DNA of 64,000 nt from Magnetococcales bacterium (GTDB lineage: Bacteria; Pseudomonadota; Magnetococcia; Magnetococcales; Magnetaquicoccaceae): positions 38,934-102,933 of the forward strand of contig PDZU01000005.1 of assembly GCA_002753095.1 (NCBI GenBank). The letters run 5' to 3'. Made by a program: the position numbers and the translations under genes. Positions 1 through 64,000 of this stretch are shown one piece after another. Within the stretch, counting starts at the first letter, position 1, and each line of letters begins with the position of its first letter. Under the pieces are notes generated by a model. The model did not search any database, was not told the origin of the DNA, and saw nothing but the letters and a program-made list of their open reading frames with translations.

Positions 1-638
1 AACGGCAAGTCTTCGGTCAGGTCGGCATCGACATGATCGCCGGCCCCTCGGAAATTTTGGTCATCGCCGATCAGGAGAGCAATCCAGAGTGGCTGGCCGC
101 CGATCTGCTCTCACAGGCCGAACATGACGAAGCAGCGCAGGCCATCCTGATTACCGACTCCGCCCCCCTGGCCGACGCCGTGGAGGAACAGCTGCAACGC
201 CTGCTGCACACCTTGAGCCGACACGCCATCAGCCGCATAGCCCTGGCCAACCGAGGGATTTTGATCACCGTTCCCGATCTGGCCACCGCCTGCCAACTGG
301 CCTCGCAAGCCGCCCCCGAACATCTGGAACTCTCCCTGGCCGACCCGGAAGCAGCACTGCCGCTGATCCATAACGCCGGGGCCATCTTCCTGGGCCGCTA
401 CACCCCGGAGGCCATTGGCGACTATGTGGCCGGTCCCAACCATGTGCTGCCAACCAGTGGTACCGCCCGTTTTTCCAGCCCGCTCGGCGTTTATGATTTC
501 ATCAAACGGTCCAGCCTGTTGGGCGGTCCCTTATCGGCCCTGCGTCAGATCGGCCCGATTGCCTCCCATCTCGCCAACCGGGAAGGGTTGACCGCCCACC
601 AATACAGCATCGATTGCCGCCTGGAGAGTGCCTCGTGA
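1..638 (+). CDS. hisD: Histidinol dehydrogenase, C-terminal part (5' truncated by window edge)
   Basis: This is the 3' part of the gene for the NAD- and zinc-dependent enzyme that oxidises L-histidinol to L-histidine, the last two steps of histidine synthesis in the cytoplasm. The frame is open from base 3 ([11 protein letters not shown]) with no start codon inside the window. The family segments [18 protein letters not shown] and [17 protein letters not shown] are all present. The C-terminal sequence is intact, so only the N-terminal half or so lies off the left edge. The stop TGA overlaps the GTG start of hisB, so the two genes are translationally coupled. The family assignment is secure. 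Confidence 0.96.
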
Positions 639-1234
639 TCCGTACCGCCCGCGTCGAACGCAAAACCCAAGAGACCGAGGTCAGCGTCACCCTCAACCTG
701 GATGGGACCGGTCTGTCAAACATCGCAACCGGTTGCCCCTTCCTGGACCATATGCTGGATCAACTGGCCCGCCATGGCCTCTTCGACATCGAACTCTACG
801 CCCGTGGCGATACCCATATCGATGACCATCACACCGTCGAAGATGTGGGCATCACCCTGGGCGAAGCCTTCCGGCAGGCCCTGGGCGATAAACGGGGCAT
901 CGCCCGCTTTGGTTCTGCCACCATCCCCCTGGATGAATCCCTGTCGCGGGTGGTAATCGACCTCTCCAACCGGGCCACCCTGGTCTGGCATGTCACCTTC
1001 AGCAACAGCAAAATTGGTCAATTTGATACCGAACTGTTTCGCGAATGGTTCACCGCCTTTGCCAACCATAGCCGCTCCACCATCCACGTGGAAAATCTCT
1101 ATGGCAGCAACGACCACCACAAAATCGAATCCTGTTTCAAGGCCCTGGCCCTGGCTCTGCGGCGGGCCTGTGTGCTGGATCCCCGACGCGGTCAACTGGT
1201 TCCCAGTACCAAAGGACTTCTCTCCGACAGCTAA
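635..1234 (+). CDS. hisB: Imidazoleglycerol-phosphate dehydratase
   Basis: The product dehydrates imidazole-glycerol phosphate to imidazole-acetol phosphate, step six of histidine synthesis. It is a monofunctional enzyme of about 199 residues, without the N-terminal phosphatase domain found in enterobacteria. Metal-binding histidine motifs are visible: [10 protein letters not shown] near the N-terminus, [12 protein letters not shown] around residues 58-70, and NDHHKIE near residue 160. I place the start at GTG 635, overlapping the hisD stop as GTGA. An in-frame upstream codon at 614 would add seven residues lying inside hisD and is less likely. Confidence 0.95.
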
Positions 1235-1248
1235 CCCCTCTGCAGAGT

Positions 1249-1890
1249 ATGGCTATGATCATCGTTATCGATTACGGTTCCGGCAATCTGCGCTCGGTGG
1301 CCAAAGCCCTGGAGTCGGTCGGGGCCCAGGTGCGCATCAGCAAACAGGCCGAAGAGCTCAAACATGCCTCCCACCTGGTGCTGCCTGGGGTGGGTGCCTT
1401 TGCCGATTGCCACCGCAACCTGACGGAGAGCGGCCTGCTGCCCCCACTTCTGGACCATATCCAGGCCGGGCGCCCCTTTCTCGGTATCTGTGTCGGCATG
1501 CAGTTGCTCTTCAGTGAAGGACATGAGTACGGCATCCATCCGGGGCTGAATCTCTTTGCCGGTCCCGTGCTCCGCTTTGCCACCGACATGCCAGATCCAG
1601 AAGATCCTACCCGCCATCTGAAAGTGCCCCACATGGGCTGGAATCAGGTGCGCCAAACCCAAACCCACCCCCTCTGGCAAGAGATTCCCGACGGCGCCCA
1701 TTTTTATTTTGTCCACTCCTATCATGGTTGCCCACAGGAGAGCAGCGTCATCGCCGGACAGGCCGACTATGGCATCCCCTTCACCGCCGCCATCGCCCGC
1801 GACAACCTGTTCGCCACCCAGTTTCACCCGGAAAAAAGCCAACGCCATGGCCTGCGCCTGTTGCACCACTTTACCCAATGGAGACCGTGA
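1249..1890 (+). CDS. hisH: Imidazole glycerol phosphate synthase, glutaminase subunit
   Basis: This class I glutamine amidotransferase makes ammonia for the HisF cyclase subunit. About 213 residues. The nucleophile is Cys81 in GICVGMQLLF, and the His/Glu of the triad lie in the C-terminal FHPEKS motif. The N-terminal IVIDYGSGNL is typical of the family. A second ATG two codons downstream (1255) could also be the start. The gene lies 14 bases after hisB and just upstream of hisA. HisH needs HisF to work, but no hisF is in the window, so the partner must be encoded elsewhere. Confidence 0.95.
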   Translation: MAMIIVIDYGSGNLRSVAKALESVGAQVRISKQAEELKHASHLVLPGVGAFADCHRNLTESGLLPPLLDHIQAGRPFLGICVGMQLLFSEGHEYGIHPGLNLFAGPVLRFATDMPDPEDPTRHLKVPHMGWNQVRQTQTHPLWQEIPDGAHFYFVHSYHGCPQESSVIAGQADYGIPFTAAIARDNLFATQFHPEKSQRHGLRLLHHFTQWRP

Positions 1891-1893
1891 CCC

Positions 1894-2637
1894 ATGCTGA
1901 TCATTCCCGCCATTGATCTCAAGGATGGCCAATGCGTGCGCCTCTTTCAGGGCGACATGACGCAACATACCGTCTACTCCGACGATCCGGGTGCCATGGC
2001 CAGCCACTGGCAAAAACTGGGAGCGGAACGGTTGCATGTGGTCGACCTCAACGGCGCCTTTGCCGGACAGCCAGTCAACGATGCCGCCATTGCCGCCATC
2101 GTCTCCGCCTTGACCATCCCCGTGCAACTGGGAGGCGGTATCCGCACCCTGGCCACCATGGAGCGCTATCTCAGCCTGGGCATTCAACGCCTGATTCTGG
2201 GTACCGTCGCCTGCCGTGATCCACAACTGGTTCAGGAAGCCTGCCGTCTCTTTCCAGACCGTATCCTGGTCGGCATCGATGCCCGCGATGGCTGGGTTGC
2301 CGTGCAAGGCTGGGCCGAGGTGACCAATATCCGCGCCGTGGAGTTGGCACAACGCTTCGCAGAGGCCGGCGTGGCCGAGATCATCTTTACCGATATTGCC
2401 CGCGATGGGGCACTGCAAGGCCCCAACGTGGCCGCCACCCGCGCCTTGGCCGAAGCGATCACCATTCCCGTGATTTTGTCCGGCGGCATCTCTTCCCTGG
2501 CCGATGTTCTGCACGTGCTGGAACAGCCCGGCCCCTATGCCAATGGCGGTCGCATCTCCGGGATCATCACCGGCAAAGCCCTCTATGATGGTCGATTGGA
2601 TTTTGCCGCCGCCGTCACCGCCTGCAAACAGGGGTAA
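1894..2637 (+). CDS. hisA: ProFAR isomerase (HisA)
   Basis: A TIM-barrel isomerase that opens the ribose of ProFAR to PRFAR, the substrate of HisHF. 247 residues, the normal length. It shows the two half-barrel signatures: [14 protein letters not shown] with the catalytic Asp near residue 8, and [16 protein letters not shown] with the second Asp near residue 169. The phosphate-binding loops ([13 protein letters not shown]) are present. It begins three bases after the hisH stop. A trpA/hisF origin is excluded by the DLKDG start and the GGGIRTL segment. Confidence 0.95.
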
Positions 2638-2692
2638 AAGCCAGTTAAGTATTTGGCAGTACAGAAAAATGGATGTAAACAGAGGGTAACCT

Positions 2693-2721
2693 TTGTGTCG
2701 CGACAGAAAACACAGTAGAAT
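2693..2721 (+). promoter_or_regulatory. Candidate sigma-70 promoter for the diguanylate cyclase
   Basis: TTGTGT at 2693-2698 and TAGAAT at 2716-2721 are separated by 17 bases, about 70 bases upstream of the ATG at 2791. The gene has its own terminator at 4558-4606, which fits an independent transcription unit. Inferred from sequence only. Confidence 0.4.
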
Positions 2722-2790
2722 GGGGGGCAATATAGCTCCATATACCATCGCTTGGGGTAACACACCCAAGATGTCCAGAAGGATGCAGTA

Positions 2791-4590
2791 ATGCGTTATT
2801 CCCGTTTGTTGCAACAGGCCACAGTCCGGGTTTTGACCGTTTTACTGGCCGTTGTCGCGGTCGTCGCCCTCTTTGCCTTCACTGTGCCACCCCTGTTCAG
2901 CAATGCAGAGCTTCTCTGGATCGCCTCCTCTGCCCTGCTGATACTCGCACTGCTGTTCTGGGTCACGCTGGGGCGATGGCTGATCCGGTTGACCCGTCAC
3001 CTGACCCTGTTGCAAAATCTGACACACGACTTTATCGGCCATCAGAGGCTCTCCCCCGACAGCATCCAGCCACTGGAGACCCTGATCGCCACGCGCCACG
3101 ATGAGATTGGCACTCTGGCCGGTACCCTGCGCAAGTTGACGCAAACCGTGATTGCCAACACAAAAGATCTGCAACAACACACCAAACAACTGGAAGAGAA
3201 CGAAGCCCGCCTGCGCGCCATGACCCAGTCCCTGCGCGACGCCCTGTTGGTGTTCGATGCCGAGGGTTCCATTCTGTTCTGCAGCCATGTCTGCGCCAGC
3301 ATGTTCGATTGCCAGGAACGGGATCTGCTGGAGCGCTCGATCACCCATCTGTTCTCCCCCAACTGGCTGGATCCAGAATGGCAAAAAAAATGGATCCTGC
3401 CGCAGCACGCCAACGCCCTGCCCCACACCCATGAGCCCATGCGGGGGCTGGCCGTGCGCATGGATGGCCATGAATTTCCCATTGAGTTGACCATCTCGCA
3501 ATGGCAACGCCAGGGCGAAACCTTCTGCACCGCCATTATCCGCGACATTACCAACCTGAAAATTCTTGAAGAGCGCGATCTGCGCGCCTATGTCAACCGT
3601 ATCGCCATCAGTGCCCTGCTGGAGATCGGTATCGAACCCCTGCCCCTGCAGCGCAAACTGGAAGTGGCCCTGGAGATTATTTTGACCGTGCCCTGGTTGG
3701 CCATGCAGTACAAGGGGTCCATTTTTCTGGTCACCGAGGATGAGCACCTGGAGATGGTGGCACAAAAAAATCTCCATAATGCCCTTTTGCATGCATGTCA
3801 GCATATCCCCTTTGGCTATTGCTTGTGCGGCAAAGCGGCGCAGGCCAAAAAAATGGTCTTCGCCAATGCCCTGGACGACCGTCATGATGTCACCTTCGAT
3901 GGCATCCACGAACATGGTCACTACTGTCTGCCCATCCTGCTGCAGGGCAGGCTGCTCGGCGTGCTCAACCTCTACGTCGATCATCTGCACCCCTATGATC
4001 CAGAAGAAGAAGCCTTTTTGACCACCATCACCACCACCCTGGCCGGGGTAATTGATCGTGGTCTGGCCGATGACCGCATCCGGCATATGGCCACCCATGA
4101 CGCCCTCACCGGCCTGCCCAACCGTCTGCTCTTTCACGAACTGTTGACCCAGGAGGTGAAAAGAGCCTCCCGCACACAGCAACCTCTGGCGGTCGGCTTT
4201 CTGGATCTGGACCATTTCAAAGCGGTCAATGACACCCTGGGACATGATATTGGCGATCTGCTTTTGCAGGAGGTCGGCGCACGCACACGGCAACAACTGC
4301 GCAACTCGGACACCCTGGCCCGCATGGGGGGGGATGAGTTTGCCCTGATTCTGCCCGCCATCGGCGACAAACAACATGCCATCAACGTCTGCAGTAAAAT
4401 TGTCCAGACACTCAGCGAACCCTTTATTCTCAACGAAAATCGTTGTCAAATCGGTGCCAGCATCGGCTTGAGCCTTTTTCCAGAACATGGCGACTCGGTT
4501 GAACTGCTGCTGCAAAATGCCGATCAGGCCATGTATGTGGTCAAAAAAGGCGGTCGCAACGGGGTGACCATCTATCAGGTCCAATCATAA
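2791..4590 (+). CDS. Membrane-anchored PAS-GAF-GGDEF diguanylate cyclase
   Basis: Predicted to make the second messenger c-di-GMP from two GTP. About 599 residues. Two hydrophobic segments lie near residues 9-32 and 38-60, followed by a linker with heptad-like spacing, a PAS-like domain (about 145-255, starting ALLVFDAEGSILF), a GAF-like domain (about 275-425) and a GGDEF domain (about 435-599). The active-site motif GGDEF is intact at residues 513-517, and the product-inhibition I-site RxxD (RNSD, 504-507) lies five residues upstream, so an active, feedback-inhibited cyclase is expected. No EAL domain follows. A ribosome site (AAGGA) precedes ATG 2791. The input signal is unknown. It sits where hisF often follows hisA, but shows no functional tie to histidine. 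Confidence 0.9.
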   Translation: MRYSRLLQQATVRVLTVLLAVVAVVALFAFTVPPLFSNAELLWIASSALLILALLFWVTLGRWLIRLTRHLTLLQNLTHDFIGHQRLSPDSIQPLETLIATRHDEIGTLAGTLRKLTQTVIANTKDLQQHTKQLEENEARLRAMTQSLRDALLVFDAEGSILFCSHVCASMFDCQERDLLERSITHLFSPNWLDPEWQKKWILPQHANALPHTHEPMRGLAVRMDGHEFPIELTISQWQRQGETFCTAIIRDITNLKILEERDLRAYVNRIAISALLEIGIEPLPLQRKLEVALEIILTVPWLAMQYKGSIFLVTEDEHLEMVAQKNLHNALLHACQHIPFGYCLCGKAAQAKKMVFANALDDRHDVTFDGIHEHGHYCLPILLQGRLLGVLNLYVDHLHPYDPEEEAFLTTITTTLAGVIDRGLADDRIRHMATHDALTGLPNRLLFHELLTQEVKRASRTQQPLAVGFLDLDHFKAVNDTLGHDIGDLLLQEVGARTRQQLRNSDTLARMGGDEFALILPAIGDKQHAINVCSKIVQTLSEPFILNENRCQIGASIGLSLFPEHGDSVELLLQNADQAMYVVKKGGRNGVTIYQVQS

Positions 4591-4606
4591 TCACCCCGTT
4601 TTTTTT
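4558..4606 (+). terminator. Rho-independent terminator overlapping the end of the cyclase gene
   Basis: AACGGGGTGA at 4558-4567 is a perfect inverted repeat of TCACCCCGTT at 4591-4600, followed directly by a T run to 4606. The 5' arm lies inside the last codons of the diguanylate cyclase, so the coding sequence and the terminator share bases. The loop is about 23 bases. Confidence 0.75.
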
Positions 4607-4607
4607 C

Positions 4608-5708
4608 GTGGACAGCATAACAGGACGCACCTTGACCTCCCCTTTTGCCGCCAATCGCACAACGGCATGGCGTTTGTGCCATTTTGATTATCTCCTGCCA
4701 ACCGAACGCATCGCGCAACGCCCCGCCCCGGTCCGCGACCGCTCCCGACTGCTGGTCAGTCTGCCCGGCAAACGCCACGATGCTGTTTTTCGCCAACTGC
4801 CAGACTGGTTGCAACCCGGTGACCTGTTGGTGATGAATGATACCCGGGTCATCCCGGCCCGCCTGCTGGGCCACAAACCCTCTGGCGGTCGCATCGAAAT
4901 CTTGCTGCTGCAGCCACTGGCCAGCGCCGGTGAATGGGAGGCCATGGCCACCGGCAGCAAACGGATCCACCCCGGCCTGCAGATCGACATTGCCCCCGGT
5001 CTGCGGGTCACCTTTCTGGAACGCAGCAGCAACGGTTTCCGGGTGTTGCTGCACAGCCAGGAGGAGGCCCTGGAAAAAGCCCTGCAACGGCACGGACAAC
5101 TGCCCCTGCCGCCCTATATCACCGCCTCCGATCCACAACAGGATCCAGAACGGTACCAGACCATCTACGCCCGCCATCCCGGCGCCATCGCCGCCCCCAC
5201 TGCGGGCCTGCATTTTACCCCTTCGCTGTTGGCCCGTCTGAAAATCCTGGGTATCCAGAGTACCACCGTCACCCTGCATGTGGGCCCCGGCACCTTTCAA
5301 CCCGTGCGCGAAGAGGCGTTGCACCGCCATGTCATGCACCGGGAACGGGCCATCCTCTCGCCGCACAGCGCCCGTTTGATCAACCAGACCCACGCCCGCC
5401 AGGGCCGGGTCATCGCCGTCGGTACCACGTCGCTGCGGGTCTTGGAGAGCGCCGCCCTGCCCAGCGGTCGGGTGCGCCCCTGGCGGGGCGAAACCGGACT
5501 CTTTATTCTGCCGGGCTACCGTTTCCGCGTTGTCGATGGTCTGATCACCAACTTTCATCTGCCCCGCTCCACCCTGTTGATGCTGGTTGCCGCCTTGATC
5601 GGCAAGCGCCGCATGGATCGGGATTATGCCCACGCCATCAATCGGGGCTATCGCTTCTACTCCTACGGCGATGCCATGCTGCTCTGGCCAGGAAAACACC
5701 GCTCATGA
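4608..5708 (+). CDS. queA: tRNA preQ1(34) S-adenosylmethionine ribosyltransferase-isomerase
   Basis: The product transfers and isomerises the ribosyl moiety of SAM onto preQ1 in tRNA anticodons, giving epoxyqueuosine. The protein carries FDYLLPTERIAQ, NDTRVIPARLLG, GHKPSGGRIEILLL, AAPTAGLHFT, TLHVGPGTFQPV and NFHLPRSTLLMLV, all strong QueA signatures. The start is uncertain. GTG 4608 gives 366 residues but begins in the terminator; in-frame TTG codons at 4632 and 4674 give a length closer to the family, since homologues begin just before FDYLLP. Its stop overlaps the tgt start as ATGA, pairing two queuosine genes. Confidence 0.93.
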   Translation: MDSITGRTLTSPFAANRTTAWRLCHFDYLLPTERIAQRPAPVRDRSRLLVSLPGKRHDAVFRQLPDWLQPGDLLVMNDTRVIPARLLGHKPSGGRIEILLLQPLASAGEWEAMATGSKRIHPGLQIDIAPGLRVTFLERSSNGFRVLLHSQEEALEKALQRHGQLPLPPYITASDPQQDPERYQTIYARHPGAIAAPTAGLHFTPSLLARLKILGIQSTTVTLHVGPGTFQPVREEALHRHVMHRERAILSPHSARLINQTHARQGRVIAVGTTSLRVLESAALPSGRVRPWRGETGLFILPGYRFRVVDGLITNFHLPRSTLLMLVAALIGKRRMDRDYAHAINRGYRFYSYGDAMLLWPGKHRS

Positions 5709-6829
5709 CCCAACCTTTTTTTGAACTGCTGCACACCGATCCCAGCGGAGCGCGGCGCGGCCGTTTCCACACAGCGCACGGCACGGTACAAACGCCCATT
5801 TTCATGCCGGTGGGAACCGCCGCCAGCGTCAAAACCCTCACCTCCGCCGATCTGCAGGAGATCCAGGCGCAAATCATCCTGGGCAACACCTATCACCTCT
5901 ATCTGCGTCCCGGTCATCGCCTGATCGCGCAACTGGGCGGACTACACCGCTTCATGCACTGGCCTGGTCCCATTCTGACCGACTCCGGCGGCTATCAGGT
6001 TTTCAGTCTGGGGGCCATGCGCCGCATCCGTGAAGAGGGGGTCACCTTCCGCTCCCACCTCGATGGCAGCGCCCACCTGTTAAGCCCGGAACTGGCCATC
6101 CAGATTCAGGAAGATCTGGGCTCGGACATCATGATGCAGTTGGATGAATGCCCCCCCTACCCGGCCAAGCGGGACTATCTGGCCAAATCCCTACAACTTT
6201 CCGTGCGCTGGGGTGCGCGCTGTCTGGCCGCGCGGCGTCCCGACCGACAGCAAGCCCTCTTTGGTATTGTGCAGGGGGGCATGGAGGCCGATCTGCGCCA
6301 GGAGTCCGCCGCCGCCCTGATTGAATTGGGGTTTGATGGCTATGCCCTGGGCGGCCTGTCGGTGGGCGAACCGAAGGAAAAAATGGCCGAAGTGCTCTCC
6401 TATGCCCCCGCCTTGCTACCCAAAGAGCAGCCACGCTATCTGATGGGGGTGGGCAAGCCGGAAGATCTCGTCGAAGCCGTCGCCGCTGGCATGGACATGT
6501 TTGACTGCGTGCTGCCGACCCGCAACGCCCGCAATGGGCAACTGCTGACCCGCTGGGGGGCCAGAAACATCAAGCAGGCCCGCTTTCGGGAAGATGCCAG
6601 AGCGGTGGATGCACACTGCCTGTGTCACTGCTGCCAACACTACAGCCGGGCCTATCTGCACCATCTCTTCCGCAACAAGGAGATTGCCGTCCTGCGCTTG
6701 ATGACCCTGCATAACCTGCACTACTACCTGGACTTGATGGAGGGCATGCGGCAGGCCATCGCCACGGACCGTTTTGCCGCTTTCCGCGCCGACTTCTACC
6801 AACAACGTCTCTCTGGCGACGAAGATTAA
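5705..6829 (+). CDS. tgt: tRNA-guanine transglycosylase
   Basis: Exchanges guanine 34 for preQ1 in tRNAs for Asp, Asn, His and Tyr; the product is the QueA substrate. 374 residues. The catalytic base/nucleophile region TDSGGYQVFSLG includes Asp93, and the second active-site Asp lies in FDCVLPTRNARNG. The zinc site is the C-terminal CLCHCC cluster with the histidines of AYLHHLF. The start ATG 5705 overlaps the queA stop; the frame is also open upstream through queA in a different frame, but that extension is not coding. Confidence 0.96.
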   Translation: MTQPFFELLHTDPSGARRGRFHTAHGTVQTPIFMPVGTAASVKTLTSADLQEIQAQIILGNTYHLYLRPGHRLIAQLGGLHRFMHWPGPILTDSGGYQVFSLGAMRRIREEGVTFRSHLDGSAHLLSPELAIQIQEDLGSDIMMQLDECPPYPAKRDYLAKSLQLSVRWGARCLAARRPDRQQALFGIVQGGMEADLRQESAAALIELGFDGYALGGLSVGEPKEKMAEVLSYAPALLPKEQPRYLMGVGKPEDLVEAVAAGMDMFDCVLPTRNARNGQLLTRWGARNIKQARFREDARAVDAHCLCHCCQHYSRAYLHHLFRNKEIAVLRLMTLHNLHYYLDLMEGMRQAIATDRFAAFRADFYQQRLSGDED

Positions 6830-6858
6830 GCAAAACGAGTGACCGATACTGAAAATCC

Positions 6859-6887
6859 TTTACAAGTGGGTTGCACTATCCTAGCGT
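6859..6887 (+). promoter_or_regulatory. Weak candidate promoter before yajC
   Basis: TTTACA at 6859-6864 and TAGCGT at 6882-6887 are spaced by 17 bases in the 131-base gap between tgt and yajC. The -10 match is poor, so this is only a suggestion. Confidence 0.25.
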
Positions 6888-6960
6888 CACCGTTTGGCAT
6901 GCTGTCGCTGCCTGTTGCCGTGCTGCACTTTTGACCTGTTCTGTATGGAGAATAACTATC

Positions 6961-7347
6961 ATGCTTGATCTGATCAGTACCGCTTATGCCGCTGCACCCT
7001 CCAATACGGAGGCGGTGATCGGAAATATCGTCTTTATGGTGGCCCTGTTCGGCATCTTTTATTTTTTTCTGATCCGGCCCCAACAAAAACAGGCCAAGGC
7101 CCACAAGGAGATGGTGGCCAACCTGACCCGTGGCGATACGGTGGTTACCGGCGGTGGTTTGATTGGCCGCGTACACCGGGTGGAAAACGATCTGATCATC
7201 CTGGAAGTGGGCGATGTGGAGATCGGCAACAAGCTCTTCCGTCCGGTGCGCATCCGGGTTCGCCGCGTCAGCGTCGTGGAAGTGACCAGCAAAGGCACCT
7301 TCTCTCCAGAAAATAAAACCAGCGCAACGGAAGACTCTCAAGGCTGA
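6961..7347 (+). CDS. yajC: Preprotein translocase subunit YajC
   Basis: A small single-pass inner-membrane partner of SecDF. 128 residues from ATG 6961. It has a hydrophobic N-terminus, one membrane segment (VIGNIVFMVALFGIFYFFLI), the RPQQKQAKAHKEM motif right after it, and a cytoplasmic LTRGDTVVTGGGLIGRV domain. The reading frame extends 30 codons upstream, but the family starts close to the membrane segment, and GGAG in the preceding GGAGAATAACT can serve as ribosome site. secD follows after five bases. Confidence 0.93.
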   Translation: MLDLISTAYAAAPSNTEAVIGNIVFMVALFGIFYFFLIRPQQKQAKAHKEMVANLTRGDTVVTGGGLIGRVHRVENDLIILEVGDVEIGNKLFRPVRIRVRRVSVVEVTSKGTFSPENKTSATEDSQG

Positions 7348-7352
7348 CCACC

Positions 7353-8933
7353 ATGCGACAAGTCCCTTTATGGAAACCCGCGTTAATTCTCTTTACGGTG
7401 CTGCTCTCCCTGCTCTACGTTTTCCCCAGCGTCAACCACGGCGTTCCCGCGTGGTGGCCCTCCTGGTTGCCACATCAGGTGATCGCCCAGGGGCTGGATC
7501 TGCAGGGGGGGCTGCATCTGCTGCTCAACGTGGAGTCCGATAAAGCCGTCGAACAGACCGCCGAAAATCTGGTCGATGAGGTGCGTGGCATTCTACGCAA
7601 GGAGCAACTGCGCTATCAAAGTGTGGAACGGGAGGGCATCGACACGGTCAGCATTGTCTTGACCGAGAGCGGGGATTCTCCCAAGTACCGTCAAGTGCTG
7701 GAAAAAGAGTTGCCGACCACCCAGTTTGGCGAAGATGCCGGCAGCAAAAAGTTGCGTCTGACCATCAAACCGCTGGAGCAGAAAGAGATTCGCCGTTTTG
7801 CCCTGGAACAGTCCATTCAGACCATCCGTTCCCGCATTGACCAGTTTGGCGTCACCGAACCGACCATCCAAAAGCAGGGTGAGGACCGTATTCTGGTGCA
7901 ACTGCCCGGCTTGAACGATCCCACCCGTGCCAAGGCGTTGATCGGTCGCACCGCCCGCCTGGAGTTCAAGATGGTGGATGAAAAGGGCGATCTCAATGCT
8001 GCCCTGGCCGGTCGTGTCCCCCCGGGTGACGTGATTCTGTACGGCAACAAGGAGAGCGGACAAAAAGGTCGGCAAGCCTATCTGCTGAAAAAGCGGACGG
8101 TGCTTTCTGGTGATCTGCTGACCGACGCCCGCGTCAATTTCAGCCAGTACAGTGAGGCCTATGTCTCCATCACTTTTAATCGCCAGGGCGAGCGCAAGTT
8201 TGCCCAATTGACCGGGGAGCATGTCAACGAGCGGATGGCCATCGTGCTGGACAATGTGGTCTATTCGGCACCGGTAATCCGGGAAAAGATCGAGGGTGGC
8301 CGGGCGCAAATCAGCGGCAGTTTCAGCACGGAAGAGGCGCACGATCTGGCCATCATCCTGCGCGCCGGGGCGCTGCCGGCTCCAGTCAAGATTGTCGAAG
8401 AGCGTACTGTCGGCCCCACCCTGGGGCAGGATTCCATCGACCAGGGTTTGGCCTCCATCCTGATTGGCGGCGCGTTGGTACTCTTTTTCATGGGGGTCTA
8501 CTACAAGGGGTTTGGCTGGCTGGCCAACATGGCCGTGTTGCTCAACGTATTGATGTTGATGGCTGCTCTGGCCATGATGCAGGCCACCTTGACCATGCCC
8601 GGTATCGCCGGGGCTGTGCTGCTGATGGGCATGTCGGTGGATGCCAACGTGCTGATTTTTGAGCGCATCCGTGAAGAGTTGCGTCTGGGTAAAACCCCGT
8701 TGGCCGCCATTGAACACGGCTACGCCCGGGCCTTTGCCACCATTCTGGACTCCCATATCACCACCCTGATCACCGGATTGGTGCTCTATCAGTTTGGAAC
8801 CGGTCCGGTCAGAGGTTTTGCCGTTACCCTCTCCATCGGCCTGATCATCTCCATGTATACCGCCGTTTTTGTTACCCGTGTGGTCCTGGACATGATTCTG
8901 CAGGGCCGACATGTCAGAACATTGAGCGTTTAA
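7353..8933 (+). CDS. secD: Protein translocase subunit SecD
   Basis: With SecF this uses the proton gradient to pull exported proteins through SecYEG on the periplasmic side. 526 residues. There is one N-terminal membrane segment, then the conserved GLDLQGGLHLLL motif, a large periplasmic P1 domain (about 60-345) and five C-terminal membrane segments starting near SIDQGLASILIGG. The RND-type signature around GMSVDANVLIFERIREEL is intact. The reading frame continues to within 70 bases of secF. Confidence 0.96.
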   Translation: MRQVPLWKPALILFTVLLSLLYVFPSVNHGVPAWWPSWLPHQVIAQGLDLQGGLHLLLNVESDKAVEQTAENLVDEVRGILRKEQLRYQSVEREGIDTVSIVLTESGDSPKYRQVLEKELPTTQFGEDAGSKKLRLTIKPLEQKEIRRFALEQSIQTIRSRIDQFGVTEPTIQKQGEDRILVQLPGLNDPTRAKALIGRTARLEFKMVDEKGDLNAALAGRVPPGDVILYGNKESGQKGRQAYLLKKRTVLSGDLLTDARVNFSQYSEAYVSITFNRQGERKFAQLTGEHVNERMAIVLDNVVYSAPVIREKIEGGRAQISGSFSTEEAHDLAIILRAGALPAPVKIVEERTVGPTLGQDSIDQGLASILIGGALVLFFMGVYYKGFGWLANMAVLLNVLMLMAALAMMQATLTMPGIAGAVLLMGMSVDANVLIFERIREELRLGKTPLAAIEHGYARAFATILDSHITTLITGLVLYQFGTGPVRGFAVTLSIGLIISMYTAVFVTRVVLDMILQGRHVRTLSV

Positions 8934-8946
8934 CCAATCGCTACTG

Positions 8947-8965
8947 CCCTCCCCACTGGGGAGGG
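8947..8965 (+). promoter_or_regulatory. Short perfect hairpin between secD and secF
   Basis: CCCTCCCC at 8947-8954 and GGGGAGGG at 8958-8965 form an 8-bp GC stem with a 3-base loop. No T run follows, so it is not a standard terminator. It could stabilise or process the mRNA and adjust the SecD to SecF ratio (inference). Confidence 0.45.
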
Positions 8966-9003
8966 GGCGACTGGTGCCAAACCGGTGCAAGAGGATTGTT
9001 TTC

Positions 9004-9954
9004 ATGGAACTGATGCATACCAAACCCCGCTTTGACTTTGTCAGCCTGAGAACGCAAATTTTGGCGTTCACCTTCTCCGGCCTGCTCACCCTGTTGAGCA
9101 TTGGCTCCCTTTTGGTGCAGGGGCTCAACCTGGGCATCGACTTTTCAGGGGGGATCCTGGTACAGGTACGCTTTGAAAAACCGCCCCATGTGGATCAAGT
9201 GCGCGCAGCCTTGAGCCATCTGCATCTGGGGGATGTTTCCATCCAGCAGTTTGGCTCTGCCGAAGAGATTTTGATCCGCATCGGCCAACAGTCCGGCAAT
9301 GCCGAAGCGCAAGGTGCTCTGGCCAACAAGGTGGTGGAGGCCATCAAGCCGACTGCCGATGGCGGTAAAGTGGAGCTGAGACGGGTAGAATTTGTTGGCC
9401 CTCAGGTCGGATCGGAGTTGGTGCAGAGCGGGTTATGGGCGGTTTTTTACTCTTTTCTGGCCATTCTGCTCTATATCGCCTGGCGTTTTGAGTGGCGTTT
9501 TGCGGTTGGCGCCATTCTCTCTCTGCTCCATGATGTGGTCATCACCATGGGACTTTTTTCGGTGACCCAAAAGGAGTTTACGCTGGTGGTGTTGGCGGCT
9601 GTCTTGACCATCATCGGCTATTCGATCAACGATACCATCGTTGTCTTTGACCGGGTGCGGGAAGAGCGGATCCGCTCCAAAAAACTCTCCATCGGCATGG
9701 TGATCAACCGCGCCATCAATGACACACTGTCGCGGACCATCATCGTCTCCCTGACCGTTATTCTGGTCCTGGTGGCTCTGTTGATTTTTGGCGGTCTGGT
9801 GATCCACGATTTTGCCCTGGCCTTGTTTGTTGGCGTCTTGCTGGGAACTTTCTCCTCCATCTTTGTGGCCTGCCAAACGGTTCTTCTGTTGGATAAAAAG
9901 GGACCAGTCACCCATGAGCAACCTGCACCGCCCCCCGTAACGGAGACACCATGA
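9004..9954 (+). CDS. secF: Protein translocase subunit SecF
   Basis: Partner of SecD in the proton-driven export motor. About 316 residues from ATG 9004, which follows a GAGGA ribosome site; an earlier GTG at 8974 is in frame but has no homologous sequence. It shows the GLNLGIDFSGGILVQV motif after the first membrane segment, then VGPQVGSELVQSGL and the membrane block with SINDTIVVFDRVREE, which carries the conserved Asp and Arg of the proton path. The stop overlaps the next gene's ATG. Confidence 0.95.
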   Translation: MELMHTKPRFDFVSLRTQILAFTFSGLLTLLSIGSLLVQGLNLGIDFSGGILVQVRFEKPPHVDQVRAALSHLHLGDVSIQQFGSAEEILIRIGQQSGNAEAQGALANKVVEAIKPTADGGKVELRRVEFVGPQVGSELVQSGLWAVFYSFLAILLYIAWRFEWRFAVGAILSLLHDVVITMGLFSVTQKEFTLVVLAAVLTIIGYSINDTIVVFDRVREERIRSKKLSIGMVINRAINDTLSRTIIVSLTVILVLVALLIFGGLVIHDFALALFVGVLLGTFSSIFVACQTVLLLDKKGPVTHEQPAPPPVTETP

Positions 9955-10367
9955 GCAAGAAGCAACCAACCACCGCGCACAAAGAAGAGTTCCTGCGTCC
10001 GGAAAAAGAGGATTATGATGCCCGTTTTGAGATTGTCCAGCCCGGTTTCAGCGAAGATCAGGATCTGCTGCATGCCAGAGCCATGGACTTTCTGAAGAAA
10101 AAAATCAAGAAGGGCGAATCCTGGAAAACAGCGACCGCCGAGTTGACCATCGCGGATGAAACTTTCAAGGCGGTCATTCTGGACGATTTCCTGAAGATTA
10201 CCCTGGCCGAACGCCATTTTCAGGGCAAGGAGGAGATAAAAAGCATTGCCCGTCTTTTGCAAGTACCAGTAGAATTGTTGGAGGCAGTCAAGGGTGCGAT
10301 GATTCGCGAAGTGCGTGATGCTTCCATCGAGGCCTATCACCGCTCCCGCCCGGAACAAACGTCCTGA
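9951..10367 (+). CDS. Uncharacterised 138-residue cytoplasmic protein
   Basis: I do not recognise this protein. It is 138 residues, charged and soluble-looking, with no signal peptide or membrane segment. The C-terminal half (about 60-130) is predicted helical: KTATAELTIADETFKAV, IKSIARLLQVPVELLEAVK, EVRDASIEAYHRSR. The segment from about 90 to 110 has a shape reminiscent of a helix-turn-helix, but without a clear family match. Its start overlaps the secF stop (ATGA), so it is co-translated with secF, and the next gene is a stand-alone response regulator. Confidence 0.75.
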   Translation: MSKKQPTTAHKEEFLRPEKEDYDARFEIVQPGFSEDQDLLHARAMDFLKKKIKKGESWKTATAELTIADETFKAVILDDFLKITLAERHFQGKEEIKSIARLLQVPVELLEAVKGAMIREVRDASIEAYHRSRPEQTS

Positions 10368-10425
10368 TTTGTGGTCTTAACCATTATCTGGGCAGAAATC
10401 GCGATTGAGAGGGTGTAGAATAGAC

Positions 10426-10791
10426 ATGGCAAACATTCTGGTCGTGGATGACGACTCTTCCATCCGCGCTTTGCTGCGGGAAATTCTGGAAGATGAGGGG
10501 CACCGCATTGAAGAGGCTGCCGATGGCAAGCAAGGGGTGCAAAGTTTCCGCTCCGCCACCTTCGATTTGGTCATCACCGATGTACTGATGCCGGAAAAGG
10601 ATGGGGTGGAGTTGATCATGGAGTTGCAGGAAGCCTTTCCAGACATCAAGATTATTGCCATGTCCGGTGGTGGGCGGGGGCTGGATGCCCAATTCAGCCT
10701 GCGCATCGCCCGTGATTTCGGTGCCGTCCAGCAAATGGAAAAACCCTTTACCCGCAAACGGGTTTTGGAAACCGTGCGCCGGGTGTTGTAA
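10426..10791 (+). CDS. Single-domain response regulator (CheY-like receiver)
   Basis: A stand-alone receiver domain of 121 residues. The acidic pocket is in ILVVDDDSS (about residues 4-12), the phospho-acceptor is Asp52 in LVITDVLMPEKDG, and the conserved lysine is Lys106 in QMEKPFTRK. There is no output domain. The start ATG 10426 matches the family; the frame is open seven codons further. No kinase is adjacent, so its partner and role cannot be read from context. The ilvB start follows four bases after its stop. Confidence 0.9.
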   Translation: MANILVVDDDSSIRALLREILEDEGHRIEEAADGKQGVQSFRSATFDLVITDVLMPEKDGVELIMELQEAFPDIKIIAMSGGGRGLDAQFSLRIARDFGAVQQMEKPFTRKRVLETVRRVL

Positions 10792-10794
10792 TCA

Positions 10795-12534
10795 ATGGAT
10801 CAACTCAGCCATGTTGGGAGTTGCAAGGTGCAATTGACAGGTGCAGAAATTGTCGTAAAGTGCCTGCTGGAACAGGGAGTTCAGACCGTTTTCGGCTATC
10901 CGGGCGGTGCGGCGCTTTACATCTATGATGAAATTTACAAGGCGGGGGACAAGATAACCCATATCCTCTCCCGCCATGAACAGGGCGCGCTGCATGCGGC
11001 GGATGGTTATGCGCGCGCTACTGGCCGACCGGGTGTGGCCATCGTCACCTCTGGTCCTGGGGCCACCAATGCGGTTACCGGTTTGGCCACCGCCTACATG
11101 GACTCGATTCCCATGGTCTGCATCTCCGCCCAGGTGTCGGTGCCGTTGATCGGCAATGATGCCTTTCAGGAGGTGGATACCGTTGGCATCACCCGTTCCT
11201 GCACCAAGCACAACTATCTGGTGCGGGATGTCCGTGATTTGGCCCGTGTGCTGCGCGAGGCGTTCTTTATTGCCAACAGTGGGCGACCTGGGCCGGTGTT
11301 GGTGGACATTCCCAAGGATGTTTCCAACACCAAGACCGACTATGCCCCGCCCAGCGGGGAGGTAACCATTCGCTCTTACCGGCCCACGACCAAGGGGCAT
11401 CAACGGCAGGTACGGCGGGCGGTGGAGATGTTGCAGGTAGCCGAGCGGCCTTTGCTTTACACGGGTGGTGGTGTGATTCTGGCCAACGCATGGGAGGAGT
11501 TGCGCTGGCTGACCAACGCGCTCAATCTGCCCATTACCCACACCTTGATGGGGTTGGGCTCTTTTCCGGCCAGTGATGTACGCTTTTTGGGCATGTTGGG
11601 CATGCATGGCACCTATGAGGCCAACATGGCGGTGTCGAACTGCGACCTGTTGGTGGCCATTGGTGCCCGTTTTGATGATCGGGTGACCGGGAAAATTTCC
11701 TCTTTTGCCCCGCACGCCAAGATTATCCACATTGATGTGGATCCCACCTCCATTTCCAAGAATGTGCGCGTGGATCTGCCCATTGTGGGGGATGTGCGTT
11801 TGGTGCTCAACCAGATCAACGCGCTGGTACGGGAAGAGAAGGCGGAGCAAAAGCAGCCTGACCGGCAGGCGTGGTGGCAGGAGATTGCCGAGTGGCGCAA
11901 GAAGGATTGTCTGCGTTTTACCCAGGGGCCGGAGGTGATTGAGGCGCAGTATGTGATTCAGTCGCTCTGCACCTTGACCGAGGGGCAGGCCATCATCGCG
12001 ACCGATGTGGGTCAGCATCAGATGTGGGCGGCGCAATTTTACGGCTTCCAGGAGGCGCGGCACTGGTTGACTTCTGGCGGATTGGGCACCATGGGGTATG
12101 GTCTGCCTGCCGCCATGGGGGCACAGGTGGCCTTTCCCAAGCGTCAGGTGGTGGTGATCAGTGGGGATGGCTCCATCCAGATGAACATCCAGGAGTTGGG
12201 CACCTGTCTGCAGTACAATCTGCCCATCAAGATCATTATTCTCAACAATGGTTATCTGGGCATGGTGCGGCAGTGGCAGGAGCTTTTCTATGAGCGGCGT
12301 TACGCCGAGACGGATATTGCCAACGCGCCCGACTTTGTCAAGGTGGCCGAAGCCTATGGGGCCTTGGGATTGCGGACGGATCGACCTGAGGAGGTGATGC
12401 CGCTGCTGCGGCAGGGGTTGGCCCATCCTGGTACGGTGGTGATGGATTTTCGGGTCCGCCGCGAGTCCAACGTTTATCCCATGGTCCCTGCTGGTGGTGC
12501 CCTGCAAGATATGATCCTGGGCGAGCTTCTATAG
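10795..12534 (+). CDS. ilvB: Acetolactate synthase, large catalytic subunit
   Basis: The ThDP- and FAD-dependent enzyme that condenses pyruvate with pyruvate or 2-ketobutyrate, the first common step to valine, leucine and isoleucine. Around 570-579 residues. The activating glutamate lies in HEQGALHAADGYAR, and the ThDP motif runs from GDGSIQMNIQELGT to LNNGYLGMVRQW. It is followed directly by its regulatory subunit. Two starts are possible: ATG 10795, used here, or GTG 10828, which follows GGGAG at a normal distance and matches homologues beginning near LTGAEIVV. Confidence 0.95.
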   Translation: MDQLSHVGSCKVQLTGAEIVVKCLLEQGVQTVFGYPGGAALYIYDEIYKAGDKITHILSRHEQGALHAADGYARATGRPGVAIVTSGPGATNAVTGLATAYMDSIPMVCISAQVSVPLIGNDAFQEVDTVGITRSCTKHNYLVRDVRDLARVLREAFFIANSGRPGPVLVDIPKDVSNTKTDYAPPSGEVTIRSYRPTTKGHQRQVRRAVEMLQVAERPLLYTGGGVILANAWEELRWLTNALNLPITHTLMGLGSFPASDVRFLGMLGMHGTYEANMAVSNCDLLVAIGARFDDRVTGKISSFAPHAKIIHIDVDPTSISKNVRVDLPIVGDVRLVLNQINALVREEKAEQKQPDRQAWWQEIAEWRKKDCLRFTQGPEVIEAQYVIQSLCTLTEGQAIIATDVGQHQMWAAQFYGFQEARHWLTSGGLGTMGYGLPAAMGAQVAFPKRQVVVISGDGSIQMNIQELGTCLQYNLPIKIIILNNGYLGMVRQWQELFYERRYAETDIANAPDFVKVAEAYGALGLRTDRPEEVMPLLRQGLAHPGTVVMDFRVRRESNVYPMVPAGGALQDMILGELL

Positions 12535-12543
12535 GAAACAGCC

Positions 12544-14102
<1,559 letters not shown>

Positions 14103-14182
14103 TTCTGCTGTGTGGGCGGCGGGGGGTATTTTTGCTCTCTGCCGCTGTACTTGCTTCTCTTGCTTCAGGAGTGAATCATTCC

Positions 14183-14842
14183 GTGCGTAGCCCCGTTGCT
14201 GTGGAAGGGTTGCCGTTCATTGCGGCCTTTGCGGCTGTTGCCATTGCTGGGGAGGTTGTGTGTCCTTCTCTGCTGGGTTCGCTGTTGCTTTGGCTTTTGA
14301 CCGGTTGGTGCATCTGGTTTTTTCGTGATCCTGAGCGTCATCCTCCTGTGGGTGAGGGGTTGGGTGGGGGTTTGGTCATTGCGCCTGCTGATGGTCGGAT
14401 TATTGCTATCGAGGAGGTAGCTGCCGCACCGCTTTCTGGTTTGCCGGCACGGAAATGTTCCATTTTTATGAATGTTTTTAACGTACACGTCAATCGTTGC
14501 CCCATGGATGGCACGGTCAGCAAGTTGGCTTATCATCCTGGTCGATTTGTCAACGCGGCTTTGGACAAGGCTTCGCTGGAGAACGAGCGGATGGAGATTC
14601 TTTTGACCTCTCCTTCCGGGGTAGTTTTGCCTTTTGTGCAGGTAGCTGGTTTGATTGCCCGCCGTATTGTGTGTCGGTTGCAGCCGGGGCAGGAGGTGGT
14701 ACAGGGGGGGCGTTTTGGTTTGATTCGTTTTGGGTCTCGTGTTGACCTTTATTTACCTCTTTCTGCGCGTTTGGTAGTTTCCTTGAACGATCACACCCGC
14801 GCTGGGGAGAGTATCATCGCTCATCTGGAGAAGAATGTATGA
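14183..14842 (+). CDS. psd: Phosphatidylserine decarboxylase proenzyme, short type
   Basis: Converts phosphatidylserine to phosphatidylethanolamine at the membrane. The short family form of about 219 residues, with hydrophobic segments near the N-terminus, WFFRDPERHPP, NVFNVHVNRCPMDG and the self-cleavage site Gly-Ser185 in RFGSRVDLYLP, where the serine becomes the pyruvoyl cofactor. I choose GTG 14183 because the protein then begins RSPVAVEGLPFI like its homologues and AGGAG lies about 11 bases upstream; in-frame TTG 14132 and GTG 14171 are alternatives. The stop overlaps pssA. Codon use is richer in TTG and T-ending codons than in the his genes. Confidence 0.92.
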   Translation: MRSPVAVEGLPFIAAFAAVAIAGEVVCPSLLGSLLLWLLTGWCIWFFRDPERHPPVGEGLGGGLVIAPADGRIIAIEEVAAAPLSGLPARKCSIFMNVFNVHVNRCPMDGTVSKLAYHPGRFVNAALDKASLENERMEILLTSPSGVVLPFVQVAGLIARRIVCRLQPGQEVVQGGRFGLIRFGSRVDLYLPLSARLVVSLNDHTRAGESIIAHLEKNV

Positions 14843-15636
14843 GCGAATTGATTAACAAGCACAAAAGCGTCTATATTTTCCCCAGTCTTTTGACCACCGG
14901 GGGCATGTTCTTTGGGTTTTATGCCATTATGGCTGCTTTGGGTGGCAACTACGAGCATAGCGCCCAGGCCATTTTGGCGGCTGGTGTTTTTGATGGTTTG
15001 GATGGTCGGGTAGCACGGGCCATGAATGCCACTTCTGCTTTTGGCAAAGAGTATGACAGTTTGGCGGACTTCCTTTCCTTTGGCATTGCGCCGGCTGTTT
15101 TGGTTTATTTGTGGGCGTTGGAGCCTTTTCATCGTCTTGGTTGGGCGGCGGCCTTCCTGTATGCCGTTTGTGGTGCGTTGCGTTTGGCTCGTTTTAATGT
15201 GCAGCAGCATGTCATTCAGGATGAGCGGGTTTCCAAGCGTTATTTTCAGGGCTTGCCCATTCCGGCGGCGGCGGGGGTAGTTTCTGCCTTGGTTCTTTTT
15301 TATCAAGAGTTGGGGATTGGTTCCACGTCTGGGGAGGTCGTTGGTTTGTGGCGTTGGCTACCGCTTTTTCTGACCTTTACGTTGGGCATTTTGATGGTGA
15401 GTACCATTCGTTTTCGCAGTATGAAGGACTTTTACTACCATCGTAAGCGTCCTTTCCTTACCCTGGTGGGGGTGGTTATTTTTATTGCGGTGTTGACCAT
15501 TCACATGGCCTCTACTCTTTTTGTCATGAGTGGCGCCTATTTGCTTTCGGCGTTGCATAGCCATCGGGAGTATTTGCAGTTGTTGGCGGAGGGGAAAGAG
15601 GTGGAGGAGGATGAGGTGGAGGATTTGAGTGTTTAG
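14839..15636 (+). CDS. pssA: CDP-diacylglycerol-serine O-phosphatidyltransferase
   Basis: Integral membrane enzyme making phosphatidylserine from CDP-diacylglycerol and serine, the substrate of Psd. 265 residues with about six to eight membrane segments. The CDP-alcohol phosphotransferase signature is complete (DGLDGRVAR, then G, D and D at the right spacing in GKEYDSLADFL, residues about 53-80). Its ATG overlaps the psd stop. The C-terminus is acidic (E/V/D rich). The first large repeat element begins ten bases downstream. Confidence 0.94.
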   Translation: MSELINKHKSVYIFPSLLTTGGMFFGFYAIMAALGGNYEHSAQAILAAGVFDGLDGRVARAMNATSAFGKEYDSLADFLSFGIAPAVLVYLWALEPFHRLGWAAAFLYAVCGALRLARFNVQQHVIQDERVSKRYFQGLPIPAAAGVVSALVLFYQELGIGSTSGEVVGLWRWLPLFLTFTLGILMVSTIRFRSMKDFYYHRKRPFLTLVGVVIFIAVLTIHMASTLFVMSGAYLLSALHSHREYLQLLAEGKEVEEDEVEDLSV

Positions 15637-15701
15637 AAATTAATCCGGGTCCAGGGAGCTGGCTCCCTGGCGGGTCCAGGGCGGAGCCTTGGGAATTTGG
15701 C

Positions 15702-15779
15702 TTTTATCTGTTGCTTTTATCTGTTGCTTTTATCTGTTGCTTTTATCTGTTGCTTTTATCTGTTGCTTTTATCTGTTGC
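15702..15779 (+). repeat. Six perfect tandem copies of a 13-base unit
   Basis: The unit TTTTATCTGTTGC is repeated six times without a mismatch, each copy touching the next. The equivalent place in the 24836-25305 copy holds only an irregular T-rich stretch, so this tract has expanded recently and is likely to vary in copy number between strains (inference). Confidence 0.95.
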
Positions 15780-15854
15780 CTTTGCCTTTCTGGCGCGCTT
15801 TTCACGATAAGCCGATGCGCTTTTTGCATCGGCTTAAGCGCCTAATTGACGCAA

Positions 15855-15896
15855 GGTGTGCGTATTGGCGCGTTTTTATGCGCCAATACGCACACC
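15855..15896. repeat. Perfect 17-bp palindrome of repeat copy 1
   Basis: GGTGTGCGTATTGGCGC (15855-15871) pairs exactly with 15880-15896 across an 8-base loop. The matching element at 24997-25038 has a different arm sequence in four positions but is also perfectly paired. Confidence 0.92.
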
Positions 15897-16122
15897 CTCC
15901 CAATGGGTTTTCCCCGTAGGTAACTGCGTACCTCGCCGTTAAAAGTCGGGCTCCGCCCTCCCAAGGAGTGCCCCTGCGGGGCACAAATTTGGGCGCGCTG
16001 CGCAGATTTGCTGCGCAAATCTGCTTCGATAAAAGCGCGCCATTACAAGCAGGGCTTCGCCCTGCACCCAGCAGGGGCGGTGACCGCCCCTGCACCCCGC
16101 AGTAATTTAACAGATTAACAGC

Positions 16123-16899
16123 TCAACGATAAATCGTAACCTGCTCCTGCTCCGCCGGCATCCCGACATCAGGAGCCCAACCACCTTGCTGCACCATGTT
16201 ACCACTCAACTGACCTTGCAACTGCCGAATGGCATCCTGCGCCAAACCCTTGGAAACCTCAGCAATCATCCGACCCCGACTGGGCACCACCCGCGCCGCC
16301 GCCGACTCCCGCAACCGCACATCCGACCCCTCACCCATGGCACTAAAAGCCGCCTTCACCTCGCCACTCTTGGCATGGATCAAACTGAACTCCACCACCA
16401 ACTCCAAACCAACCGTCTGCGCATAAGTCGATACAGTCCCAGCAACAGGCGTGGACTCATCCCGCACATCAATACTGCTGACCGTACCAAAAAGAACGTA
16501 ATCCGCCCCCTTGTAATAGCCCCGCTTGATGCGATCCAATACGTCAAACAACCGCTCCTGATCCTTGCCACCAATCGGCTTGCCCTGCACCACCCGATAG
16601 CCGGATTGAATCAACTCCCCCCTCAAATCAGCGGTAAACTTGTGCAACTCCCCACGGTCAATGTATACATTGACCCCCTCCCGCTCATCATAAAGGAAAT
16701 CAGTCTGCTCCCGACCACTGCGCACACTCTCCTGACGCGTCTGCCGAAAATCAGCAGACACAGAACGAAAATATTGCTGCACCTTCTCCTCATAGGTCAG
16801 ATCCGTCACAGCAATCTTGGGCGGTCCCTTGTCCGCCGCATGCCCCACCACACTCAAACACATCCAAACCAACACCATCCAGCCACGGAGCACTCTCAT
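16123..16899 (-). CDS. Exported LpoB/CsgG-like protein, last gene of the lipoprotein cluster
   Basis: About 258 residues from ATG at 16899, preceded by AAGGAG. An N-terminal signal peptide (MRVLRGWMVLVWMCLSVVGHAA) has no lipobox Cys, so the mature protein is probably periplasmic. The mature part starts PKIAVTDLTYEE and contains KGADYVLFGTVSSIDV and LVVEFSLIHAKSGEV, the pattern of CsgG/LpoB-type domains: a short alpha/beta fold where LpoB has ADYRLVGSISSI. I infer a divergent second LpoB-like protein. The open frame runs on upstream to 17160, but only through the repeat at 16954-17108, so that extension is rejected. It is separated from lpoB by that repeat. Confidence 0.72.
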   Translation of the reverse strand: MRVLRGWMVLVWMCLSVVGHAADKGPPKIAVTDLTYEEKVQQYFRSVSADFRQTRQESVRSGREQTDFLYDEREGVNVYIDRGELHKFTADLRGELIQSGYRVVQGKPIGGKDQERLFDVLDRIKRGYYKGADYVLFGTVSSIDVRDESTPVAGTVSTYAQTVGLELVVEFSLIHAKSGEVKAAFSAMGEGSDVRLRESAAARVVPSRGRMIAEVSKGLAQDAIRQLQGQLSGNMVQQGGWAPDVGMPAEQEQVTIYR

Positions 16900-16953
16900 A
16901 AGCCCTCTCCTTTGAATTTTCCCATACCCACCAATCAAGCCAACAAGGTGCAT

Positions 16954-17108
16954 GTCGGGCGTCCGCCCTCCCAAAGAGTGCCCCTGCGGGGCACAGATTT
17001 GGCGCGCTGCGCAGATTTGCTGCGCAAATCTGCTCACGTAAAAGCGCGCCATTTCAGCAGGGCTCCGCCCTGCACCCGCAAGGGGAGATAATCTCCCCTT
17101 GACCCCAT
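16954..17108 (+). repeat. Compound palindromic repeat, copy 2 (core only)
   Basis: Only the core modules are present, from GTCGGGCGTCCGCC to the last hairpin. The final stem here reads AAGGGGAGAT (17080-17089) with ATCTCCCCTT (17091-17100); it differs in sequence from the other copies but remains perfectly paired. It lies inside the minus-strand lipoprotein operon, between lpoB and its downstream relative. Confidence 0.88.
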
Positions 17109-17125
17109 GCAACTTTTCAAGACCA

Positions 17126-17731
17126 CTAACGCGTCGTCGTCTTGCGAATCTCCTTCTCATCCGCCCACTCCACCACCCCGGACTCGATCTCAGTCAAACG
17201 CAGGCTGAATTTATAGTAAACGTCATGAATATCCTGCGTGCGCTTGGTGATGGAAGAGATACTACCCACCAAACGATAATCGGCGCCCTCCATCCTGCCC
17301 ATCTTCTTGCTGGTGCTTTTTTTGTATAGTCCACTCTGATTCTGACGCGCCAACTCCTCAGTCTGATCCTGCATGTCCGCCGTATCTACCACAAAACGAA
17401 CCACCCCACTCTTGGTCATCTGGGTCAAAATCGAATCCGTAATGGCACGGGTGTCAATATACTCGCTGGTCTTGTTCTTGACCTCGTTGACAGTCACCAA
17501 AGGTCGACGCTTGCCACCATGCAAAGCCGGAGATTGCAACATCGAACGGGTCATACTCTCCGCAATCATCTGCAAATCAGTCGAACCAAAGGTGTTGGTC
17601 ACCGTCTCCACCGCCTTGGCATCCCCATACTGCACATTGCCCCCAACCAAAGGCGGCGACGTAGGACCAGAACCAGTCGCACAACCCGCCAATAAAGAGG
17701 TCACTACCAACAGCTTTGCTACCCTTCTCAT
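17126..17731 (-). CDS. lpoB: Penicillin-binding protein activator LpoB-like lipoprotein
   Basis: An outer-membrane lipoprotein related to E. coli LpoB (YcfM), which reaches through the periplasm to stimulate the synthase PBP1B. 201 residues from ATG 17731. The lipobox LLAG-C is at about residues 14-18. The domain shows VNEVKNKTSEYIDTRAITDSILTQM, VRFVVD and ADYRLVGSISSI, ending with a sheet segment matching the family. GGGGAG lies at the right distance from 17731; the ATG two codons before is too close to it. It stands in a cluster with a ycfL-like gene, as in gammaproteobacteria. Confidence 0.85.
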   Translation of the reverse strand: MRRVAKLLVVTSLLAGCATGSGPTSPPLVGGNVQYGDAKAVETVTNTFGSTDLQMIAESMTRSMLQSPALHGGKRRPLVTVNEVKNKTSEYIDTRAITDSILTQMTKSGVVRFVVDTADMQDQTEELARQNQSGLYKKSTSKKMGRMEGADYRLVGSISSITKRTQDIHDVYYKFSLRLTEIESGVVEWADEKEIRKTTTR

Positions 17732-17759
17732 CGTCATCTCTCCCCAGTTATGAACAACC

Positions 17760-18215
17760 CTAACGCACCACCTCGTTCCATGGCTGACGCGGCTGATTGG
17801 CCGCAATGTCCACCGGAACAGAATTGTTGGGCGCATGCATCTCTAAACGAAAATCAACCGCCTGCGGAGCCGGCGCTACCGTGCGCAAAAATTGCCGCTG
17901 CTGCCCATGCAACAGCAACGGCTTCCACGCCTCCTCATCCAAAACAAAACCCGCCGCATCTACCCAACGGAAACGATACGATACACTCTGATCCTGCGTG
18001 GTGGGGTTGAACACCTCCGCCTGAACATGCAATAAATTGTTGCGCCGCACAACCCGCAACTCCACCGGCTGCACATCCAACATCACCCCCAACTCCTCCA
18101 CCTTGCTGGCAATGGCCGCCGAACGCTGCGGGGGGGGCTGACAGGCCGCCAACCCCACCATCACGACCACCATACCACTACCCAATACCCACTTGGACCA
18201 CAATCCATCACCCAT
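17760..18215 (-). CDS. YcfL-like (DUF1425) lipoprotein
   Basis: 151 residues. Signal peptide with lipobox VGLAAC at about residues 20-25. The rest is a small beta-rich domain with NLLHVQAEVFNPTTQDQSVSYRFRWVDAAGF, a DUF1425/YcfL pattern. The function is unknown in any organism I can name, but ycfL is a usual neighbour of lpoB. A GAGGAG ribosome site precedes ATG 18215. 28 bases separate it from the lpoB start, so they are likely co-transcribed. Confidence 0.82.
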   Translation of the reverse strand: MGDGLWSKWVLGSGMVVVMVGLAACQPPPQRSAAIASKVEELGVMLDVQPVELRVVRRNNLLHVQAEVFNPTTQDQSVSYRFRWVDAAGFVLDEEAWKPLLLHGQQRQFLRTVAPAPQAVDFRLEMHAPNNSVPVDIAANQPRQPWNEVVR

Positions 18216-18250
18216 GATACACTCCTCTCATCCGTTGACCTGCAACCACC

Positions 18251-19705
18251 TCACTCTTTTTTCTTCTTCCCAACCTTGCCCCCAACAGGCGCAACAGGCC
18301 GCTCTTTTTCCAAAACCGCCTCCTGTACCACACCGTGCGCAGAACCCGGTGTGCTGGCCACGTACAACGTGTTATCCACCACCCGAATCGGAATGATCTG
18401 ATGACGCCCACTCACCTCTATCGGAAGAGAAACCAGGGTGCCATTGGCCGCAGGAAAGCGCAACGTGTACTTGCCCGGCTTGAAAGCCGCCCGCCCCAGT
18501 TGAATGGTGGCCGGCAAAGTACGCCAGGAACGCTCATCCGCCGACTCCATCACCAACCCCGTCAACATGATCGCCAAACTGGCCAACTCATTGCCCTTTT
18601 TGTTGGTCTGACGCTGAGCCAACCCCTTGGTCGCCGCCCGTACCATGCTGCGCACAATGATACCCGGCATGTCGTCCGCTAAAGTACGCCGCGCCATGGC
18701 ATCCACATGGGTCACCAACGCCATCGGTACCGTGTTGTCATCCACCATCAACGTACTCAGACGGTAATCCGCCGTCGGATTGTTGGGAATCACCGGGAAA
18801 GAGATACTCACCAACCCCACCGTCGGTACCGGCAACGGAATCATCATCGAACTGCGCCCCGGCGCCATGCCCCCCTCCACCACAAACAACACATCCGTCT
18901 TGCCCGCCGCCGCCCGACTACGACGCTGATCCAACTGCTTTAACCCCTCCTCCAACACAGCAACATCCGGTCGCAACTCAATGGCCTGCCGATAACCCGG
19001 TGCCGCCAAACTGGGCTCATTTAACGCCTCATACACAAAACCCGCCAAATAATGGCTGAACGCATTCTGATAGCCATTCTTCAAAGCAATCACCTGGGCA
19101 TCGCTCAACGTCTCCACCGGATACCCCTGCAACTCCTTGACAGTACGGGTCGAATGACGCTTCTTGGCCTCCTCCTCCTCCTGAATCACCTTCTTGGCGT
19201 GAAACTCCGCAATGATCGCCTCCCGCTCATGCGTCTTCTTGATCTCCGTGCGCGCCGCATCCCACTCCCCCAACGCCATATGATCCATGGCCAACAAAGC
19301 CGTCAACAATACCTTCTCATAGTCATACCCCTCATAAGGCCGAACCTTGTCGTTGACCAGCAAACTGCCAATATCCCCCAATAACTTGCCCGGATTGCTG
19401 CGCGCCAAATCCTCCCACTCCCGCACCCTCCGATCCGCCTCCAACCACTGCTGCCGACTGTCCGCAAACTCCCCCTGCAACCGTAACAAACTCCCTTTCT
19501 CCAGGTGATACAACAAATCCTTGTCAGCACTGGTATTGTTCTGCTCCAATACCTGCAGGGCCAGATCCGGACGACTGGCCGCCACCATCTGGGTCGTCTC
19601 CCGCAACTCCGTGTTGTAACTACGCATCGCACCCGCACAGCCCGCCGTAAAAAGCGTCACCACCAACACCACTGCCAGCCTTCCCATCCCTCTGCTTGCG
19701 TTCAC
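18251..19705 (-). CDS. COG3014-like outer-membrane lipoprotein
   Basis: About 484 residues. Signal peptide with lipobox FTAGC. An N-terminal helical, TPR-like region (about 30-200: DLALQVLEQN, LLYHLEKGSLLRLQGEFADSRQQWLEAD) includes a charged stretch around AKKVIQEEEEAKKRH. It is followed by a C-terminal beta-rich region with DVLFVVEGGMAP and GKYTLRFPAANG. This resembles the COG3014 family found beside lpoB in several proteobacteria. The start is uncertain: GTG 19705 has AGGGAGG five bases upstream, whereas ATG 19711 sits directly against it. First gene of the minus-strand cluster. Confidence 0.75.
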   Translation of the reverse strand: MNASRGMGRLAVVLVVTLFTAGCAGAMRSYNTELRETTQMVAASRPDLALQVLEQNNTSADKDLLYHLEKGSLLRLQGEFADSRQQWLEADRRVREWEDLARSNPGKLLGDIGSLLVNDKVRPYEGYDYEKVLLTALLAMDHMALGEWDAARTEIKKTHEREAIIAEFHAKKVIQEEEEAKKRHSTRTVKELQGYPVETLSDAQVIALKNGYQNAFSHYLAGFVYEALNEPSLAAPGYRQAIELRPDVAVLEEGLKQLDQRRSRAAAGKTDVLFVVEGGMAPGRSSMMIPLPVPTVGLVSISFPVIPNNPTADYRLSTLMVDDNTVPMALVTHVDAMARRTLADDMPGIIVRSMVRAATKGLAQRQTNKKGNELASLAIMLTGLVMESADERSWRTLPATIQLGRAAFKPGKYTLRFPAANGTLVSLPIEVSGRHQIIPIRVVDNTLYVASTPGSAHGVVQEAVLEKERPVAPVGGKVGKKKKE

Positions 19706-19880
19706 ACCCATCCTCCCTGTTCGTTGATCTTGCCGCACGACGCAACCCTCAAGCCCATACCCGAAACAAAAAGAGTTTATGCTAGCCCCTGAACGACAGC
19801 ACATGCAAATAAAAATTACCGTCATTTATCAAAAGAACACCCGCCACCAAACACCCACAACCCACCCCACAATTAGTTGC

Positions 19881-19909
19881 AAGACAGCCGCCGCAACTTG
19901 CCGTATAAT
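19881..19909 (+). promoter_or_regulatory. Candidate sigma-70 promoter of the murF-mraY-ftsW-murG block
   Basis: A consensus -10 TATAAT at 19904-19909 with AAGACA at 19881-19886, 17 bases apart, about 57 bases before the murF start. It lies in the divergent gap between the lipoprotein cluster and the dcw genes. Confidence 0.6.
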
Positions 19910-19965
19910 GAAAGTCAGTCGTGGCGTGATCGCGCCATTCCATCGTTGCCGACAAAGGAGGCCGT

Positions 19966-21372
19966 GTGTCCATTTCCCTGTCATTATTCGATGCCAAAGC
20001 CGCTCCGCTGCCCCTGCGCGGCGTCTCCATCGACAGTCGCACCATCCGCCCTGGCGAACTGTTTGCTGCCGTGCGGGGTGACCGTTTTGATGGCCATGCC
20101 TTTATCGACACAGCGATTGCCGCCGGTTGCGCCGCCATCCTGGCTGAACAGCCCCCCAGCGAACCCTGCCCCGTTCCCGTCGTACTGGTACCGGATGTGT
20201 TGCACGCCTTGGGCGAGGCCGCCAGTCGTTGGCGACAACAGGTCAACCCTCTGGTGCTGGCCGTCACCGGTTCCTGCGGCAAAACCACCGTCAAAGAGAT
20301 GCTCACCCGCGTCCTGCAACGCCATTTCACGGTGGTCCATGCCACACGCGGCAACTTCAACAACCATATCGGCCTGCCGCTCACCCTCCTGGCCATGCCG
20401 GAAAATTGCCAAGCACTGATCCTGGAAATGGGCATGAGCGCCGCCGGTGAAATCACCTACCTAGCCCAATTGGCCCAACCAGAAATCGGCATCATCACCA
20501 ACGTCATGCCCGCCCATCTGGAGTCCTTCGCCGACCTCGACGCCATCGCCGACGCCAAAGGTGAACTGCTGCAAGCCCTGCCCCAACACGGTCTGGCCAT
20601 CCTGCCCGCCAACCGACCCTACAGCGCACGCCTGCGTCAAAAAGGGGCAAACGTCTCTATTCTGACATACGCTGCCGACGCTCAGGCCGACGTATACAGT
20701 ACAGAAGAGGGTTGCCAAAACGCTGCAACACCACAAATGGCAAATAGTACGGGTCAATCTTTCATTATCCATTGGCAAGGGAAACAGGATGGAGTAAAAA
20801 CCCATCTGACCTATCCTGGGGAACATCTGCGTTTGAATGCCCTGGCCGTCGCCGCCGCCGCACGCCATGCCGGGGTACCGCTGCCAGAGATTGCCTTGGG
20901 TTTGCAAGAGTTTGCACCACCCGCCGGTCGGGGAGGCACGCGCCATGCCAAGGGCGGTTGGCAGGTGATCGATGACAGCTATAACGCCAATCCCGGTTCG
21001 GTACGGGCCGCCCTGCGCGCCATGCCAACCCCTCTCCCCCCCGGTCGCCGCATCGCCATCCTGGGCGATATGCTGGAACTGGGAAAAGAGGCCGGATTGT
21101 TGCATAAGGAACTCTACCATGACCTCCTGGAGAATCAAATCAGCCTGCTGTTTACCGCTGGACCCTTGATGTACGCACTGCATCAGGAGATTGAGAAACA
21201 GCAGGCAAATGGTGTAGCGCAACGGATCCAGGCCCAACACCGCCAAAATCCGGCAGAGTGGCTTGATCAAATCAGCCCGCTTCTTCTGCCGCAAGATGTG
21301 GTGTTGGTCAAAGGCTCCCGTGGCATGAAAATGGAACGTATCGTCGAGAATCTGGTGACCAATGCTCTATAA
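19966..21372 (+). CDS. murF: UDP-N-acetylmuramoyl-tripeptide--D-alanyl-D-alanine ligase
   Basis: Adds D-Ala-D-Ala to UDP-MurNAc-tripeptide in the cytoplasm, giving the pentapeptide precursor. 468 residues. The N-terminal substrate domain has [15 protein letters not shown], the ATP loop is [11 protein letters not shown] with Lys106, and the C-terminal part has the [11 protein letters not shown] motif typical of MurF. The start GTG 19966 is preceded by AAAGGAGG. It heads the first dcw block; murE is some 8 kb downstream rather than directly upstream, as would be usual. Confidence 0.95.
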
Positions 21373-22450
21373 TCTTCTTTTTCCCCTCAGCGACCACTGG
21401 TCGATACTGAACCTCTTTAAATATATCACTTTTCGCAGTATTGGGGCCACTTTGACCGCCCTGCTGCTCTCCTTTCTGATCGGCCCGTGGCTGATTCGCT
21501 CGCTGCAACGCCTGCAGAGCATCGGGCAACCCATCCGCAGCGACGGTCCGCAACGCCATATTCTGGAAAAAACCGGCACCCCGACCATGGGCGGCACCTT
21601 GATCCTGCTGGCCATGGTGGTGCCAACCTTGCTTTGGGCCAACTTGACCAATCCGTTCATCTGGATGGTCTTGACCACCACCCTCACCTTTGGCGCCATC
21701 GGTTTTTGGGACGACTACCGCAAAGTGGCCCGCAAAAACTCCAAAGGAATCTCTGCCCGAACGCGTTTCCTGTTGCAGAGCGCCATTGCACTTTCTGTCG
21801 CCTACTGGCTGCGCAGCATCGATCATGGCAACACCTTCGGCTCTCTGGCCATTCCTTTTTTCAAGAATCTTTCCGTGGATTTGGGCTGGCTTTATTACCC
21901 ATTCACCATACTGGTGATCGTCGGAACCAGTAACGCCGTCAACTTGACTGACGGCTTGGATGGTCTGGCCATCGGTCCCACCATGTTGACTGCTGCCACC
22001 TTCCTGGTGATCGCCTATGTGACTGGTCACTTGGTCTTTGCTGGTTATCTGGGCATTCCCTACGTTTCTGGAGCGGGCGAGTTGGCCATTTTTTGTGGGG
22101 CCATGGTTGGGGCGGCCTTGGGCTTTCTCTGGTTCAACACCTATCCGGCGCAGGTTTTCATGGGCGATGTAGGCTCGCTGGCCTTGGGGGCCGCCCTGGG
22201 CACCATTGGTCTGGTCACCCGGCATGAAATTGTCCTGGCCATTGTCGGCGGTATTTTTGTGGTCGAAACCCTCTCGGTCATCGTCCAGGTGGCCTCGTTC
22301 AAGTTGATTGGCAAGCGGGTTTTCCGCATGGCTCCCATTCATCACCACTTTGAACTGAAAGGGTGGGCTGAACCGAAGATTATCGTCCGCTTTTGGATCA
22401 TCTCGATCATCCTGGCGTTGATCGGTATCTCGACGTTAAAGATTCGCTGA
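21362..22450 (+). CDS. mraY: Phospho-N-acetylmuramoyl-pentapeptide transferase
   Basis: A ten-helix inner-membrane enzyme that moves phospho-MurNAc-pentapeptide to undecaprenyl phosphate, making lipid I. 362 residues. Signatures: [30 protein letters not shown] and the C-terminal [18 protein letters not shown]. The start overlaps the murF stop by 11 bases. In most dcw clusters murD follows; here ftsW follows after 41 bases. Confidence 0.96.
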
Positions 22451-22491
22451 CCCAAACCCAAACGCCGTTTGCACCCGGATGGAGATTGACC

Positions 22492-23697
22492 ATGCCCTTC
22501 CACCTGCTCCGCAGCAGTTCCGCCAAAGCGGCCAGCAACGATTATGCCCCGACCCCCAACAGCGGATCCATGGATCTGTGGTTGGCGGGAACTGCATTCG
22601 TGCTGCTGATTATCGGCCTAGTCATGGTTTATTCCGCCTCTGCCCCTACTGCGTTACGTCACTTTGGCGATGCCACCCATTTTGCCCTGCGTAACTCGGT
22701 TTTTGCTCTGATCGGCATTGTCTGCATGATCGTCATCAGCCGCCTGCCCATTGAGACCATCCGTATCCTGGGGCAACTGGGTTTTTGGGTAGCCATCGTG
22801 CTGCTGGTGGCCGTATTGATTCCTGGCATGGGATTGGAGGGGGGCGGTGCGCGGCGTTGGCTTAATTTGCGCGTCATTACCGTGCAACCTTCTGAGCCGT
22901 TCAAGGTCATGTTGGCTCTTTACCTTTCCCACCTGATTGCCCAGGATCCGGGTCTGGTGTACCGGGTACGTGATGGCATTTTTTACCTGATTGCTCTGTT
23001 CATGCTTGGGGCTGCTCTTTTGATGTTGGAGCCGGATTTTGGTGCGACGGTCATCAGCGCCGCCATTGTCTTTGGCATCGTCTTTATCGCCGGAATTCCG
23101 CTCTCCTGGATCGCTGGTTTGCTGATGATTGCCATTCCTTTGGCTGCGGTAGCGGTCATCATGGCTCCCTACCGTTTTCGCCGTGTTACCTCTTTCCTCG
23201 ATCCTTGGGATGATCCGCAAAACAGTTCCTTCCAACTGGTGCAGTCTCTGCTTTCTTTCGGCAACGGTGGATTGTTTGGCACCGGTTTGGGTCAAGGTGA
23301 ACAAAAGCAGTTCTACCTTCCAGAGTCGCACACTGACTTCATCTTTGCCGTCATCGGCGAGGAGATGGGGTTGGGCATGGTCTGGCTGATTATCTTTCTT
23401 TTTGCTGTGCTGGTCTGGCGTGCTGTACGCATTGCCCGTTTAAGCAGCGATCCTTTTGTGCGCCTTAGCACCACGGGTCTGACTGTGTTGATTGGTTCGC
23501 AGGCGTTGGCCAACATGGGGGTGGTGATGGGGTTGTTGCCCCCCAAGGGGTTGACTCTACCTTTGGTCAGCTATGGTGGCACCTCGCTCATAATCACTTT
23601 GAGCGCCATTGGTCTATTATTGGCTTTTTCGCGCACGATCAGCCCGCCGGAAAAGGTGGTGAATCGTTCGACTGCCGCCAAGGAGAGCAACGCATGA
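22492..23697 (+). CDS. ftsW: Lipid II polymerase FtsW (SEDS family)
   Basis: Septal glycan polymerase acting with FtsI. 401 residues from ATG 22492, which has GGAG upstream; the frame extends 33 codons back into mraY without meaning. About ten membrane segments. SEDS signatures are visible: LMVYSASAP, GGGARRWLNL, QPSEPFKVMLALYLS, LLMLEPDFGATVI, the large loop ending SHTDFIFAVIGEEMG, and GLTLPLVSYGGTSL. The stop overlaps murG as ATGA. Confidence 0.95.
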   Translation: MPFHLLRSSSAKAASNDYAPTPNSGSMDLWLAGTAFVLLIIGLVMVYSASAPTALRHFGDATHFALRNSVFALIGIVCMIVISRLPIETIRILGQLGFWVAIVLLVAVLIPGMGLEGGGARRWLNLRVITVQPSEPFKVMLALYLSHLIAQDPGLVYRVRDGIFYLIALFMLGAALLMLEPDFGATVISAAIVFGIVFIAGIPLSWIAGLLMIAIPLAAVAVIMAPYRFRRVTSFLDPWDDPQNSSFQLVQSLLSFGNGGLFGTGLGQGEQKQFYLPESHTDFIFAVIGEEMGLGMVWLIIFLFAVLVWRAVRIARLSSDPFVRLSTTGLTVLIGSQALANMGVVMGLLPPKGLTLPLVSYGGTSLIITLSAIGLLLAFSRTISPPEKVVNRSTAAKESNA

Positions 23698-24833
23698 TTG
23701 CGGAAGGTAAAAAATTGATCATCGCTGGTGGTGGCACTGGCGGTCATATTTTCCCGGCCATTGCCATCGCCGATGCCTGGGAGGCCAATGGTGGCGATGT
23801 ACTTTTTGTCGGCACGCCGCACGGCATGGAGAGCCGACTGCTGCCGCAACGGGGCAAACGGCTTGAGTTGCTGCGGGTTGGCCAGATCAAAGGCAAAGGG
23901 GTTGGCGCGCGTTTGCGCACGGTATTCGGGCTACCGTTTGCGTTGTTCTCTGCCATCCGCATTATTCGCCGCTATCAACCGGATGCGGTACTTGGCATGG
24001 GTGGTTATGTCTCGGCCCCCACGGTAGCCGCTGCCCGTCTGTTGGGGCTACCCACTGCTCTGCATGAGCAGAATGCGCGTGCTGGTTTGACCAATCGTTT
24101 ACTGGGCAAGTTGGTTGATCAAGTGTATATTTCCTTTCCTGATGCGGCATCCTCTTTTGCTGTTTCCGGGGCTGATGCTGTTGCCCGTGTCTTGGTAACC
24201 GGCAATCCGGTGCGCACGGCCCTGCGCGAGGAGAGCCAATTGGCCACGCTTCCTTCTGGCAATCGTCCTTTTAGTTTATTGGTTTTTGGTGGCAGTCAGG
24301 GGGCGCGTATTTTTAGCGACCTGATCCCTTCGGCGCTTAAGTTGGTCAAAGACGGCGGCATGCCTGTGGAGGTCCGCCATCAAGTTCCCCAGGAGGATTT
24401 GGATCGGGTCAAGGCACAGTATGAGCAATTGGGCATTCGGGCCACTGTTGCTCCTTTCTTTCAGAACATGGCCGAGGCGTATCGGCAAGCTGATTTGGTT
24501 ATCTGTCGTGCTGGTGCGACCACTGTTGCCGAGTTGGCTGCCGTTGGCAAGCCGGCTTTGTTTATCCCCTACCCCCATGCTGCCGATGATCATCAGAGTG
24601 CCAACGCGTTGGCCATGGTACGGGTGCATGGGGGTTGGATACAGGATCAAGCGGGTCTTTCGTTGCAGTGGTTGAGTGAATTTTTGCTGGCGCGCATGGC
24701 GGATCCTGCTGGTTTGATTGAAGCGGGGCATCGGGCGCATACGTTGGCCAATCCGCGTTCTGCTGATTTGATCATTCAGCATGTGTGTGCCCTGATCTCT
24801 CCCCGTCCCAGAGACAATCAAATACAACAATAA
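23694..24833 (+). CDS. murG: Undecaprenyldiphospho-muramoylpentapeptide GlcNAc transferase
   Basis: The peripheral membrane glycosyltransferase that turns lipid I into lipid II. 379 residues. The N-terminal glycine loop is AGGGTGGHIFPAIA, the second is VFGGSQGAR, and the UDP-GlcNAc motif is CRAGATTVAELAAVGKPALFIPYP. Last gene of the first dcw block. The coding strand has become G/T-rich, in contrast to murF. A repeat element starts directly after its stop. Confidence 0.96.
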   Translation: MIAEGKKLIIAGGGTGGHIFPAIAIADAWEANGGDVLFVGTPHGMESRLLPQRGKRLELLRVGQIKGKGVGARLRTVFGLPFALFSAIRIIRRYQPDAVLGMGGYVSAPTVAAARLLGLPTALHEQNARAGLTNRLLGKLVDQVYISFPDAASSFAVSGADAVARVLVTGNPVRTALREESQLATLPSGNRPFSLLVFGGSQGARIFSDLIPSALKLVKDGGMPVEVRHQVPQEDLDRVKAQYEQLGIRATVAPFFQNMAEAYRQADLVICRAGATTVAELAAVGKPALFIPYPHAADDHQSANALAMVRVHGGWIQDQAGLSLQWLSEFLLARMADPAGLIEAGHRAHTLANPRSADLIIQHVCALISPRPRDNQIQQ

Positions 24834-24835
24834 TT

Positions 24836-25305
24836 GCGGGTCCAGGGGGGTCACCCCCCTGGCGGGTCCAGGGCGGAGCCCTGGGAATTTATCTTTTGAT
24901 TTTAATCTTTTCGCTTTTAATCTTTTGCCTTTGGCGCGCTTTTCACGACAAGCCGATGCGTTTTTTGCATCGGCGCAGCGCGCCTCATTGACGCAAGGTG
25001 TTTGGATTGGCGCGCTTTTCTGCGCCAATCCAAACACCCTCCCAATGGGTTTTGTGCGAGGTCACGATAACAGGGCGATGCACGGATTACCGCGTGGTTA
25101 AAAGTCGGGCGTCCGCCCTCCCAGAGCGTGCCCCTTCGGGGCACAAATTTGGGCGCGCTGCGCAGATTTGCTGCGCAAATCTGCTTCGTTAAAAGCGCGC
25201 CATTACAAGCAGGGCTTCGCCCTGCACCCAGCAGGGCTTCGCCCTGCACCCAGCAAGGCTTCGCCCTGCACCCAGCAGGGGCGGTGACCGCCCCTGCACC
25301 CCGCA
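24836..25305 (+). repeat. Compound palindromic intergenic repeat, copy 3 (full)
   Basis: Same module order as copy 1. A CCAGGGGGG/CCCCCCTGG palindrome and a CCAGGG/CCCTGG pair are followed by an irregular T-rich tract where copy 1 has the 13-base units. Next come the hairpin at 24952-24974, the 17-bp hairpin at 24997-25038, and the core from about 25099. The GCAGGGC/GCCCTGC module is present as three tandem 22-base units (25209-25230, 25231-25252, 25253-25274; the third has one change). It separates the two dcw blocks, murG and rsmH. Confidence 0.9.
24997..25038. repeat. Perfect 17-bp palindrome of repeat copy 3
   Basis: GGTGTTTGGATTGGCGC (24997-25013) pairs exactly with 25022-25038 across an 8-base loop. 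Compared with 15855-15896, the differing bases are all matched by changes in the opposite arm. Confidence 0.92.
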
Positions 25306-25403
25306 ATAAATTTTACCAACCAACAACAGCACCCGGAACCACCACAAAAAAACACTCTTTGCCCCGATACCTCTCAAAGCTCCGTGCCTCGGAGAGACTT
25401 CCT

Positions 25404-25412
25404 TGCTATAAT
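25404..25412 (+). promoter_or_regulatory. Candidate extended -10 promoter before rsmH
   Basis: TGCTATAAT at 25404-25412 is a perfect extended -10 element, 29 bases before ATG 25441. No good -35 is seen at 17 bases, which is tolerable for extended -10 promoters. It could drive the second dcw block. Confidence 0.5.
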
Positions 25413-25440
25413 TTAACGAAAACTGTAACGAGTGAGAACG

Positions 25441-26478
25441 ATGAGAGAGTCAACAACGCGGCGAGGCATCGCTGCGCACCCACCAGACCAACCACACCAA
25501 AGCGTCTTGCTGCAAGAGGTAATGGATGCCCTTGCCCCCAGTCCGGGCGGCATCTACGTGGATGCCACTTTCGGCGACGGCGGGCACAGTCAGGCCATCC
25601 TGCAACGGATTGCTCCCAACGGAAAACTCTTTGCCCTGGATCGCGATGGCAGCGCCTGGCAACGCAATCAAACCCTGCTGGAAACATGGTCTGAATTGTT
25701 GACACCCGTGCATACCCCCTTTAGTCGCTTGCGCACTGTCCTGAATGAGCATGGGATCACCACCATTCAAGGCATTCTCTTCGACCTGGGCGTCTCCTCC
25801 CCACAACTGGATGATGCCAAACGAGGTTTTTCTTTTCAGTATGATGGACCCCTGGATATGCGTATGGATCAAACGAACGCCGCAGCACCATTCAATGCCG
25901 CCACCATCGTCAACACCTACGACAAGGAAGATTTGGCCGATATTTTTTTTCATTACGGCGAAGAACGTCATGCCAGACGCATCGCCCAAGCCATCGTGCA
26001 CGATCGCCAAAAAATGCCCTTTACCACCACCCGTCAACTGGCCTCGCTGTTGGAACGGATCCAACCCTACCAACCGGGGCAGATTCATCCGGCTACCCGT
26101 GTCTTTCAGGGCTTGCGCATCGCCGTGAATCAAGAGTTGCAAGAGTTGCAAACCGCCATGGATGACGCGCTCGCTCTTCTGGCCGCAGGCGGCAGGGCGG
26201 TGGTCATCAGCTTTCACTCCCTGGAAGACCGGATCGTCAAACAAACTTTTCGCCAAGCGGCAGACCCGGAGCAGGCCAACAACACCCCCTTCGCCGGACC
26301 AGAACGGTTGCGACAACCAAAAAAAATGATCAGCGATTTTCATCTGCTAACCCGCAAACCAATCCTGCCCTCCGCCCAGGAAATTGCCCGCAACCCCCGT
26401 GCCCGCAGCGCCCGCCTGCGCGCCATCGAACGGTTGCCGTCAAACCCGTCCCCCGCCCACAACGAGACGACACCATGA
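25441..26478 (+). CDS. rsmH: 16S rRNA (cytosine-1402-N4)-methyltransferase
   Basis: SAM-dependent methylation of C1402 in 16S rRNA; in most bacteria the second gene of dcw, after mraZ. 345 residues from ATG 25441 (GTG 25432 is possible). Signatures: HQSVLLQEVMDAL, the SAM loop YVDATFGDGGHS, LFDLGVSSPQLDDAKRGFSF, PLDMRMD and the C-terminal VISFHSLEDRIVK. No mraZ precedes it; the repeat copy lies there. The stop overlaps ftsL. Confidence 0.95.
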   Translation: MRESTTRRGIAAHPPDQPHQSVLLQEVMDALAPSPGGIYVDATFGDGGHSQAILQRIAPNGKLFALDRDGSAWQRNQTLLETWSELLTPVHTPFSRLRTVLNEHGITTIQGILFDLGVSSPQLDDAKRGFSFQYDGPLDMRMDQTNAAAPFNAATIVNTYDKEDLADIFFHYGEERHARRIAQAIVHDRQKMPFTTTRQLASLLERIQPYQPGQIHPATRVFQGLRIAVNQELQELQTAMDDALALLAAGGRAVVISFHSLEDRIVKQTFRQAADPEQANNTPFAGPERLRQPKKMISDFHLLTRKPILPSAQEIARNPRARSARLRAIERLPSNPSPAHNETTP

Positions 26479-26744
26479 GATTCGGTTGGCCCATGATCGC
26501 CCTGCTGACGATATTACTGGTTCTGTCGGCGGCCATTACCGTCTCCTCCCGCGTCTGGATGCTGGAAAGCCATCGCGAGTTGAGTCAGGCCGAGAAGGAC
26601 TATAACGAGCTGCTCGACAAAGAGCATGCACTCAAAATCGAGTTGATCGCCCGCACCGATATCAATACCATCGAACGCCGGGCCCGGCAGGAGTTGGGCA
26701 TGCAGCCCATGTGGCCCACACAATGGCGGGCGGTCAAACCATGA
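26475..26744 (+). CDS. ftsL: Cell division protein FtsL
   Basis: Small bitopic divisome protein that pairs with FtsB and FtsQ and activates FtsWI. 89 residues. A short N-terminus is followed by one membrane segment (IALLTILLVLSAAITVSS) and a periplasmic leucine-zipper-like coiled coil (LSQAEKDYNELLDKEHALKIEL), ending with ERRARQELGM. Recognised from shape and position between rsmH and ftsI rather than from strong sequence conservation. ATGA overlaps on both sides. Confidence 0.88.
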   Translation: MRFGWPMIALLTILLVLSAAITVSSRVWMLESHRELSQAEKDYNELLDKEHALKIELIARTDINTIERRARQELGMQPMWPTQWRAVKP

Positions 26745-29635
26745 AACCAATGCGCAGCAAATCCAATACACCCAAACCAAGCAACTCCCGCCTGAACAAT
26801 CGCCCTGGGGGAACGCAAAGTCATGGCAGCAAAAATTTTGCCGTAAAACGGCGCCCCCGTGGCACCCTATGGCATACCGCCGACGGAGAGAGCCGCTTTT
26901 CTTTTTCTCTGCCCACCTGGCTGCACGGAAAACGCACGGAAAACGCCCAGCCAACAAAAAGTGGCGAATCCCGCCTCTCTGCCCTGTTGCAGGAACGGTT
27001 GCAACACGCCAAAAGAGCACTGGACAGATCCCAAAGAAGCAGCCGCAAGAGCGTTGAAACAACGTCCAGCAATACGGAAACCAGCAACGAACGGCGCAGC
27101 CCCTCGCTGACCAATCGCCTGCTGCAAAACAGCCAACAATGGGCGGACCGCGCCAAAAGCATGGTCAACCAGCAACGCAGTCGCCGCAAAAGCACACAAG
27201 AAACAACACCATCATATACGCCAGCCAACTCCAGCGCTGCGCCTGAAAACAAGCGACACGGCATGGGCGATGCCGTGCGCGCCATGACCCAACGCTTGCG
27301 CAAACGCCGCGCAAGCCGCGCAGAAGAACGCACCGCACCCCAACGGGAAACCTCGGCAGTACGCACCAACCGAGCACCCGTGGGCAAAACCCTCAGCCAG
27401 GGAGTGTTGTGGCTCCTGGGCAGCACGCCAACCCCACGCCCAACCACAGAAAAACGGTCCGCCTCCCCGGCAGCACCACGCCCACGCCTGCCAATGCCGG
27501 TACGTCTCCCCAGAGGCGTCCCCAACTTTCTCTCCCGCCGCACCCATCTGCCCGTTCCAACCCTCAGCCCGGAATCCTTGCTGAAACGGTTTCACTTTTT
27601 GCTGGCCTGCTTCGTCTTCGTGTTCCTGGTGTTGGCCTATCGGGCCGTGGATCTGACGGTGATCCAGCACAGCATGCTGAAAGAGAAAGCACAAAACCAA
27701 TACCGCAAAAAAGTGGTCGTGCCCGCCTATCGGGGCCGGATCATGGACCGCAACGGCAAAACCCTCTCGGTCAGCCTGCCAGTTAAGTCCTTGTCGGTCG
27801 ATGTGGATCGCATGGAAGATCCCGACCTGCTGTCCCGACAACTGGCCCCCCTGATTCAATGGCCAGAAGATCAGTTGCGGCAACGGCTGAAATCCGCCCG
27901 CAAAAAATCCTTCCCGGTTCTGCAACACCAACTGACCCCAATGGTCATCCACCGTATCCAACAGTTGGACGATCCCGCGCTCTTTCTGACTCCAGAGGTG
28001 CAGCGTTTTTATCCGGTTGGCGAAATCACGTCGCATATTCTTGGGTTTACCGATTTTGATGGCCACGGGGTGGAAGGGTTGGAACGCTCCATGGAGAAGG
28101 AGTTGCGCGGCAAAGCCGGCGAAAGCCTGTTTGCCCATGACCGCCTGGGCCGCCCCATGCCCACCGGCAAGCTGATCGAACCCGCCCAACCCGGCAGCGA
28201 TCTGGTCCTGACCATCGACACCAATATTCAATACATCGCCTATCGCACCCTGCTCAAAGGAATGACCAAAACTCAGGCCAAAGGTGGGGTCGTCATCGTC
28301 ATGAATCCCGAGAATGGCGAGATCTATGCCATGGTCAACCAACCGGGCTTCAACCCCAATAATCTGGGCGACAGCAAGGCCGATGATCGACGCAACCGCG
28401 CCATCGCCGATGCCTACGAACCAGGCTCCACCTTCAAGACCTTTACCGTCTCCGCCGCCCTGGACCTGGGACTGGTCAAACCCAGCACCGCCTTCGACGT
28501 GCATGGCGGCACCTTGCGCATCGGTGGCCGCACCATCCGCGACTTCCATCAGGGCAAACGCTGGTTGACCGTGGAACAGATTCTGGAAACCAGCTCTAAC
28601 GTCGGGGCCGCTAAAATCGGTCTGTTGATCGGCAACGCCAACATGGACCGCTATATCAGCAGCTACGGCTTCGGCAAGTCCACACGGGTCGGCTTCAGCA
28701 ACGAATCACCCGGTTCCGTGCCCGATATTACCGCCTACCGCATCGTCGGTCTGGCCAACCGCTCCTACGGCTACGGCATCACCGCCACCCCCCTGCAGAT
28801 TGCCACCGCCACCGCAGCCGCCATCAACGGAGGAATGCTCTACAAGCCGCAACTGATCGCCGGACGCATGGTCCATGGCAAAATGATCCCCAGCGCACGA
28901 CCAGAACCCCATCGGGTGATCAAACCAGAAACCTCCGCCACCATGCGGCAAATTTTGGCCCTGGCCGTCGGACCAGAAGGTACGGCACCCCAGGCCCGCG
29001 TGGAAGGGTATACCGTGGCCGGCAAAACCGGTACCGCCCGCAAAGCCATCGGCAACCAAGGCTACGTGCGGGGCCACTATTTCTCCTCCTTCGTCGGCTT
29101 TGTCCCGGCAGACAAACCCAAACTGCTGATCTATGTCGGTATCGACGAACCCAAGGGGGTCTTTTATGGTGGTCTGGTGGCCGCCCCCATCTTCCGGGAA
29201 ATCGCCCAGGAAGTGCTGCCCCTGCTCTCCATTTTCCCAGAAAATCGGGTTGATCCAGAGCTGCCAGCCCTGCTGGATGCAGCCCTCGACAAAAATCATG
29301 AGAGCAGCAAAAAAGAGGAGCTGCATGCCGCCCACAAACCAGAGGGCAAAACACCACTGAAACCAGAGAATAAAACGGCGCCGAAAACAGGGGAAAAGAG
29401 CGACAAACAGCCACAAAACGCTGCCAAAAACGAGAAAAAAGGGGAGAAAAAAGGCGACAAGAAGGGGGAACCAGAACCCCCACCAGAACCACCATCGCCC
29501 CTGCTGCAGCTCAGTCTGGCCGATGCCCTGGAACAGTTGAAAAAAGAGTCCATCGTGCCACGCATCGAAGGACATGGCCGGGTGGTCCGGGTGGAAAAAT
29601 CACCTGAAGGCGAAACCCACCTTTTCCTGGAATAA
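26741..29635 (+). CDS. ftsI: Septal transpeptidase FtsI (PBP3) with long N- and C-terminal extensions
   Basis: Class B penicillin-binding protein that cross-links septal peptidoglycan. About 964 residues, where 550-650 is usual. Residues 1 to about 283 are a cytoplasmic tail rich in Arg, Ser, Gln and Thr; the membrane segment follows (LLACFVFVFLVLAY). Next come the pedestal domain with VPAYRGRIMDRNG and the transpeptidase: STFK at residues 563-566 with nucleophile Ser563, SSN in ETSSNVGAAK, and KTGTAR. A Lys/Glu/Pro linker (about 850-915) leads to a C-terminal module of about 45 residues (SLADALEQLKKESIVPRI) that looks PASTA-like. ATG 26741 overlaps the ftsL stop. Confidence 0.93.
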   Translation: MKPMRSKSNTPKPSNSRLNNRPGGTQSHGSKNFAVKRRPRGTLWHTADGESRFSFSLPTWLHGKRTENAQPTKSGESRLSALLQERLQHAKRALDRSQRSSRKSVETTSSNTETSNERRSPSLTNRLLQNSQQWADRAKSMVNQQRSRRKSTQETTPSYTPANSSAAPENKRHGMGDAVRAMTQRLRKRRASRAEERTAPQRETSAVRTNRAPVGKTLSQGVLWLLGSTPTPRPTTEKRSASPAAPRPRLPMPVRLPRGVPNFLSRRTHLPVPTLSPESLLKRFHFLLACFVFVFLVLAYRAVDLTVIQHSMLKEKAQNQYRKKVVVPAYRGRIMDRNGKTLSVSLPVKSLSVDVDRMEDPDLLSRQLAPLIQWPEDQLRQRLKSARKKSFPVLQHQLTPMVIHRIQQLDDPALFLTPEVQRFYPVGEITSHILGFTDFDGHGVEGLERSMEKELRGKAGESLFAHDRLGRPMPTGKLIEPAQPGSDLVLTIDTNIQYIAYRTLLKGMTKTQAKGGVVIVMNPENGEIYAMVNQPGFNPNNLGDSKADDRRNRAIADAYEPGSTFKTFTVSAALDLGLVKPSTAFDVHGGTLRIGGRTIRDFHQGKRWLTVEQILETSSNVGAAKIGLLIGNANMDRYISSYGFGKSTRVGFSNESPGSVPDITAYRIVGLANRSYGYGITATPLQIATATAAAINGGMLYKPQLIAGRMVHGKMIPSARPEPHRVIKPETSATMRQILALAVGPEGTAPQARVEGYTVAGKTGTARKAIGNQGYVRGHYFSSFVGFVPADKPKLLIYVGIDEPKGVFYGGLVAAPIFREIAQEVLPLLSIFPENRVDPELPALLDAALDKNHESSKKEELHAAHKPEGKTPLKPENKTAPKTGEKSDKQPQNAAKNEKKGEKKGDKKGEPEPPPEPPSPLLQLSLADALEQLKKESIVPRIEGHGRVVRVEKSPEGETHLFLE

Positions 29636-29658
29636 CAGCCTGCTGCAAAGGAAACGGC

Positions 29659-31173
29659 ATGCTCATTTCGCAAAGCTGTTACACCCTGGCCGCCACCTGT
29701 GACGGCGTGCGATGGCTCGGCCCGGATGCCCACATCAACGGACTATGCGCCGACTCGCGCCAGATCCGCCCAGGTGCCCTGTTTGCCGCCCTCAGTGGCA
29801 GCCACACCTCCGGCAGTCGCTTCGTGGAACAGGCACTGGCTGCAGGCGCCGTGGCCGTTTTGCATGACGGCTCCCTCTCTCTGCCCGACTCTCTCTGTCA
29901 AATCATCCATCCAGAACCCCGTGTGGCCCTGGCCCTGTTGGCCGCCGCCTTTTATGGCCAACCCAGCCGTACCATGACCATGCTGGCCATCACCGGCACC
30001 AACGGCAAAACCAGTACCGCCGCCATGATCGAGGCCATCCTGAAACAACAGGAACCCTATCGGGAACGGGTGGGCGTGATCGGTACCACCGGCATCCGTG
30101 GCCCAGGCATCGACCAACCCAATCCACTCACCACCCCCGACCCCGTCGCCCTGCAAGCCAGCCTGCAACAGTTGCAAAATGCCGGTTGTCGGGCGGTGGT
30201 GATGGAGGTCTCTTCGCACGCCCTGGAACAACGCCGCACCGCCGGAATCTTCTGGCAGGTGGCCCTCTTCACCCATCTGACCCGCGACCATCTGGATTAT
30301 CACGGTACGGAAGCGGCCTATTTTGCCAGCAAGGCCGCCCTCTTCACGCGGGATCAACCCGCCCGCGCCGTCATCGGTATCGATGATCCCTGGGGTGTGG
30401 CCCTGGCAGAACAGTGTCACGCGAAAATGCCGATGGTCACCTTTCAACACAGTTGCCCCCCTGCGTCGGCCAATCCGACACCACACTTTTGCGCCTCACA
30501 GGTGCAACTCTCCTGGCAGGCGTCCCGCTTTCAACTGCATGGCCCAGACGGACAGATTGCCATTACACTGCCCAGTCCTGGCCGCTTCAATGTGGCCAAC
30601 GCCGTGGCCGCCGCCGCCACCTGCTGGCAGTTGGGAATCCCCCTGGCCGCCATTCAAAGCGGTCTGGCCAACTTTCAACCCGCTCCCGGTCGCATGCAGA
30701 CCATTCAAGCCGGTCAACCGTTCGCCGTGCTGATCGATTATGCCCATACCCCGGACGCCCTGGAACGCCTGCTGCTCTCTACCCGCCACTTGACCGCCGG
30801 CAGGATGATCGTGCTCTTTGGCTGCGGCGGCGACCGCGACCGGGGCAAACGACCCCTGATGGGGGCCATCGCCGCCCGTCTGGCCGACCATCTCCTGATC
30901 ACTGACGATAACCCCCGCTCGGAAGATCCAAGCGCCATTCGGCAGGAGGTGTTGGCCGGTTGTCGCAGCACAAACAAACCAACCGAAGAGATCGCCGATC
31001 GAGAACAGGCCATCCGGCATGCGTTGACCCTGGCCCAACCCGGCGATGCACTCCTTCTGGTCGGCAAAGGACACGAACGGGTGCAAATCACCGCCAACGG
31101 CAGCTTCCCCTTTGATGATGCCGAGATCGCCCGACTCTGCCTGGCAGAGAAAGGCTACCCTGCAACTCCTTGA
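29659..31173 (+). CDS. murE: UDP-MurNAc-L-Ala-D-Glu--meso-diaminopimelate ligase
   Basis: Adds the third residue of the stem peptide. 504 residues. The N-terminal GLCADSRQIRPGALF, ATP loop TGTNGKTSTAAM and C-terminal DNPRSEDP are clear. DNPR at residues 417-420 is the diaminopimelate-specific motif, so the wall should contain meso-DAP. The start ATG 29659 follows AAAGGAAA. Normally murF would follow; here murC follows after a 144-base gap. Confidence 0.95.
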   Translation: MLISQSCYTLAATCDGVRWLGPDAHINGLCADSRQIRPGALFAALSGSHTSGSRFVEQALAAGAVAVLHDGSLSLPDSLCQIIHPEPRVALALLAAAFYGQPSRTMTMLAITGTNGKTSTAAMIEAILKQQEPYRERVGVIGTTGIRGPGIDQPNPLTTPDPVALQASLQQLQNAGCRAVVMEVSSHALEQRRTAGIFWQVALFTHLTRDHLDYHGTEAAYFASKAALFTRDQPARAVIGIDDPWGVALAEQCHAKMPMVTFQHSCPPASANPTPHFCASQVQLSWQASRFQLHGPDGQIAITLPSPGRFNVANAVAAAATCWQLGIPLAAIQSGLANFQPAPGRMQTIQAGQPFAVLIDYAHTPDALERLLLSTRHLTAGRMIVLFGCGGDRDRGKRPLMGAIAARLADHLLITDDNPRSEDPSAIRQEVLAGCRSTNKPTEEIADREQAIRHALTLAQPGDALLLVGKGHERVQITANGSFPFDDAEIARLCLAEKGYPATP

Positions 31174-31317
31174 TTCCAGAGCATTGCGCCAAATGGCTCC
31201 CGGAAGGGTAAACATGATTTTCACCCTTGCAATCGGTTAATGAAAGGTGCAGTGTCATGCACCCGGAATGCCGCCCTGGCGGTGGTCACTTATTTTGAAC
31301 GAGAGTGGTGAACCTCT

Positions 31318-32727
31318 ATGTATGAAAAGATTCGCAGGCTCCATTTTGTCGGTATCGGCGGCATTGGCATGAGTGGCATCGCCGAGGTGCTGCTCAACCT
31401 GGGCTACCGGGTATCCGGCTCGGATTTGAGCGAAAACGCCTCTGTTCAACGCCTGCGCAGCATGGGCGCCACCATCCATATCGGCCATGCCGAACAGAAT
31501 GTGGCCGAAACCGATGTGGTGGTTCACTCCTCTGCCGTCACCCGCGATAATCCAGAACTGTTGGCCGCCCGCCGCCTGCGCATTCCCATCGCCCGCCGCG
31601 CCGAAATGCTGGCCGAACTGATGCGGATCAAATATGGTATCGCCATCGCCGGCACCCACGGCAAAACCACCACCACCTCCATGGTGGCCACCCTGTTGGG
31701 TAAAGCCGGCATGGATCCCACCGTGGTCAACGGGGGCATCGTCAACGCCTTCGATAGCAACGCCCGCCTGGGCCATGGTGACTTCATGGTCACCGAGGCC
31801 GACGAGAGCGATGGCTCTTTCCTGAAACTTTTTCCCATTATCGCCGTGGTCACCAACATGGATCCAGAACATCTGGACCATTATGGCAGCTTCGACGCCA
31901 TCCGGCAGGCGTTTCTCACCTTTGTGGAGAAAATTCCCTTCTACGGGCTGGCCGTGCTCTGTAACGACCACCCGGAGGTGGCCGCCCTGGTGCCCCGTCT
32001 CAGCGATAAACGGATCATCACCTATGGCCTGCAGGATGGGGCCGATTATCAGGCGGTACAGATTCGCCGCGACGGAGACCGTACCCGCTTTGCCGTGCAA
32101 CGCCTGGATCCGGTCAGCACTACCTACCACATCCTGGGAGAAGTTGGCTTGGCCCTGCCCGGTCGACACAATGTCAGTAATGCCCTGGCCGCCATCGCCG
32201 TGGCCCTGGAGTTGGAAATTCCCTGGACGGTGATCGATCAATCTCTGGATCAATACAAAGGTGTACGGCGCCGCTTCGATCTGCTGCGCAACGACCCGGA
32301 ACGGGTCATCATCGACGACTATGCCCACCATCCCACCGAAATTGCCGCCACACTGCAAGGGGTGCGCGAGGGCTTCGGCCAGGAACGCCGCGTGGTCGCC
32401 CTGTTCCAACCACACCGCTATAGTCGGGTCCACTCCCTGCAGGAGAGCTTTATTGCCTGCTTCGGCCAAGCCGATGTGGTTTTGGTCGATCGCATCCATC
32501 CGGCTGGCGAAGCCCCCCTGCCCGACATCTCCCCCGACGCAATGCGCCAACAACTGATTGCCGGTATCCACGCCAGCAGTGACATCCCCACCCACGCCCT
32601 GCCCGATGGCGATATGCAGAGCCAGGGCCGCAAGGAGCTGGAAGCCTTTTTGCAGCCGGGCGATGTCGTGGTCTTTCTGGGCGCTGGCAGCATTACCAAA
32701 AAAGCCCGCCATTTTGCTGCAGAGTAG
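31318..32727 (+). CDS. murC: UDP-N-acetylmuramate--L-alanine ligase
   Basis: Adds L-Ala to UDP-MurNAc, the first step of stem peptide synthesis. 469 residues. The N-terminal LHFVGIGGIGMSGIAEVL, ATP loop AGTHGKTTTTSM, TEADESDGSFL and the C-terminal DDYAHHPTEIAATL and FQPHRYSR are all family marks. The 144 bases before it hold no gene; two short inverted repeats there (around 31195-31240 and 31270-31283) are weak. Confidence 0.96.
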   Translation: MYEKIRRLHFVGIGGIGMSGIAEVLLNLGYRVSGSDLSENASVQRLRSMGATIHIGHAEQNVAETDVVVHSSAVTRDNPELLAARRLRIPIARRAEMLAELMRIKYGIAIAGTHGKTTTTSMVATLLGKAGMDPTVVNGGIVNAFDSNARLGHGDFMVTEADESDGSFLKLFPIIAVVTNMDPEHLDHYGSFDAIRQAFLTFVEKIPFYGLAVLCNDHPEVAALVPRLSDKRIITYGLQDGADYQAVQIRRDGDRTRFAVQRLDPVSTTYHILGEVGLALPGRHNVSNALAAIAVALELEIPWTVIDQSLDQYKGVRRRFDLLRNDPERVIIDDYAHHPTEIAATLQGVREGFGQERRVVALFQPHRYSRVHSLQESFIACFGQADVVLVDRIHPAGEAPLPDISPDAMRQQLIAGIHASSDIPTHALPDGDMQSQGRKELEAFLQPGDVVVFLGAGSITKKARHFAAE

Positions 32728-32772
32728 GCGCGCATAATGCTGCACTGCGGATAATTTATTTTTGTAAATATA

Positions 32773-33726
32773 ATGGCTAGAAAAGAAGATCTGACCGACA
32801 ATAATACCTGGATTAACAGTCTGAAACTGCCTATACTCGAGCAGGTGTCGTTGGCTGAGCGGACCACCTGGAAAATTGGTGGCGCGGCCCGTTGGCTGCT
32901 GCAACCGCAATCGGTTGAGCAACTGCGGCTGTTGTTGCAGCGCTGGCCGGACCGTCTGCCGCGCTTGCTGCTGGGAGGCGGCAGCAATTTGCTGATTGAC
33001 GATAATGGCTTTGCTGGGGTAGTCTTGGACCTCACAAAACACCTGAATCGCGTAGAATTGCAGGCCGGTCATCCAGACGATGAGGTCGTACACGTGCGTG
33101 CCGATGCAGGGGTTGATACACGCACGCTGGCCCACTTTGCCCGCCGGCATGGTTTACGTGGTGCAGAATTTTTGGGGGGAATTCCCGGTACGATTGGCGG
33201 TGCGTTGCGCATGAACGCCGGGGCCTACGGCAGCGACATGCAGGCCATTTTGGTTGCATGTGATCTGCTGGATGGCGCAGGCCAACTGCACAGGTTACCG
33301 GTTGGCCATCTGCAGATGGGTTATCGGCAGTGTGGCGTTGCTTCGGATAGCATTTTTCTGTCGGCTCTGCTGGCTTTGCGGCGTGATGATCCGCAGGCGA
33401 TACGGGAGCGGATGCGCACTCTGAACCAGAAACGTCGCACCAGTCAGCCATTGCGCTATCCTTCGGCTGGCAGCACATTCAAAAATCCTTGCGCGGGACC
33501 GAAGGCTTGGCAGTGGATCGAGATGGTCGGCATGCGCGGTGCCCGCGAGGGAGGGGCCCAGGTTTCCGAGCAGCACTGCAATTTTTTGCTCAATCTGGGG
33601 GGGGCACGGGCTGCAGAGGTACGCACTTTGATCGAGCAGATACGCAGTCGGGTCTGGCAGGCCGGCAGCGTCGAGTTGGCCTTGGAAGTTAAGATTGTCG
33701 GCGACGAGGGATTGCTGTCCGACTAA
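32773..33726 (+). CDS. murB: UDP-N-acetylenolpyruvoylglucosamine reductase
   Basis: The FAD-dependent reductase giving UDP-MurNAc. 317 residues. TTWKIGGAARWL, LLGGGSNLLIDDNGFAG and the GIPGTIGGALRMNAGAYG motif form the FAD domain; PSAGSTFKNP contains the catalytic Ser, and VSEQHCNFLLN marks the C-terminal domain. The short loop arrangement suggests a type II MurB. From here to ftsZ the coding strand becomes richer in G and T. Confidence 0.94.
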   Translation: MARKEDLTDNNTWINSLKLPILEQVSLAERTTWKIGGAARWLLQPQSVEQLRLLLQRWPDRLPRLLLGGGSNLLIDDNGFAGVVLDLTKHLNRVELQAGHPDDEVVHVRADAGVDTRTLAHFARRHGLRGAEFLGGIPGTIGGALRMNAGAYGSDMQAILVACDLLDGAGQLHRLPVGHLQMGYRQCGVASDSIFLSALLALRRDDPQAIRERMRTLNQKRRTSQPLRYPSAGSTFKNPCAGPKAWQWIEMVGMRGAREGGAQVSEQHCNFLLNLGGARAAEVRTLIEQIRSRVWQAGSVELALEVKIVGDEGLLSD

Positions 33727-33752
33727 ACCCATCACCCGGAACAGGCGAGACA

Positions 33753-34733
33753 GTGGACAAAGGAAAAATCATCGGTGTCTTGTTGGGCGGATCCTCCAGC
33801 GAACGAGAAGTCAGTCTGCGCAGCGGTTCTGCCCTGCTGTCCGCTTATCAACGTCTGGGCTATCAAGCGGTCGCCATTGACACGCAGTCTGGGCGTGATC
33901 TGCCCGCGCAACTGCTGCAACACAAGGTAGACGTGGTAGTGATTGCCCTGCATGGACCACTGGGTGAAGATGGCACCGTCCAGGGACTACTGGAGGTCAT
34001 GCACATTCCCTACACCGGTTCTGGCGTGGCCGCTTCGGCCATCTGCATGAACAAGGCGCTTTCCAAGCGTCTGTTTCAGGCGGCGGGCCTTGCCACTCCG
34101 GCCTGGGAGGAGTTGCGCTTGCGGGCTGGCGCACCTTTGGACGCGGGGCAACGGATCCACCTGCGCGAGGCGTGGCAAGGCATTCCGCTGTTTGTCAAAC
34201 CCTCTTCGGCGGGTTCCAGCGTCGGCATCCGCCGGGTAGAGGATGTCACGGAGTTAGAGGCAGCGCTGCAGGCGGCGGCTACGGCAGCGGCCCCCGATGG
34301 TGAAGAGGCGGATATTCTTCTGGAGCAAGAGATTGTGGGTCGTGAAATCACCTTGGGCGTGTTGGATGGAGAGCCACTTCCTCTGATTGAGATTCGCCCG
34401 GAGACGGGATTTTTCGACTATCAGAATAAATACACGCCTGGGCGCACCCGTTACCTGATTCCCACCGAGTCCCTGACAGCTGCGGAGATTCAAAAGGCGA
34501 CCGCGACCGGTTTGGCGGCAGGCAGGGTGTTGGGTTGCCGGGGTCTGCATCGCATCGACATGATTGTTGATCAACAAGGGGTTGCCTGGGTTCTGGAGAT
34601 CAACACCATTCCCGGACAAACAGAGACCAGTCTGGCACCAAAGGCGGCGGCGGCCAGTGGGTTATCGTTCGAGGCGCTGGCACAACGCATCCTGGCGGGG
34701 GCGACGTTGGATTCATGTTGCGCTCACAAATAG
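33753..34733 (+). CDS. ddl: D-alanine--D-alanine ligase
   Basis: Makes D-Ala-D-Ala, the MurF substrate. 326 residues, an ATP-grasp enzyme. LLGGSSSEREVSLRSG, HGPLGEDGTVQGLLE, YTGSGVAASAICMNKALSK, FVKPSSAGSSVGI and EINTIPGQTETSL are present. GTG 33753 is the start; there is no clear earlier start. The 3' end overlaps ftsQ by 19 bases, so ftsQ is translationally coupled. Confidence 0.94.
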   Translation: MDKGKIIGVLLGGSSSEREVSLRSGSALLSAYQRLGYQAVAIDTQSGRDLPAQLLQHKVDVVVIALHGPLGEDGTVQGLLEVMHIPYTGSGVAASAICMNKALSKRLFQAAGLATPAWEELRLRAGAPLDAGQRIHLREAWQGIPLFVKPSSAGSSVGIRRVEDVTELEAALQAAATAAAPDGEEADILLEQEIVGREITLGVLDGEPLPLIEIRPETGFFDYQNKYTPGRTRYLIPTESLTAAEIQKATATGLAAGRVLGCRGLHRIDMIVDQQGVAWVLEINTIPGQTETSLAPKAAAASGLSFEALAQRILAGATLDSCCAHK

Positions 34734-35404
34734 CCTTTTTTCTGTTGATCATTTTGCTGACCAGCATGGTGGCGGGTTGGCGGGAGATCAATCATCCGGG
34801 TTGGTTTCCGCTGCAGGAGATGCGCATTGCCGGCCTGGAGAACACCTCGGTCGCCAGGGCGACGGAAGCGGTTGGTATCGAAAAGGGCAGCAACCTGTTA
34901 ACGGTCCAGCCGAAAAATGTGCAAAACCGTCTGGAAGCGCTGCCATGGATCCGTTCGGTACATGTCAAGCGGCAATTTCCCTCCACTCTGCTGATCCGGG
35001 TGGTGGAAAAGAGGGCGGTGGGCATGGTACGAGAGGACGACCGTCTGTTTCTGGTCGATGAGTATGGTGCCACCATCAAGCCGATGGAAAAGGAAGACCC
35101 GTTGATGCTGCCGATCATCGTGTCGGCTCCGGGTGAAGAAAAAGCGACACAAGTGGTCTGGTTGATCAATCTGCTCAGCAAACATGCCTGGCTGCAGGGG
35201 CGCATTTCGGAAGCCGTCAGCTATCCGGGCGGGCGTTGGACCCTTTATACCAAACAGGGGATCAAGCTGCTGCTTTCCCAGCGTATTGACCAGGAGTTGG
35301 CGCTGCTGAAGCGGTTGCAGGATCAGTACGCCATTCTGGACCGCAAAGTCCGGCAGGTGGAGTTGCGTATCTCTGGCAAGGCGATGGTGAGATTTGCTCT
35401 TTAA
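34715..35404 (+). CDS. ftsQ: Cell division protein FtsQ
   Basis: Bitopic divisome protein linking FtsA/Z and the FtsWI-FtsBL complex. 229 residues. The membrane segment is residues 6-24 (IAFFLLIILLTSMVAGW) with a very short cytoplasmic tail. A POTRA-like domain follows (MRIAGLENTSVARATEAVGIEKGSNLL, then LPWIRSVHVKRQFPSTLLIRVVEKRAVGM) and then the FtsQ beta domain. Placement between ddl and ftsA is the usual one. Confidence 0.92.
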   Translation: MLRSQIAFFLLIILLTSMVAGWREINHPGWFPLQEMRIAGLENTSVARATEAVGIEKGSNLLTVQPKNVQNRLEALPWIRSVHVKRQFPSTLLIRVVEKRAVGMVREDDRLFLVDEYGATIKPMEKEDPLMLPIIVSAPGEEKATQVVWLINLLSKHAWLQGRISEAVSYPGGRWTLYTKQGIKLLLSQRIDQELALLKRLQDQYAILDRKVRQVELRISGKAMVRFAL

Positions 35405-35542
35405 GGTTATTTTTTTGATCATTGTCCCTTCCATTAGTAGGGCGATGATGGTAAGAAGAGCCTAAGGCGTTTAACGTATCCGGGAACATGATCCCCCGGC
35501 ATTTGGGAAGTTTGTTGTCAATCTCCTGCGAGTGGATAGGCT

Positions 35543-36784
35543 ATGCCTGTACAGGACCAAAATCTGATCGTCGGCTTGGATATCGGTACAACGAAAATTT
35601 GTTGTATCGTCGCCGACCAGCAGCCTGATGGACGTCTTGACATTATTGGTGTTGGTACCCATCCTTCACGCGGATTGCGCAAAGGGGTTGTGATCGATAT
35701 TGATTCCACCGTAGAGAGCATGCGCATGGCGGTGGAAGAGGCCGAAATGATGGCCGGTGTCGAAATCCGTATGGTTTATGCTGGCATTGCCGGTGGTCAT
35801 ATCAAGAGTGGCAACTCCAACGGTGTGGTAGCCACCAAAGATGGCGAGGTGACGGCCAGCGACATCCAGAGGGTTCTGGATGCGGCCAGAGCGCACAACA
35901 TCCCCATGGATCGCGAAATTCTGCATATCATCCCCCAGGAGTATATTCTCGACGGCCAGGACGGCATCAAGCAACCGCTGAACATGTCTGGCGTCCGTCT
36001 GGAAGCCCGGGTTCACATTGTGACTGGGGCTGTGGCCTCGGCGCAGAATATCATCAAGTGTGTCAATCGCTGTGGGCTGGACGTGGGTGACATCATCCTT
36101 GAACAACTGGCCTCTGCCGAGGCGGTGCTGACTTCGGACGAAAAGGAGTTGGGGGTCTGCCTGCTGGATATTGGTGGTGGCACCACAGATATCGCTCTGT
36201 TCAGCGAGGGACATATCAAGCATACCGCCGTGCTGGCTATCGGCGGTGATCACCTCACCAATGACATTGCTGTCGGCTTGCGCACACCAACGCGTGAGGC
36301 GGAGACAATCAAACGCAAGTATGGCTGTGCGCTCTCTTCCCTGGTCAATCCAGAAGAGAGCATCGAAGTCCCCAGTATCGGTGACCGCAAGGCGCGTTCA
36401 CTGGGACGGCATATTTTGGCTGAAATTATTGAGCCCAGGGTGGAGGAGCTTTTCACTCTGGTCAGTCGTGAGATTGCCCGTTCTGGCTTCGAGGAGCAGT
36501 TGGCTGCTGGTATTGTGCTGACGGGTGGCTCTTCCATTACCGAGGGAATGGTTGAACTGGCGGAGGAGGTTTTCAACAAACCGGTCCGTCGCGGCATCCC
36601 CCAAGGCATTGGTGGTTTGACGGATGTGGTCAATAGTCCGGTTTATGCCACTGCTGTCGGCTTAGTCATGTTTGCCAGTCGCAACGAAAAGGAGATTTCC
36701 CGGCAGATGGCCCCACAAGGGAACAGTCCGTCTGTGCAGGGAATTTTTCATCGTATGCGCTCCTGGCTGGGTGAAATATTTTAG
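35543..36784 (+). CDS. ftsA: Cell division protein FtsA
   Basis: Actin-fold ATPase that tethers FtsZ to the membrane and recruits the divisome. 413 residues. The phosphate 1 motif VGLDIGTTKICCIV, the SHS2 insert region (about 85-165), phosphate 2 CLLDIGGGTTDIALF and the adenosine motif LTGGSSITEG are present. The C-terminal amphipathic membrane anchor is visible (FHRMRSWLGEIF). It starts after a 138-base gap, which may hold a promoter. Confidence 0.95.
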   Translation: MPVQDQNLIVGLDIGTTKICCIVADQQPDGRLDIIGVGTHPSRGLRKGVVIDIDSTVESMRMAVEEAEMMAGVEIRMVYAGIAGGHIKSGNSNGVVATKDGEVTASDIQRVLDAARAHNIPMDREILHIIPQEYILDGQDGIKQPLNMSGVRLEARVHIVTGAVASAQNIIKCVNRCGLDVGDIILEQLASAEAVLTSDEKELGVCLLDIGGGTTDIALFSEGHIKHTAVLAIGGDHLTNDIAVGLRTPTREAETIKRKYGCALSSLVNPEESIEVPSIGDRKARSLGRHILAEIIEPRVEELFTLVSREIARSGFEEQLAAGIVLTGGSSITEGMVELAEEVFNKPVRRGIPQGIGGLTDVVNSPVYATAVGLVMFASRNEKEISRQMAPQGNSPSVQGIFHRMRSWLGEIF

Positions 36785-36882
36785 TTTCTTAGTGATACGA
36801 CAATTGAACGACAATTCAGCGGGCTTCCGTGCATCGGCGGCGTGCTGTTGGGTAAGAGGGTCTTTCTCCTTGGGGGATTTCG

Positions 36883-38184
36883 ATGATCATCGAAGAGTAT
36901 GAACAGGTCAATCATCTGGATGCACGGATTAAGGTTATTGGTGTTGGCGGGGGTGGCGGCAATGCGATCAACAATATGATTCAATCCCAGTTGGATGGGG
37001 TTGAGTTCATTGTTGCCAATACGGATGCCCAGGCGTTGGCCCGCAATCTGGCCCCCACGCGGATCCAGATTGGTGAGGGTGTCACCCGTGGTTTGGGTGC
37101 GGGCGCCAAGCCAGAGGTAGGCATGCGTGCTGCGGAGGAGAGTCAGGACCGTCTGCGTGAAAGTTTGGCTGGGGCGGATATGGTCTTCATCACTGCGGGC
37201 ATGGGTGGTGGTACGGGTACGGGTGCTGCGCCGATTATTGCGCGCATTGCCAAAGAGTTAGGTATTCTCACTGTGGCTGTGGTCACCAAGCCGTTCAACT
37301 TCGAGGGCAAGCGGCGTTATCGTTTTGCCGAGGAGGGGTTGGATGAGTTGCGCAAGTATGCGGACACTTTGATCACCATCCCCAACCAAAAGTTGTTGGG
37401 TGTGGTTGGCAAGAACACCACCATCCTGGAGGCTTTCCGTCGTGCTGACGATGTGCTCAATCAGGCGGTGCGTGGCATTACTGATTTGATTACGGTGCCG
37501 GGTTTGATCAATGTAGACTTTGCCGATGTACGCACGGTCATGGATGAGATGGGTCAGGCCATGATGGGGGCGGCTGAGGCCAGTGGGGATACGCGGGCGT
37601 TGGATGCGGCCACGCATGCCATTTCCAGCCCCTTGTTGGATGATGTATCCATTCATGGTGCGCGTGGTGTTTTGATCAATATTACGGGTGGTTACAATCT
37701 CTCTTTGCAGGAGGTTGACGAAGCGGCCACTGTGGTCCGGGACATGGCGCATGAGGATGCCATCATTGTCTTTGGTGCTGTTTTGGATGAGGCCATGGAG
37801 GATACTGTTCGTGTCACGGTGGTGGCGACGGGTATTGGCATGGCGGAGAAGGTAGCCTTTCCCGGTGGCGCCAAGCGGGAGGGTGTGGCGGCGTCGCATT
37901 ATCCCCAGGCGCCTCATTATGGGCAAGCCCCGTATCCGGCGCAGGGAGCGCAGCAGCAGCCGCGTCGTTATGCGGCGGCGGCCAGTGCGGCGGCGGCTCC
38001 GGTAGCGGCGGTACCGCAACAGCGCAAGCCTGCGCCGCAGGTTCCCACCAATCAGGATGACTACCGCAGTGCCCGCACGACCACCACGACGCGACGTCCC
38101 GTCAATCTGGATCACAGTCTGGACCAGATCAATTCGGAAGATTCTTTTGATGTGCCCACCTTTTTGCGTCGTCAGATGGATTAA
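36883..38184 (+). CDS. ftsZ: Cell division protein FtsZ
   Basis: Tubulin-like GTPase forming the division ring. 433 residues. [13 protein letters not shown] near the N-terminus, the signature GGGTGTG at 108-114, and the T7 loop [11 protein letters not shown] are complete. A disordered Ala/Gln/Pro-rich linker spans about 330-415, and the conserved C-terminal peptide [11 protein letters not shown] binds FtsA/ZipA-like partners. Strongly G/T-rich coding strand. The pair of repeat copies follows, separating it from lpxC. Confidence 0.97.
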
Positions 38185-38239
38185 GCGCCATCCTGAAGAG
38201 CAAGACCAATACAATACATTGCAATCTTTATAAATTTCT

Positions 38240-38525
38240 GCGGGGTGCAGGGGCGGTCACCGCCCCTGCTGGGTGCAGGACAAGGCCATGCATGAGATGT
38301 GCGGCGTTTTTAAAAAGCAAATGCGCAGCATTTGCGCACGCCGCACAAATCTGTGCCCCGCAGGGGCACGCTCCTGGAGGGCGGACGCCCGACTTTAACC
38401 GTGCGGTATTGCTGCACCGACGGGAAAGACCCATTGGGAGGGTGGCGTATATTGGCGCCACGCAGCGCACCAATACGCACATCCTGCATCAACATCGGCT
38501 GGTGACAAAAGGCGCACCAAAGGCA
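38240..38525 (-). repeat. Compound palindromic repeat, copy 4, reverse orientation and degenerate
   Basis: Read on the minus strand this follows the same module order as copies 1 and 3. The last hairpin is intact (38247-38257 with 38259-38269), as are the GTGCCCC/GGGGCAC core (near 38355-38372) and the GACGCCCGACTTT end. The large palindrome near 38446-38485 has decayed and no longer pairs along its full length. It faces copy 5. Confidence 0.8.
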
Positions 38526-38627
38526 AGAGCAGCAGCCAAAGGCAATAAAACCACTGCCCAGAACTCCGCTCCACAGGCATCAACCGCACAACACACACCC
38601 GTTCGACAACCAAAAAATTATTATGGT

Positions 38628-38800
38628 ACGCGCGGTTAACAGTCGGGCATCCGCCCTCCCAAGGAGTGCCCCTGCGGGGCACAGATTTGGGCGCGCTGCG
38701 CAGATTTGCTGCGCAAATCTGCTTCGTTAAAAGCGCGCCATTACAAGCAGGGCTTTGCCCTGCACCCAGCAGGGGCGATGATCGCCCCTGCACCCCGCAG
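38628..38800 (+). repeat. Compound palindromic repeat, copy 5 (core)
   Basis: The core module set from AGTCGGGC to CACCCCGCAG. The last stem is GCAGGGGCGAT (38769-38779) with ATCGCCCCTGC (38781-38791): a base-pair swap relative to copies 1, 3 and 4. Together with copy 4 it forms an inverted pair about 100 bases apart. Confidence 0.88.
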
Positions 38801-39227
38801 AAATTAAGAGATTCAGCACCGCACGATTTTTGCAATGAATAACCGATATTTGTCAAAATAACCGGCCTGAATCCAAAAATCTCCTCCCACGCAAACCAAG
38901 CCAAAAACCAGTTATCGATACCTTGCAGAAAGAGCAAAGACCATTTTTTCCTTCCATTTGCGGGCAAAAACACGTACCATCCCCCCTCCTGGATAAATCA
39001 TGTATTAATCTAATTATTGGCACTAAGCTTGCTGTTACCAAAATCAGGTTAATGGAAATCTCGCACAAGGCTGTTTTATCACCTGCAAATGCACATTTCT
39101 TGACACCTCCCGGATCCACCCCCCAAAAATCTGACACCCGCACGGGTTTCCAGTCATCACAGGTGGTCGATCCTTGACACAGTAACCGCTGCACGGGGCC
39201 AACATACTTAAACTGGGAACTGCCATA
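38801..39227. other. Gene-free leader region before lpxC
   Basis: 427 bases that are A/T-richer than the surroundings and hold no convincing gene on either strand. TTGACA occurs at 39100-39105 and 39174-39179, but neither has a good -10 at 16-18 bases; CATACT at 39203-39208 is the nearest candidate to the second. A promoter for lpxC probably lies here, but I cannot fix it. Confidence 0.5.
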
Positions 39228-40181
39228 ATGATTTTCCAACGGACCTTAAAAAATACTATTCGTTGCACGGGAATTGGCCTGCACAGTGGCAAGAAAGTCT
39301 ACCTCTCCCTGCGCCCGGCTCCGGCCAATACCGGAATCGTTTTTCACCGCACGGATATGAAAGGGGCACTGGTCCCGGCAAAGGTTCAAAATGTGGTGGA
39401 TACCCGACTCTGCTCCACCGTCGCCAACGCCGATGGAATCCGCGTCTCAACCGTGGAACACCTGCTGGCCGCCTTTGCCGGACTGGGCGTCAATAACGCC
39501 TATGTCGATCTGGACGGACCAGAAATTCCCATCATGGATGGCAGCGCCGCCCCCTTTGTGTTCTTGATCCAGTGCGCCGGCATTGTGCAACAAAAAGCCT
39601 ATAAACGGTGGATCCGTATCAAACGCTCCGTCTCGGTCTCCCAGGGCAATAAAAAAGCCTCGTTTGAACCCAGCGACCGTTTCCGCATCAGCTTCCGCAT
39701 CGACTTTGACCATCCCCTGCTCTCCGAACAGGAAGAGGATCTGGACATCAACGAAACCACCTTCATCAAAGAGATCAGCCGGGCACGTACCTTCGGCTTT
39801 CTGAAAGAGGTGGAACAACTCCGCTCCAACGGTCTGGCCCGGGGTGGTTCGCTGGATAACGCCATCGTCATGGGCGATTTCCGCATCCTCAACGAGGGCG
39901 GGTTGCGCTACGAAAAAGAGTTCGTGCGCCACAAAATGATCGATGCCATCGGCGACCTCTATCTGCTCGGCCATCCGGTCATCGGTCACTTCAAAGGGCT
40001 GCGCTCTGGCCATGCCCTGAACAATACCCTGCTGCGCAAACTCCTCTCCCACGCCAACGCCTGGGAGTTTGTGGAGGGCGAACGCGTGGCCCAGTATCTG
40101 CAATCGGAAGGCGACCGGCAGGCCGTCGAACGCTCCACCGCCATGGAAGTCCTGACCCCCGCCATGGGATTGACCGCCTGA
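39228..40181 (+). CDS. lpxC: UDP-3-O-acyl-N-acetylglucosamine deacetylase
   Basis: Zinc amidase making the committed step of lipid A synthesis. 317 residues. The first zinc ligand is His78 in [13 protein letters not shown]; the second and third lie in [11 protein letters not shown], and the catalytic His is in [25 protein letters not shown] is intact. This follows ftsZ at the end of the dcw cluster in many proteobacteria, but here it is pushed about 1 kb away by the repeat pair. Confidence 0.96.
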
Positions 40182-40195
40182 AAATTTGCCGCGTC

Positions 40196-40240
40196 GAGAG
40201 CCTGCCGCATCTGGGCAGAACACTGTGCAGGCAGGCTCTC
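40196..40240. repeat. 11-bp inverted repeat downstream of lpxC
   Basis: GAGAGCCTGCC (40196-40206) pairs perfectly with GGCAGGCTCTC (40230-40240) across a 23-base loop, 15 bases after the lpxC stop. It has no T run, so it may be a factor-dependent terminator or an mRNA-stabilising stem. Confidence 0.55.
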
Positions 40241-40393
40241 ACCGTTGCACCGTTGCAACACACTCTGTCGATCCTGGGGCTGGCAAAAAGGATGAACATC
40301 GCCAGAAGCCACCCATCGTCACAGGCTCCTTGCATGACGCCCCATAACCGGAACTTTTCTTGCCTCTCCTCCACCCCCCTGCCAAGCCCGGCC

Positions 40394-41050
40394 ATGCCGT
40401 TTTCCGGCCTGTTGCGCTTGCGGTTTTTACCTGTCTGGCTCCCTGTTGTTCTGCTGCCTCTGCTGGCCGGAGGCTGCCGCAACGATCACGAGATGCCCTT
40501 TCTCTGCCAAGGGGCACACCTGCTCACCTGTCGCGAAAACAAGGCTCCCAGCCAGCCCGGTGTGATTCAGCAGGCGGCCCTGTTTACCCAAGGAGATAAA
40601 CTCTACGTGCGCGCCGAACTGGATCCCACCATCCTGAAACGTCTGATGGAGTTCCTGAATAACGGCGAACCTCTGTGGGCCACCTACCGCTTTCACCTCT
40701 ACCAACAGCACGCACGACTGCCCGATCAACGCATCGGTCAGATCATCCTGAAACGACGCCTGCGCCTGCGTCTGATCACCCGCCGCTACGAAATGTTGGA
40801 TGGCCAAAGCGGGCAGATTCAATACACCAGCAGCCCCGAAGAGGCGATGAACTTTCTGGGCGCACCACGCTATATCCAACTGGCAACCCTGAAAGACAAA
40901 AACAAGCCCCTCTCCCACCCCCCCTACCAACTCAAGGTCGATCTGACCCTGGAACATGAAGATCTTTCGCACATGTTCCACATGCTCGATCAATGGTTCA
41001 ATCTGGGACAGGCGGGACAATTTCATCTCCATCTCCCCTATCGGCCATGA
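40394..41050 (+). CDS. DUF4390-like exported or lipid-anchored protein
   Basis: About 218 residues from ATG 40394. The N-terminus has a signal sequence ending LLPLLAGGC, so a lipoprotein is possible. The mature part has a beta-rich domain of the DUF4390 kind, with LYVRAELDPTILKRLMEFLNNGEPLWATYRFHLY and RRLRLRLITRRYEMLDGQSG. The function is unknown. The frame is open back to 40253; ATG 40334 is another candidate start. The stop overlaps the histidine kinase, and DUF4390 genes often precede NtrY-like kinases, which suggests a role in envelope sensing (inference). Confidence 0.7.
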   Translation: MPFSGLLRLRFLPVWLPVVLLPLLAGGCRNDHEMPFLCQGAHLLTCRENKAPSQPGVIQQAALFTQGDKLYVRAELDPTILKRLMEFLNNGEPLWATYRFHLYQQHARLPDQRIGQIILKRRLRLRLITRRYEMLDGQSGQIQYTSSPEEAMNFLGAPRYIQLATLKDKNKPLSHPPYQLKVDLTLEHEDLSHMFHMLDQWFNLGQAGQFHLHLPYRP

Positions 41051-43290
41051 CACACACCTCGAAAAATTTACGAAACTGGATTCTGCCGCTGCTCTTCGCC
41101 GTGGTGGTGATCACGGTGCTGACCGGACAAGGCTTGCGTGGCATCGCCACCATGGAGAGTGGAAAATATGGGCTGTTTTTTTTGGTTCTGCTCTATGTCA
41201 ACCTTTTTCTGGTGCTGCTGCTCGGCGTGCTGGTGGTGCGCAACCTGCACCGCCTCTGGCTGGATCGCCGACAACGCCGCACCGGTGCGCGCCTGCGCAC
41301 CCGCATGGCCCTGAAGTTTGTCGCCCTCTCCCTGGTCCCCACCCTGATCGTGGCCATTTTGTCGGTCAACTTTCTCAACCGAGGCGTGGATACTTGGTTC
41401 TCAGAACAAATTTCCCTGGCCCTGGCCAACTCCCTGGAAGTATCGAAAGCCTATTACCGGGAAAACCAACGGGTCGTGCGCCACGATGCCGAATCGATCA
41501 TCCGCAACCGCGCCATCACCACCGCCCTGGCTCTGCAGGATGATGAAGCCGCCTCCGCCGCCCTGGAAGCAGAACGGGAGGCCCGTGGCCTGGATGAGAT
41601 TACCATTTTTCGCGGCGATGGCACCCGCATCGCCAGCGCCGGCAGCCTGCCGATCGATCCCATCCCCGACCTGACCCCGTTGACCGAAGGCTCCTCCCGC
41701 TCGCTACTCTCCACCAGCGATAGCGGTGATCGGGTGCGCGCCTTCGTCCTGCTGGGCGAAGACCTTTTCCTCTCCGTCGGCCACTGGATCGATCGGCAAA
41801 TTCTCAGCCAAATGGATACCGTGGAATCGGTCTACGTCCATTACCACCGCATGCGCGCCTCACACGGTCTGCTGAAAGCCAACCATACCGTCACCCTGGC
41901 CCTGATCTCCCTGCTGCTGCTGCTGGCCGCCATCTGGTCCGGCCTGCATATCGCCGACGAGTTGACCGACCCCATCACCGAACTGGTCGTGGGGACACGC
42001 AAGGTGGCCATCGGGGATCTGTCGGTCACCCTGTCGGTAAGCGGCGATGACGAGTTGGCCGCCCTGATGGCCTCGTTCAACGCCATGACCCAAAAACTGA
42101 ACGAAAACCGCCAGGAACTGCAAAGCACCAACGACCTTCTGGAAGAACGCAGCCGCTATCTGGCCGCCATCGTCGGCAATATCTCTGCGGGCGTGATCAG
42201 CGTCAACCGCTTCGACGAAATCACCCTGCTCAACCCTGCCGCCGGTATTCTGCTCAATTGCACCGCCGAACAAACCCTGGGCGAACCCTACAGCACCGTC
42301 CTGCCCCCCGAACTGCTGCAGGTCATGCCAACTCTGTTGCATCAAGGCCAAACCCGCACGGTGCACCACCCGCGCAATACCCCCAATACCGCCACCCTGC
42401 GCAGCCAAGAGTCAGAAGAGGTCACCACCCATTCCAGCAAAAATCCCTCCGCACAAATCCAACTGCAAGGACCGGAAAAACCCAAAACATTGCTGGTACG
42501 CCTGACCTTCCTGGAAGACGGTGACGGAGAAAGCAGAGCCTTCATCCTCACCTTTGATGACCTGACCGAAGTGTTGATCGCCCAACGCAGCCACGCCTGG
42601 AGCGAGGTGGCCCGACGCATTGCCCACGAAATCAAGAACCCCTTGACCCCCATCCAACTCTGGGCGCAACGCATGCGCCGCAAATATCTGCTCCCCCCCG
42701 GCAAAGAACGGCGCGATTGGCGCGTGCTGGATGAAGGCACCGAAGCCATCATCAACCAGGTGGAAGAGTTGCGCATTCTGGTCAACGAATTTTCCACCTT
42801 CTCCCGCCTGCCCCGTCCCAACCTGCAGGAGGTCGATATTGTCGGCACCATCGGCGAAGCCCTGCGCCTGCACGCCGCCGAACTCAATAAGGTGGCCGTC
42901 AGCACCACCTTCAACCAAGAGGTGCAACACTGTCCCCATGACCGCAGCCAGATCAAACAGGTGATCACCAACCTGATCAACAACAGCCTAGCAGCCATGG
43001 CCGAACATGGACAAAAAGCCCATCTGGCCATTGGCACCGATCTGTCCGCCAATGGCGAGTGGTACCTGATCCAGGTCGCCGACAGCGGTCCCGGTATTCC
43101 ACCCGCCAACCGGGACCGGGTCTTTGAACCCTATTTTACCACCAAGAAAAAAGGCACCGGCCTGGGACTGCAAATCGTTAAAAAGATTATCGAAGATCAT
43201 GGCGGCACCCTGCGCATCACCGATTCACAATGGGGGGGCACCCAGGTGGAACTCAAATTACCATTGCATCGCCATCCCCTTCCCGGATAA
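41047..43290 (+). CDS. NtrY-like membrane sensor histidine kinase
   Basis: 747 residues from ATG 41047, overlapping the upstream stop. N-terminal membrane segments (LLFAVVVITVLTG, LFFLVLLYVNLFLVLLLGVLVV, MALKFVALSLVPTLIVAILSV) are followed by a periplasmic sensor part (about 120-290), another membrane segment, a HAMP-like linker (about 315-370), a PAS-like domain, HisKA with His527 in RIAHEIKNPLTPIQLW, and HATPase with NLINNSLAA and GTGLGLQIVKKI. The match to NtrY is in domain order. Paired with the regulator that follows. Confidence 0.88.
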   Translation: MTHTSKNLRNWILPLLFAVVVITVLTGQGLRGIATMESGKYGLFFLVLLYVNLFLVLLLGVLVVRNLHRLWLDRRQRRTGARLRTRMALKFVALSLVPTLIVAILSVNFLNRGVDTWFSEQISLALANSLEVSKAYYRENQRVVRHDAESIIRNRAITTALALQDDEAASAALEAEREARGLDEITIFRGDGTRIASAGSLPIDPIPDLTPLTEGSSRSLLSTSDSGDRVRAFVLLGEDLFLSVGHWIDRQILSQMDTVESVYVHYHRMRASHGLLKANHTVTLALISLLLLLAAIWSGLHIADELTDPITELVVGTRKVAIGDLSVTLSVSGDDELAALMASFNAMTQKLNENRQELQSTNDLLEERSRYLAAIVGNISAGVISVNRFDEITLLNPAAGILLNCTAEQTLGEPYSTVLPPELLQVMPTLLHQGQTRTVHHPRNTPNTATLRSQESEEVTTHSSKNPSAQIQLQGPEKPKTLLVRLTFLEDGDGESRAFILTFDDLTEVLIAQRSHAWSEVARRIAHEIKNPLTPIQLWAQRMRRKYLLPPGKERRDWRVLDEGTEAIINQVEELRILVNEFSTFSRLPRPNLQEVDIVGTIGEALRLHAAELNKVAVSTTFNQEVQHCPHDRSQIKQVITNLINNSLAAMAEHGQKAHLAIGTDLSANGEWYLIQVADSGPGIPPANRDRVFEPYFTTKKKGTGLGLQIVKKIIEDHGGTLRITDSQWGGTQVELKLPLHRHPLPG

Positions 43291-43349
43291 TAGCAACCAT
43301 CCCCTTTGCCGCAACCACAGTTGTCACCCGTCTACCGGAGTCAAGGCCC

Positions 43350-44723
43350 ATGAACCATACCATCCTGATCGTCGATGATGAAGAACCCATTCGTACCAGT
43401 CTGCGCGGCATTCTGGAAGACGAAAACTATACGGTCATGGAAGCCTCTTCCGGTGAGTCGGCCTTGGAACTGCTCAACACCCATTCGGTTTCCGCCGTGC
43501 TGCTCGACATCTGGATGGAGGGTATCGACGGCGTGGAAACCCTGCGGCGCTTCAAACAACAAGAGAGTGGCAAAGCGTTGAACGAAGATGTACCGGTGAT
43601 CATGATGTCCGGTCATGGCACCATCGAAACCGCCGTCAATGCCACCAAAGAGGGGGCCTACGATTTTCTGGAAAAACCCCTCTCCCTGGACCGTATTCTG
43701 CTGCTGCTGGAGCGGGCCGTCCGGGCGTGGCTGCTCCTGCGGGAAAACCGTGCCCTGCGCGCCCGGGTCGAAAGCGCCCCAACCATGATCGGTACCGCTC
43801 CGGTCATGCAGGCCCTGGAACAACAAATTCGCCGCATGGCACCCACGGACGGTTGGGTGTTGCTGATTGGCGAAAACGGAACCGGCAAGGAGGTGGCCGC
43901 CCGCCGCGTGCATGACCTCTCCAAACGGGCCCATGCCCCGTTCATCGCCGTCAACTCGGCAGCCATCCCGGAAAAATCCATCGAAATCGAACTGTTCGGG
44001 CGGGAAAAAAGCGGCCCGGATGGCAGCATGATCGTGCAACCAGGCCGCTTTGAACAGAGCAACCATGGGACTCTGTTTCTGGACGCGGTCGGTGACATGC
44101 CGCTTAAAATGCAGGCCAAAATCTTGCGGGCCCTGCAAGAACAACAGTTCGAACGGGTGGGTGGACAACACCCGGTACAGGTTGATGTGCGGGTCATCGC
44201 CGCCACCAACAAAAATTTAGAAGAAGAGATTGCCGAAGGCCGTTTTCGCCAGGATCTCTACTATCGACTCAATGTCATCCCGCTGCACATTCCCCCACTG
44301 CGGGAACGGCTGGAGGATATTCCCCTGCTGGTCGAACATTTTATTGCCCTGCAACAGGCCAATATGGCGCAAACCCGGCAATTTTCCGCACCGGCCCTGG
44401 CCACGCTACAGAGTTATCATTGGCCGGGCAATGTGCGGGAGTTGAAAAATTTGGTGGAACGTCTGATGATCATGGCCAGCGGCCCAGAGATCGAACCGGA
44501 TGATCTGCCCGATTTTCTCTATAAACGAGAGTTGCCCGATGCCGCACAACCGTGGCAGGAGTTGTTGGACCATAATCTGCGCGACGCCAGAGAGATGTTC
44601 GAGCGGGTCTACCTGAAAGCACAACTGGATCGCCAACAGGGCAACATCTCCCGCACCGCCGAAGTGATTGGGATGGAACGCTCGGCCCTGCACCGTAAAT
44701 TAAAAATGTTGGGCCTGGGCTGA
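43350..44723 (+). CDS. NtrX-like response regulator with modified AAA+ domain
   Basis: 457 residues. The receiver has phospho-acceptor Asp53 (LLDIWMEGID). The AAA+ domain has an intact Walker A (GENGTGKE, 174-181). The sigma-54 contact loop GAFTGA is missing: ELFGREK is followed by SGPDGSM. Walker B reads LDAVGD (244-249) instead of LDEIGE, with Ala in place of the catalytic Glu. The C-terminal helix-turn-helix is present (GNISRTAEVIGMERSALHRKLKMLG). Loss of GAFTGA is known for alphaproteobacterial NtrX, which works without sigma-54. The Glu to Ala change is less usual and suggests weak or absent ATP hydrolysis (inference). Confidence 0.88.
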   Translation: MNHTILIVDDEEPIRTSLRGILEDENYTVMEASSGESALELLNTHSVSAVLLDIWMEGIDGVETLRRFKQQESGKALNEDVPVIMMSGHGTIETAVNATKEGAYDFLEKPLSLDRILLLLERAVRAWLLLRENRALRARVESAPTMIGTAPVMQALEQQIRRMAPTDGWVLLIGENGTGKEVAARRVHDLSKRAHAPFIAVNSAAIPEKSIEIELFGREKSGPDGSMIVQPGRFEQSNHGTLFLDAVGDMPLKMQAKILRALQEQQFERVGGQHPVQVDVRVIAATNKNLEEEIAEGRFRQDLYYRLNVIPLHIPPLRERLEDIPLLVEHFIALQQANMAQTRQFSAPALATLQSYHWPGNVRELKNLVERLMIMASGPEIEPDDLPDFLYKRELPDAAQPWQELLDHNLRDAREMFERVYLKAQLDRQQGNISRTAEVIGMERSALHRKLKMLGLG

Positions 44724-44741
44724 GTGTGCTGCCAACCAACA

Positions 44742-45440
44742 CTAACGCTGGCAGGCACCAAACTGCGTGCGCAGGTTGCTGACGTTGGGAATGTGAATGG
44801 TGTTACCATCGACACGGATCAAGCCCCGCTCGGTCAAATCGCGCAGCAACCGGGAAAAAGAGGCCGGTTGCACAGAGATATGCGCCGCCACGACCTGTTT
44901 GGGAATGTTGAGCGTCACCTCGGCCTGCCCCTTTTGCTCTTCTGGGACAAATTCCAACAGATAGCGCACAAAACGGCACGGTGCATTCTGCAGGGTGATG
45001 CCGTCAATCTCCTGCAACTGGCTCTGCAGGCGGCAACTGAGCAGACCCAACAAACGAAAGGTGGTCTCCGGCGACTCGCGCAGCACCTTCAAGAAACCGG
45101 CACATCTAAAAGCATAGACATCACTGTTCTGCAGGGCCGCCGCATGGACGGGATAACGCCCCTTTTTCAGAAACATCAAGGCTTCACCAAACGTCTGGCC
45201 CGCATTGATGATGCGCAGCACCTTCTCCTGCCCTTCATCCGAGAGCAGGAACAGCTTGATCATCCCCCGCGCCACGATGAAAAAACGATCCGCCGCATCA
45301 TGTTCGGCGAAAAGATAGTCATCCCGTTTCAGTGAGATCACCATGGCCTCTTTGCGCACACTCTCCCACTGCAGCGGTGACAAGGCAGAAAAAAGTTCCG
45401 ACTGGCGAATGATGGACTCTTTGAAAGAGGAACGTGCCAT
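44742..45440 (-). CDS. Crp/Fnr-family transcription regulator
   Basis: 232 residues from ATG 45440, preceded by AAAGGAG. The N-terminal cyclic-nucleotide-binding fold (about 15-130: FAEHDAADRFFIVARGMIKLF) is followed by the dimer helix and a winged-helix domain with VVAAHISVQPASFSRLLRDLTERGLIRVDGNTIHI. The Fnr-type N-terminal iron-sulfur cysteines are absent. The pocket lacks a clear cAMP-binding arginine/serine pair, so the ligand is unknown. It converges with the NtrX-like gene, ending 19 bases away. Confidence 0.9.
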   Translation of the reverse strand: MARSSFKESIIRQSELFSALSPLQWESVRKEAMVISLKRDDYLFAEHDAADRFFIVARGMIKLFLLSDEGQEKVLRIINAGQTFGEALMFLKKGRYPVHAAALQNSDVYAFRCAGFLKVLRESPETTFRLLGLLSCRLQSQLQEIDGITLQNAPCRFVRYLLEFVPEEQKGQAEVTLNIPKQVVAAHISVQPASFSRLLRDLTERGLIRVDGNTIHIPNVSNLRTQFGACQR

Positions 45441-45640
45441 GCGCTGCTCCTTTACCCGCAATACAGGATCTTGAAACACGTCTTCTACTTGTAAAAAAAA
45501 GGGTTGCCGATGTTGACATGCCCGCCAAGCAATATCAAGGTCACATAAACGGCTCTGGTCAATTTTGCGCAGAGCTTATACTTGGTCAAAAATCGATTCA
45601 GTTGCGGATTGCCGCAAAACGGTCACGAATTTCGGAGGAA

Positions 45641-45703
45641 GATGATGTCATTGGAAATCACTCTCTACAACAGTTTAAATGCGCGTCCGTCGGGAAGGCG
45701 ATA
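45641..45703 (+). CDS. Possible 20-residue small ORF with a strong ribosome site
   Basis: GGAGGAAG directly precedes ATG ATG TCA TTG at 45641, giving a 20-residue peptide (MMSLEITLYNSLNARPSGRR) that ends at 45703 and overlaps the 3' end of the PIN toxin gene on the other strand. The strong Shine-Dalgarno sequence suggests that translation once started here. It may be the truncated 5' end of a gene cut by arrival of the toxin-antitoxin module, or chance. Confidence 0.3.
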
Positions 45704-46084
45704 GCGGCTAAAATCGGCGACATCCACAGTCATGATTTCGGTCACACCCGCCTCTTCGGCCAGCCAGATCAGGGTTGCGTCAGCAAAATCCATGGCGCGT
45801 TTTCCTGTTTCTGAATATTTGCGCATCCAATGAATCAGATCGCCCAATTGAAACGGTTCGAGGGAGTAGACAATGGCACCGCCCAACTCCAGCCAGTGCA
45901 GCAACTCCAGACGTTGTGGAGTGGAAAGAATATGACACGCTTCGGCCACGCACGGCCAAGTGGTCAGTAATCGCAGACCGGAACAGGCGTGTTCCTTGAC
46001 CAGGAGGTCAAAACGACGGTGGTGTTGGTCATCCACGGCAAAGAGGGCGATCATGGCCCCTGCGTCAAGAAGAATACTTTTCAC
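45665..46084 (-). CDS. PIN-domain ribonuclease toxin (VapC-like)
   Basis: 139 residues from GTG 46084, overlapping the upstream antitoxin gene by 20 bases. The PIN acidic residues are visible: Asp7 in ILLDAGAMIAL, Glu in CVAEACHIL, Asp in MDFADATLIWLAE, and Asp in MTVDVADFSRY. A Mg-dependent RNase toxin is expected. Longer starts to 46162 would run through the antitoxin gene and are rejected. The order antitoxin-toxin and the overlap are typical. Confidence 0.85.
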   Translation of the reverse strand: MKSILLDAGAMIALFAVDDQHHRRFDLLVKEHACSGLRLLTTWPCVAEACHILSTPQRLELLHWLELGGAIVYSLEPFQLGDLIHWMRKYSETGKRAMDFADATLIWLAEEAGVTEIMTVDVADFSRYRLPDGRAFKLL

Positions 46085-46304
46085 GCAGCTTGGCCTTGAC
46101 CTTTTCGGAGACATTTTCCGAGGCATAAGGGTCGCCCATGGGTGTCCCGCTGCGTACCGCATCCAGCAATTCGGATGGATTTTTGTAACCCAGAGATCGT
46201 TCCAAGGTATCCTGGATAAAGGCCGACTTGGTCATACCCAATCGCTTGGCCTCCTGACCCACCCGCGCATCCAGCACCGGATCCAACTGCACTGACATCG
46301 CCAT
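46065..46304 (-). CDS. Ribbon-helix-helix antitoxin partner
   Basis: 79 residues from ATG 46304 behind GGAGGG; a longer frame to 46379 is unsupported. The N-terminal half looks like a ribbon-helix-helix DNA-binding domain (MSVQLDPVLDARVGQEAKRLGMTKSAFIQDTLE), and the acidic/basic C-terminal tail (YASENVSEKVKAKLREKY) would bind the toxin. It probably represses its own promoter together with the toxin. Confidence 0.82.
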   Translation of the reverse strand: MAMSVQLDPVLDARVGQEAKRLGMTKSAFIQDTLERSLGYKNPSELLDAVRSGTPMGDPYASENVSEKVKAKLREKYSS

Positions 46305-46336
46305 GACACACCCTCCGTGTTCAGAATGAATGCTGT

Positions 46337-46376
46337 CATACCGTATCGCATACCGCCCCCATTGGCAAGCGGTATC
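46337..46376 (-). promoter_or_regulatory. Candidate operator of the toxin-antitoxin module
   Basis: CATACCG occurs at 46337-46343 and again at 46349-46355 (12-base spacing), with an inverted CGGTATC at 46370-46376, upstream of the antitoxin start. Short repeats at about one helical turn fit binding by a ribbon-helix-helix dimer pair. Position and repeat are seen; the role is inferred. Confidence 0.4.
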
Positions 46377-46727
46377 CACCCTGGAGCATTACGCCTGCTC
46401 AGAAATCATCCCCAAACAGGCTGGTAAGCGATGCGGCAACGGGTTTGCGACCGCGCCGAGGTGGGAATTTCGCGTCAGAGGCGGCCTTTCCGGCCAGGGA
46501 CTCCTGCTGAAAGGGGAGGCATCGCAGCGTATCTAATTATTGAATGTCAGTACACCCTAGCAGTTTTATCGGATAATGCCATGACAAAATCATCAAATTC
46601 TGGATAAAAGCAACATGTTCTTTGCATTCCTGCAGGGAGAGGTTTAGGCTCTGGTGTGTTGTCTATTACAACTATTTCCCCCTCGCGCTTGCACCTGACT
46701 GGACCAACAGACAACCCAACCGATGCC
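46377..46727. other. Gene-free stretch between the toxin-antitoxin module and the DUF523 gene
   Basis: About 350 bases with no convincing gene on either strand. Short open frames show no ribosome site or recognisable product. A promoter for the DUF523-rsmD-coaD series may lie here, but I could not identify one. Confidence 0.4.
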
Positions 46728-47288
46728 ATGACCACGCCCGATTTGGCCGACCACGCGCCCCCTGTCCCACCTGTCGCCATCGCCATCAGCGCCTGTCTGC
46801 TGGGGGTGCCGGTGCGCTATGACGGAGGCCATAAGAAAAACCCCCTGCTGGTCTCAAACAAGTCGATCCAATGGATCCCCTTCTGCCCGGAACATGAGTG
46901 TGGTCTGGGCACCCCCAGAGAGCCCATGCAGTGGCAAGGCGCTGCGCACCATCCCCGTTTGTGTACCGTGGAGACACAACGGGACCATACCCAACAACTT
47001 TGGCAGTGGTGCCACAGGCAGGTCCACCTGCAGAGTCGCCTACCCATTGCCGGTTGGCTGCTGAAAAGCCGCTCCCCCTCCTGCGGTTTGAGCGGCGTCA
47101 CGTTGCTGGATCGCAACAACCAGCACCATATTGAACACCTGGGACTCTTCCCCCGCCTGCTGCTGGCCATCCATCCCCAGGCCATCATCGCCGAGGGCGA
47201 TTGCCTGCACGATGAGACCGCCCTGAACACCTTTCTGCAGCGGATCACCCCTCCCGCCTGCCACCGCACACACCCGGTCCAGGAGTAA
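46728..47288 (+). CDS. DUF523 (YbbK-like) protein
   Basis: About 186 residues from ATG 46728, chosen because the conserved part begins at AIAISACLLGVPVRYDG; the frame is open to 46656. Conserved cysteines are in SACLLG, FCPEHECGLGTPREP, and SPSCG. The family has no settled function; the cysteine pattern suggests metal or redox chemistry. It ends six bases before rsmD, so it is probably co-transcribed with it. Confidence 0.8.
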   Translation: MTTPDLADHAPPVPPVAIAISACLLGVPVRYDGGHKKNPLLVSNKSIQWIPFCPEHECGLGTPREPMQWQGAAHHPRLCTVETQRDHTQQLWQWCHRQVHLQSRLPIAGWLLKSRSPSCGLSGVTLLDRNNQHHIEHLGLFPRLLLAIHPQAIIAEGDCLHDETALNTFLQRITPPACHRTHPVQE

Positions 47289-47294
47289 CCGTCC

Positions 47295-47909
47295 ATGGTC
47301 CATCTCTCTGGAGGTGCCCTGCGCGGTCGCCGCCTGCTGGTGCCCAACGAACCCTGGATCCGCCCAACCATGGGCAAAGTTCGCCTCAGCCTCTTCAGCC
47401 TGCTCTTGCCCTATCTGAACGATTGTCGGGTTTTGGATCTTTTCGCCGGTTGCGGTTTGCTGGGCCTGGAAGCCCTCAGTCGGGGCGCCAAATCGGTTTT
47501 TTTTGTTGATCTGCAACAGAAAGCCGTGCAATCGATCGAAAAAAACGTCACCTTATGCGGCGTCCAGAGGCAATGTACCCTCCTGCAAGGTAACCTGCTG
47601 CATGACCGTACCTGGAACAGGATCGCTCCCCGTGCGCCTCCTGCCCCCGCAGCCCCCACCACGCCACAGGGTCACTTTGATCTGGTGCTGATGGATCCAC
47701 CCTACCGGCAAGGTTGGATACCCCTCGTCCTGCCCCGCCTGCAACAGCACCTTCTGCTGGCGCCAGGTGCCATCATCGCCGCTGAACAAGAGACCGAGGC
47801 CATCGTGCCAGCCCCACCCGGTTGGTCTCTGCTGCAAAATCGCCCCTATGGCGATACCCGTATCCTGTTATGGCAACAACCGCTGACAACGCTGCCCGAT
47901 CTTCCTTGA
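47295..47909 (+). CDS. rsmD: 16S rRNA (guanine-966-N2)-methyltransferase
   Basis: SAM-dependent rRNA methylase. 204 residues. GGALRGRRLLVP and RPTMGKVRLSLFSLL at the N-terminus, the SAM loop VLDLFAGCGLLGLEALSRGA, and the catalytic DPPY at 134-137. An Ala/Pro insertion just before DPPY (PRAPPAPAAPTTPQGH) is longer than usual. The pair rsmD-coaD is conserved in many bacteria. Confidence 0.93.
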   Translation: MVHLSGGALRGRRLLVPNEPWIRPTMGKVRLSLFSLLLPYLNDCRVLDLFAGCGLLGLEALSRGAKSVFFVDLQQKAVQSIEKNVTLCGVQRQCTLLQGNLLHDRTWNRIAPRAPPAPAAPTTPQGHFDLVLMDPPYRQGWIPLVLPRLQQHLLLAPGAIIAAEQETEAIVPAPPGWSLLQNRPYGDTRILLWQQPLTTLPDLP

Positions 47910-47939
47910 TCCGCCGCGTCAGCACAAGCTGGAGTGATC

Positions 47940-48431
47940 ATGCAGAAAATTGCCGTCTATCCCGGAACTTTCGATCCGGTGACTCTGGGCCATATCGACC
48001 TGATCCAACGAGGCGCCCACCTCTTCGATCAGTTGATCGTGGCCGTGGCCATCAATACCAGTAAAAATACCCTGTTTTCTCTGCCAGACCGCATGCGTTT
48101 CCTGGAAAAACAGACCTGCACCATGAATAATGTCGAGGTCTGTGGTATGAACGGCCTGCTGGTGGAGTTTGTTCGGCAACGTCAGGCCGGCTTCATACTG
48201 CGGGGATTGCGCGCCATCTCCGATTTTGAATATGAATTTCCCATGGCCGCGATGAATCGCAAACTCAATGCCCATGTCGAAACTGTCTTTTTGATGGCCG
48301 GAGAAGCAACGACCTTCATCTCCTCCCGACTGGTCAAAGAGATTGCCACCATGGGTGGCGATGTCAGTCCCTTCGTCCCCCCCTGGGTGGTGCCGGAACT
48401 GCAACAGCGCCTTGCACACGGGAGCAGATGA
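47940..48431 (+). CDS. coaD: Pantetheine-phosphate adenylyltransferase
   Basis: The penultimate enzyme of coenzyme A synthesis. 163 residues. It shows the nucleotidyltransferase motif VYPGTFDPVTLGHIDLI, LRGLRAISDFEYEFPMA, and TTFISSRLVKEIA. I take ATG 47940, with GGAG five bases upstream; GTG 47934 is in frame. Its stop lies just upstream of the miaB start. Confidence 0.95.
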   Translation: MQKIAVYPGTFDPVTLGHIDLIQRGAHLFDQLIVAVAINTSKNTLFSLPDRMRFLEKQTCTMNNVEVCGMNGLLVEFVRQRQAGFILRGLRAISDFEYEFPMAAMNRKLNAHVETVFLMAGEATTFISSRLVKEIATMGGDVSPFVPPWVVPELQQRLAHGSR

Positions 48432-48438
48432 TCACGCC

Positions 48439-49788
48439 TTGAAAAAGCTCTATATCAAAAACTTCGGCTGCCAGATGAACGAATATGACGCAGCCCGGAT
48501 CGTCGATCAGTTGCAGGTCAACTGCGGCTATCAGCAGACCGATCACCCGGAACAGGCCGATCTGATTCTGTTCAACACCTGTCATATTCGCGAAAAGGCG
48601 GAAGAGAAACTCTTCTCCGAGTTGGGCCGCCTGCACAAACTGGTAGCCACAGCCCGGCAACAGGCGGCGCTGCCCCCGGCGCTCTTTGCCGTGGGCGGCT
48701 GTGTGGCCCAGGCCACCGGGGCAGAAATTTTTCGCCGCGCCCCCTTCGTGCGCCTAGTCTTTGGTCCGCAGACCTATCACCGCCTGCCGCACATGCTCGC
48801 CCGCCTGGAGCGGGAGGGCGGGCAACTCTGCGATGCGGAGATCGCCACCGAATCCAAATTTGATGAGCTGCCGCAAAGCCAACGGGTGGGCGCCATCGCC
48901 TCGGTCACCGTGCAGGAAGGGTGCAATAAGTTTTGCGCCTTCTGTGTGGTGCCCTATACCCGTGGCCGCGAATGGAGCCGACCCGTGCAGGATATTCTGA
49001 CCGAGGTCAACCATCTGGTACAACATGGGGCTGTGGAGATTCAACTCCTGGGACAAAATGTCAACGCCTATCAGGGCATGGACAGCACCGGACTGGTGCA
49101 CGATCTGGCCCTGCTGATTCGCCGGGTCGCCCTGCTGCCCGGGGTGCAGCGCCTCCGCTTTGTCACCTCTCACCCCGCCGACATGAACGATGATCTGGTA
49201 GAAATTTTTGCCGACATTCCCCAACTGTGCGCCTATTTTCACCTGCCCATTCAAAGCGGTTCCGATCGCATTCTGGAACGCATGGGCCGGGGCCACAGTC
49301 GGGCCGATTATCTGGGCTGGATCGATAAATTGCGTGCCGTCCACCCGGATATGGCCATCGCCTCTGACTTTATCGTCGGCTTCCCCGGCGAAACGGAAGC
49401 AGACTTTCAGGAGACCCTGCACCTGGTCGATGCCGTTTCCTACGACCATGCCTACTCCTTCTGTTACTCTCCCCGCCCCGGCACGCAGGCGGCCAGCATG
49501 GCCGATGCCATCCCAGCCCCACTGAGCGCGGAACGGTTGGCCCGACTACAGGAACGGCTCAACGCCCACCAACTGCAGCGCAATCAACAACGGGTGGGCC
49601 GTATCGAACAGGTACTGGTGGAAGGCGTAGCCAAAAAGGGCAGCGGCGAATTGACCGGTCGGACACCGGGCTTTCGCAAGGTTAACTTTCCCGGACCAGC
49701 AGAGTGGATTGGTCGGATCGTCCCGGTACGCATCAGCGAAGGTCTGCCCAACTCGCTGCGCGGCCAGTGGACTGAACCCGCTGCCTGA
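48439..49788 (+). CDS. miaB: tRNA-2-methylthio-N6-dimethylallyladenosine synthase
   Basis: Radical SAM methylthiotransferase for A37 of tRNA. About 449 residues from TTG 48439 (KKLYIKNFGCQMNEYD follows). Cluster 1 cysteines are in FGCQMN, NTCHIR and VGGCVAQ; the radical SAM CxxxCxxC is GCNKFCAFC. A TRAM domain closes the protein (about 385-449). The frame is open further upstream into coaD, but homologues start here. The rare TTG start and the distant GGAG suggest modest translation. Confidence 0.93.
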   Translation: MKKLYIKNFGCQMNEYDAARIVDQLQVNCGYQQTDHPEQADLILFNTCHIREKAEEKLFSELGRLHKLVATARQQAALPPALFAVGGCVAQATGAEIFRRAPFVRLVFGPQTYHRLPHMLARLEREGGQLCDAEIATESKFDELPQSQRVGAIASVTVQEGCNKFCAFCVVPYTRGREWSRPVQDILTEVNHLVQHGAVEIQLLGQNVNAYQGMDSTGLVHDLALLIRRVALLPGVQRLRFVTSHPADMNDDLVEIFADIPQLCAYFHLPIQSGSDRILERMGRGHSRADYLGWIDKLRAVHPDMAIASDFIVGFPGETEADFQETLHLVDAVSYDHAYSFCYSPRPGTQAASMADAIPAPLSAERLARLQERLNAHQLQRNQQRVGRIEQVLVEGVAKKGSGELTGRTPGFRKVNFPGPAEWIGRIVPVRISEGLPNSLRGQWTEPAA

Positions 49789-49804
49789 GTTGCCCCAATC
49801 GCCC

Positions 49805-50842
49805 ATGGCCAAAACCGCAGAGCCCCACCTTTTTACCGAGAGGATTGAATTTCCAGACAACCGCCTGCTGGTGCATCTGTACGGCGCCCTGGACCAACAC
49901 CTCAAACAACTGGAACAGCAACTGCAGGTCACCCTGCTGCCGCAGGGCAATGCGCTCCTGATCACCGCCAGTCGGGCGCGGGCAAAAAAGGTACGACAGT
50001 TGCTAGAATCTCTCTATGCAGCCCTGGAACAAGGGCATCGGGTGGACCATCAATGGCTGGAACGGGGTATCCGCACCTTGAACGATAAGAGCGCCCGGCA
50101 CGCTGCAACCGGTCACGACAACAACACCCCTCTGCCCAACAACACAGAGGTTGGACTACGCACGCCACGACGCCTGCTCTACCCACGCACGGCCAAGCAG
50201 GCTGAGTACCTGCGCGCCCTGAATCAAGCCCATTTGACCTTTGCCATCGGTCCGGCAGGCACGGGCAAAACCTATCTGGCCGTCGCCGCCGCCGTTACCC
50301 AATGGCTGGAAGGTCGGGTCGCCCGCATCATCCTGACCCGACCGGCCATCGAAGCCGGTGAACGCCTGGGCTTTCTGCCCGGCGATCTGCAGGCCAAAGT
50401 GGATCCCTATCTGCGCCCCCTGCACGACGCACTCTATGCCATGCTGGGACCGGAAAAGGTGGAACGGATGCTCGCCCGCAACGAATTGGAGGTGGCACCC
50501 CTGGCCTACATGCGTGGACGCACCCTGGATGAAGCCTTCATCATCCTCGACGAAGCACAAAATACCACCAACGAACAGATGAAAATGTTCTTGACCCGCT
50601 TCGGAGAGGGCTCCCGTGCCGCCATCTCCGGCGACATTACCCAGATCGATTTACCAAAAAATCAACCATCCGGTCTGGTGCAGGCGGCCAAAATCCTGCA
50701 AAATATACCGGAGGCCGTTTTTGTCTATTTCACCCATCAGGATGTGGTACGCCATGCGCTGGTCGGCAAGATCGTTCAGGCTTATGAACAGGCACAGGCC
50801 GGACATGATAAAAAAGGTCCGGCTCGTAACAGCGAAATTTAG
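49805..50842 (+). CDS. PhoH-like ATPase (YbeZ family)
   Basis: 345 residues from ATG 49805. An N-terminal KH-like part is followed by the P-loop AIGPAGTGKTYLAVAAAV, the TRPAIEAGERLGFLPGD segment, and Walker B FIILDEAQNTTNEQMKMFL. YbeZ is thought to act with YbeY in ribosome and rRNA quality control. The gene lies two positions before ybeY, and the stop is 26 bases before the membrane HD gene. Confidence 0.92.
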   Translation: MAKTAEPHLFTERIEFPDNRLLVHLYGALDQHLKQLEQQLQVTLLPQGNALLITASRARAKKVRQLLESLYAALEQGHRVDHQWLERGIRTLNDKSARHAATGHDNNTPLPNNTEVGLRTPRRLLYPRTAKQAEYLRALNQAHLTFAIGPAGTGKTYLAVAAAVTQWLEGRVARIILTRPAIEAGERLGFLPGDLQAKVDPYLRPLHDALYAMLGPEKVERMLARNELEVAPLAYMRGRTLDEAFIILDEAQNTTNEQMKMFLTRFGEGSRAAISGDITQIDLPKNQPSGLVQAAKILQNIPEAVFVYFTHQDVVRHALVGKIVQAYEQAQAGHDKKGPARNSEI

Positions 50843-50868
50843 CCCACATCCGTCGTCAGGAGACAGGA

Positions 50869-53325
50869 TTGTTCAAACTCTGGCAGGCCGTTATCGATTT
50901 TTGTTTCAACCATAAACAAAACCTGCGCGATGCACCGCGCAGCGACATCAGTGGCTTGGGCGATTTCAACTTTCCCCCCCTGGTCCATCTGCTTTCGTTT
51001 ACCCTGCTACTGGTGATTTTGACCCTGGTCTACTCACCAGTGGTGCTCCGCCCCCCCTATCTGCCTGAGGTAGGCGAGGTGGCAGTCCGGAATATCAAGG
51101 CCAACCGTGATCTGCTGGTCGAGGATGTCGAAACCACCACGCAACGCCGACAACAGGCCGCCAGCAGCGTCCCACCGGTCTACGACTGGGACAATGGCAT
51201 GGTGGATACCGTTATCCTGCAACTGGATGAAGCCCTGGCTTGGTTCGATACCATGCGCAGCAACCAAGTCGCTGCCCCACCGCCCAGCAGCGATGCCCCA
51301 AACGAAACGCGTACCAACCCGGACAACCGCCCGATCCCCAATAAACTGCCGCTCCGCGACAACCGCCGCGACTCTCTCACACAACGCCTGGAAGAGGAGA
51401 TCCCAGAGGCCGCTTATCAAGCCCTGCTGACCATGCCGCAACTGACCACCCTGCGCACCGCCATCCACGGTTGGTTGGCCAATCTAAAAAATCAGGCCGT
51501 GGTCGAAGGGGCAGAACTTCTGGAGGAACTGTCACGCACGCCTTTCTACGTGGTCCGCTCCTTGAGCGATGGCTCAGAGAGACAGGTCTCCGACACCAGC
51601 GAACTGTTGGATATGAACGGTATGCGCCGGCGCATGGAAGAGAAAGTGCATACCGCCCTGCAGGAATTTCCGGCAGAGGTGCGGCAATGGCTGATGGAAG
51701 AGGCCCGCGCCCAACTGCGTCCCAATCTGGTCTATAACTATAACGAAACCCACGCCCGGCGCAAATTGGCCTACGATGCCGTGGAACCGGTCTATCTGCA
51801 GTCTCGGCAAGGGCAGATGGTGGTCCGCGAAGGGGCCATCGTCACCGAAGAGATTCGCACCAAACTGGAGGCCATGCACCAACACCGTTGGACCAACTCC
51901 ATGCTCTGGCGCACCCTGGGCCTGATGATCGCGCTGGGAACGCTCCTGCTGATGGGCCGCTGGTTCATCCTGCGCACCTCCGCCTCTTTCCCCCGCGATC
52001 AACGCACCTTCTACCTGCTCGGCGCCATCATTCTGGTCTCTTCGCTGCTCTCCACCGTCACCCTGGCCACCGGTCAAGGGGTCGTGGAGCTGCTGGGTTG
52101 GCCAGCCAACATGGTCATCTATCTGCCTCTGGCCGCCATGGGCTCCGCGCTGACCTCCCTGACCGTGGGCGCCCGCGCTGGTATTCCCGGTGGCTCGGTG
52201 GTCATCGGGGTGATCCTCTCCCTGTTGGGTGCCCTGGTCACCAACGGTGGCCTGCCCATGTTCGTCTATTTCATCCTGGGTTCGCTGGTCGGTGGTGCCA
52301 CCCTGCGCGCCTCCCGGCGCCGCTTCGATGTACTTTACGCCGGGGTCAAAATTGGCTTCGCCCAGGCGTTGACCGTCCCGGTCATTGAACTGCTCTCCGG
52401 CAACGAACCCTCCTGGACCTGGATCACCGGCATCCTGATGGCCATGGCCAGTGGTCTACTGCTGGGACTATGGGCCTTGGCCTTGATCCCCCTGTTGGAG
52501 TTCCTGTTCAACATCACCACCGATTCCCGACTCACCGAACTGGCCTCCGGCGATCATCCCCTGATCCGTGAACTCTCCCTGCACAGCCCCGGCACCTACC
52601 ACCACTCGGTCATGATGGGCAATCTGGCGGAAGCCGCTGCCGAAAGCATTCAGGCCAATCCCCTCCTGGCCAGGGTAATGGCACTCTACCATGACATCGG
52701 CAAAATGCATGCCCCGCACTACTTTGTCGAAAATCAATCTGGAGAAAACCGTCACGACCAGCTGACCCCCTCCATGTCTACCAAAGTGATCATGGCCCAC
52801 GTCAAGGTTGGTCTGGAGTTGGCGCGCAAATATAAATTGGGCGGCTTTATCCAGGAGGCCATCGCCACCCATCATGGCAACTCCCTGCTGCAATATTTTT
52901 ACAACCGCGCCCTCACCCAGGCCAACGAACGGCACGAAAGCATCTCCCCGGAAGAGTATCGTTATCCAGGGCCACGCCCCCGTTCGCGCGAGGCGGGCAT
53001 CCTGATGCTGGCCGATTCGGTGGAAGCCGCCTCCCGGACCATGAAAAATCCCGTCCCGGCGCAAATTCAGGCTCTGGTGAAACGGATCGTCGCCAACAAA
53101 ATACGCGAGGGACAGTTGGATGATTGCTCCTTGACCCTGCGCGAGGTGGCCCGTATCGAAGAGGCCTTTACCCGTGTACTGACCCTGGGCTTCTACCACC
53201 ACCGCATCGAATATCCCGATCAGACCAACCCATTGAAACAACTGACTAACTCCAAACAATCGGTACTGCGTCATCATGGCAAAGGTTCTTATCCATCGCG
53301 CCTCCGCTCAGTGGCCCCCCATTGA
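50869..53325 (+). CDS. 7TM-HD membrane phosphohydrolase (PgpH/YqfF-like)
   Basis: 818 residues from TTG 50869 behind AGGAG. One membrane segment near the N-terminus is followed by a large extracytoplasmic domain (about 70-330), about seven membrane helices (about 345-565) and a cytoplasmic HD domain with VMALYHDIGKMH and the NRHDQL motif. In Firmicutes the same architecture (PgpH) degrades c-di-AMP; whether this proteobacterium uses c-di-AMP is not shown in the window. The phoH-7TM-HD-ybeY order is a conserved cluster. The end overlaps ybeY by 50 bases. Confidence 0.88.
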   Translation: MFKLWQAVIDFCFNHKQNLRDAPRSDISGLGDFNFPPLVHLLSFTLLLVILTLVYSPVVLRPPYLPEVGEVAVRNIKANRDLLVEDVETTTQRRQQAASSVPPVYDWDNGMVDTVILQLDEALAWFDTMRSNQVAAPPPSSDAPNETRTNPDNRPIPNKLPLRDNRRDSLTQRLEEEIPEAAYQALLTMPQLTTLRTAIHGWLANLKNQAVVEGAELLEELSRTPFYVVRSLSDGSERQVSDTSELLDMNGMRRRMEEKVHTALQEFPAEVRQWLMEEARAQLRPNLVYNYNETHARRKLAYDAVEPVYLQSRQGQMVVREGAIVTEEIRTKLEAMHQHRWTNSMLWRTLGLMIALGTLLLMGRWFILRTSASFPRDQRTFYLLGAIILVSSLLSTVTLATGQGVVELLGWPANMVIYLPLAAMGSALTSLTVGARAGIPGGSVVIGVILSLLGALVTNGGLPMFVYFILGSLVGGATLRASRRRFDVLYAGVKIGFAQALTVPVIELLSGNEPSWTWITGILMAMASGLLLGLWALALIPLLEFLFNITTDSRLTELASGDHPLIRELSLHSPGTYHHSVMMGNLAEAAAESIQANPLLARVMALYHDIGKMHAPHYFVENQSGENRHDQLTPSMSTKVIMAHVKVGLELARKYKLGGFIQEAIATHHGNSLLQYFYNRALTQANERHESISPEEYRYPGPRPRSREAGILMLADSVEAASRTMKNPVPAQIQALVKRIVANKIREGQLDDCSLTLREVARIEEAFTRVLTLGFYHHRIEYPDQTNPLKQLTNSKQSVLRHHGKGSYPSRLRSVAPH

Positions 53326-53755
53326 CAAAATCATCCGCAAGGCGGCCAAATTGACTTTGTCTGCGCGGAAAAAGGCCAAAAAGTGTGAAGTCAGCATTCT
53401 GTTGACCGACGACAGCCAGATGCAACAGCTCAATCGTCACTACAGGCAACAAGACAAGGCCACCAATGTCCTGTCGTTCGCCCTGCAAGAGGGGGAGACG
53501 GACGGCGCCAAACAGAACAAACGGCTGTTGGGCGACATCGTGCTGGCCTATCAGACGGTGGCCAGGGAGGCCGAACAACGCCCCCTGCCCTTCGCCCACC
53601 ATAGCGCACACCTGGTGGTGCATGGTCTATTGCACCTGCTCGGCTATGACCATGAACGTTCAGCCGCCGAGGCAGAACGCCAAGAAAAAAAAGAGATTGC
53701 CATCCTGGCCCAACTGGGTCTGGCCAACCCCTACGCCCTGCCGGATGTATCATGA
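53276..53755 (+). CDS. ybeY: Endoribonuclease YbeY
   Basis: Single-strand RNase for 16S rRNA maturation and ribosome quality control. 159 residues. The zinc motif HGLLHLLGYDH is intact near residues 115-125, and NVLSFAL and LLGDIVLAY are present. The N-terminal coding region overlaps the end of the HD gene; the start is supported by length and by VLIHRASAQW. The stop overlaps lnt as ATGA. Confidence 0.93.
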   Translation: MAKVLIHRASAQWPPIDKIIRKAAKLTLSARKKAKKCEVSILLTDDSQMQQLNRHYRQQDKATNVLSFALQEGETDGAKQNKRLLGDIVLAYQTVAREAEQRPLPFAHHSAHLVVHGLLHLLGYDHERSAAEAERQEKKEIAILAQLGLANPYALPDVS

Positions 53756-55296
53756 AGCTGCCCGAAAAAGCCCAACGCCTCCTCCCCGCCCTGTTGTCTT
53801 TTTTGGCAGGCGCCCTCTCGGTGGTGGACTTTCCTGCTACCCTGACGCCGTTTGCTGTCACCGCTGCCCTGACCCTGCTGTTGATTCTGCTCACCGGGCG
53901 TTCTGCCCGGCAGGGAGCCTGGCTCTCCTTTTTGTTCGGTCTGGGCCACTTTACCTTTGGCTTCTCCTGGCTGTTGACCAGCCTGCAACAGTTTGGGGCC
54001 ATTGAACCACCTCTGGCCATTCTGATGCTGCTGGCACTGGCCGCCTTGATGGCCCTGTATCCGGCCCTGTGCGGCGCCGTGCTGCCCACTCTGGCCGCGC
54101 GCCCAACCCTTCTGCCCCTGGCTGCCCCCGCCCTGTGGGTGGTGAGCGAATGGCTGCGCAGCCATCTTTTTACCGGCTTTGCCTGGAACCTGATCGGCTA
54201 TGGCTGGCATGAATGGGAAAATATCCTGCAGATGGCCGATTTGGGTGGTATCTATCTGCTCTCCTGGCTGATGCTGCTCCCGGCTTCACTTTTGGCCTCC
54301 CTGTGGCTGCGCCGCCCCCCCGTGCGCCGCATCGCCCTGGGGGGGGCCGCCCTCCTGCTCCTGCTGACAACCCTCTCCGGCTATGGTCATTGGCGTCTTT
54401 CCGCCGCATCTCCAGACAACAGCGTGGCCCCTCTGCGCGTGGCCATCGTCCAGGGCAACATTCCGCAACAACTGAAATGGGCCACCAGTCAACAGCAGGA
54501 GACCCTGGAACGTTATCTGCGTCTGACGCTGTCCATCCCCCGCCCGGTCGATCTGGTCGTCTGGCCAGAAACCGCCATGTCCTTCTTTTTCCGCGCCAAA
54601 CCGGACTATCTGCAGCGTATTTTCCAAACCAGTCGGGAGATTCGGGCCCCCATTCTCACCGGGGCCCCCGCCATCGACCGCAGCAGTGACGAAGAGCCTT
54701 GGCACTATTTCAACAGCCTGTTTCTTCTGGACGAATATGGTTCCCTGGACCAACGCTATGACAAACACCATCTGGTCCCCTTCGGCGAATTTATTCCGTT
54801 GCGCCAGTTTGCGCCGCCCACCTTCCGCAAATTTACCGAAGGTACCGAAGATTTTTCCAGCGGACCTGGTCCGGTGCCCCTGACCTGGGCAAAGGGGAAC
54901 ATCGGTCCCTTGATCTGCTACGAAGCCATCTTCCCGGATGAGGTACGCGCTCTGGCCGGAACCGGTGTCAAATGGCTGGTCAATATCACCAACGACGGTT
55001 GGTTTGGCCCCTCTGCCAAGCCGCAACACTTGGCCATGGTGCGCCTGCGCGCCATCGAGAATCGCTTGCCGATGATTCGTGCCGCCAATACCGGCATCTC
55101 TGCTGTTTTTGATGCATGGGGACGTGAATTGGGACGGATTGGCCCGGATCAGACCGATATTTTGCTGGTTGACCTGCCCGCCAGTCGCACAGAGAGTCTC
55201 TATACCCGTTTTGGCGGTTGGTGGCTGGCTCTCTGGCTGCTGCTTCTGCTCATTGCCTACCAGCGCAGTCGCATACAGCCAGAGCCAACACAATAA
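53752..55296 (+). CDS. lnt: Apolipoprotein N-acyltransferase
   Basis: Inner-membrane enzyme adding the third acyl chain to lipoproteins, such as the LpoB-like ones in this window. 514 residues, six to seven membrane segments, then a nitrilase-fold domain. The catalytic Glu is in VVWPETAMSFFF, Lys in QRYDKHHLVPFGE and Cys in IGPLICYEAIFPDE. A C-terminal membrane segment (GGWWLALWLLLLLIAY) is present. Confidence 0.95.
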   Translation: MKLPEKAQRLLPALLSFLAGALSVVDFPATLTPFAVTAALTLLLILLTGRSARQGAWLSFLFGLGHFTFGFSWLLTSLQQFGAIEPPLAILMLLALAALMALYPALCGAVLPTLAARPTLLPLAAPALWVVSEWLRSHLFTGFAWNLIGYGWHEWENILQMADLGGIYLLSWLMLLPASLLASLWLRRPPVRRIALGGAALLLLLTTLSGYGHWRLSAASPDNSVAPLRVAIVQGNIPQQLKWATSQQQETLERYLRLTLSIPRPVDLVVWPETAMSFFFRAKPDYLQRIFQTSREIRAPILTGAPAIDRSSDEEPWHYFNSLFLLDEYGSLDQRYDKHHLVPFGEFIPLRQFAPPTFRKFTEGTEDFSSGPGPVPLTWAKGNIGPLICYEAIFPDEVRALAGTGVKWLVNITNDGWFGPSAKPQHLAMVRLRAIENRLPMIRAANTGISAVFDAWGRELGRIGPDQTDILLVDLPASRTESLYTRFGGWWLALWLLLLLIAYQRSRIQPEPTQ

Positions 55297-55314
55297 AAAG
55301 CAAGATTTATTCGG

Positions 55315-55641
55315 CTATTTGGCTGCATCACCCTGCAGTTTGCGCTCGCGCTCTTCCAGGCGTTGTTTTTGCTCCTGGATTTTGTGCAACTTGGCCTTTT
55401 TGTCTTCCATCTCACGCCGTTTGCCAAGCTGCTCACGACAACTACGCATCATCTCCCGGTTGGAGGCCGCCTCAACACAGGCCAATAATGACTTCAAGTC
55501 CTCAATTTTACGCGCTTTTGCTTTCTCGAAATTGGCCTCAGAGTTGCCACTCTTTTCGCGTACACCCCCCTCTTTCTCTGCCAACACCAGACCCGGCGCC
55601 AACAGCAGCACCAGCGCAATCGACCATATCCATCGTTTCAT
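55315..55641 (-). CDS. Small exported coiled-coil protein, function unknown
   Basis: 108 residues from ATG 55641, behind GGAGGAA. A signal peptide (WIWSIALVLLLAPGLVLAE) leads to a charged, Lys/Glu/Arg-rich helical segment with two cysteines (LLACVEAAS, SCREQLGK) and coiled-coil heptads (ERERKLQGD). A periplasmic protein, possibly with one disulfide. I recognise no family. It ends 19 bases from the lnt stop, so the two genes converge. Confidence 0.7.
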   Translation of the reverse strand: MKRWIWSIALVLLLAPGLVLAEKEGGVREKSGNSEANFEKAKARKIEDLKSLLACVEAASNREMMRSCREQLGKRREMEDKKAKLHKIQEQKQRLEERERKLQGDAAK

Positions 55642-55728
55642 CTTCCATTCCTCCTGCGTAAAACAAAATAAAACCACATCAGCAGAATACCCTAAAATGG
55701 ATCTCCTCAAAAGTATTTTTTCAGGCCA

Positions 55729-58853
<3,125 letters not shown>

Positions 58854-58884
58854 CACGCCCACCCGCAAGCCGATGCCAATCCGT

Positions 58885-59427
58885 TCACGGTAGAACGTGC
58901 GTCGGCAAACCATCCAGACTGAACTGGTTCTTCTCCGCCCAATAGCGCCGAATCCCCGCTTCCCCCTTTTTTTCCGCCCAGCGGACCATCTCAGGCCGCT
59001 CGCCGACAAAATCCATGATCGGAACAGCAAAACCGCAGGAGGTATGCACCGAAGCAATCTCAGCCACCACCACCTGCCGCTTGCCCGGCAGATCGGGAAA
59101 ATGCCCTACCCACTCCGGCCACTCCGCATCCCGCGCATGATAAACACGCCCCACACCATACAATCGTACAATCCAGGGCTGGCTGGAAAAACTGCAAAAC
59201 ATGAAGGTAATGCGCGGATCATCGTACAGATGTGCGGCTGTCTCATTGGCACTGCCGGTCACATTCAAAAAAGCCACACAGCGGGAATGCAACACCCGAA
59301 ACGAATCCATCCCCTTGGGCGACAGATTGATGCGCCCCACCTGCGGGGCCGTGGCCACAAAATAGAGTTTTTGCTGCTCGATAAACGCCTGCACTTTGGG
59401 CGTGATCTCCTCGTGCAATTCACCCAT
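58885..59427 (-). CDS. Pyridoxamine 5'-phosphate oxidase-like FMN-binding protein
   Basis: 180 residues from ATG 59427, after GGGGGAG. The N-terminal ELHEEITPKVQAFIEQQKLYFVATA and the NLSPKGMDSFRVL segment, then LYDDPRITFMFCSF and RLYGVGRVYHA, have the split-barrel pyridoxamine oxidase-like pattern. A true PNPOx role is not proven; members of this family bind FMN, F420 or heme. The start overlaps the stop of the TPR gene by 8 bases, so they are coupled. Confidence 0.8.
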   Translation of the reverse strand: MGELHEEITPKVQAFIEQQKLYFVATAPQVGRINLSPKGMDSFRVLHSRCVAFLNVTGSANETAAHLYDDPRITFMFCSFSSQPWIVRLYGVGRVYHARDAEWPEWVGHFPDLPGKRQVVVAEIASVHTSCGFAVPIMDFVGERPEMVRWAEKKGEAGIRRYWAEKNQFSLDGLPTHVLP

Positions 59428-61600
59428 GCTGGTTCTCCCCCGTCTGAGCAACGGCACCAACCTCAAGGGCCAGTTGTGCGGCCACCTCCTGAACAACCGC
59501 CGTCCAATCATCCACCTGCCGCTGCCGAAACAGACGCAACACCCCCGGATACCAGGGTGAATCCTGCCGCTCCAGTAGCCAACGCCAATCACTGTCCCAC
59601 TGAGACAACATCACCCAACAGGGCTTGCCCAATGCGCCCGCTACGTGGGCCACCGCCGAATCAACCGTGACCAACAGATCCAACTGCGCCACAAGCGCCG
59701 CCGTATCGGCAAAATCACGGATCATCCCCCCCAACGGCAACAAAGGCTGCTGCGCCGGGGCACGACTGGCCTCCTCCTCCCCCTCACCCTTTTGCAAACT
59801 GAGGAAAGTTACACCAGAAACCTGCCACAAGGGGGCCAATACGGTCAAACTTGGCAAAGAACGGTTGCTGTCCCTGGGGTTGGCCCGCCCGCGCCAAAAA
59901 AGCCCCACCCGCATGCCACGACGCGGCAACAATGGCCGCCACCAGTTGATCCGCTCCGCACTGGCCTGCAAATAAGGAAGTTGGTTGACCATGTTCGGCA
60001 GCGTGGTCGCAAACAGGCCCGGCAGGGATAACAGGTTGACCCAATAATCATGCCGAGGATACACCGCAACCTGCTCATAGGCCAACACCTGATCCACCGC
60101 CGCCAAGGTCTCAAACAACGGCTTGAGCAACACAGAACAGAGCACCGTCACCCAAACCGCACCACGCGTCTTCAATAGAGACACATAGCGGCAAAACTGG
60201 ACCTGATCGCCAAAACCCTGCTCCGGGGCCACCAATATTGCCTTGCCCTGCAACGACTCCCCCTGCCAGCGCACAAAAGGAGGATCGGCCAGTTGCCGCC
60301 ACTCCGCCTGATTCAACTGCAGACGCACCTCATAACAGGGCCACCCCTCGGCAAAACGCCCCTGCAACAGCAACAACAACCCCAAATTCCATTCCGCCTG
60401 CCGATACTCCGGTTGCAAGAGCATGGCCCGCCGATAACAGGCTTCCGCCTCGGCAAACCGGCGCAACTCTTTCAACAAATTGCCCAGATTGTTCAACACT
60501 TCCGCATAATCAGGCCGCAACAGCAGCGCTTGCCGATAGACCGCTTCCGCCTCCTCGGCGCGCTTCTGTTCAAACAACAAGGATCCCAGATTGCAATAGG
60601 CCATCGCATAGCCCGCATCCTGCCCGATCACCTGACGATAGGACGCCTCCGCCTCCGCCCAACGCCCCATCTCTTGCAATAAAACACCAAGATTGTTCCT
60701 TATCTCCAACCGCCCCCCGGAAAGCAGCAAAGCCTGCCGATAACTACTCTCCGCTTCGGCAAATCTCTTCAGCGCCTGCAACAGCGTCGCCAAATTGTTG
60801 TGGTAGGTCGCCTCATCACCCTGCAAGCGCAACGCCGCACGATAGCTCTCTTCTGCCTCGGCAAAGCGGTGCATCTCCTTGAGCACGGAACCCAAATGGT
60901 TGTGCGCCTCGGCGAAATCAGGCACCCTCTGCAACAATTGACGCAACAGCGACTCTGCCTCGGCAAAACGCCCCTGCTGTTGCAACAACTTGGCAAAGGC
61001 AAACAACACACCCTGCTGCGGTCCACGCTGCAACGCCTGCCGATAACAGGCTTCCGCCTCGGCAAAACGTTTCTGCTCCGTCAACAATTTTGCAAGATTG
61101 TTATGGATCTCAACAGGCACCCCCTCCTGACCCTGCTGCAGCGCCTGCCGGTATAAATCCTCCGCCTCTGCCAGCTTTTTTTGCTCCTGCAACAGATTGC
61201 CCAGATTGTTCAGGGCATCCACATACCCTGGCCGCACCTGTAACGCCATGCGGTAACACCCCTCCGCCTCAACAAAACGCTGACTGCGCAGATGCAGATT
61301 GCCCAAATTATTATGGACCTCCGCATAATCCGGACGCAGACGAAGCGCCTCCTGCCAATGCTGCAGCGCCTGTTCGCTGTGCCCCAGACGGATATGACAC
61401 ACCGCCGCCAAATTATATAACGCAGCATCCTCCTGCCCGGACCGACAAGCCGCCTCCGCCGCCTGCAAAGTCTCCAACAACCTGCCCTCGGCATACCACT
61501 GGCGCAAACGCGGCAACAACGCCTCCTGAACAGACTGCTCTGCCGTTTCCTGCCCCGGAGCCGCTCCCTTTGCCGCTCGTACACTCTTTTTGCGGGCCAT
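59420..61600 (-). CDS. TPR protein with C-terminal glycosyltransferase-like domain
   Basis: 726 residues from ATG 61600, behind GGAGGAGGGGAG. About eleven tandem TPR-like 34-residue units (about 30-420), with a repeated motif RFAEAExxYRQAL. The C-terminal domain (about 440-726) has GFGDQVQFCRYV, LFWRGRANPRDSNRSLP, and VDSAVAHVAGALGKPCWVMLS, the pattern of bacterial TPR-linked glycosyltransferase family 9/41-like domains. A role in protein or surface glycosylation is possible. The repeated DNA makes misassembly or copy change possible. The stop overlaps the oxidase gene. Confidence 0.82.
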   Translation of the reverse strand: MARKKSVRAAKGAAPGQETAEQSVQEALLPRLRQWYAEGRLLETLQAAEAACRSGQEDAALYNLAAVCHIRLGHSEQALQHWQEALRLRPDYAEVHNNLGNLHLRSQRFVEAEGCYRMALQVRPGYVDALNNLGNLLQEQKKLAEAEDLYRQALQQGQEGVPVEIHNNLAKLLTEQKRFAEAEACYRQALQRGPQQGVLFAFAKLLQQQGRFAEAESLLRQLLQRVPDFAEAHNHLGSVLKEMHRFAEAEESYRAALRLQGDEATYHNNLATLLQALKRFAEAESSYRQALLLSGGRLEIRNNLGVLLQEMGRWAEAEASYRQVIGQDAGYAMAYCNLGSLLFEQKRAEEAEAVYRQALLLRPDYAEVLNNLGNLLKELRRFAEAEACYRRAMLLQPEYRQAEWNLGLLLLLQGRFAEGWPCYEVRLQLNQAEWRQLADPPFVRWQGESLQGKAILVAPEQGFGDQVQFCRYVSLLKTRGAVWVTVLCSVLLKPLFETLAAVDQVLAYEQVAVYPRHDYWVNLLSLPGLFATTLPNMVNQLPYLQASAERINWWRPLLPRRGMRVGLFWRGRANPRDSNRSLPSLTVLAPLWQVSGVTFLSLQKGEGEEEASRAPAQQPLLPLGGMIRDFADTAALVAQLDLLVTVDSAVAHVAGALGKPCWVMLSQWDSDWRWLLERQDSPWYPGVLRLFRQRQVDDWTAVVQEVAAQLALEVGAVAQTGENQHG

Positions 61601-61643
61601 CTCCCCTCCTCCAGCAAACCCGTGCTCCAACGCCTACCCCAAA

Positions 61644-61671
61644 CAAAAAAACCCTCTCCCGAAGGAGAGGG
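61644..61671 (-). terminator. Rho-independent terminator of the repeat-protein gene
   Basis: On the minus strand an 8-bp CCCTCTCC/GGAGAGGG stem (61652-61659 with 61664-61671) with a TTCG tetraloop is followed by seven T bases (61651 to 61645). This is a textbook terminator for the gene ending at 61739. Confidence 0.85.
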
Positions 61672-61690
61672 AATACAACGAAACTCAACT

Positions 61691-61724
61691 GAAAACCGGC
61701 TCTCTCTGCAGCGAGAGAGCCGGT
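61691..61724 (-). terminator. Second, upstream terminator-like hairpin of the same gene
   Basis: A perfect 12-bp ACCGGCTCTCTC stem (61695-61706 with 61713-61724), six-base loop, then four T bases on the minus strand. Together with 61644-61671 it makes a tandem terminator, 15 bases after the stop codon. Confidence 0.65.
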
Positions 61725-61738
61725 ACTGCTCTTGATGA

Positions 61739-64000
61739 CTAGCTGCTCCACAAAGAGTACAGAGCAGAGGTGCTTTCGAGGCTACCCAAAGCAGCAATCT
61801 GTGTGGAGGTAATACCCGCCGACGTCGTCCATTCCGCCTTGGTACTGTATGCCGTCAGCCACGTATCATCCATGGTCCCCAACTGCGTGGCAGTCAACGC
61901 CGCAATCTGCGTCTTGGTCATGTTCTGCACGGCAGTCATGGTGACACCCAGAACCTGCGTACTGGTCAAAGCCGCCACAGCCGTCTTGGTCAAGGCACGG
62001 ACCTGATCGGTGGAGAGGCTGTAGATCTGCGTCGAACCCAGGCCACCCAACTGCGTGGTGGTCAACAGAGCCACCTGCGTCGTCGTCAAACCATCCAACT
62101 GGGTATCGGCAAAACCGGCCAGTTGCGACGAGGTCAAACCACCCAACTGCGAGTTCTTCAGAGCAGCCACCAGCGTGGAACTCATGCCATCCAACTGCGT
62201 ATCGGCCAAAGTAGCCAGTTGGACAGAGGTCAAGCCCAACAACTGGGTGGTGGTCAACACCGCCATGTGCGTCGAAGAGAGACCATTCAACTGGGTGTCC
62301 TTCAAGTTCTTCAACTGCGCCGAAGTCAAACCAGCCAACTGGGTATCGGCAAAGGTGGCCAACTGCGTCGAGGTCAACGCATTCCACTGGGTGACGGCAA
62401 AGGCTCCCAACTGCCCCGAAGTCAGACCGTTGAACTGCGTATCAGCCCAGGTCGCCAACTGTGCCGAAGTCAAGCCCCGCAACTGGGTGGTCGTGAAGCT
62501 GTAGATCTGCGACGACGACAACCCGTCCAACTGCGTGCCCGCCAAGGTCTTCAACTGAGCGGAGGTCAAGCCCGGCAGCGGACCATCCACCATGCTGGCC
62601 AAAGCCAGCGAACTCAGGCCATCCAACTGGGTACCTGCCAAACTGCTCAACTGGGCAGAGGTCAAGCTGGCAAACTGCGTGACCGCCAACTGGCTTATCT
62701 GCGCCGAGCCCAAGCCATTCAACTGCACGGTGGTCAAACCGGCCAACTGCGTCGAGGTCAGACCGTCCAACTGGGTATCGGCCATGCTGAACAACTGCGC
62801 CGAGGTCAAACCAAGGAGCTGCGTGTTGGCCAAGCCATTCAACGACAAGGAATACAAACCATTCAATTGAACCGTACTCAACGCCTTCAGATGGATAGAG
62901 GACAGACCATCCAACTGCGTATCCGCCAGCGCAGACAACTGGTCAGAAACCATGCCAGCCAACTGCGTTGCCGCCAACCCCGTCAACAACGCCGAGGTCA
63001 AGCCATCCAACTGCGTATCCTCCAGATAAGCCAACTGCGTCGAGAGCAAACCATCCATCTGCGTCGCCACCAGGGTGGAGAGAGCCACCGAACTCATGCC
63101 AATCCACTGCGTACCAGCCAGAGACTTCAGTTGCAGCGAAGTCATCCCGGCAATTTGCGTATCGGCCAAGCCAGACAGTTGATCATCCGTCAGGCCATTC
63201 AACTGCACCGTAGTCAGACCACCCAACTGCGACGAACTCAGACCATTCAACTGCGTATCGGCCAGACCGGACAACAGGGCAGAGGTCAGACCAGCCAATT
63301 GTGTTCCCACCAAACTGGCCAACTGCGCCGAGGTCATGCCATTCAACTGTGTATCGGCCAAAGTGGACAGTTGGCTCGACTTCAAGCCATCCCACTGCGT
63401 CGTCGCCAAGCCCGCCAACTGCGTCGCAGAGATACCGTTGAGTTGAACAGAACTCAACCCGGCCAACTGCGTGGAACTCAACCCATCCAACTGGGTATCG
63501 GCCAAGGTAGCAAGAACCGCAGAACCGATACCACCCAACTGGGTCACCACCAAACCGGTCAACTGCAGGGATGTCAAGCCATCCAACTGCGTGTCCGCCA
63601 GGGTAGACAACACCGCCGAAGTCAGGCCATTCAACTGCGTATCCGCCAAACCGGTCAACTGCAACGAACCCAGGCCATTCAGTTGCGTGCCCGCCAGTGA
63701 GGCCAACGATTTGCTGTACAGACCATTGAGTTGGGTATCCGCCAAAGCACCCAGGCGCAGCGAACCCAAACCATCCAACTGGGTCGTGGCAAAAACGGCC
63801 AACTGCGTCGAGGTCAAACCATCCAACTGCGTATCGGCCAACGTGCTCAGTTTTGCCGAAGTCAGTCCACGCAACTGCGTGCCCGCCAATGCCGTCAACT
63901 GCAACGAAGTCAGGCCATTCAACTGCGTATCCACCAAAGATACCAACCGGGCCGAAGTCAGGCCATTCAACTGCGTATCGGCCAGACCAGTCAACTGGAC
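61739..64000 (-). CDS. Very long 16-residue-repeat protein, C-terminal part (runs off the right edge)
   Basis: The 5' end lies beyond base 64000; the frame is open to the edge. 753 residues are visible. About 40 near-perfect 16-residue units with consensus LADTQLNGLTSAQLAS, fixed at T, Q, L, G, L and S positions, while the rest varies. The last 80-100 residues drift away (TKTQIAALTATQ, then AEWTTSAGITSTQIAALGSLE), a typical end cap. No signal or anchor is in the visible part. I infer a long repeat solenoid, probably secreted or surface-exposed. No family can be named securely. Two hairpin terminators follow. Confidence 0.85.
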   Translation of the reverse strand, partial: VQLTGLADTQLNGLTSARLVSLVDTQLNGLTSLQLTALAGTQLRGLTSAKLSTLADTQLDGLTSTQLAVFATTQLDGLGSLRLGALADTQLNGLYSKSLASLAGTQLNGLGSLQLTGLADTQLNGLTSAVLSTLADTQLDGLTSLQLTGLVVTQLGGIGSAVLATLADTQLDGLSSTQLAGLSSVQLNGISATQLAGLATTQWDGLKSSQLSTLADTQLNGMTSAQLASLVGTQLAGLTSALLSGLADTQLNGLSSSQLGGLTTVQLNGLTDDQLSGLADTQIAGMTSLQLKSLAGTQWIGMSSVALSTLVATQMDGLLSTQLAYLEDTQLDGLTSALLTGLAATQLAGMVSDQLSALADTQLDGLSSIHLKALSTVQLNGLYSLSLNGLANTQLLGLTSAQLFSMADTQLDGLTSTQLAGLTTVQLNGLGSAQISQLAVTQFASLTSAQLSSLAGTQLDGLSSLALASMVDGPLPGLTSAQLKTLAGTQLDGLSSSQIYSFTTTQLRGLTSAQLATWADTQFNGLTSGQLGAFAVTQWNALTSTQLATFADTQLAGLTSAQLKNLKDTQLNGLSSTHMAVLTTTQLLGLTSVQLATLADTQLDGMSSTLVAALKNSQLGGLTSSQLAGFADTQLDGLTTTQVALLTTTQLGGLGSTQIYSLSTDQVRALTKTAVAALTSTQVLGVTMTAVQNMTKTQIAALTATQLGTMDDTWLTAYSTKAEWTTSAGITSTQIAALGSLESTSALYSLWSS

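What the first reader, a model, noticed from the sequence alone, without database searches (positions are those of the whole stretch)
61739..64000. Giant protein of 16-residue TQLxGL repeats
The visible 753 residues hold about 40 units of one 16-residue pattern with rigid T-Q-L-x-G-L-x-S spacing, and the gene continues beyond the window. The 48-base DNA period is nearly perfect in places, which suggests active unit gain and loss. Such length and regularity point to a solenoid filament or adhesin of unknown type.
Basis: partly seen in the sequence, partly recalled or inferred. Interest (0 to 1): 0.75.

Follow-up and report, generated by a model that had tools for sequence, protein, structure and literature searches.

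The report
Giant secreted octad-repeat fibre, fixed length
The end of this window encodes the tail of a giant bacterial protein made of 8-residue repeats of a known but little-studied family; a related species carries a 6,415-residue copy with the same repeats in the same order, and some relatives place such genes beside export and sugar-transfer genes, so the protein is likely exported and likely sugar-decorated as a long surface fibre whose length would be kept by selection.

Summary
In detail: an open frame of 753 codons with 72 of 75 glutamines in one phase of an 8-residue register. The contig ends at base 64000. The repeat is known: Pfam PF20080, ALTTAQ. The genome is Magnetococcales, same genus as Ca. 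Magnetaquicoccus.

The syntenic ortholog in strain UR-1 is one frame of 6,415 aa, almost all octads. It aligns with the WMHbinv6 ortholog over 6,409 residues with gaps of only 3 and 1 residues, about 70% identical; the window piece aligns with UR-1 over 724 residues ungapped. So 'nearly perfect DNA period, active gain and loss' is wrong here: adjacent 48-mers average 56% identity, best 73%.

An alignment-based AlphaFold2 model gives one short helix per octad (pLDDT 83); a single-sequence model of another part gave strands (pLDDT 73). In the sister genus ALTTAQ giants follow HlyB-HlyD genes, beside a GT41 glycosyltransferase gene, in 4 of 5 genomes opened; in 3 genomes of the own genus no HlyD gene adjoins one. 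Best reading: a type I-secreted, probably glycosylated helical-solenoid fibre of near-fixed length.

The parts
61739..64000 (-). C-terminal 753 codons (with stop) of the ALTTAQ giant; open at the contig end
   Evidence: frame; PF20080, E 2.2e-38, 130 bits against cut-off 26.4, 17 stretches; register; contig end
61742..61891 (-). C-terminal 50 residues, mostly outside the octad register, resembling the tails of orthologs and of three ALTTAQ paralog tails; candidate export signal (inferred)
   Evidence: identity 53 and 51% to orthologs, 25, 29 and 33% to paralog tails; 7 invariant columns
61695..61724 (-). 12-bp perfect inverted repeat just after the stop; hairpin, likely part of the transcript end
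   Evidence: (-25 kcal/mol, z -4.8)
61652..61671 (-). 8-bp hairpin followed by a run of T; intrinsic-terminator-like
   Evidence: -15.9 kcal/mol, z -2.7
59420..61630 (-). Downstream neighbour: TPR protein with a glycosyltransferase family 9-like end (736 aa by mechanical start); the same neighbour lies downstream of the UR-1 and WMHbinv6 orthologs
   Evidence: TPR; PF01075 25.3 bits against cut-off 22; 77 and 71% identity; order

Best explanation
This is the C-terminal 753 residues of a giant ALTTAQ-repeat protein that is likely exported by a type I (HlyB-HlyD-TolC) secretion system, likely glycosylated on its Ser/Thr-rich octads, and predicted to fold into a long solenoid of one short helix per eight residues, which would serve as a surface fibre or adhesin of near-fixed length. 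Shown: the repeat family; the strict 8-residue register; a 6,415-aa ortholog; unit order kept between species; glycosyltransferase neighbours of the orthologs; HlyB-HlyD genes next to family members in the sister genus. Inferred: export of this particular protein, its glycosylation, the helical fold along its whole length, attachment to the surface, and that selection keeps the length. Proposed working: the protein is made and modified in the cytoplasm by TPR-type glycosyltransferases, threaded out C-terminus first, and folds outside into a rod that holds the cell to particles, other cells or matrix at a set distance.
For: PF20080. Complete ortholog and kept unit order: 6,409 residues aligned with gaps of 3 and 1; collinear place beats every shift of 8-400 residues in 30 of 33 and 6 of 6 blocks of 160, and 8 of 9 blocks of 80 for the window piece; dN 0.21, dS 1.05; the aligner makes no spurious gaps when one partner is cut shorter, 4 of 4 trials. 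Export: GT41-TPR / HlyB / HlyD / ALTTAQ order in 4 of 5 sister-genus genomes opened (profiles); first 80 residues of the UR-1 ortholog 61, 62 and 55% identical to those of serralysin-type (M10) ALTTAQ paralogs, a class exported by type I systems (general knowledge); RTX, DUF4347 and peptidase C2 domains in other ALTTAQ proteins. Glycosylation: TPR-GT41 and rml genes upstream and a TPR-GT9-like gene downstream of the orthologs; 202 of 753 residues Ser or Thr. Fold; sequence relation to the solved chain 9zem 'HeliScrew4'.
Against: No HlyB or HlyD gene adjoins the window gene or its orthologs. In the three own-genus genomes searched (G000, G004, G005) none of the HlyD genes over cut-off lies beside an ALTTAQ gene; the only one on a shared contig is G004:C40, some 43 kb away. 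The sister-genus HlyB proteins score 581-596 bits, below TIGR01846's cut-off of 725.55. In the own genome the upstream flank is missing, and its GT41 gene on C141 has no rml genes beside it in the stretch read. A single-sequence AlphaFold2 run on 403 other residues gave strands. WMHbinv6 has an in-frame stop. The kept unit number may only reflect low slippage of diverged DNA repeats. No data on expression, location or sugars.
Confidence: 0.55

Rival explanations
1. The octads form a beta-solenoid with 16-residue coils rather than a helical solenoid; the protein would still likely be a secreted fibre.
For: Single-sequence AlphaFold2 of window:62792-64000 gave regular short strands, mean pLDDT 73 in the best of five models.
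Against: Only one of five models exceeded pLDDT 45 there; with an alignment, 330 residues that also contain the DTQLxGL octads are helical at pLDDT 83, three of five models at 79 or more; in that model the conserved Gly falls just after each helix, where glycine is common (general knowledge).
Confidence: 0.2
2. The unit number is unchanged merely because the DNA repeats have diverged too far to slip, so the kept length has no functional meaning.
For: In the orthologs 0 of 798 and 0 of 668 adjacent 48-mers reach 90% identity; the array whose register is lost, C495/C23, is the more homogeneous one (protein identity at lag 16 of 0.61 and 0.63 against 0.53-0.54).
Against: Purifying selection on the units (dN/dS about 0.2) and three giants with nearly no unit change between the same two genomes; neither excludes it.
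Confidence: 0.4
3. A cytoplasmic or magnetosome-associated scaffold rather than an exported protein.
For: No Sec-type signal is evident by eye at the UR-1 N-terminus, and no secretion genes adjoin the orthologs.
Against: Shared termini with serralysin-type paralogs and HlyB-HlyD neighbours in the sister genus.
Confidence: 0.12
4. A leucine-rich-repeat (LRR) protein.
For: phmmer matches to LRR chains of the PDB, best E 1.4e-10; weak PF23952 match below its cut-off.
Against: No 24-residue period: identity at lag 24 (0.33) is about that at lags 8 (0.32) and 40 (0.31) and below lags 16 (0.46) and 32 (0.52); helical model.
Confidence: 0.03

Closest known systems
Pfam PF20080 ALTTAQ repeat proteins
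   Same: Same repeat, over the curated cut-off; other members carry peptidase C2, RTX or DUF4347 domains
HeliScrew4 (PDB 9zem)
   Same: 8-residue L-(T/S)-x-x-Q-like period; E 4.6e-10 to the window's C-terminal 153 aa
   Different: 120-residue chain; no paper found, so what it was made for is unknown to me; it was not among the fold-search rows shown
Mesothelin superfamily
   Same: Best Foldseek matches of the model, E 2e-4; described as predicted superhelical ARM-type (PMC2628672, abstract and passages seen)
   Different: TM-score 0.30, rmsd 10.8 A; no evidence of common descent
RTX / LapA-type giant type I adhesins
   Same: Giant, repetitive, no evident Sec signal; HlyB-HlyD neighbours for sister-genus members
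   Different: No RTX or Ig-like domains in the window piece; repeat of another kind
HMW1 adhesin with HMW1C (GT41-related) glycosyltransferase
   Same: Large exported adhesin with a GT41-type enzyme as partner (PMC3983070, PMC3012730: listing and abstract starts seen)
   Different: HMW1 uses two-partner secretion and N-linked sugars; here HlyB-HlyD neighbours, and the sugar linkage is a guess

Membership tests
PF20080 ALTTAQ repeat | Whole-protein score above the curated cut-off (26.4 bits) | tested here: met
   130 bits, E 2.2e-38, 17 stretches
PF20080 ALTTAQ repeat | 8-residue register carried through the array | tested here: met
   72 of 75 Gln in one phase; 663 of 734 in the UR-1 ortholog, the same phase leading in every 200-residue stretch with Gln
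HeliScrew-like helical solenoid | One short helix per 8 residues | tested here: inconclusive
   Seen in the alignment-based model, contradicted by a single-sequence model of another part
Type I secretion substrate | HlyB/HlyD genes next to the gene | tested here: not met
   None beside the window gene or its UR-1 and WMHbinv6 orthologs; met for other ALTTAQ giants in 4 of 5 sister-genus genomes
Type I secretion substrate | Uncleaved C-terminal signal | tested here: inconclusive
   Tail conserved with paralogs, including a serralysin-type gene's likely C-terminus (C63); function not testable here
RTX protein | Nonapeptide Ca-binding repeats (PF00353) | tested here: not met
   Absent from the window piece at E up to 1; rest of this copy not available
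LRR protein | Repeat of about 24 residues | tested here: not met
   Autocorrelation peaks at 16 and 32, not 24
Mesothelin / ARM superfamily | Same superhelical fold | tested here: inconclusive
Serralysin-type (M10) ALTTAQ paralog | M10 catalytic domain | tested here: not met
   None in the window piece; UR-1 ortholog printed for its first 1,400 and last 400 residues shows only octads; present in the separate gene on C134

The most novel reading that the evidence does not exclude
The protein is a molecular ruler: a single 6,400-residue helical screw of nearly 800 octads, glycosylated by a dedicated TPR-GT41 enzyme and pushed out by a type I exporter, whose exact number of octads sets a fixed reach on the surface of magnetotactic cocci and is held by selection.
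Probability: 0.17. Interest if true: 0.8.

Novelty: new variant of a known kind. Interest (0 to 1): 0.52.

Why it matters
ALTTAQ repeats are catalogued in Pfam, but no paper of the held library names them. These genomes give three testable handles: a recurrent GT41 / HlyB-HlyD / ALTTAQ gene group, conserved termini that could be export tags, and giant arrays whose number and order of octads are kept between species while another array in the same two genomes has lost its register. If the helical model holds, this would be a very short-period helical solenoid carried to about 6,400 residues, and it would make length control in a repeat protein measurable.

Full report
What is there. The minus-strand frame 61739-64000 is open for 753 codons to the last base of the window. 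The window is G000:C20:38934-102933 and that contig has 102,933 bases, so the gene is cut by the contig end. The protein keeps an 8-residue register: 72 of 75 Gln are in one phase; identity is 0.32 at lag 8 and 0.46 at lag 16, against a mean of 0.12 (maximum 0.15) at lag 16 in 200 shuffles. Two kinds of octad alternate, roughly S-x-Q-L-x-x-L-A and D-T-Q-L-x-G-L-T (position table). The stop is followed by two terminator-like hairpins. The repeat is Pfam PF20080, ALTTAQ. Among solved chains, phmmer lists an LRR receptor first (E 1.4e-10) and 9zem 'HeliScrew4', which has the 8-residue period, second (5.6e-9; 4.6e-10 with the C-terminal 153 residues).

DNA level. The nearly perfect 48-base period is not there. 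Adjacent 48-mers average 56% identity, best 73%; at lag 48 the observed 0.565 is slightly above the 0.533 that the protein alone would give. No adjacent pair reaches 90% in the window piece (0 of 91) or in the UR-1 ortholog (0 of 798).

The whole gene, from relatives. In both, the repeat gene lies beside the ortholog of the window's downstream TPR gene (77% and 71%). UR-1 has one frame of 6,415 aa; WMHbinv6 has 1,035 and 5,375 aa separated by one in-frame TAG. Aligned as two pieces, they cover 6,409 residues with one 3-residue gap near the N-terminus and one 1-residue gap at the C-terminus, 72% and 69% identical. The window piece aligns with UR-1 over 724 residues without a gap, 71% identical, then one 1-residue gap in the tail; dN 0.21, dS 1.05. 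As a register control, blocks were compared at every shift of 8 to 400 residues: the collinear place won in 30 of 33 and 6 of 6 blocks of 160, and in 8 of 9 blocks of 80 for the window piece. Single 24-mers were ambiguous, 14 of 30, because units are alike. Cutting one partner short made the aligner invent no gaps, 4 of 4 trials.

Other arrays. Between the same two genomes a second giant (C101/C28) aligns over 3,193 residues ungapped, collinear best in 19 of 19 blocks; WMHbinv6's mechanical start lies 22 codons earlier. A third (C323/C40, both cut at contig ends) aligns over 5,333 residues with one 32-residue gap, collinear best in 26 of 26 blocks after the gap. A fourth (C495/C23, both cut) has no standing register: the C-terminal one is best in only 1 of 11 blocks. 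In the sister genus G009 and G010 have 2,942 aa each, ungapped at 83%, while G007's gene has 1,966 aa. So units are kept between near species in most arrays and change over longer times or in one array. The one with lost register is also the most homogeneous of these, so low slippage is a fair alternative to selection; short-read assembly may also have collapsed homogeneous arrays.

Distribution. PF20080 rings in 16 of 61 genomes searched: 7 of 7 in the genus, 9 of 11 in the sister genus, 0 of 43 others; of 14 control genomes one, Caulobacter vibrioides. The protein database gave 63 matches among the 7,995 candidates scored; most listed carry PF20080, some only LRR models, and partner domains include peptidase C2, RTX and DUF4347. 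In the own genome ALTTAQ frames sit at four contig ends: C20 (this one), C134 (serralysin-type N-terminal part), C63 (a C-terminus sharing a 162-bp, 96% stretch with C134) and C173 (an N-terminus).

Export. The first 80 residues of the UR-1 ortholog are 61, 62 and 55% identical to those of three serralysin-type paralogs, and the last 50 residues share 7 invariant columns with three paralog tails, at 25-33% identity. In the sister genus I opened five of the nine PF20080-positive genomes, those given. In four (G007, G008, G009, G010) the order TPR-GT41 / HlyB / HlyD / ALTTAQ giant is kept; G013:C78 lacks it. In G007, G008 and G010 the TPR-GT41 and some HlyD genes were recognised by tblastn with the G009 proteins (60-87% and 69-90%). 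HlyD passes TIGR01843 in all four at these places. HlyB is best matched by TIGR01846 at 581-596 bits, below its cut-off of 725.55. Against the reading: in G000, G004 and G005 no HlyD gene over cut-off adjoins an ALTTAQ gene. The own genome does have three HlyD genes over cut-off and a type I TolC gene on C134.

Sugar genes. Upstream of the UR-1 ortholog lie four rml-type genes and a 2,505-aa TPR-GT41 protein; rmlB, rmlA and the TPR-GT41 gene were found at the same place in WMHbinv6 (80, 92 and 79%). Downstream in both is the TPR protein with a GT9-like end. GT41 frames number two to four per genome by my grouping, yet one lies within about 5 kb of an ALTTAQ giant in each of the four relatives searched (G001:C92, G004:C29, G005:C1, G009:C4); in G000 none could be placed. 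G004 and G005 share one ancestral neighbourhood, so these are not independent. 202 of 753 residues are Ser or Thr. Glycosylation is an inference.

Verdict. A real and very regular giant of a known repeat family, most likely a type I-exported, probably glycosylated helical-solenoid fibre. 'Active gain and loss' is replaced, for this gene, by its opposite.

Noticed in passing
G004:C29:43065-43067 (L098:1066-1068): One in-frame TAG splits the WMHbinv6 ortholog into 1,035 and 5,375 codons while the octad register continues across it; sequencing error, recent break or read-through cannot be told apart.
   Followed up: partly
L051 (G000:C173) 28-714 minus, with flagellin-like frames at 3828-4667, 8033-8851 and 10517-11431: An ALTTAQ N-terminal piece at a contig start, near recQ and three flagellin-like genes (by eye); which C-terminus it belongs to is unknown.
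   Followed up: partly
L049:14442-20000 (G000:C134:52847-58405): Serralysin-type M10 peptidase with an RTX match followed by ALTTAQ octads, open at the contig end; orthologs in G004:C71 and G005:C212.
   Followed up: partly
window 15700-15783 and 25208-25280: Short tandem arrays: a 13-base unit 6.5 times (98% matches) and a 22-base unit 3.3 times (96%).
   Followed up: no
G001:C1:198990-216026 and G004:C40:82049-99076: Other ALTTAQ frames of 5,679 and 5,675 codons run off their contigs; they hold 20 and 21 of 706 adjacent 48-mers at 90% or more, so some arrays do look recently expanded.
   Followed up: no
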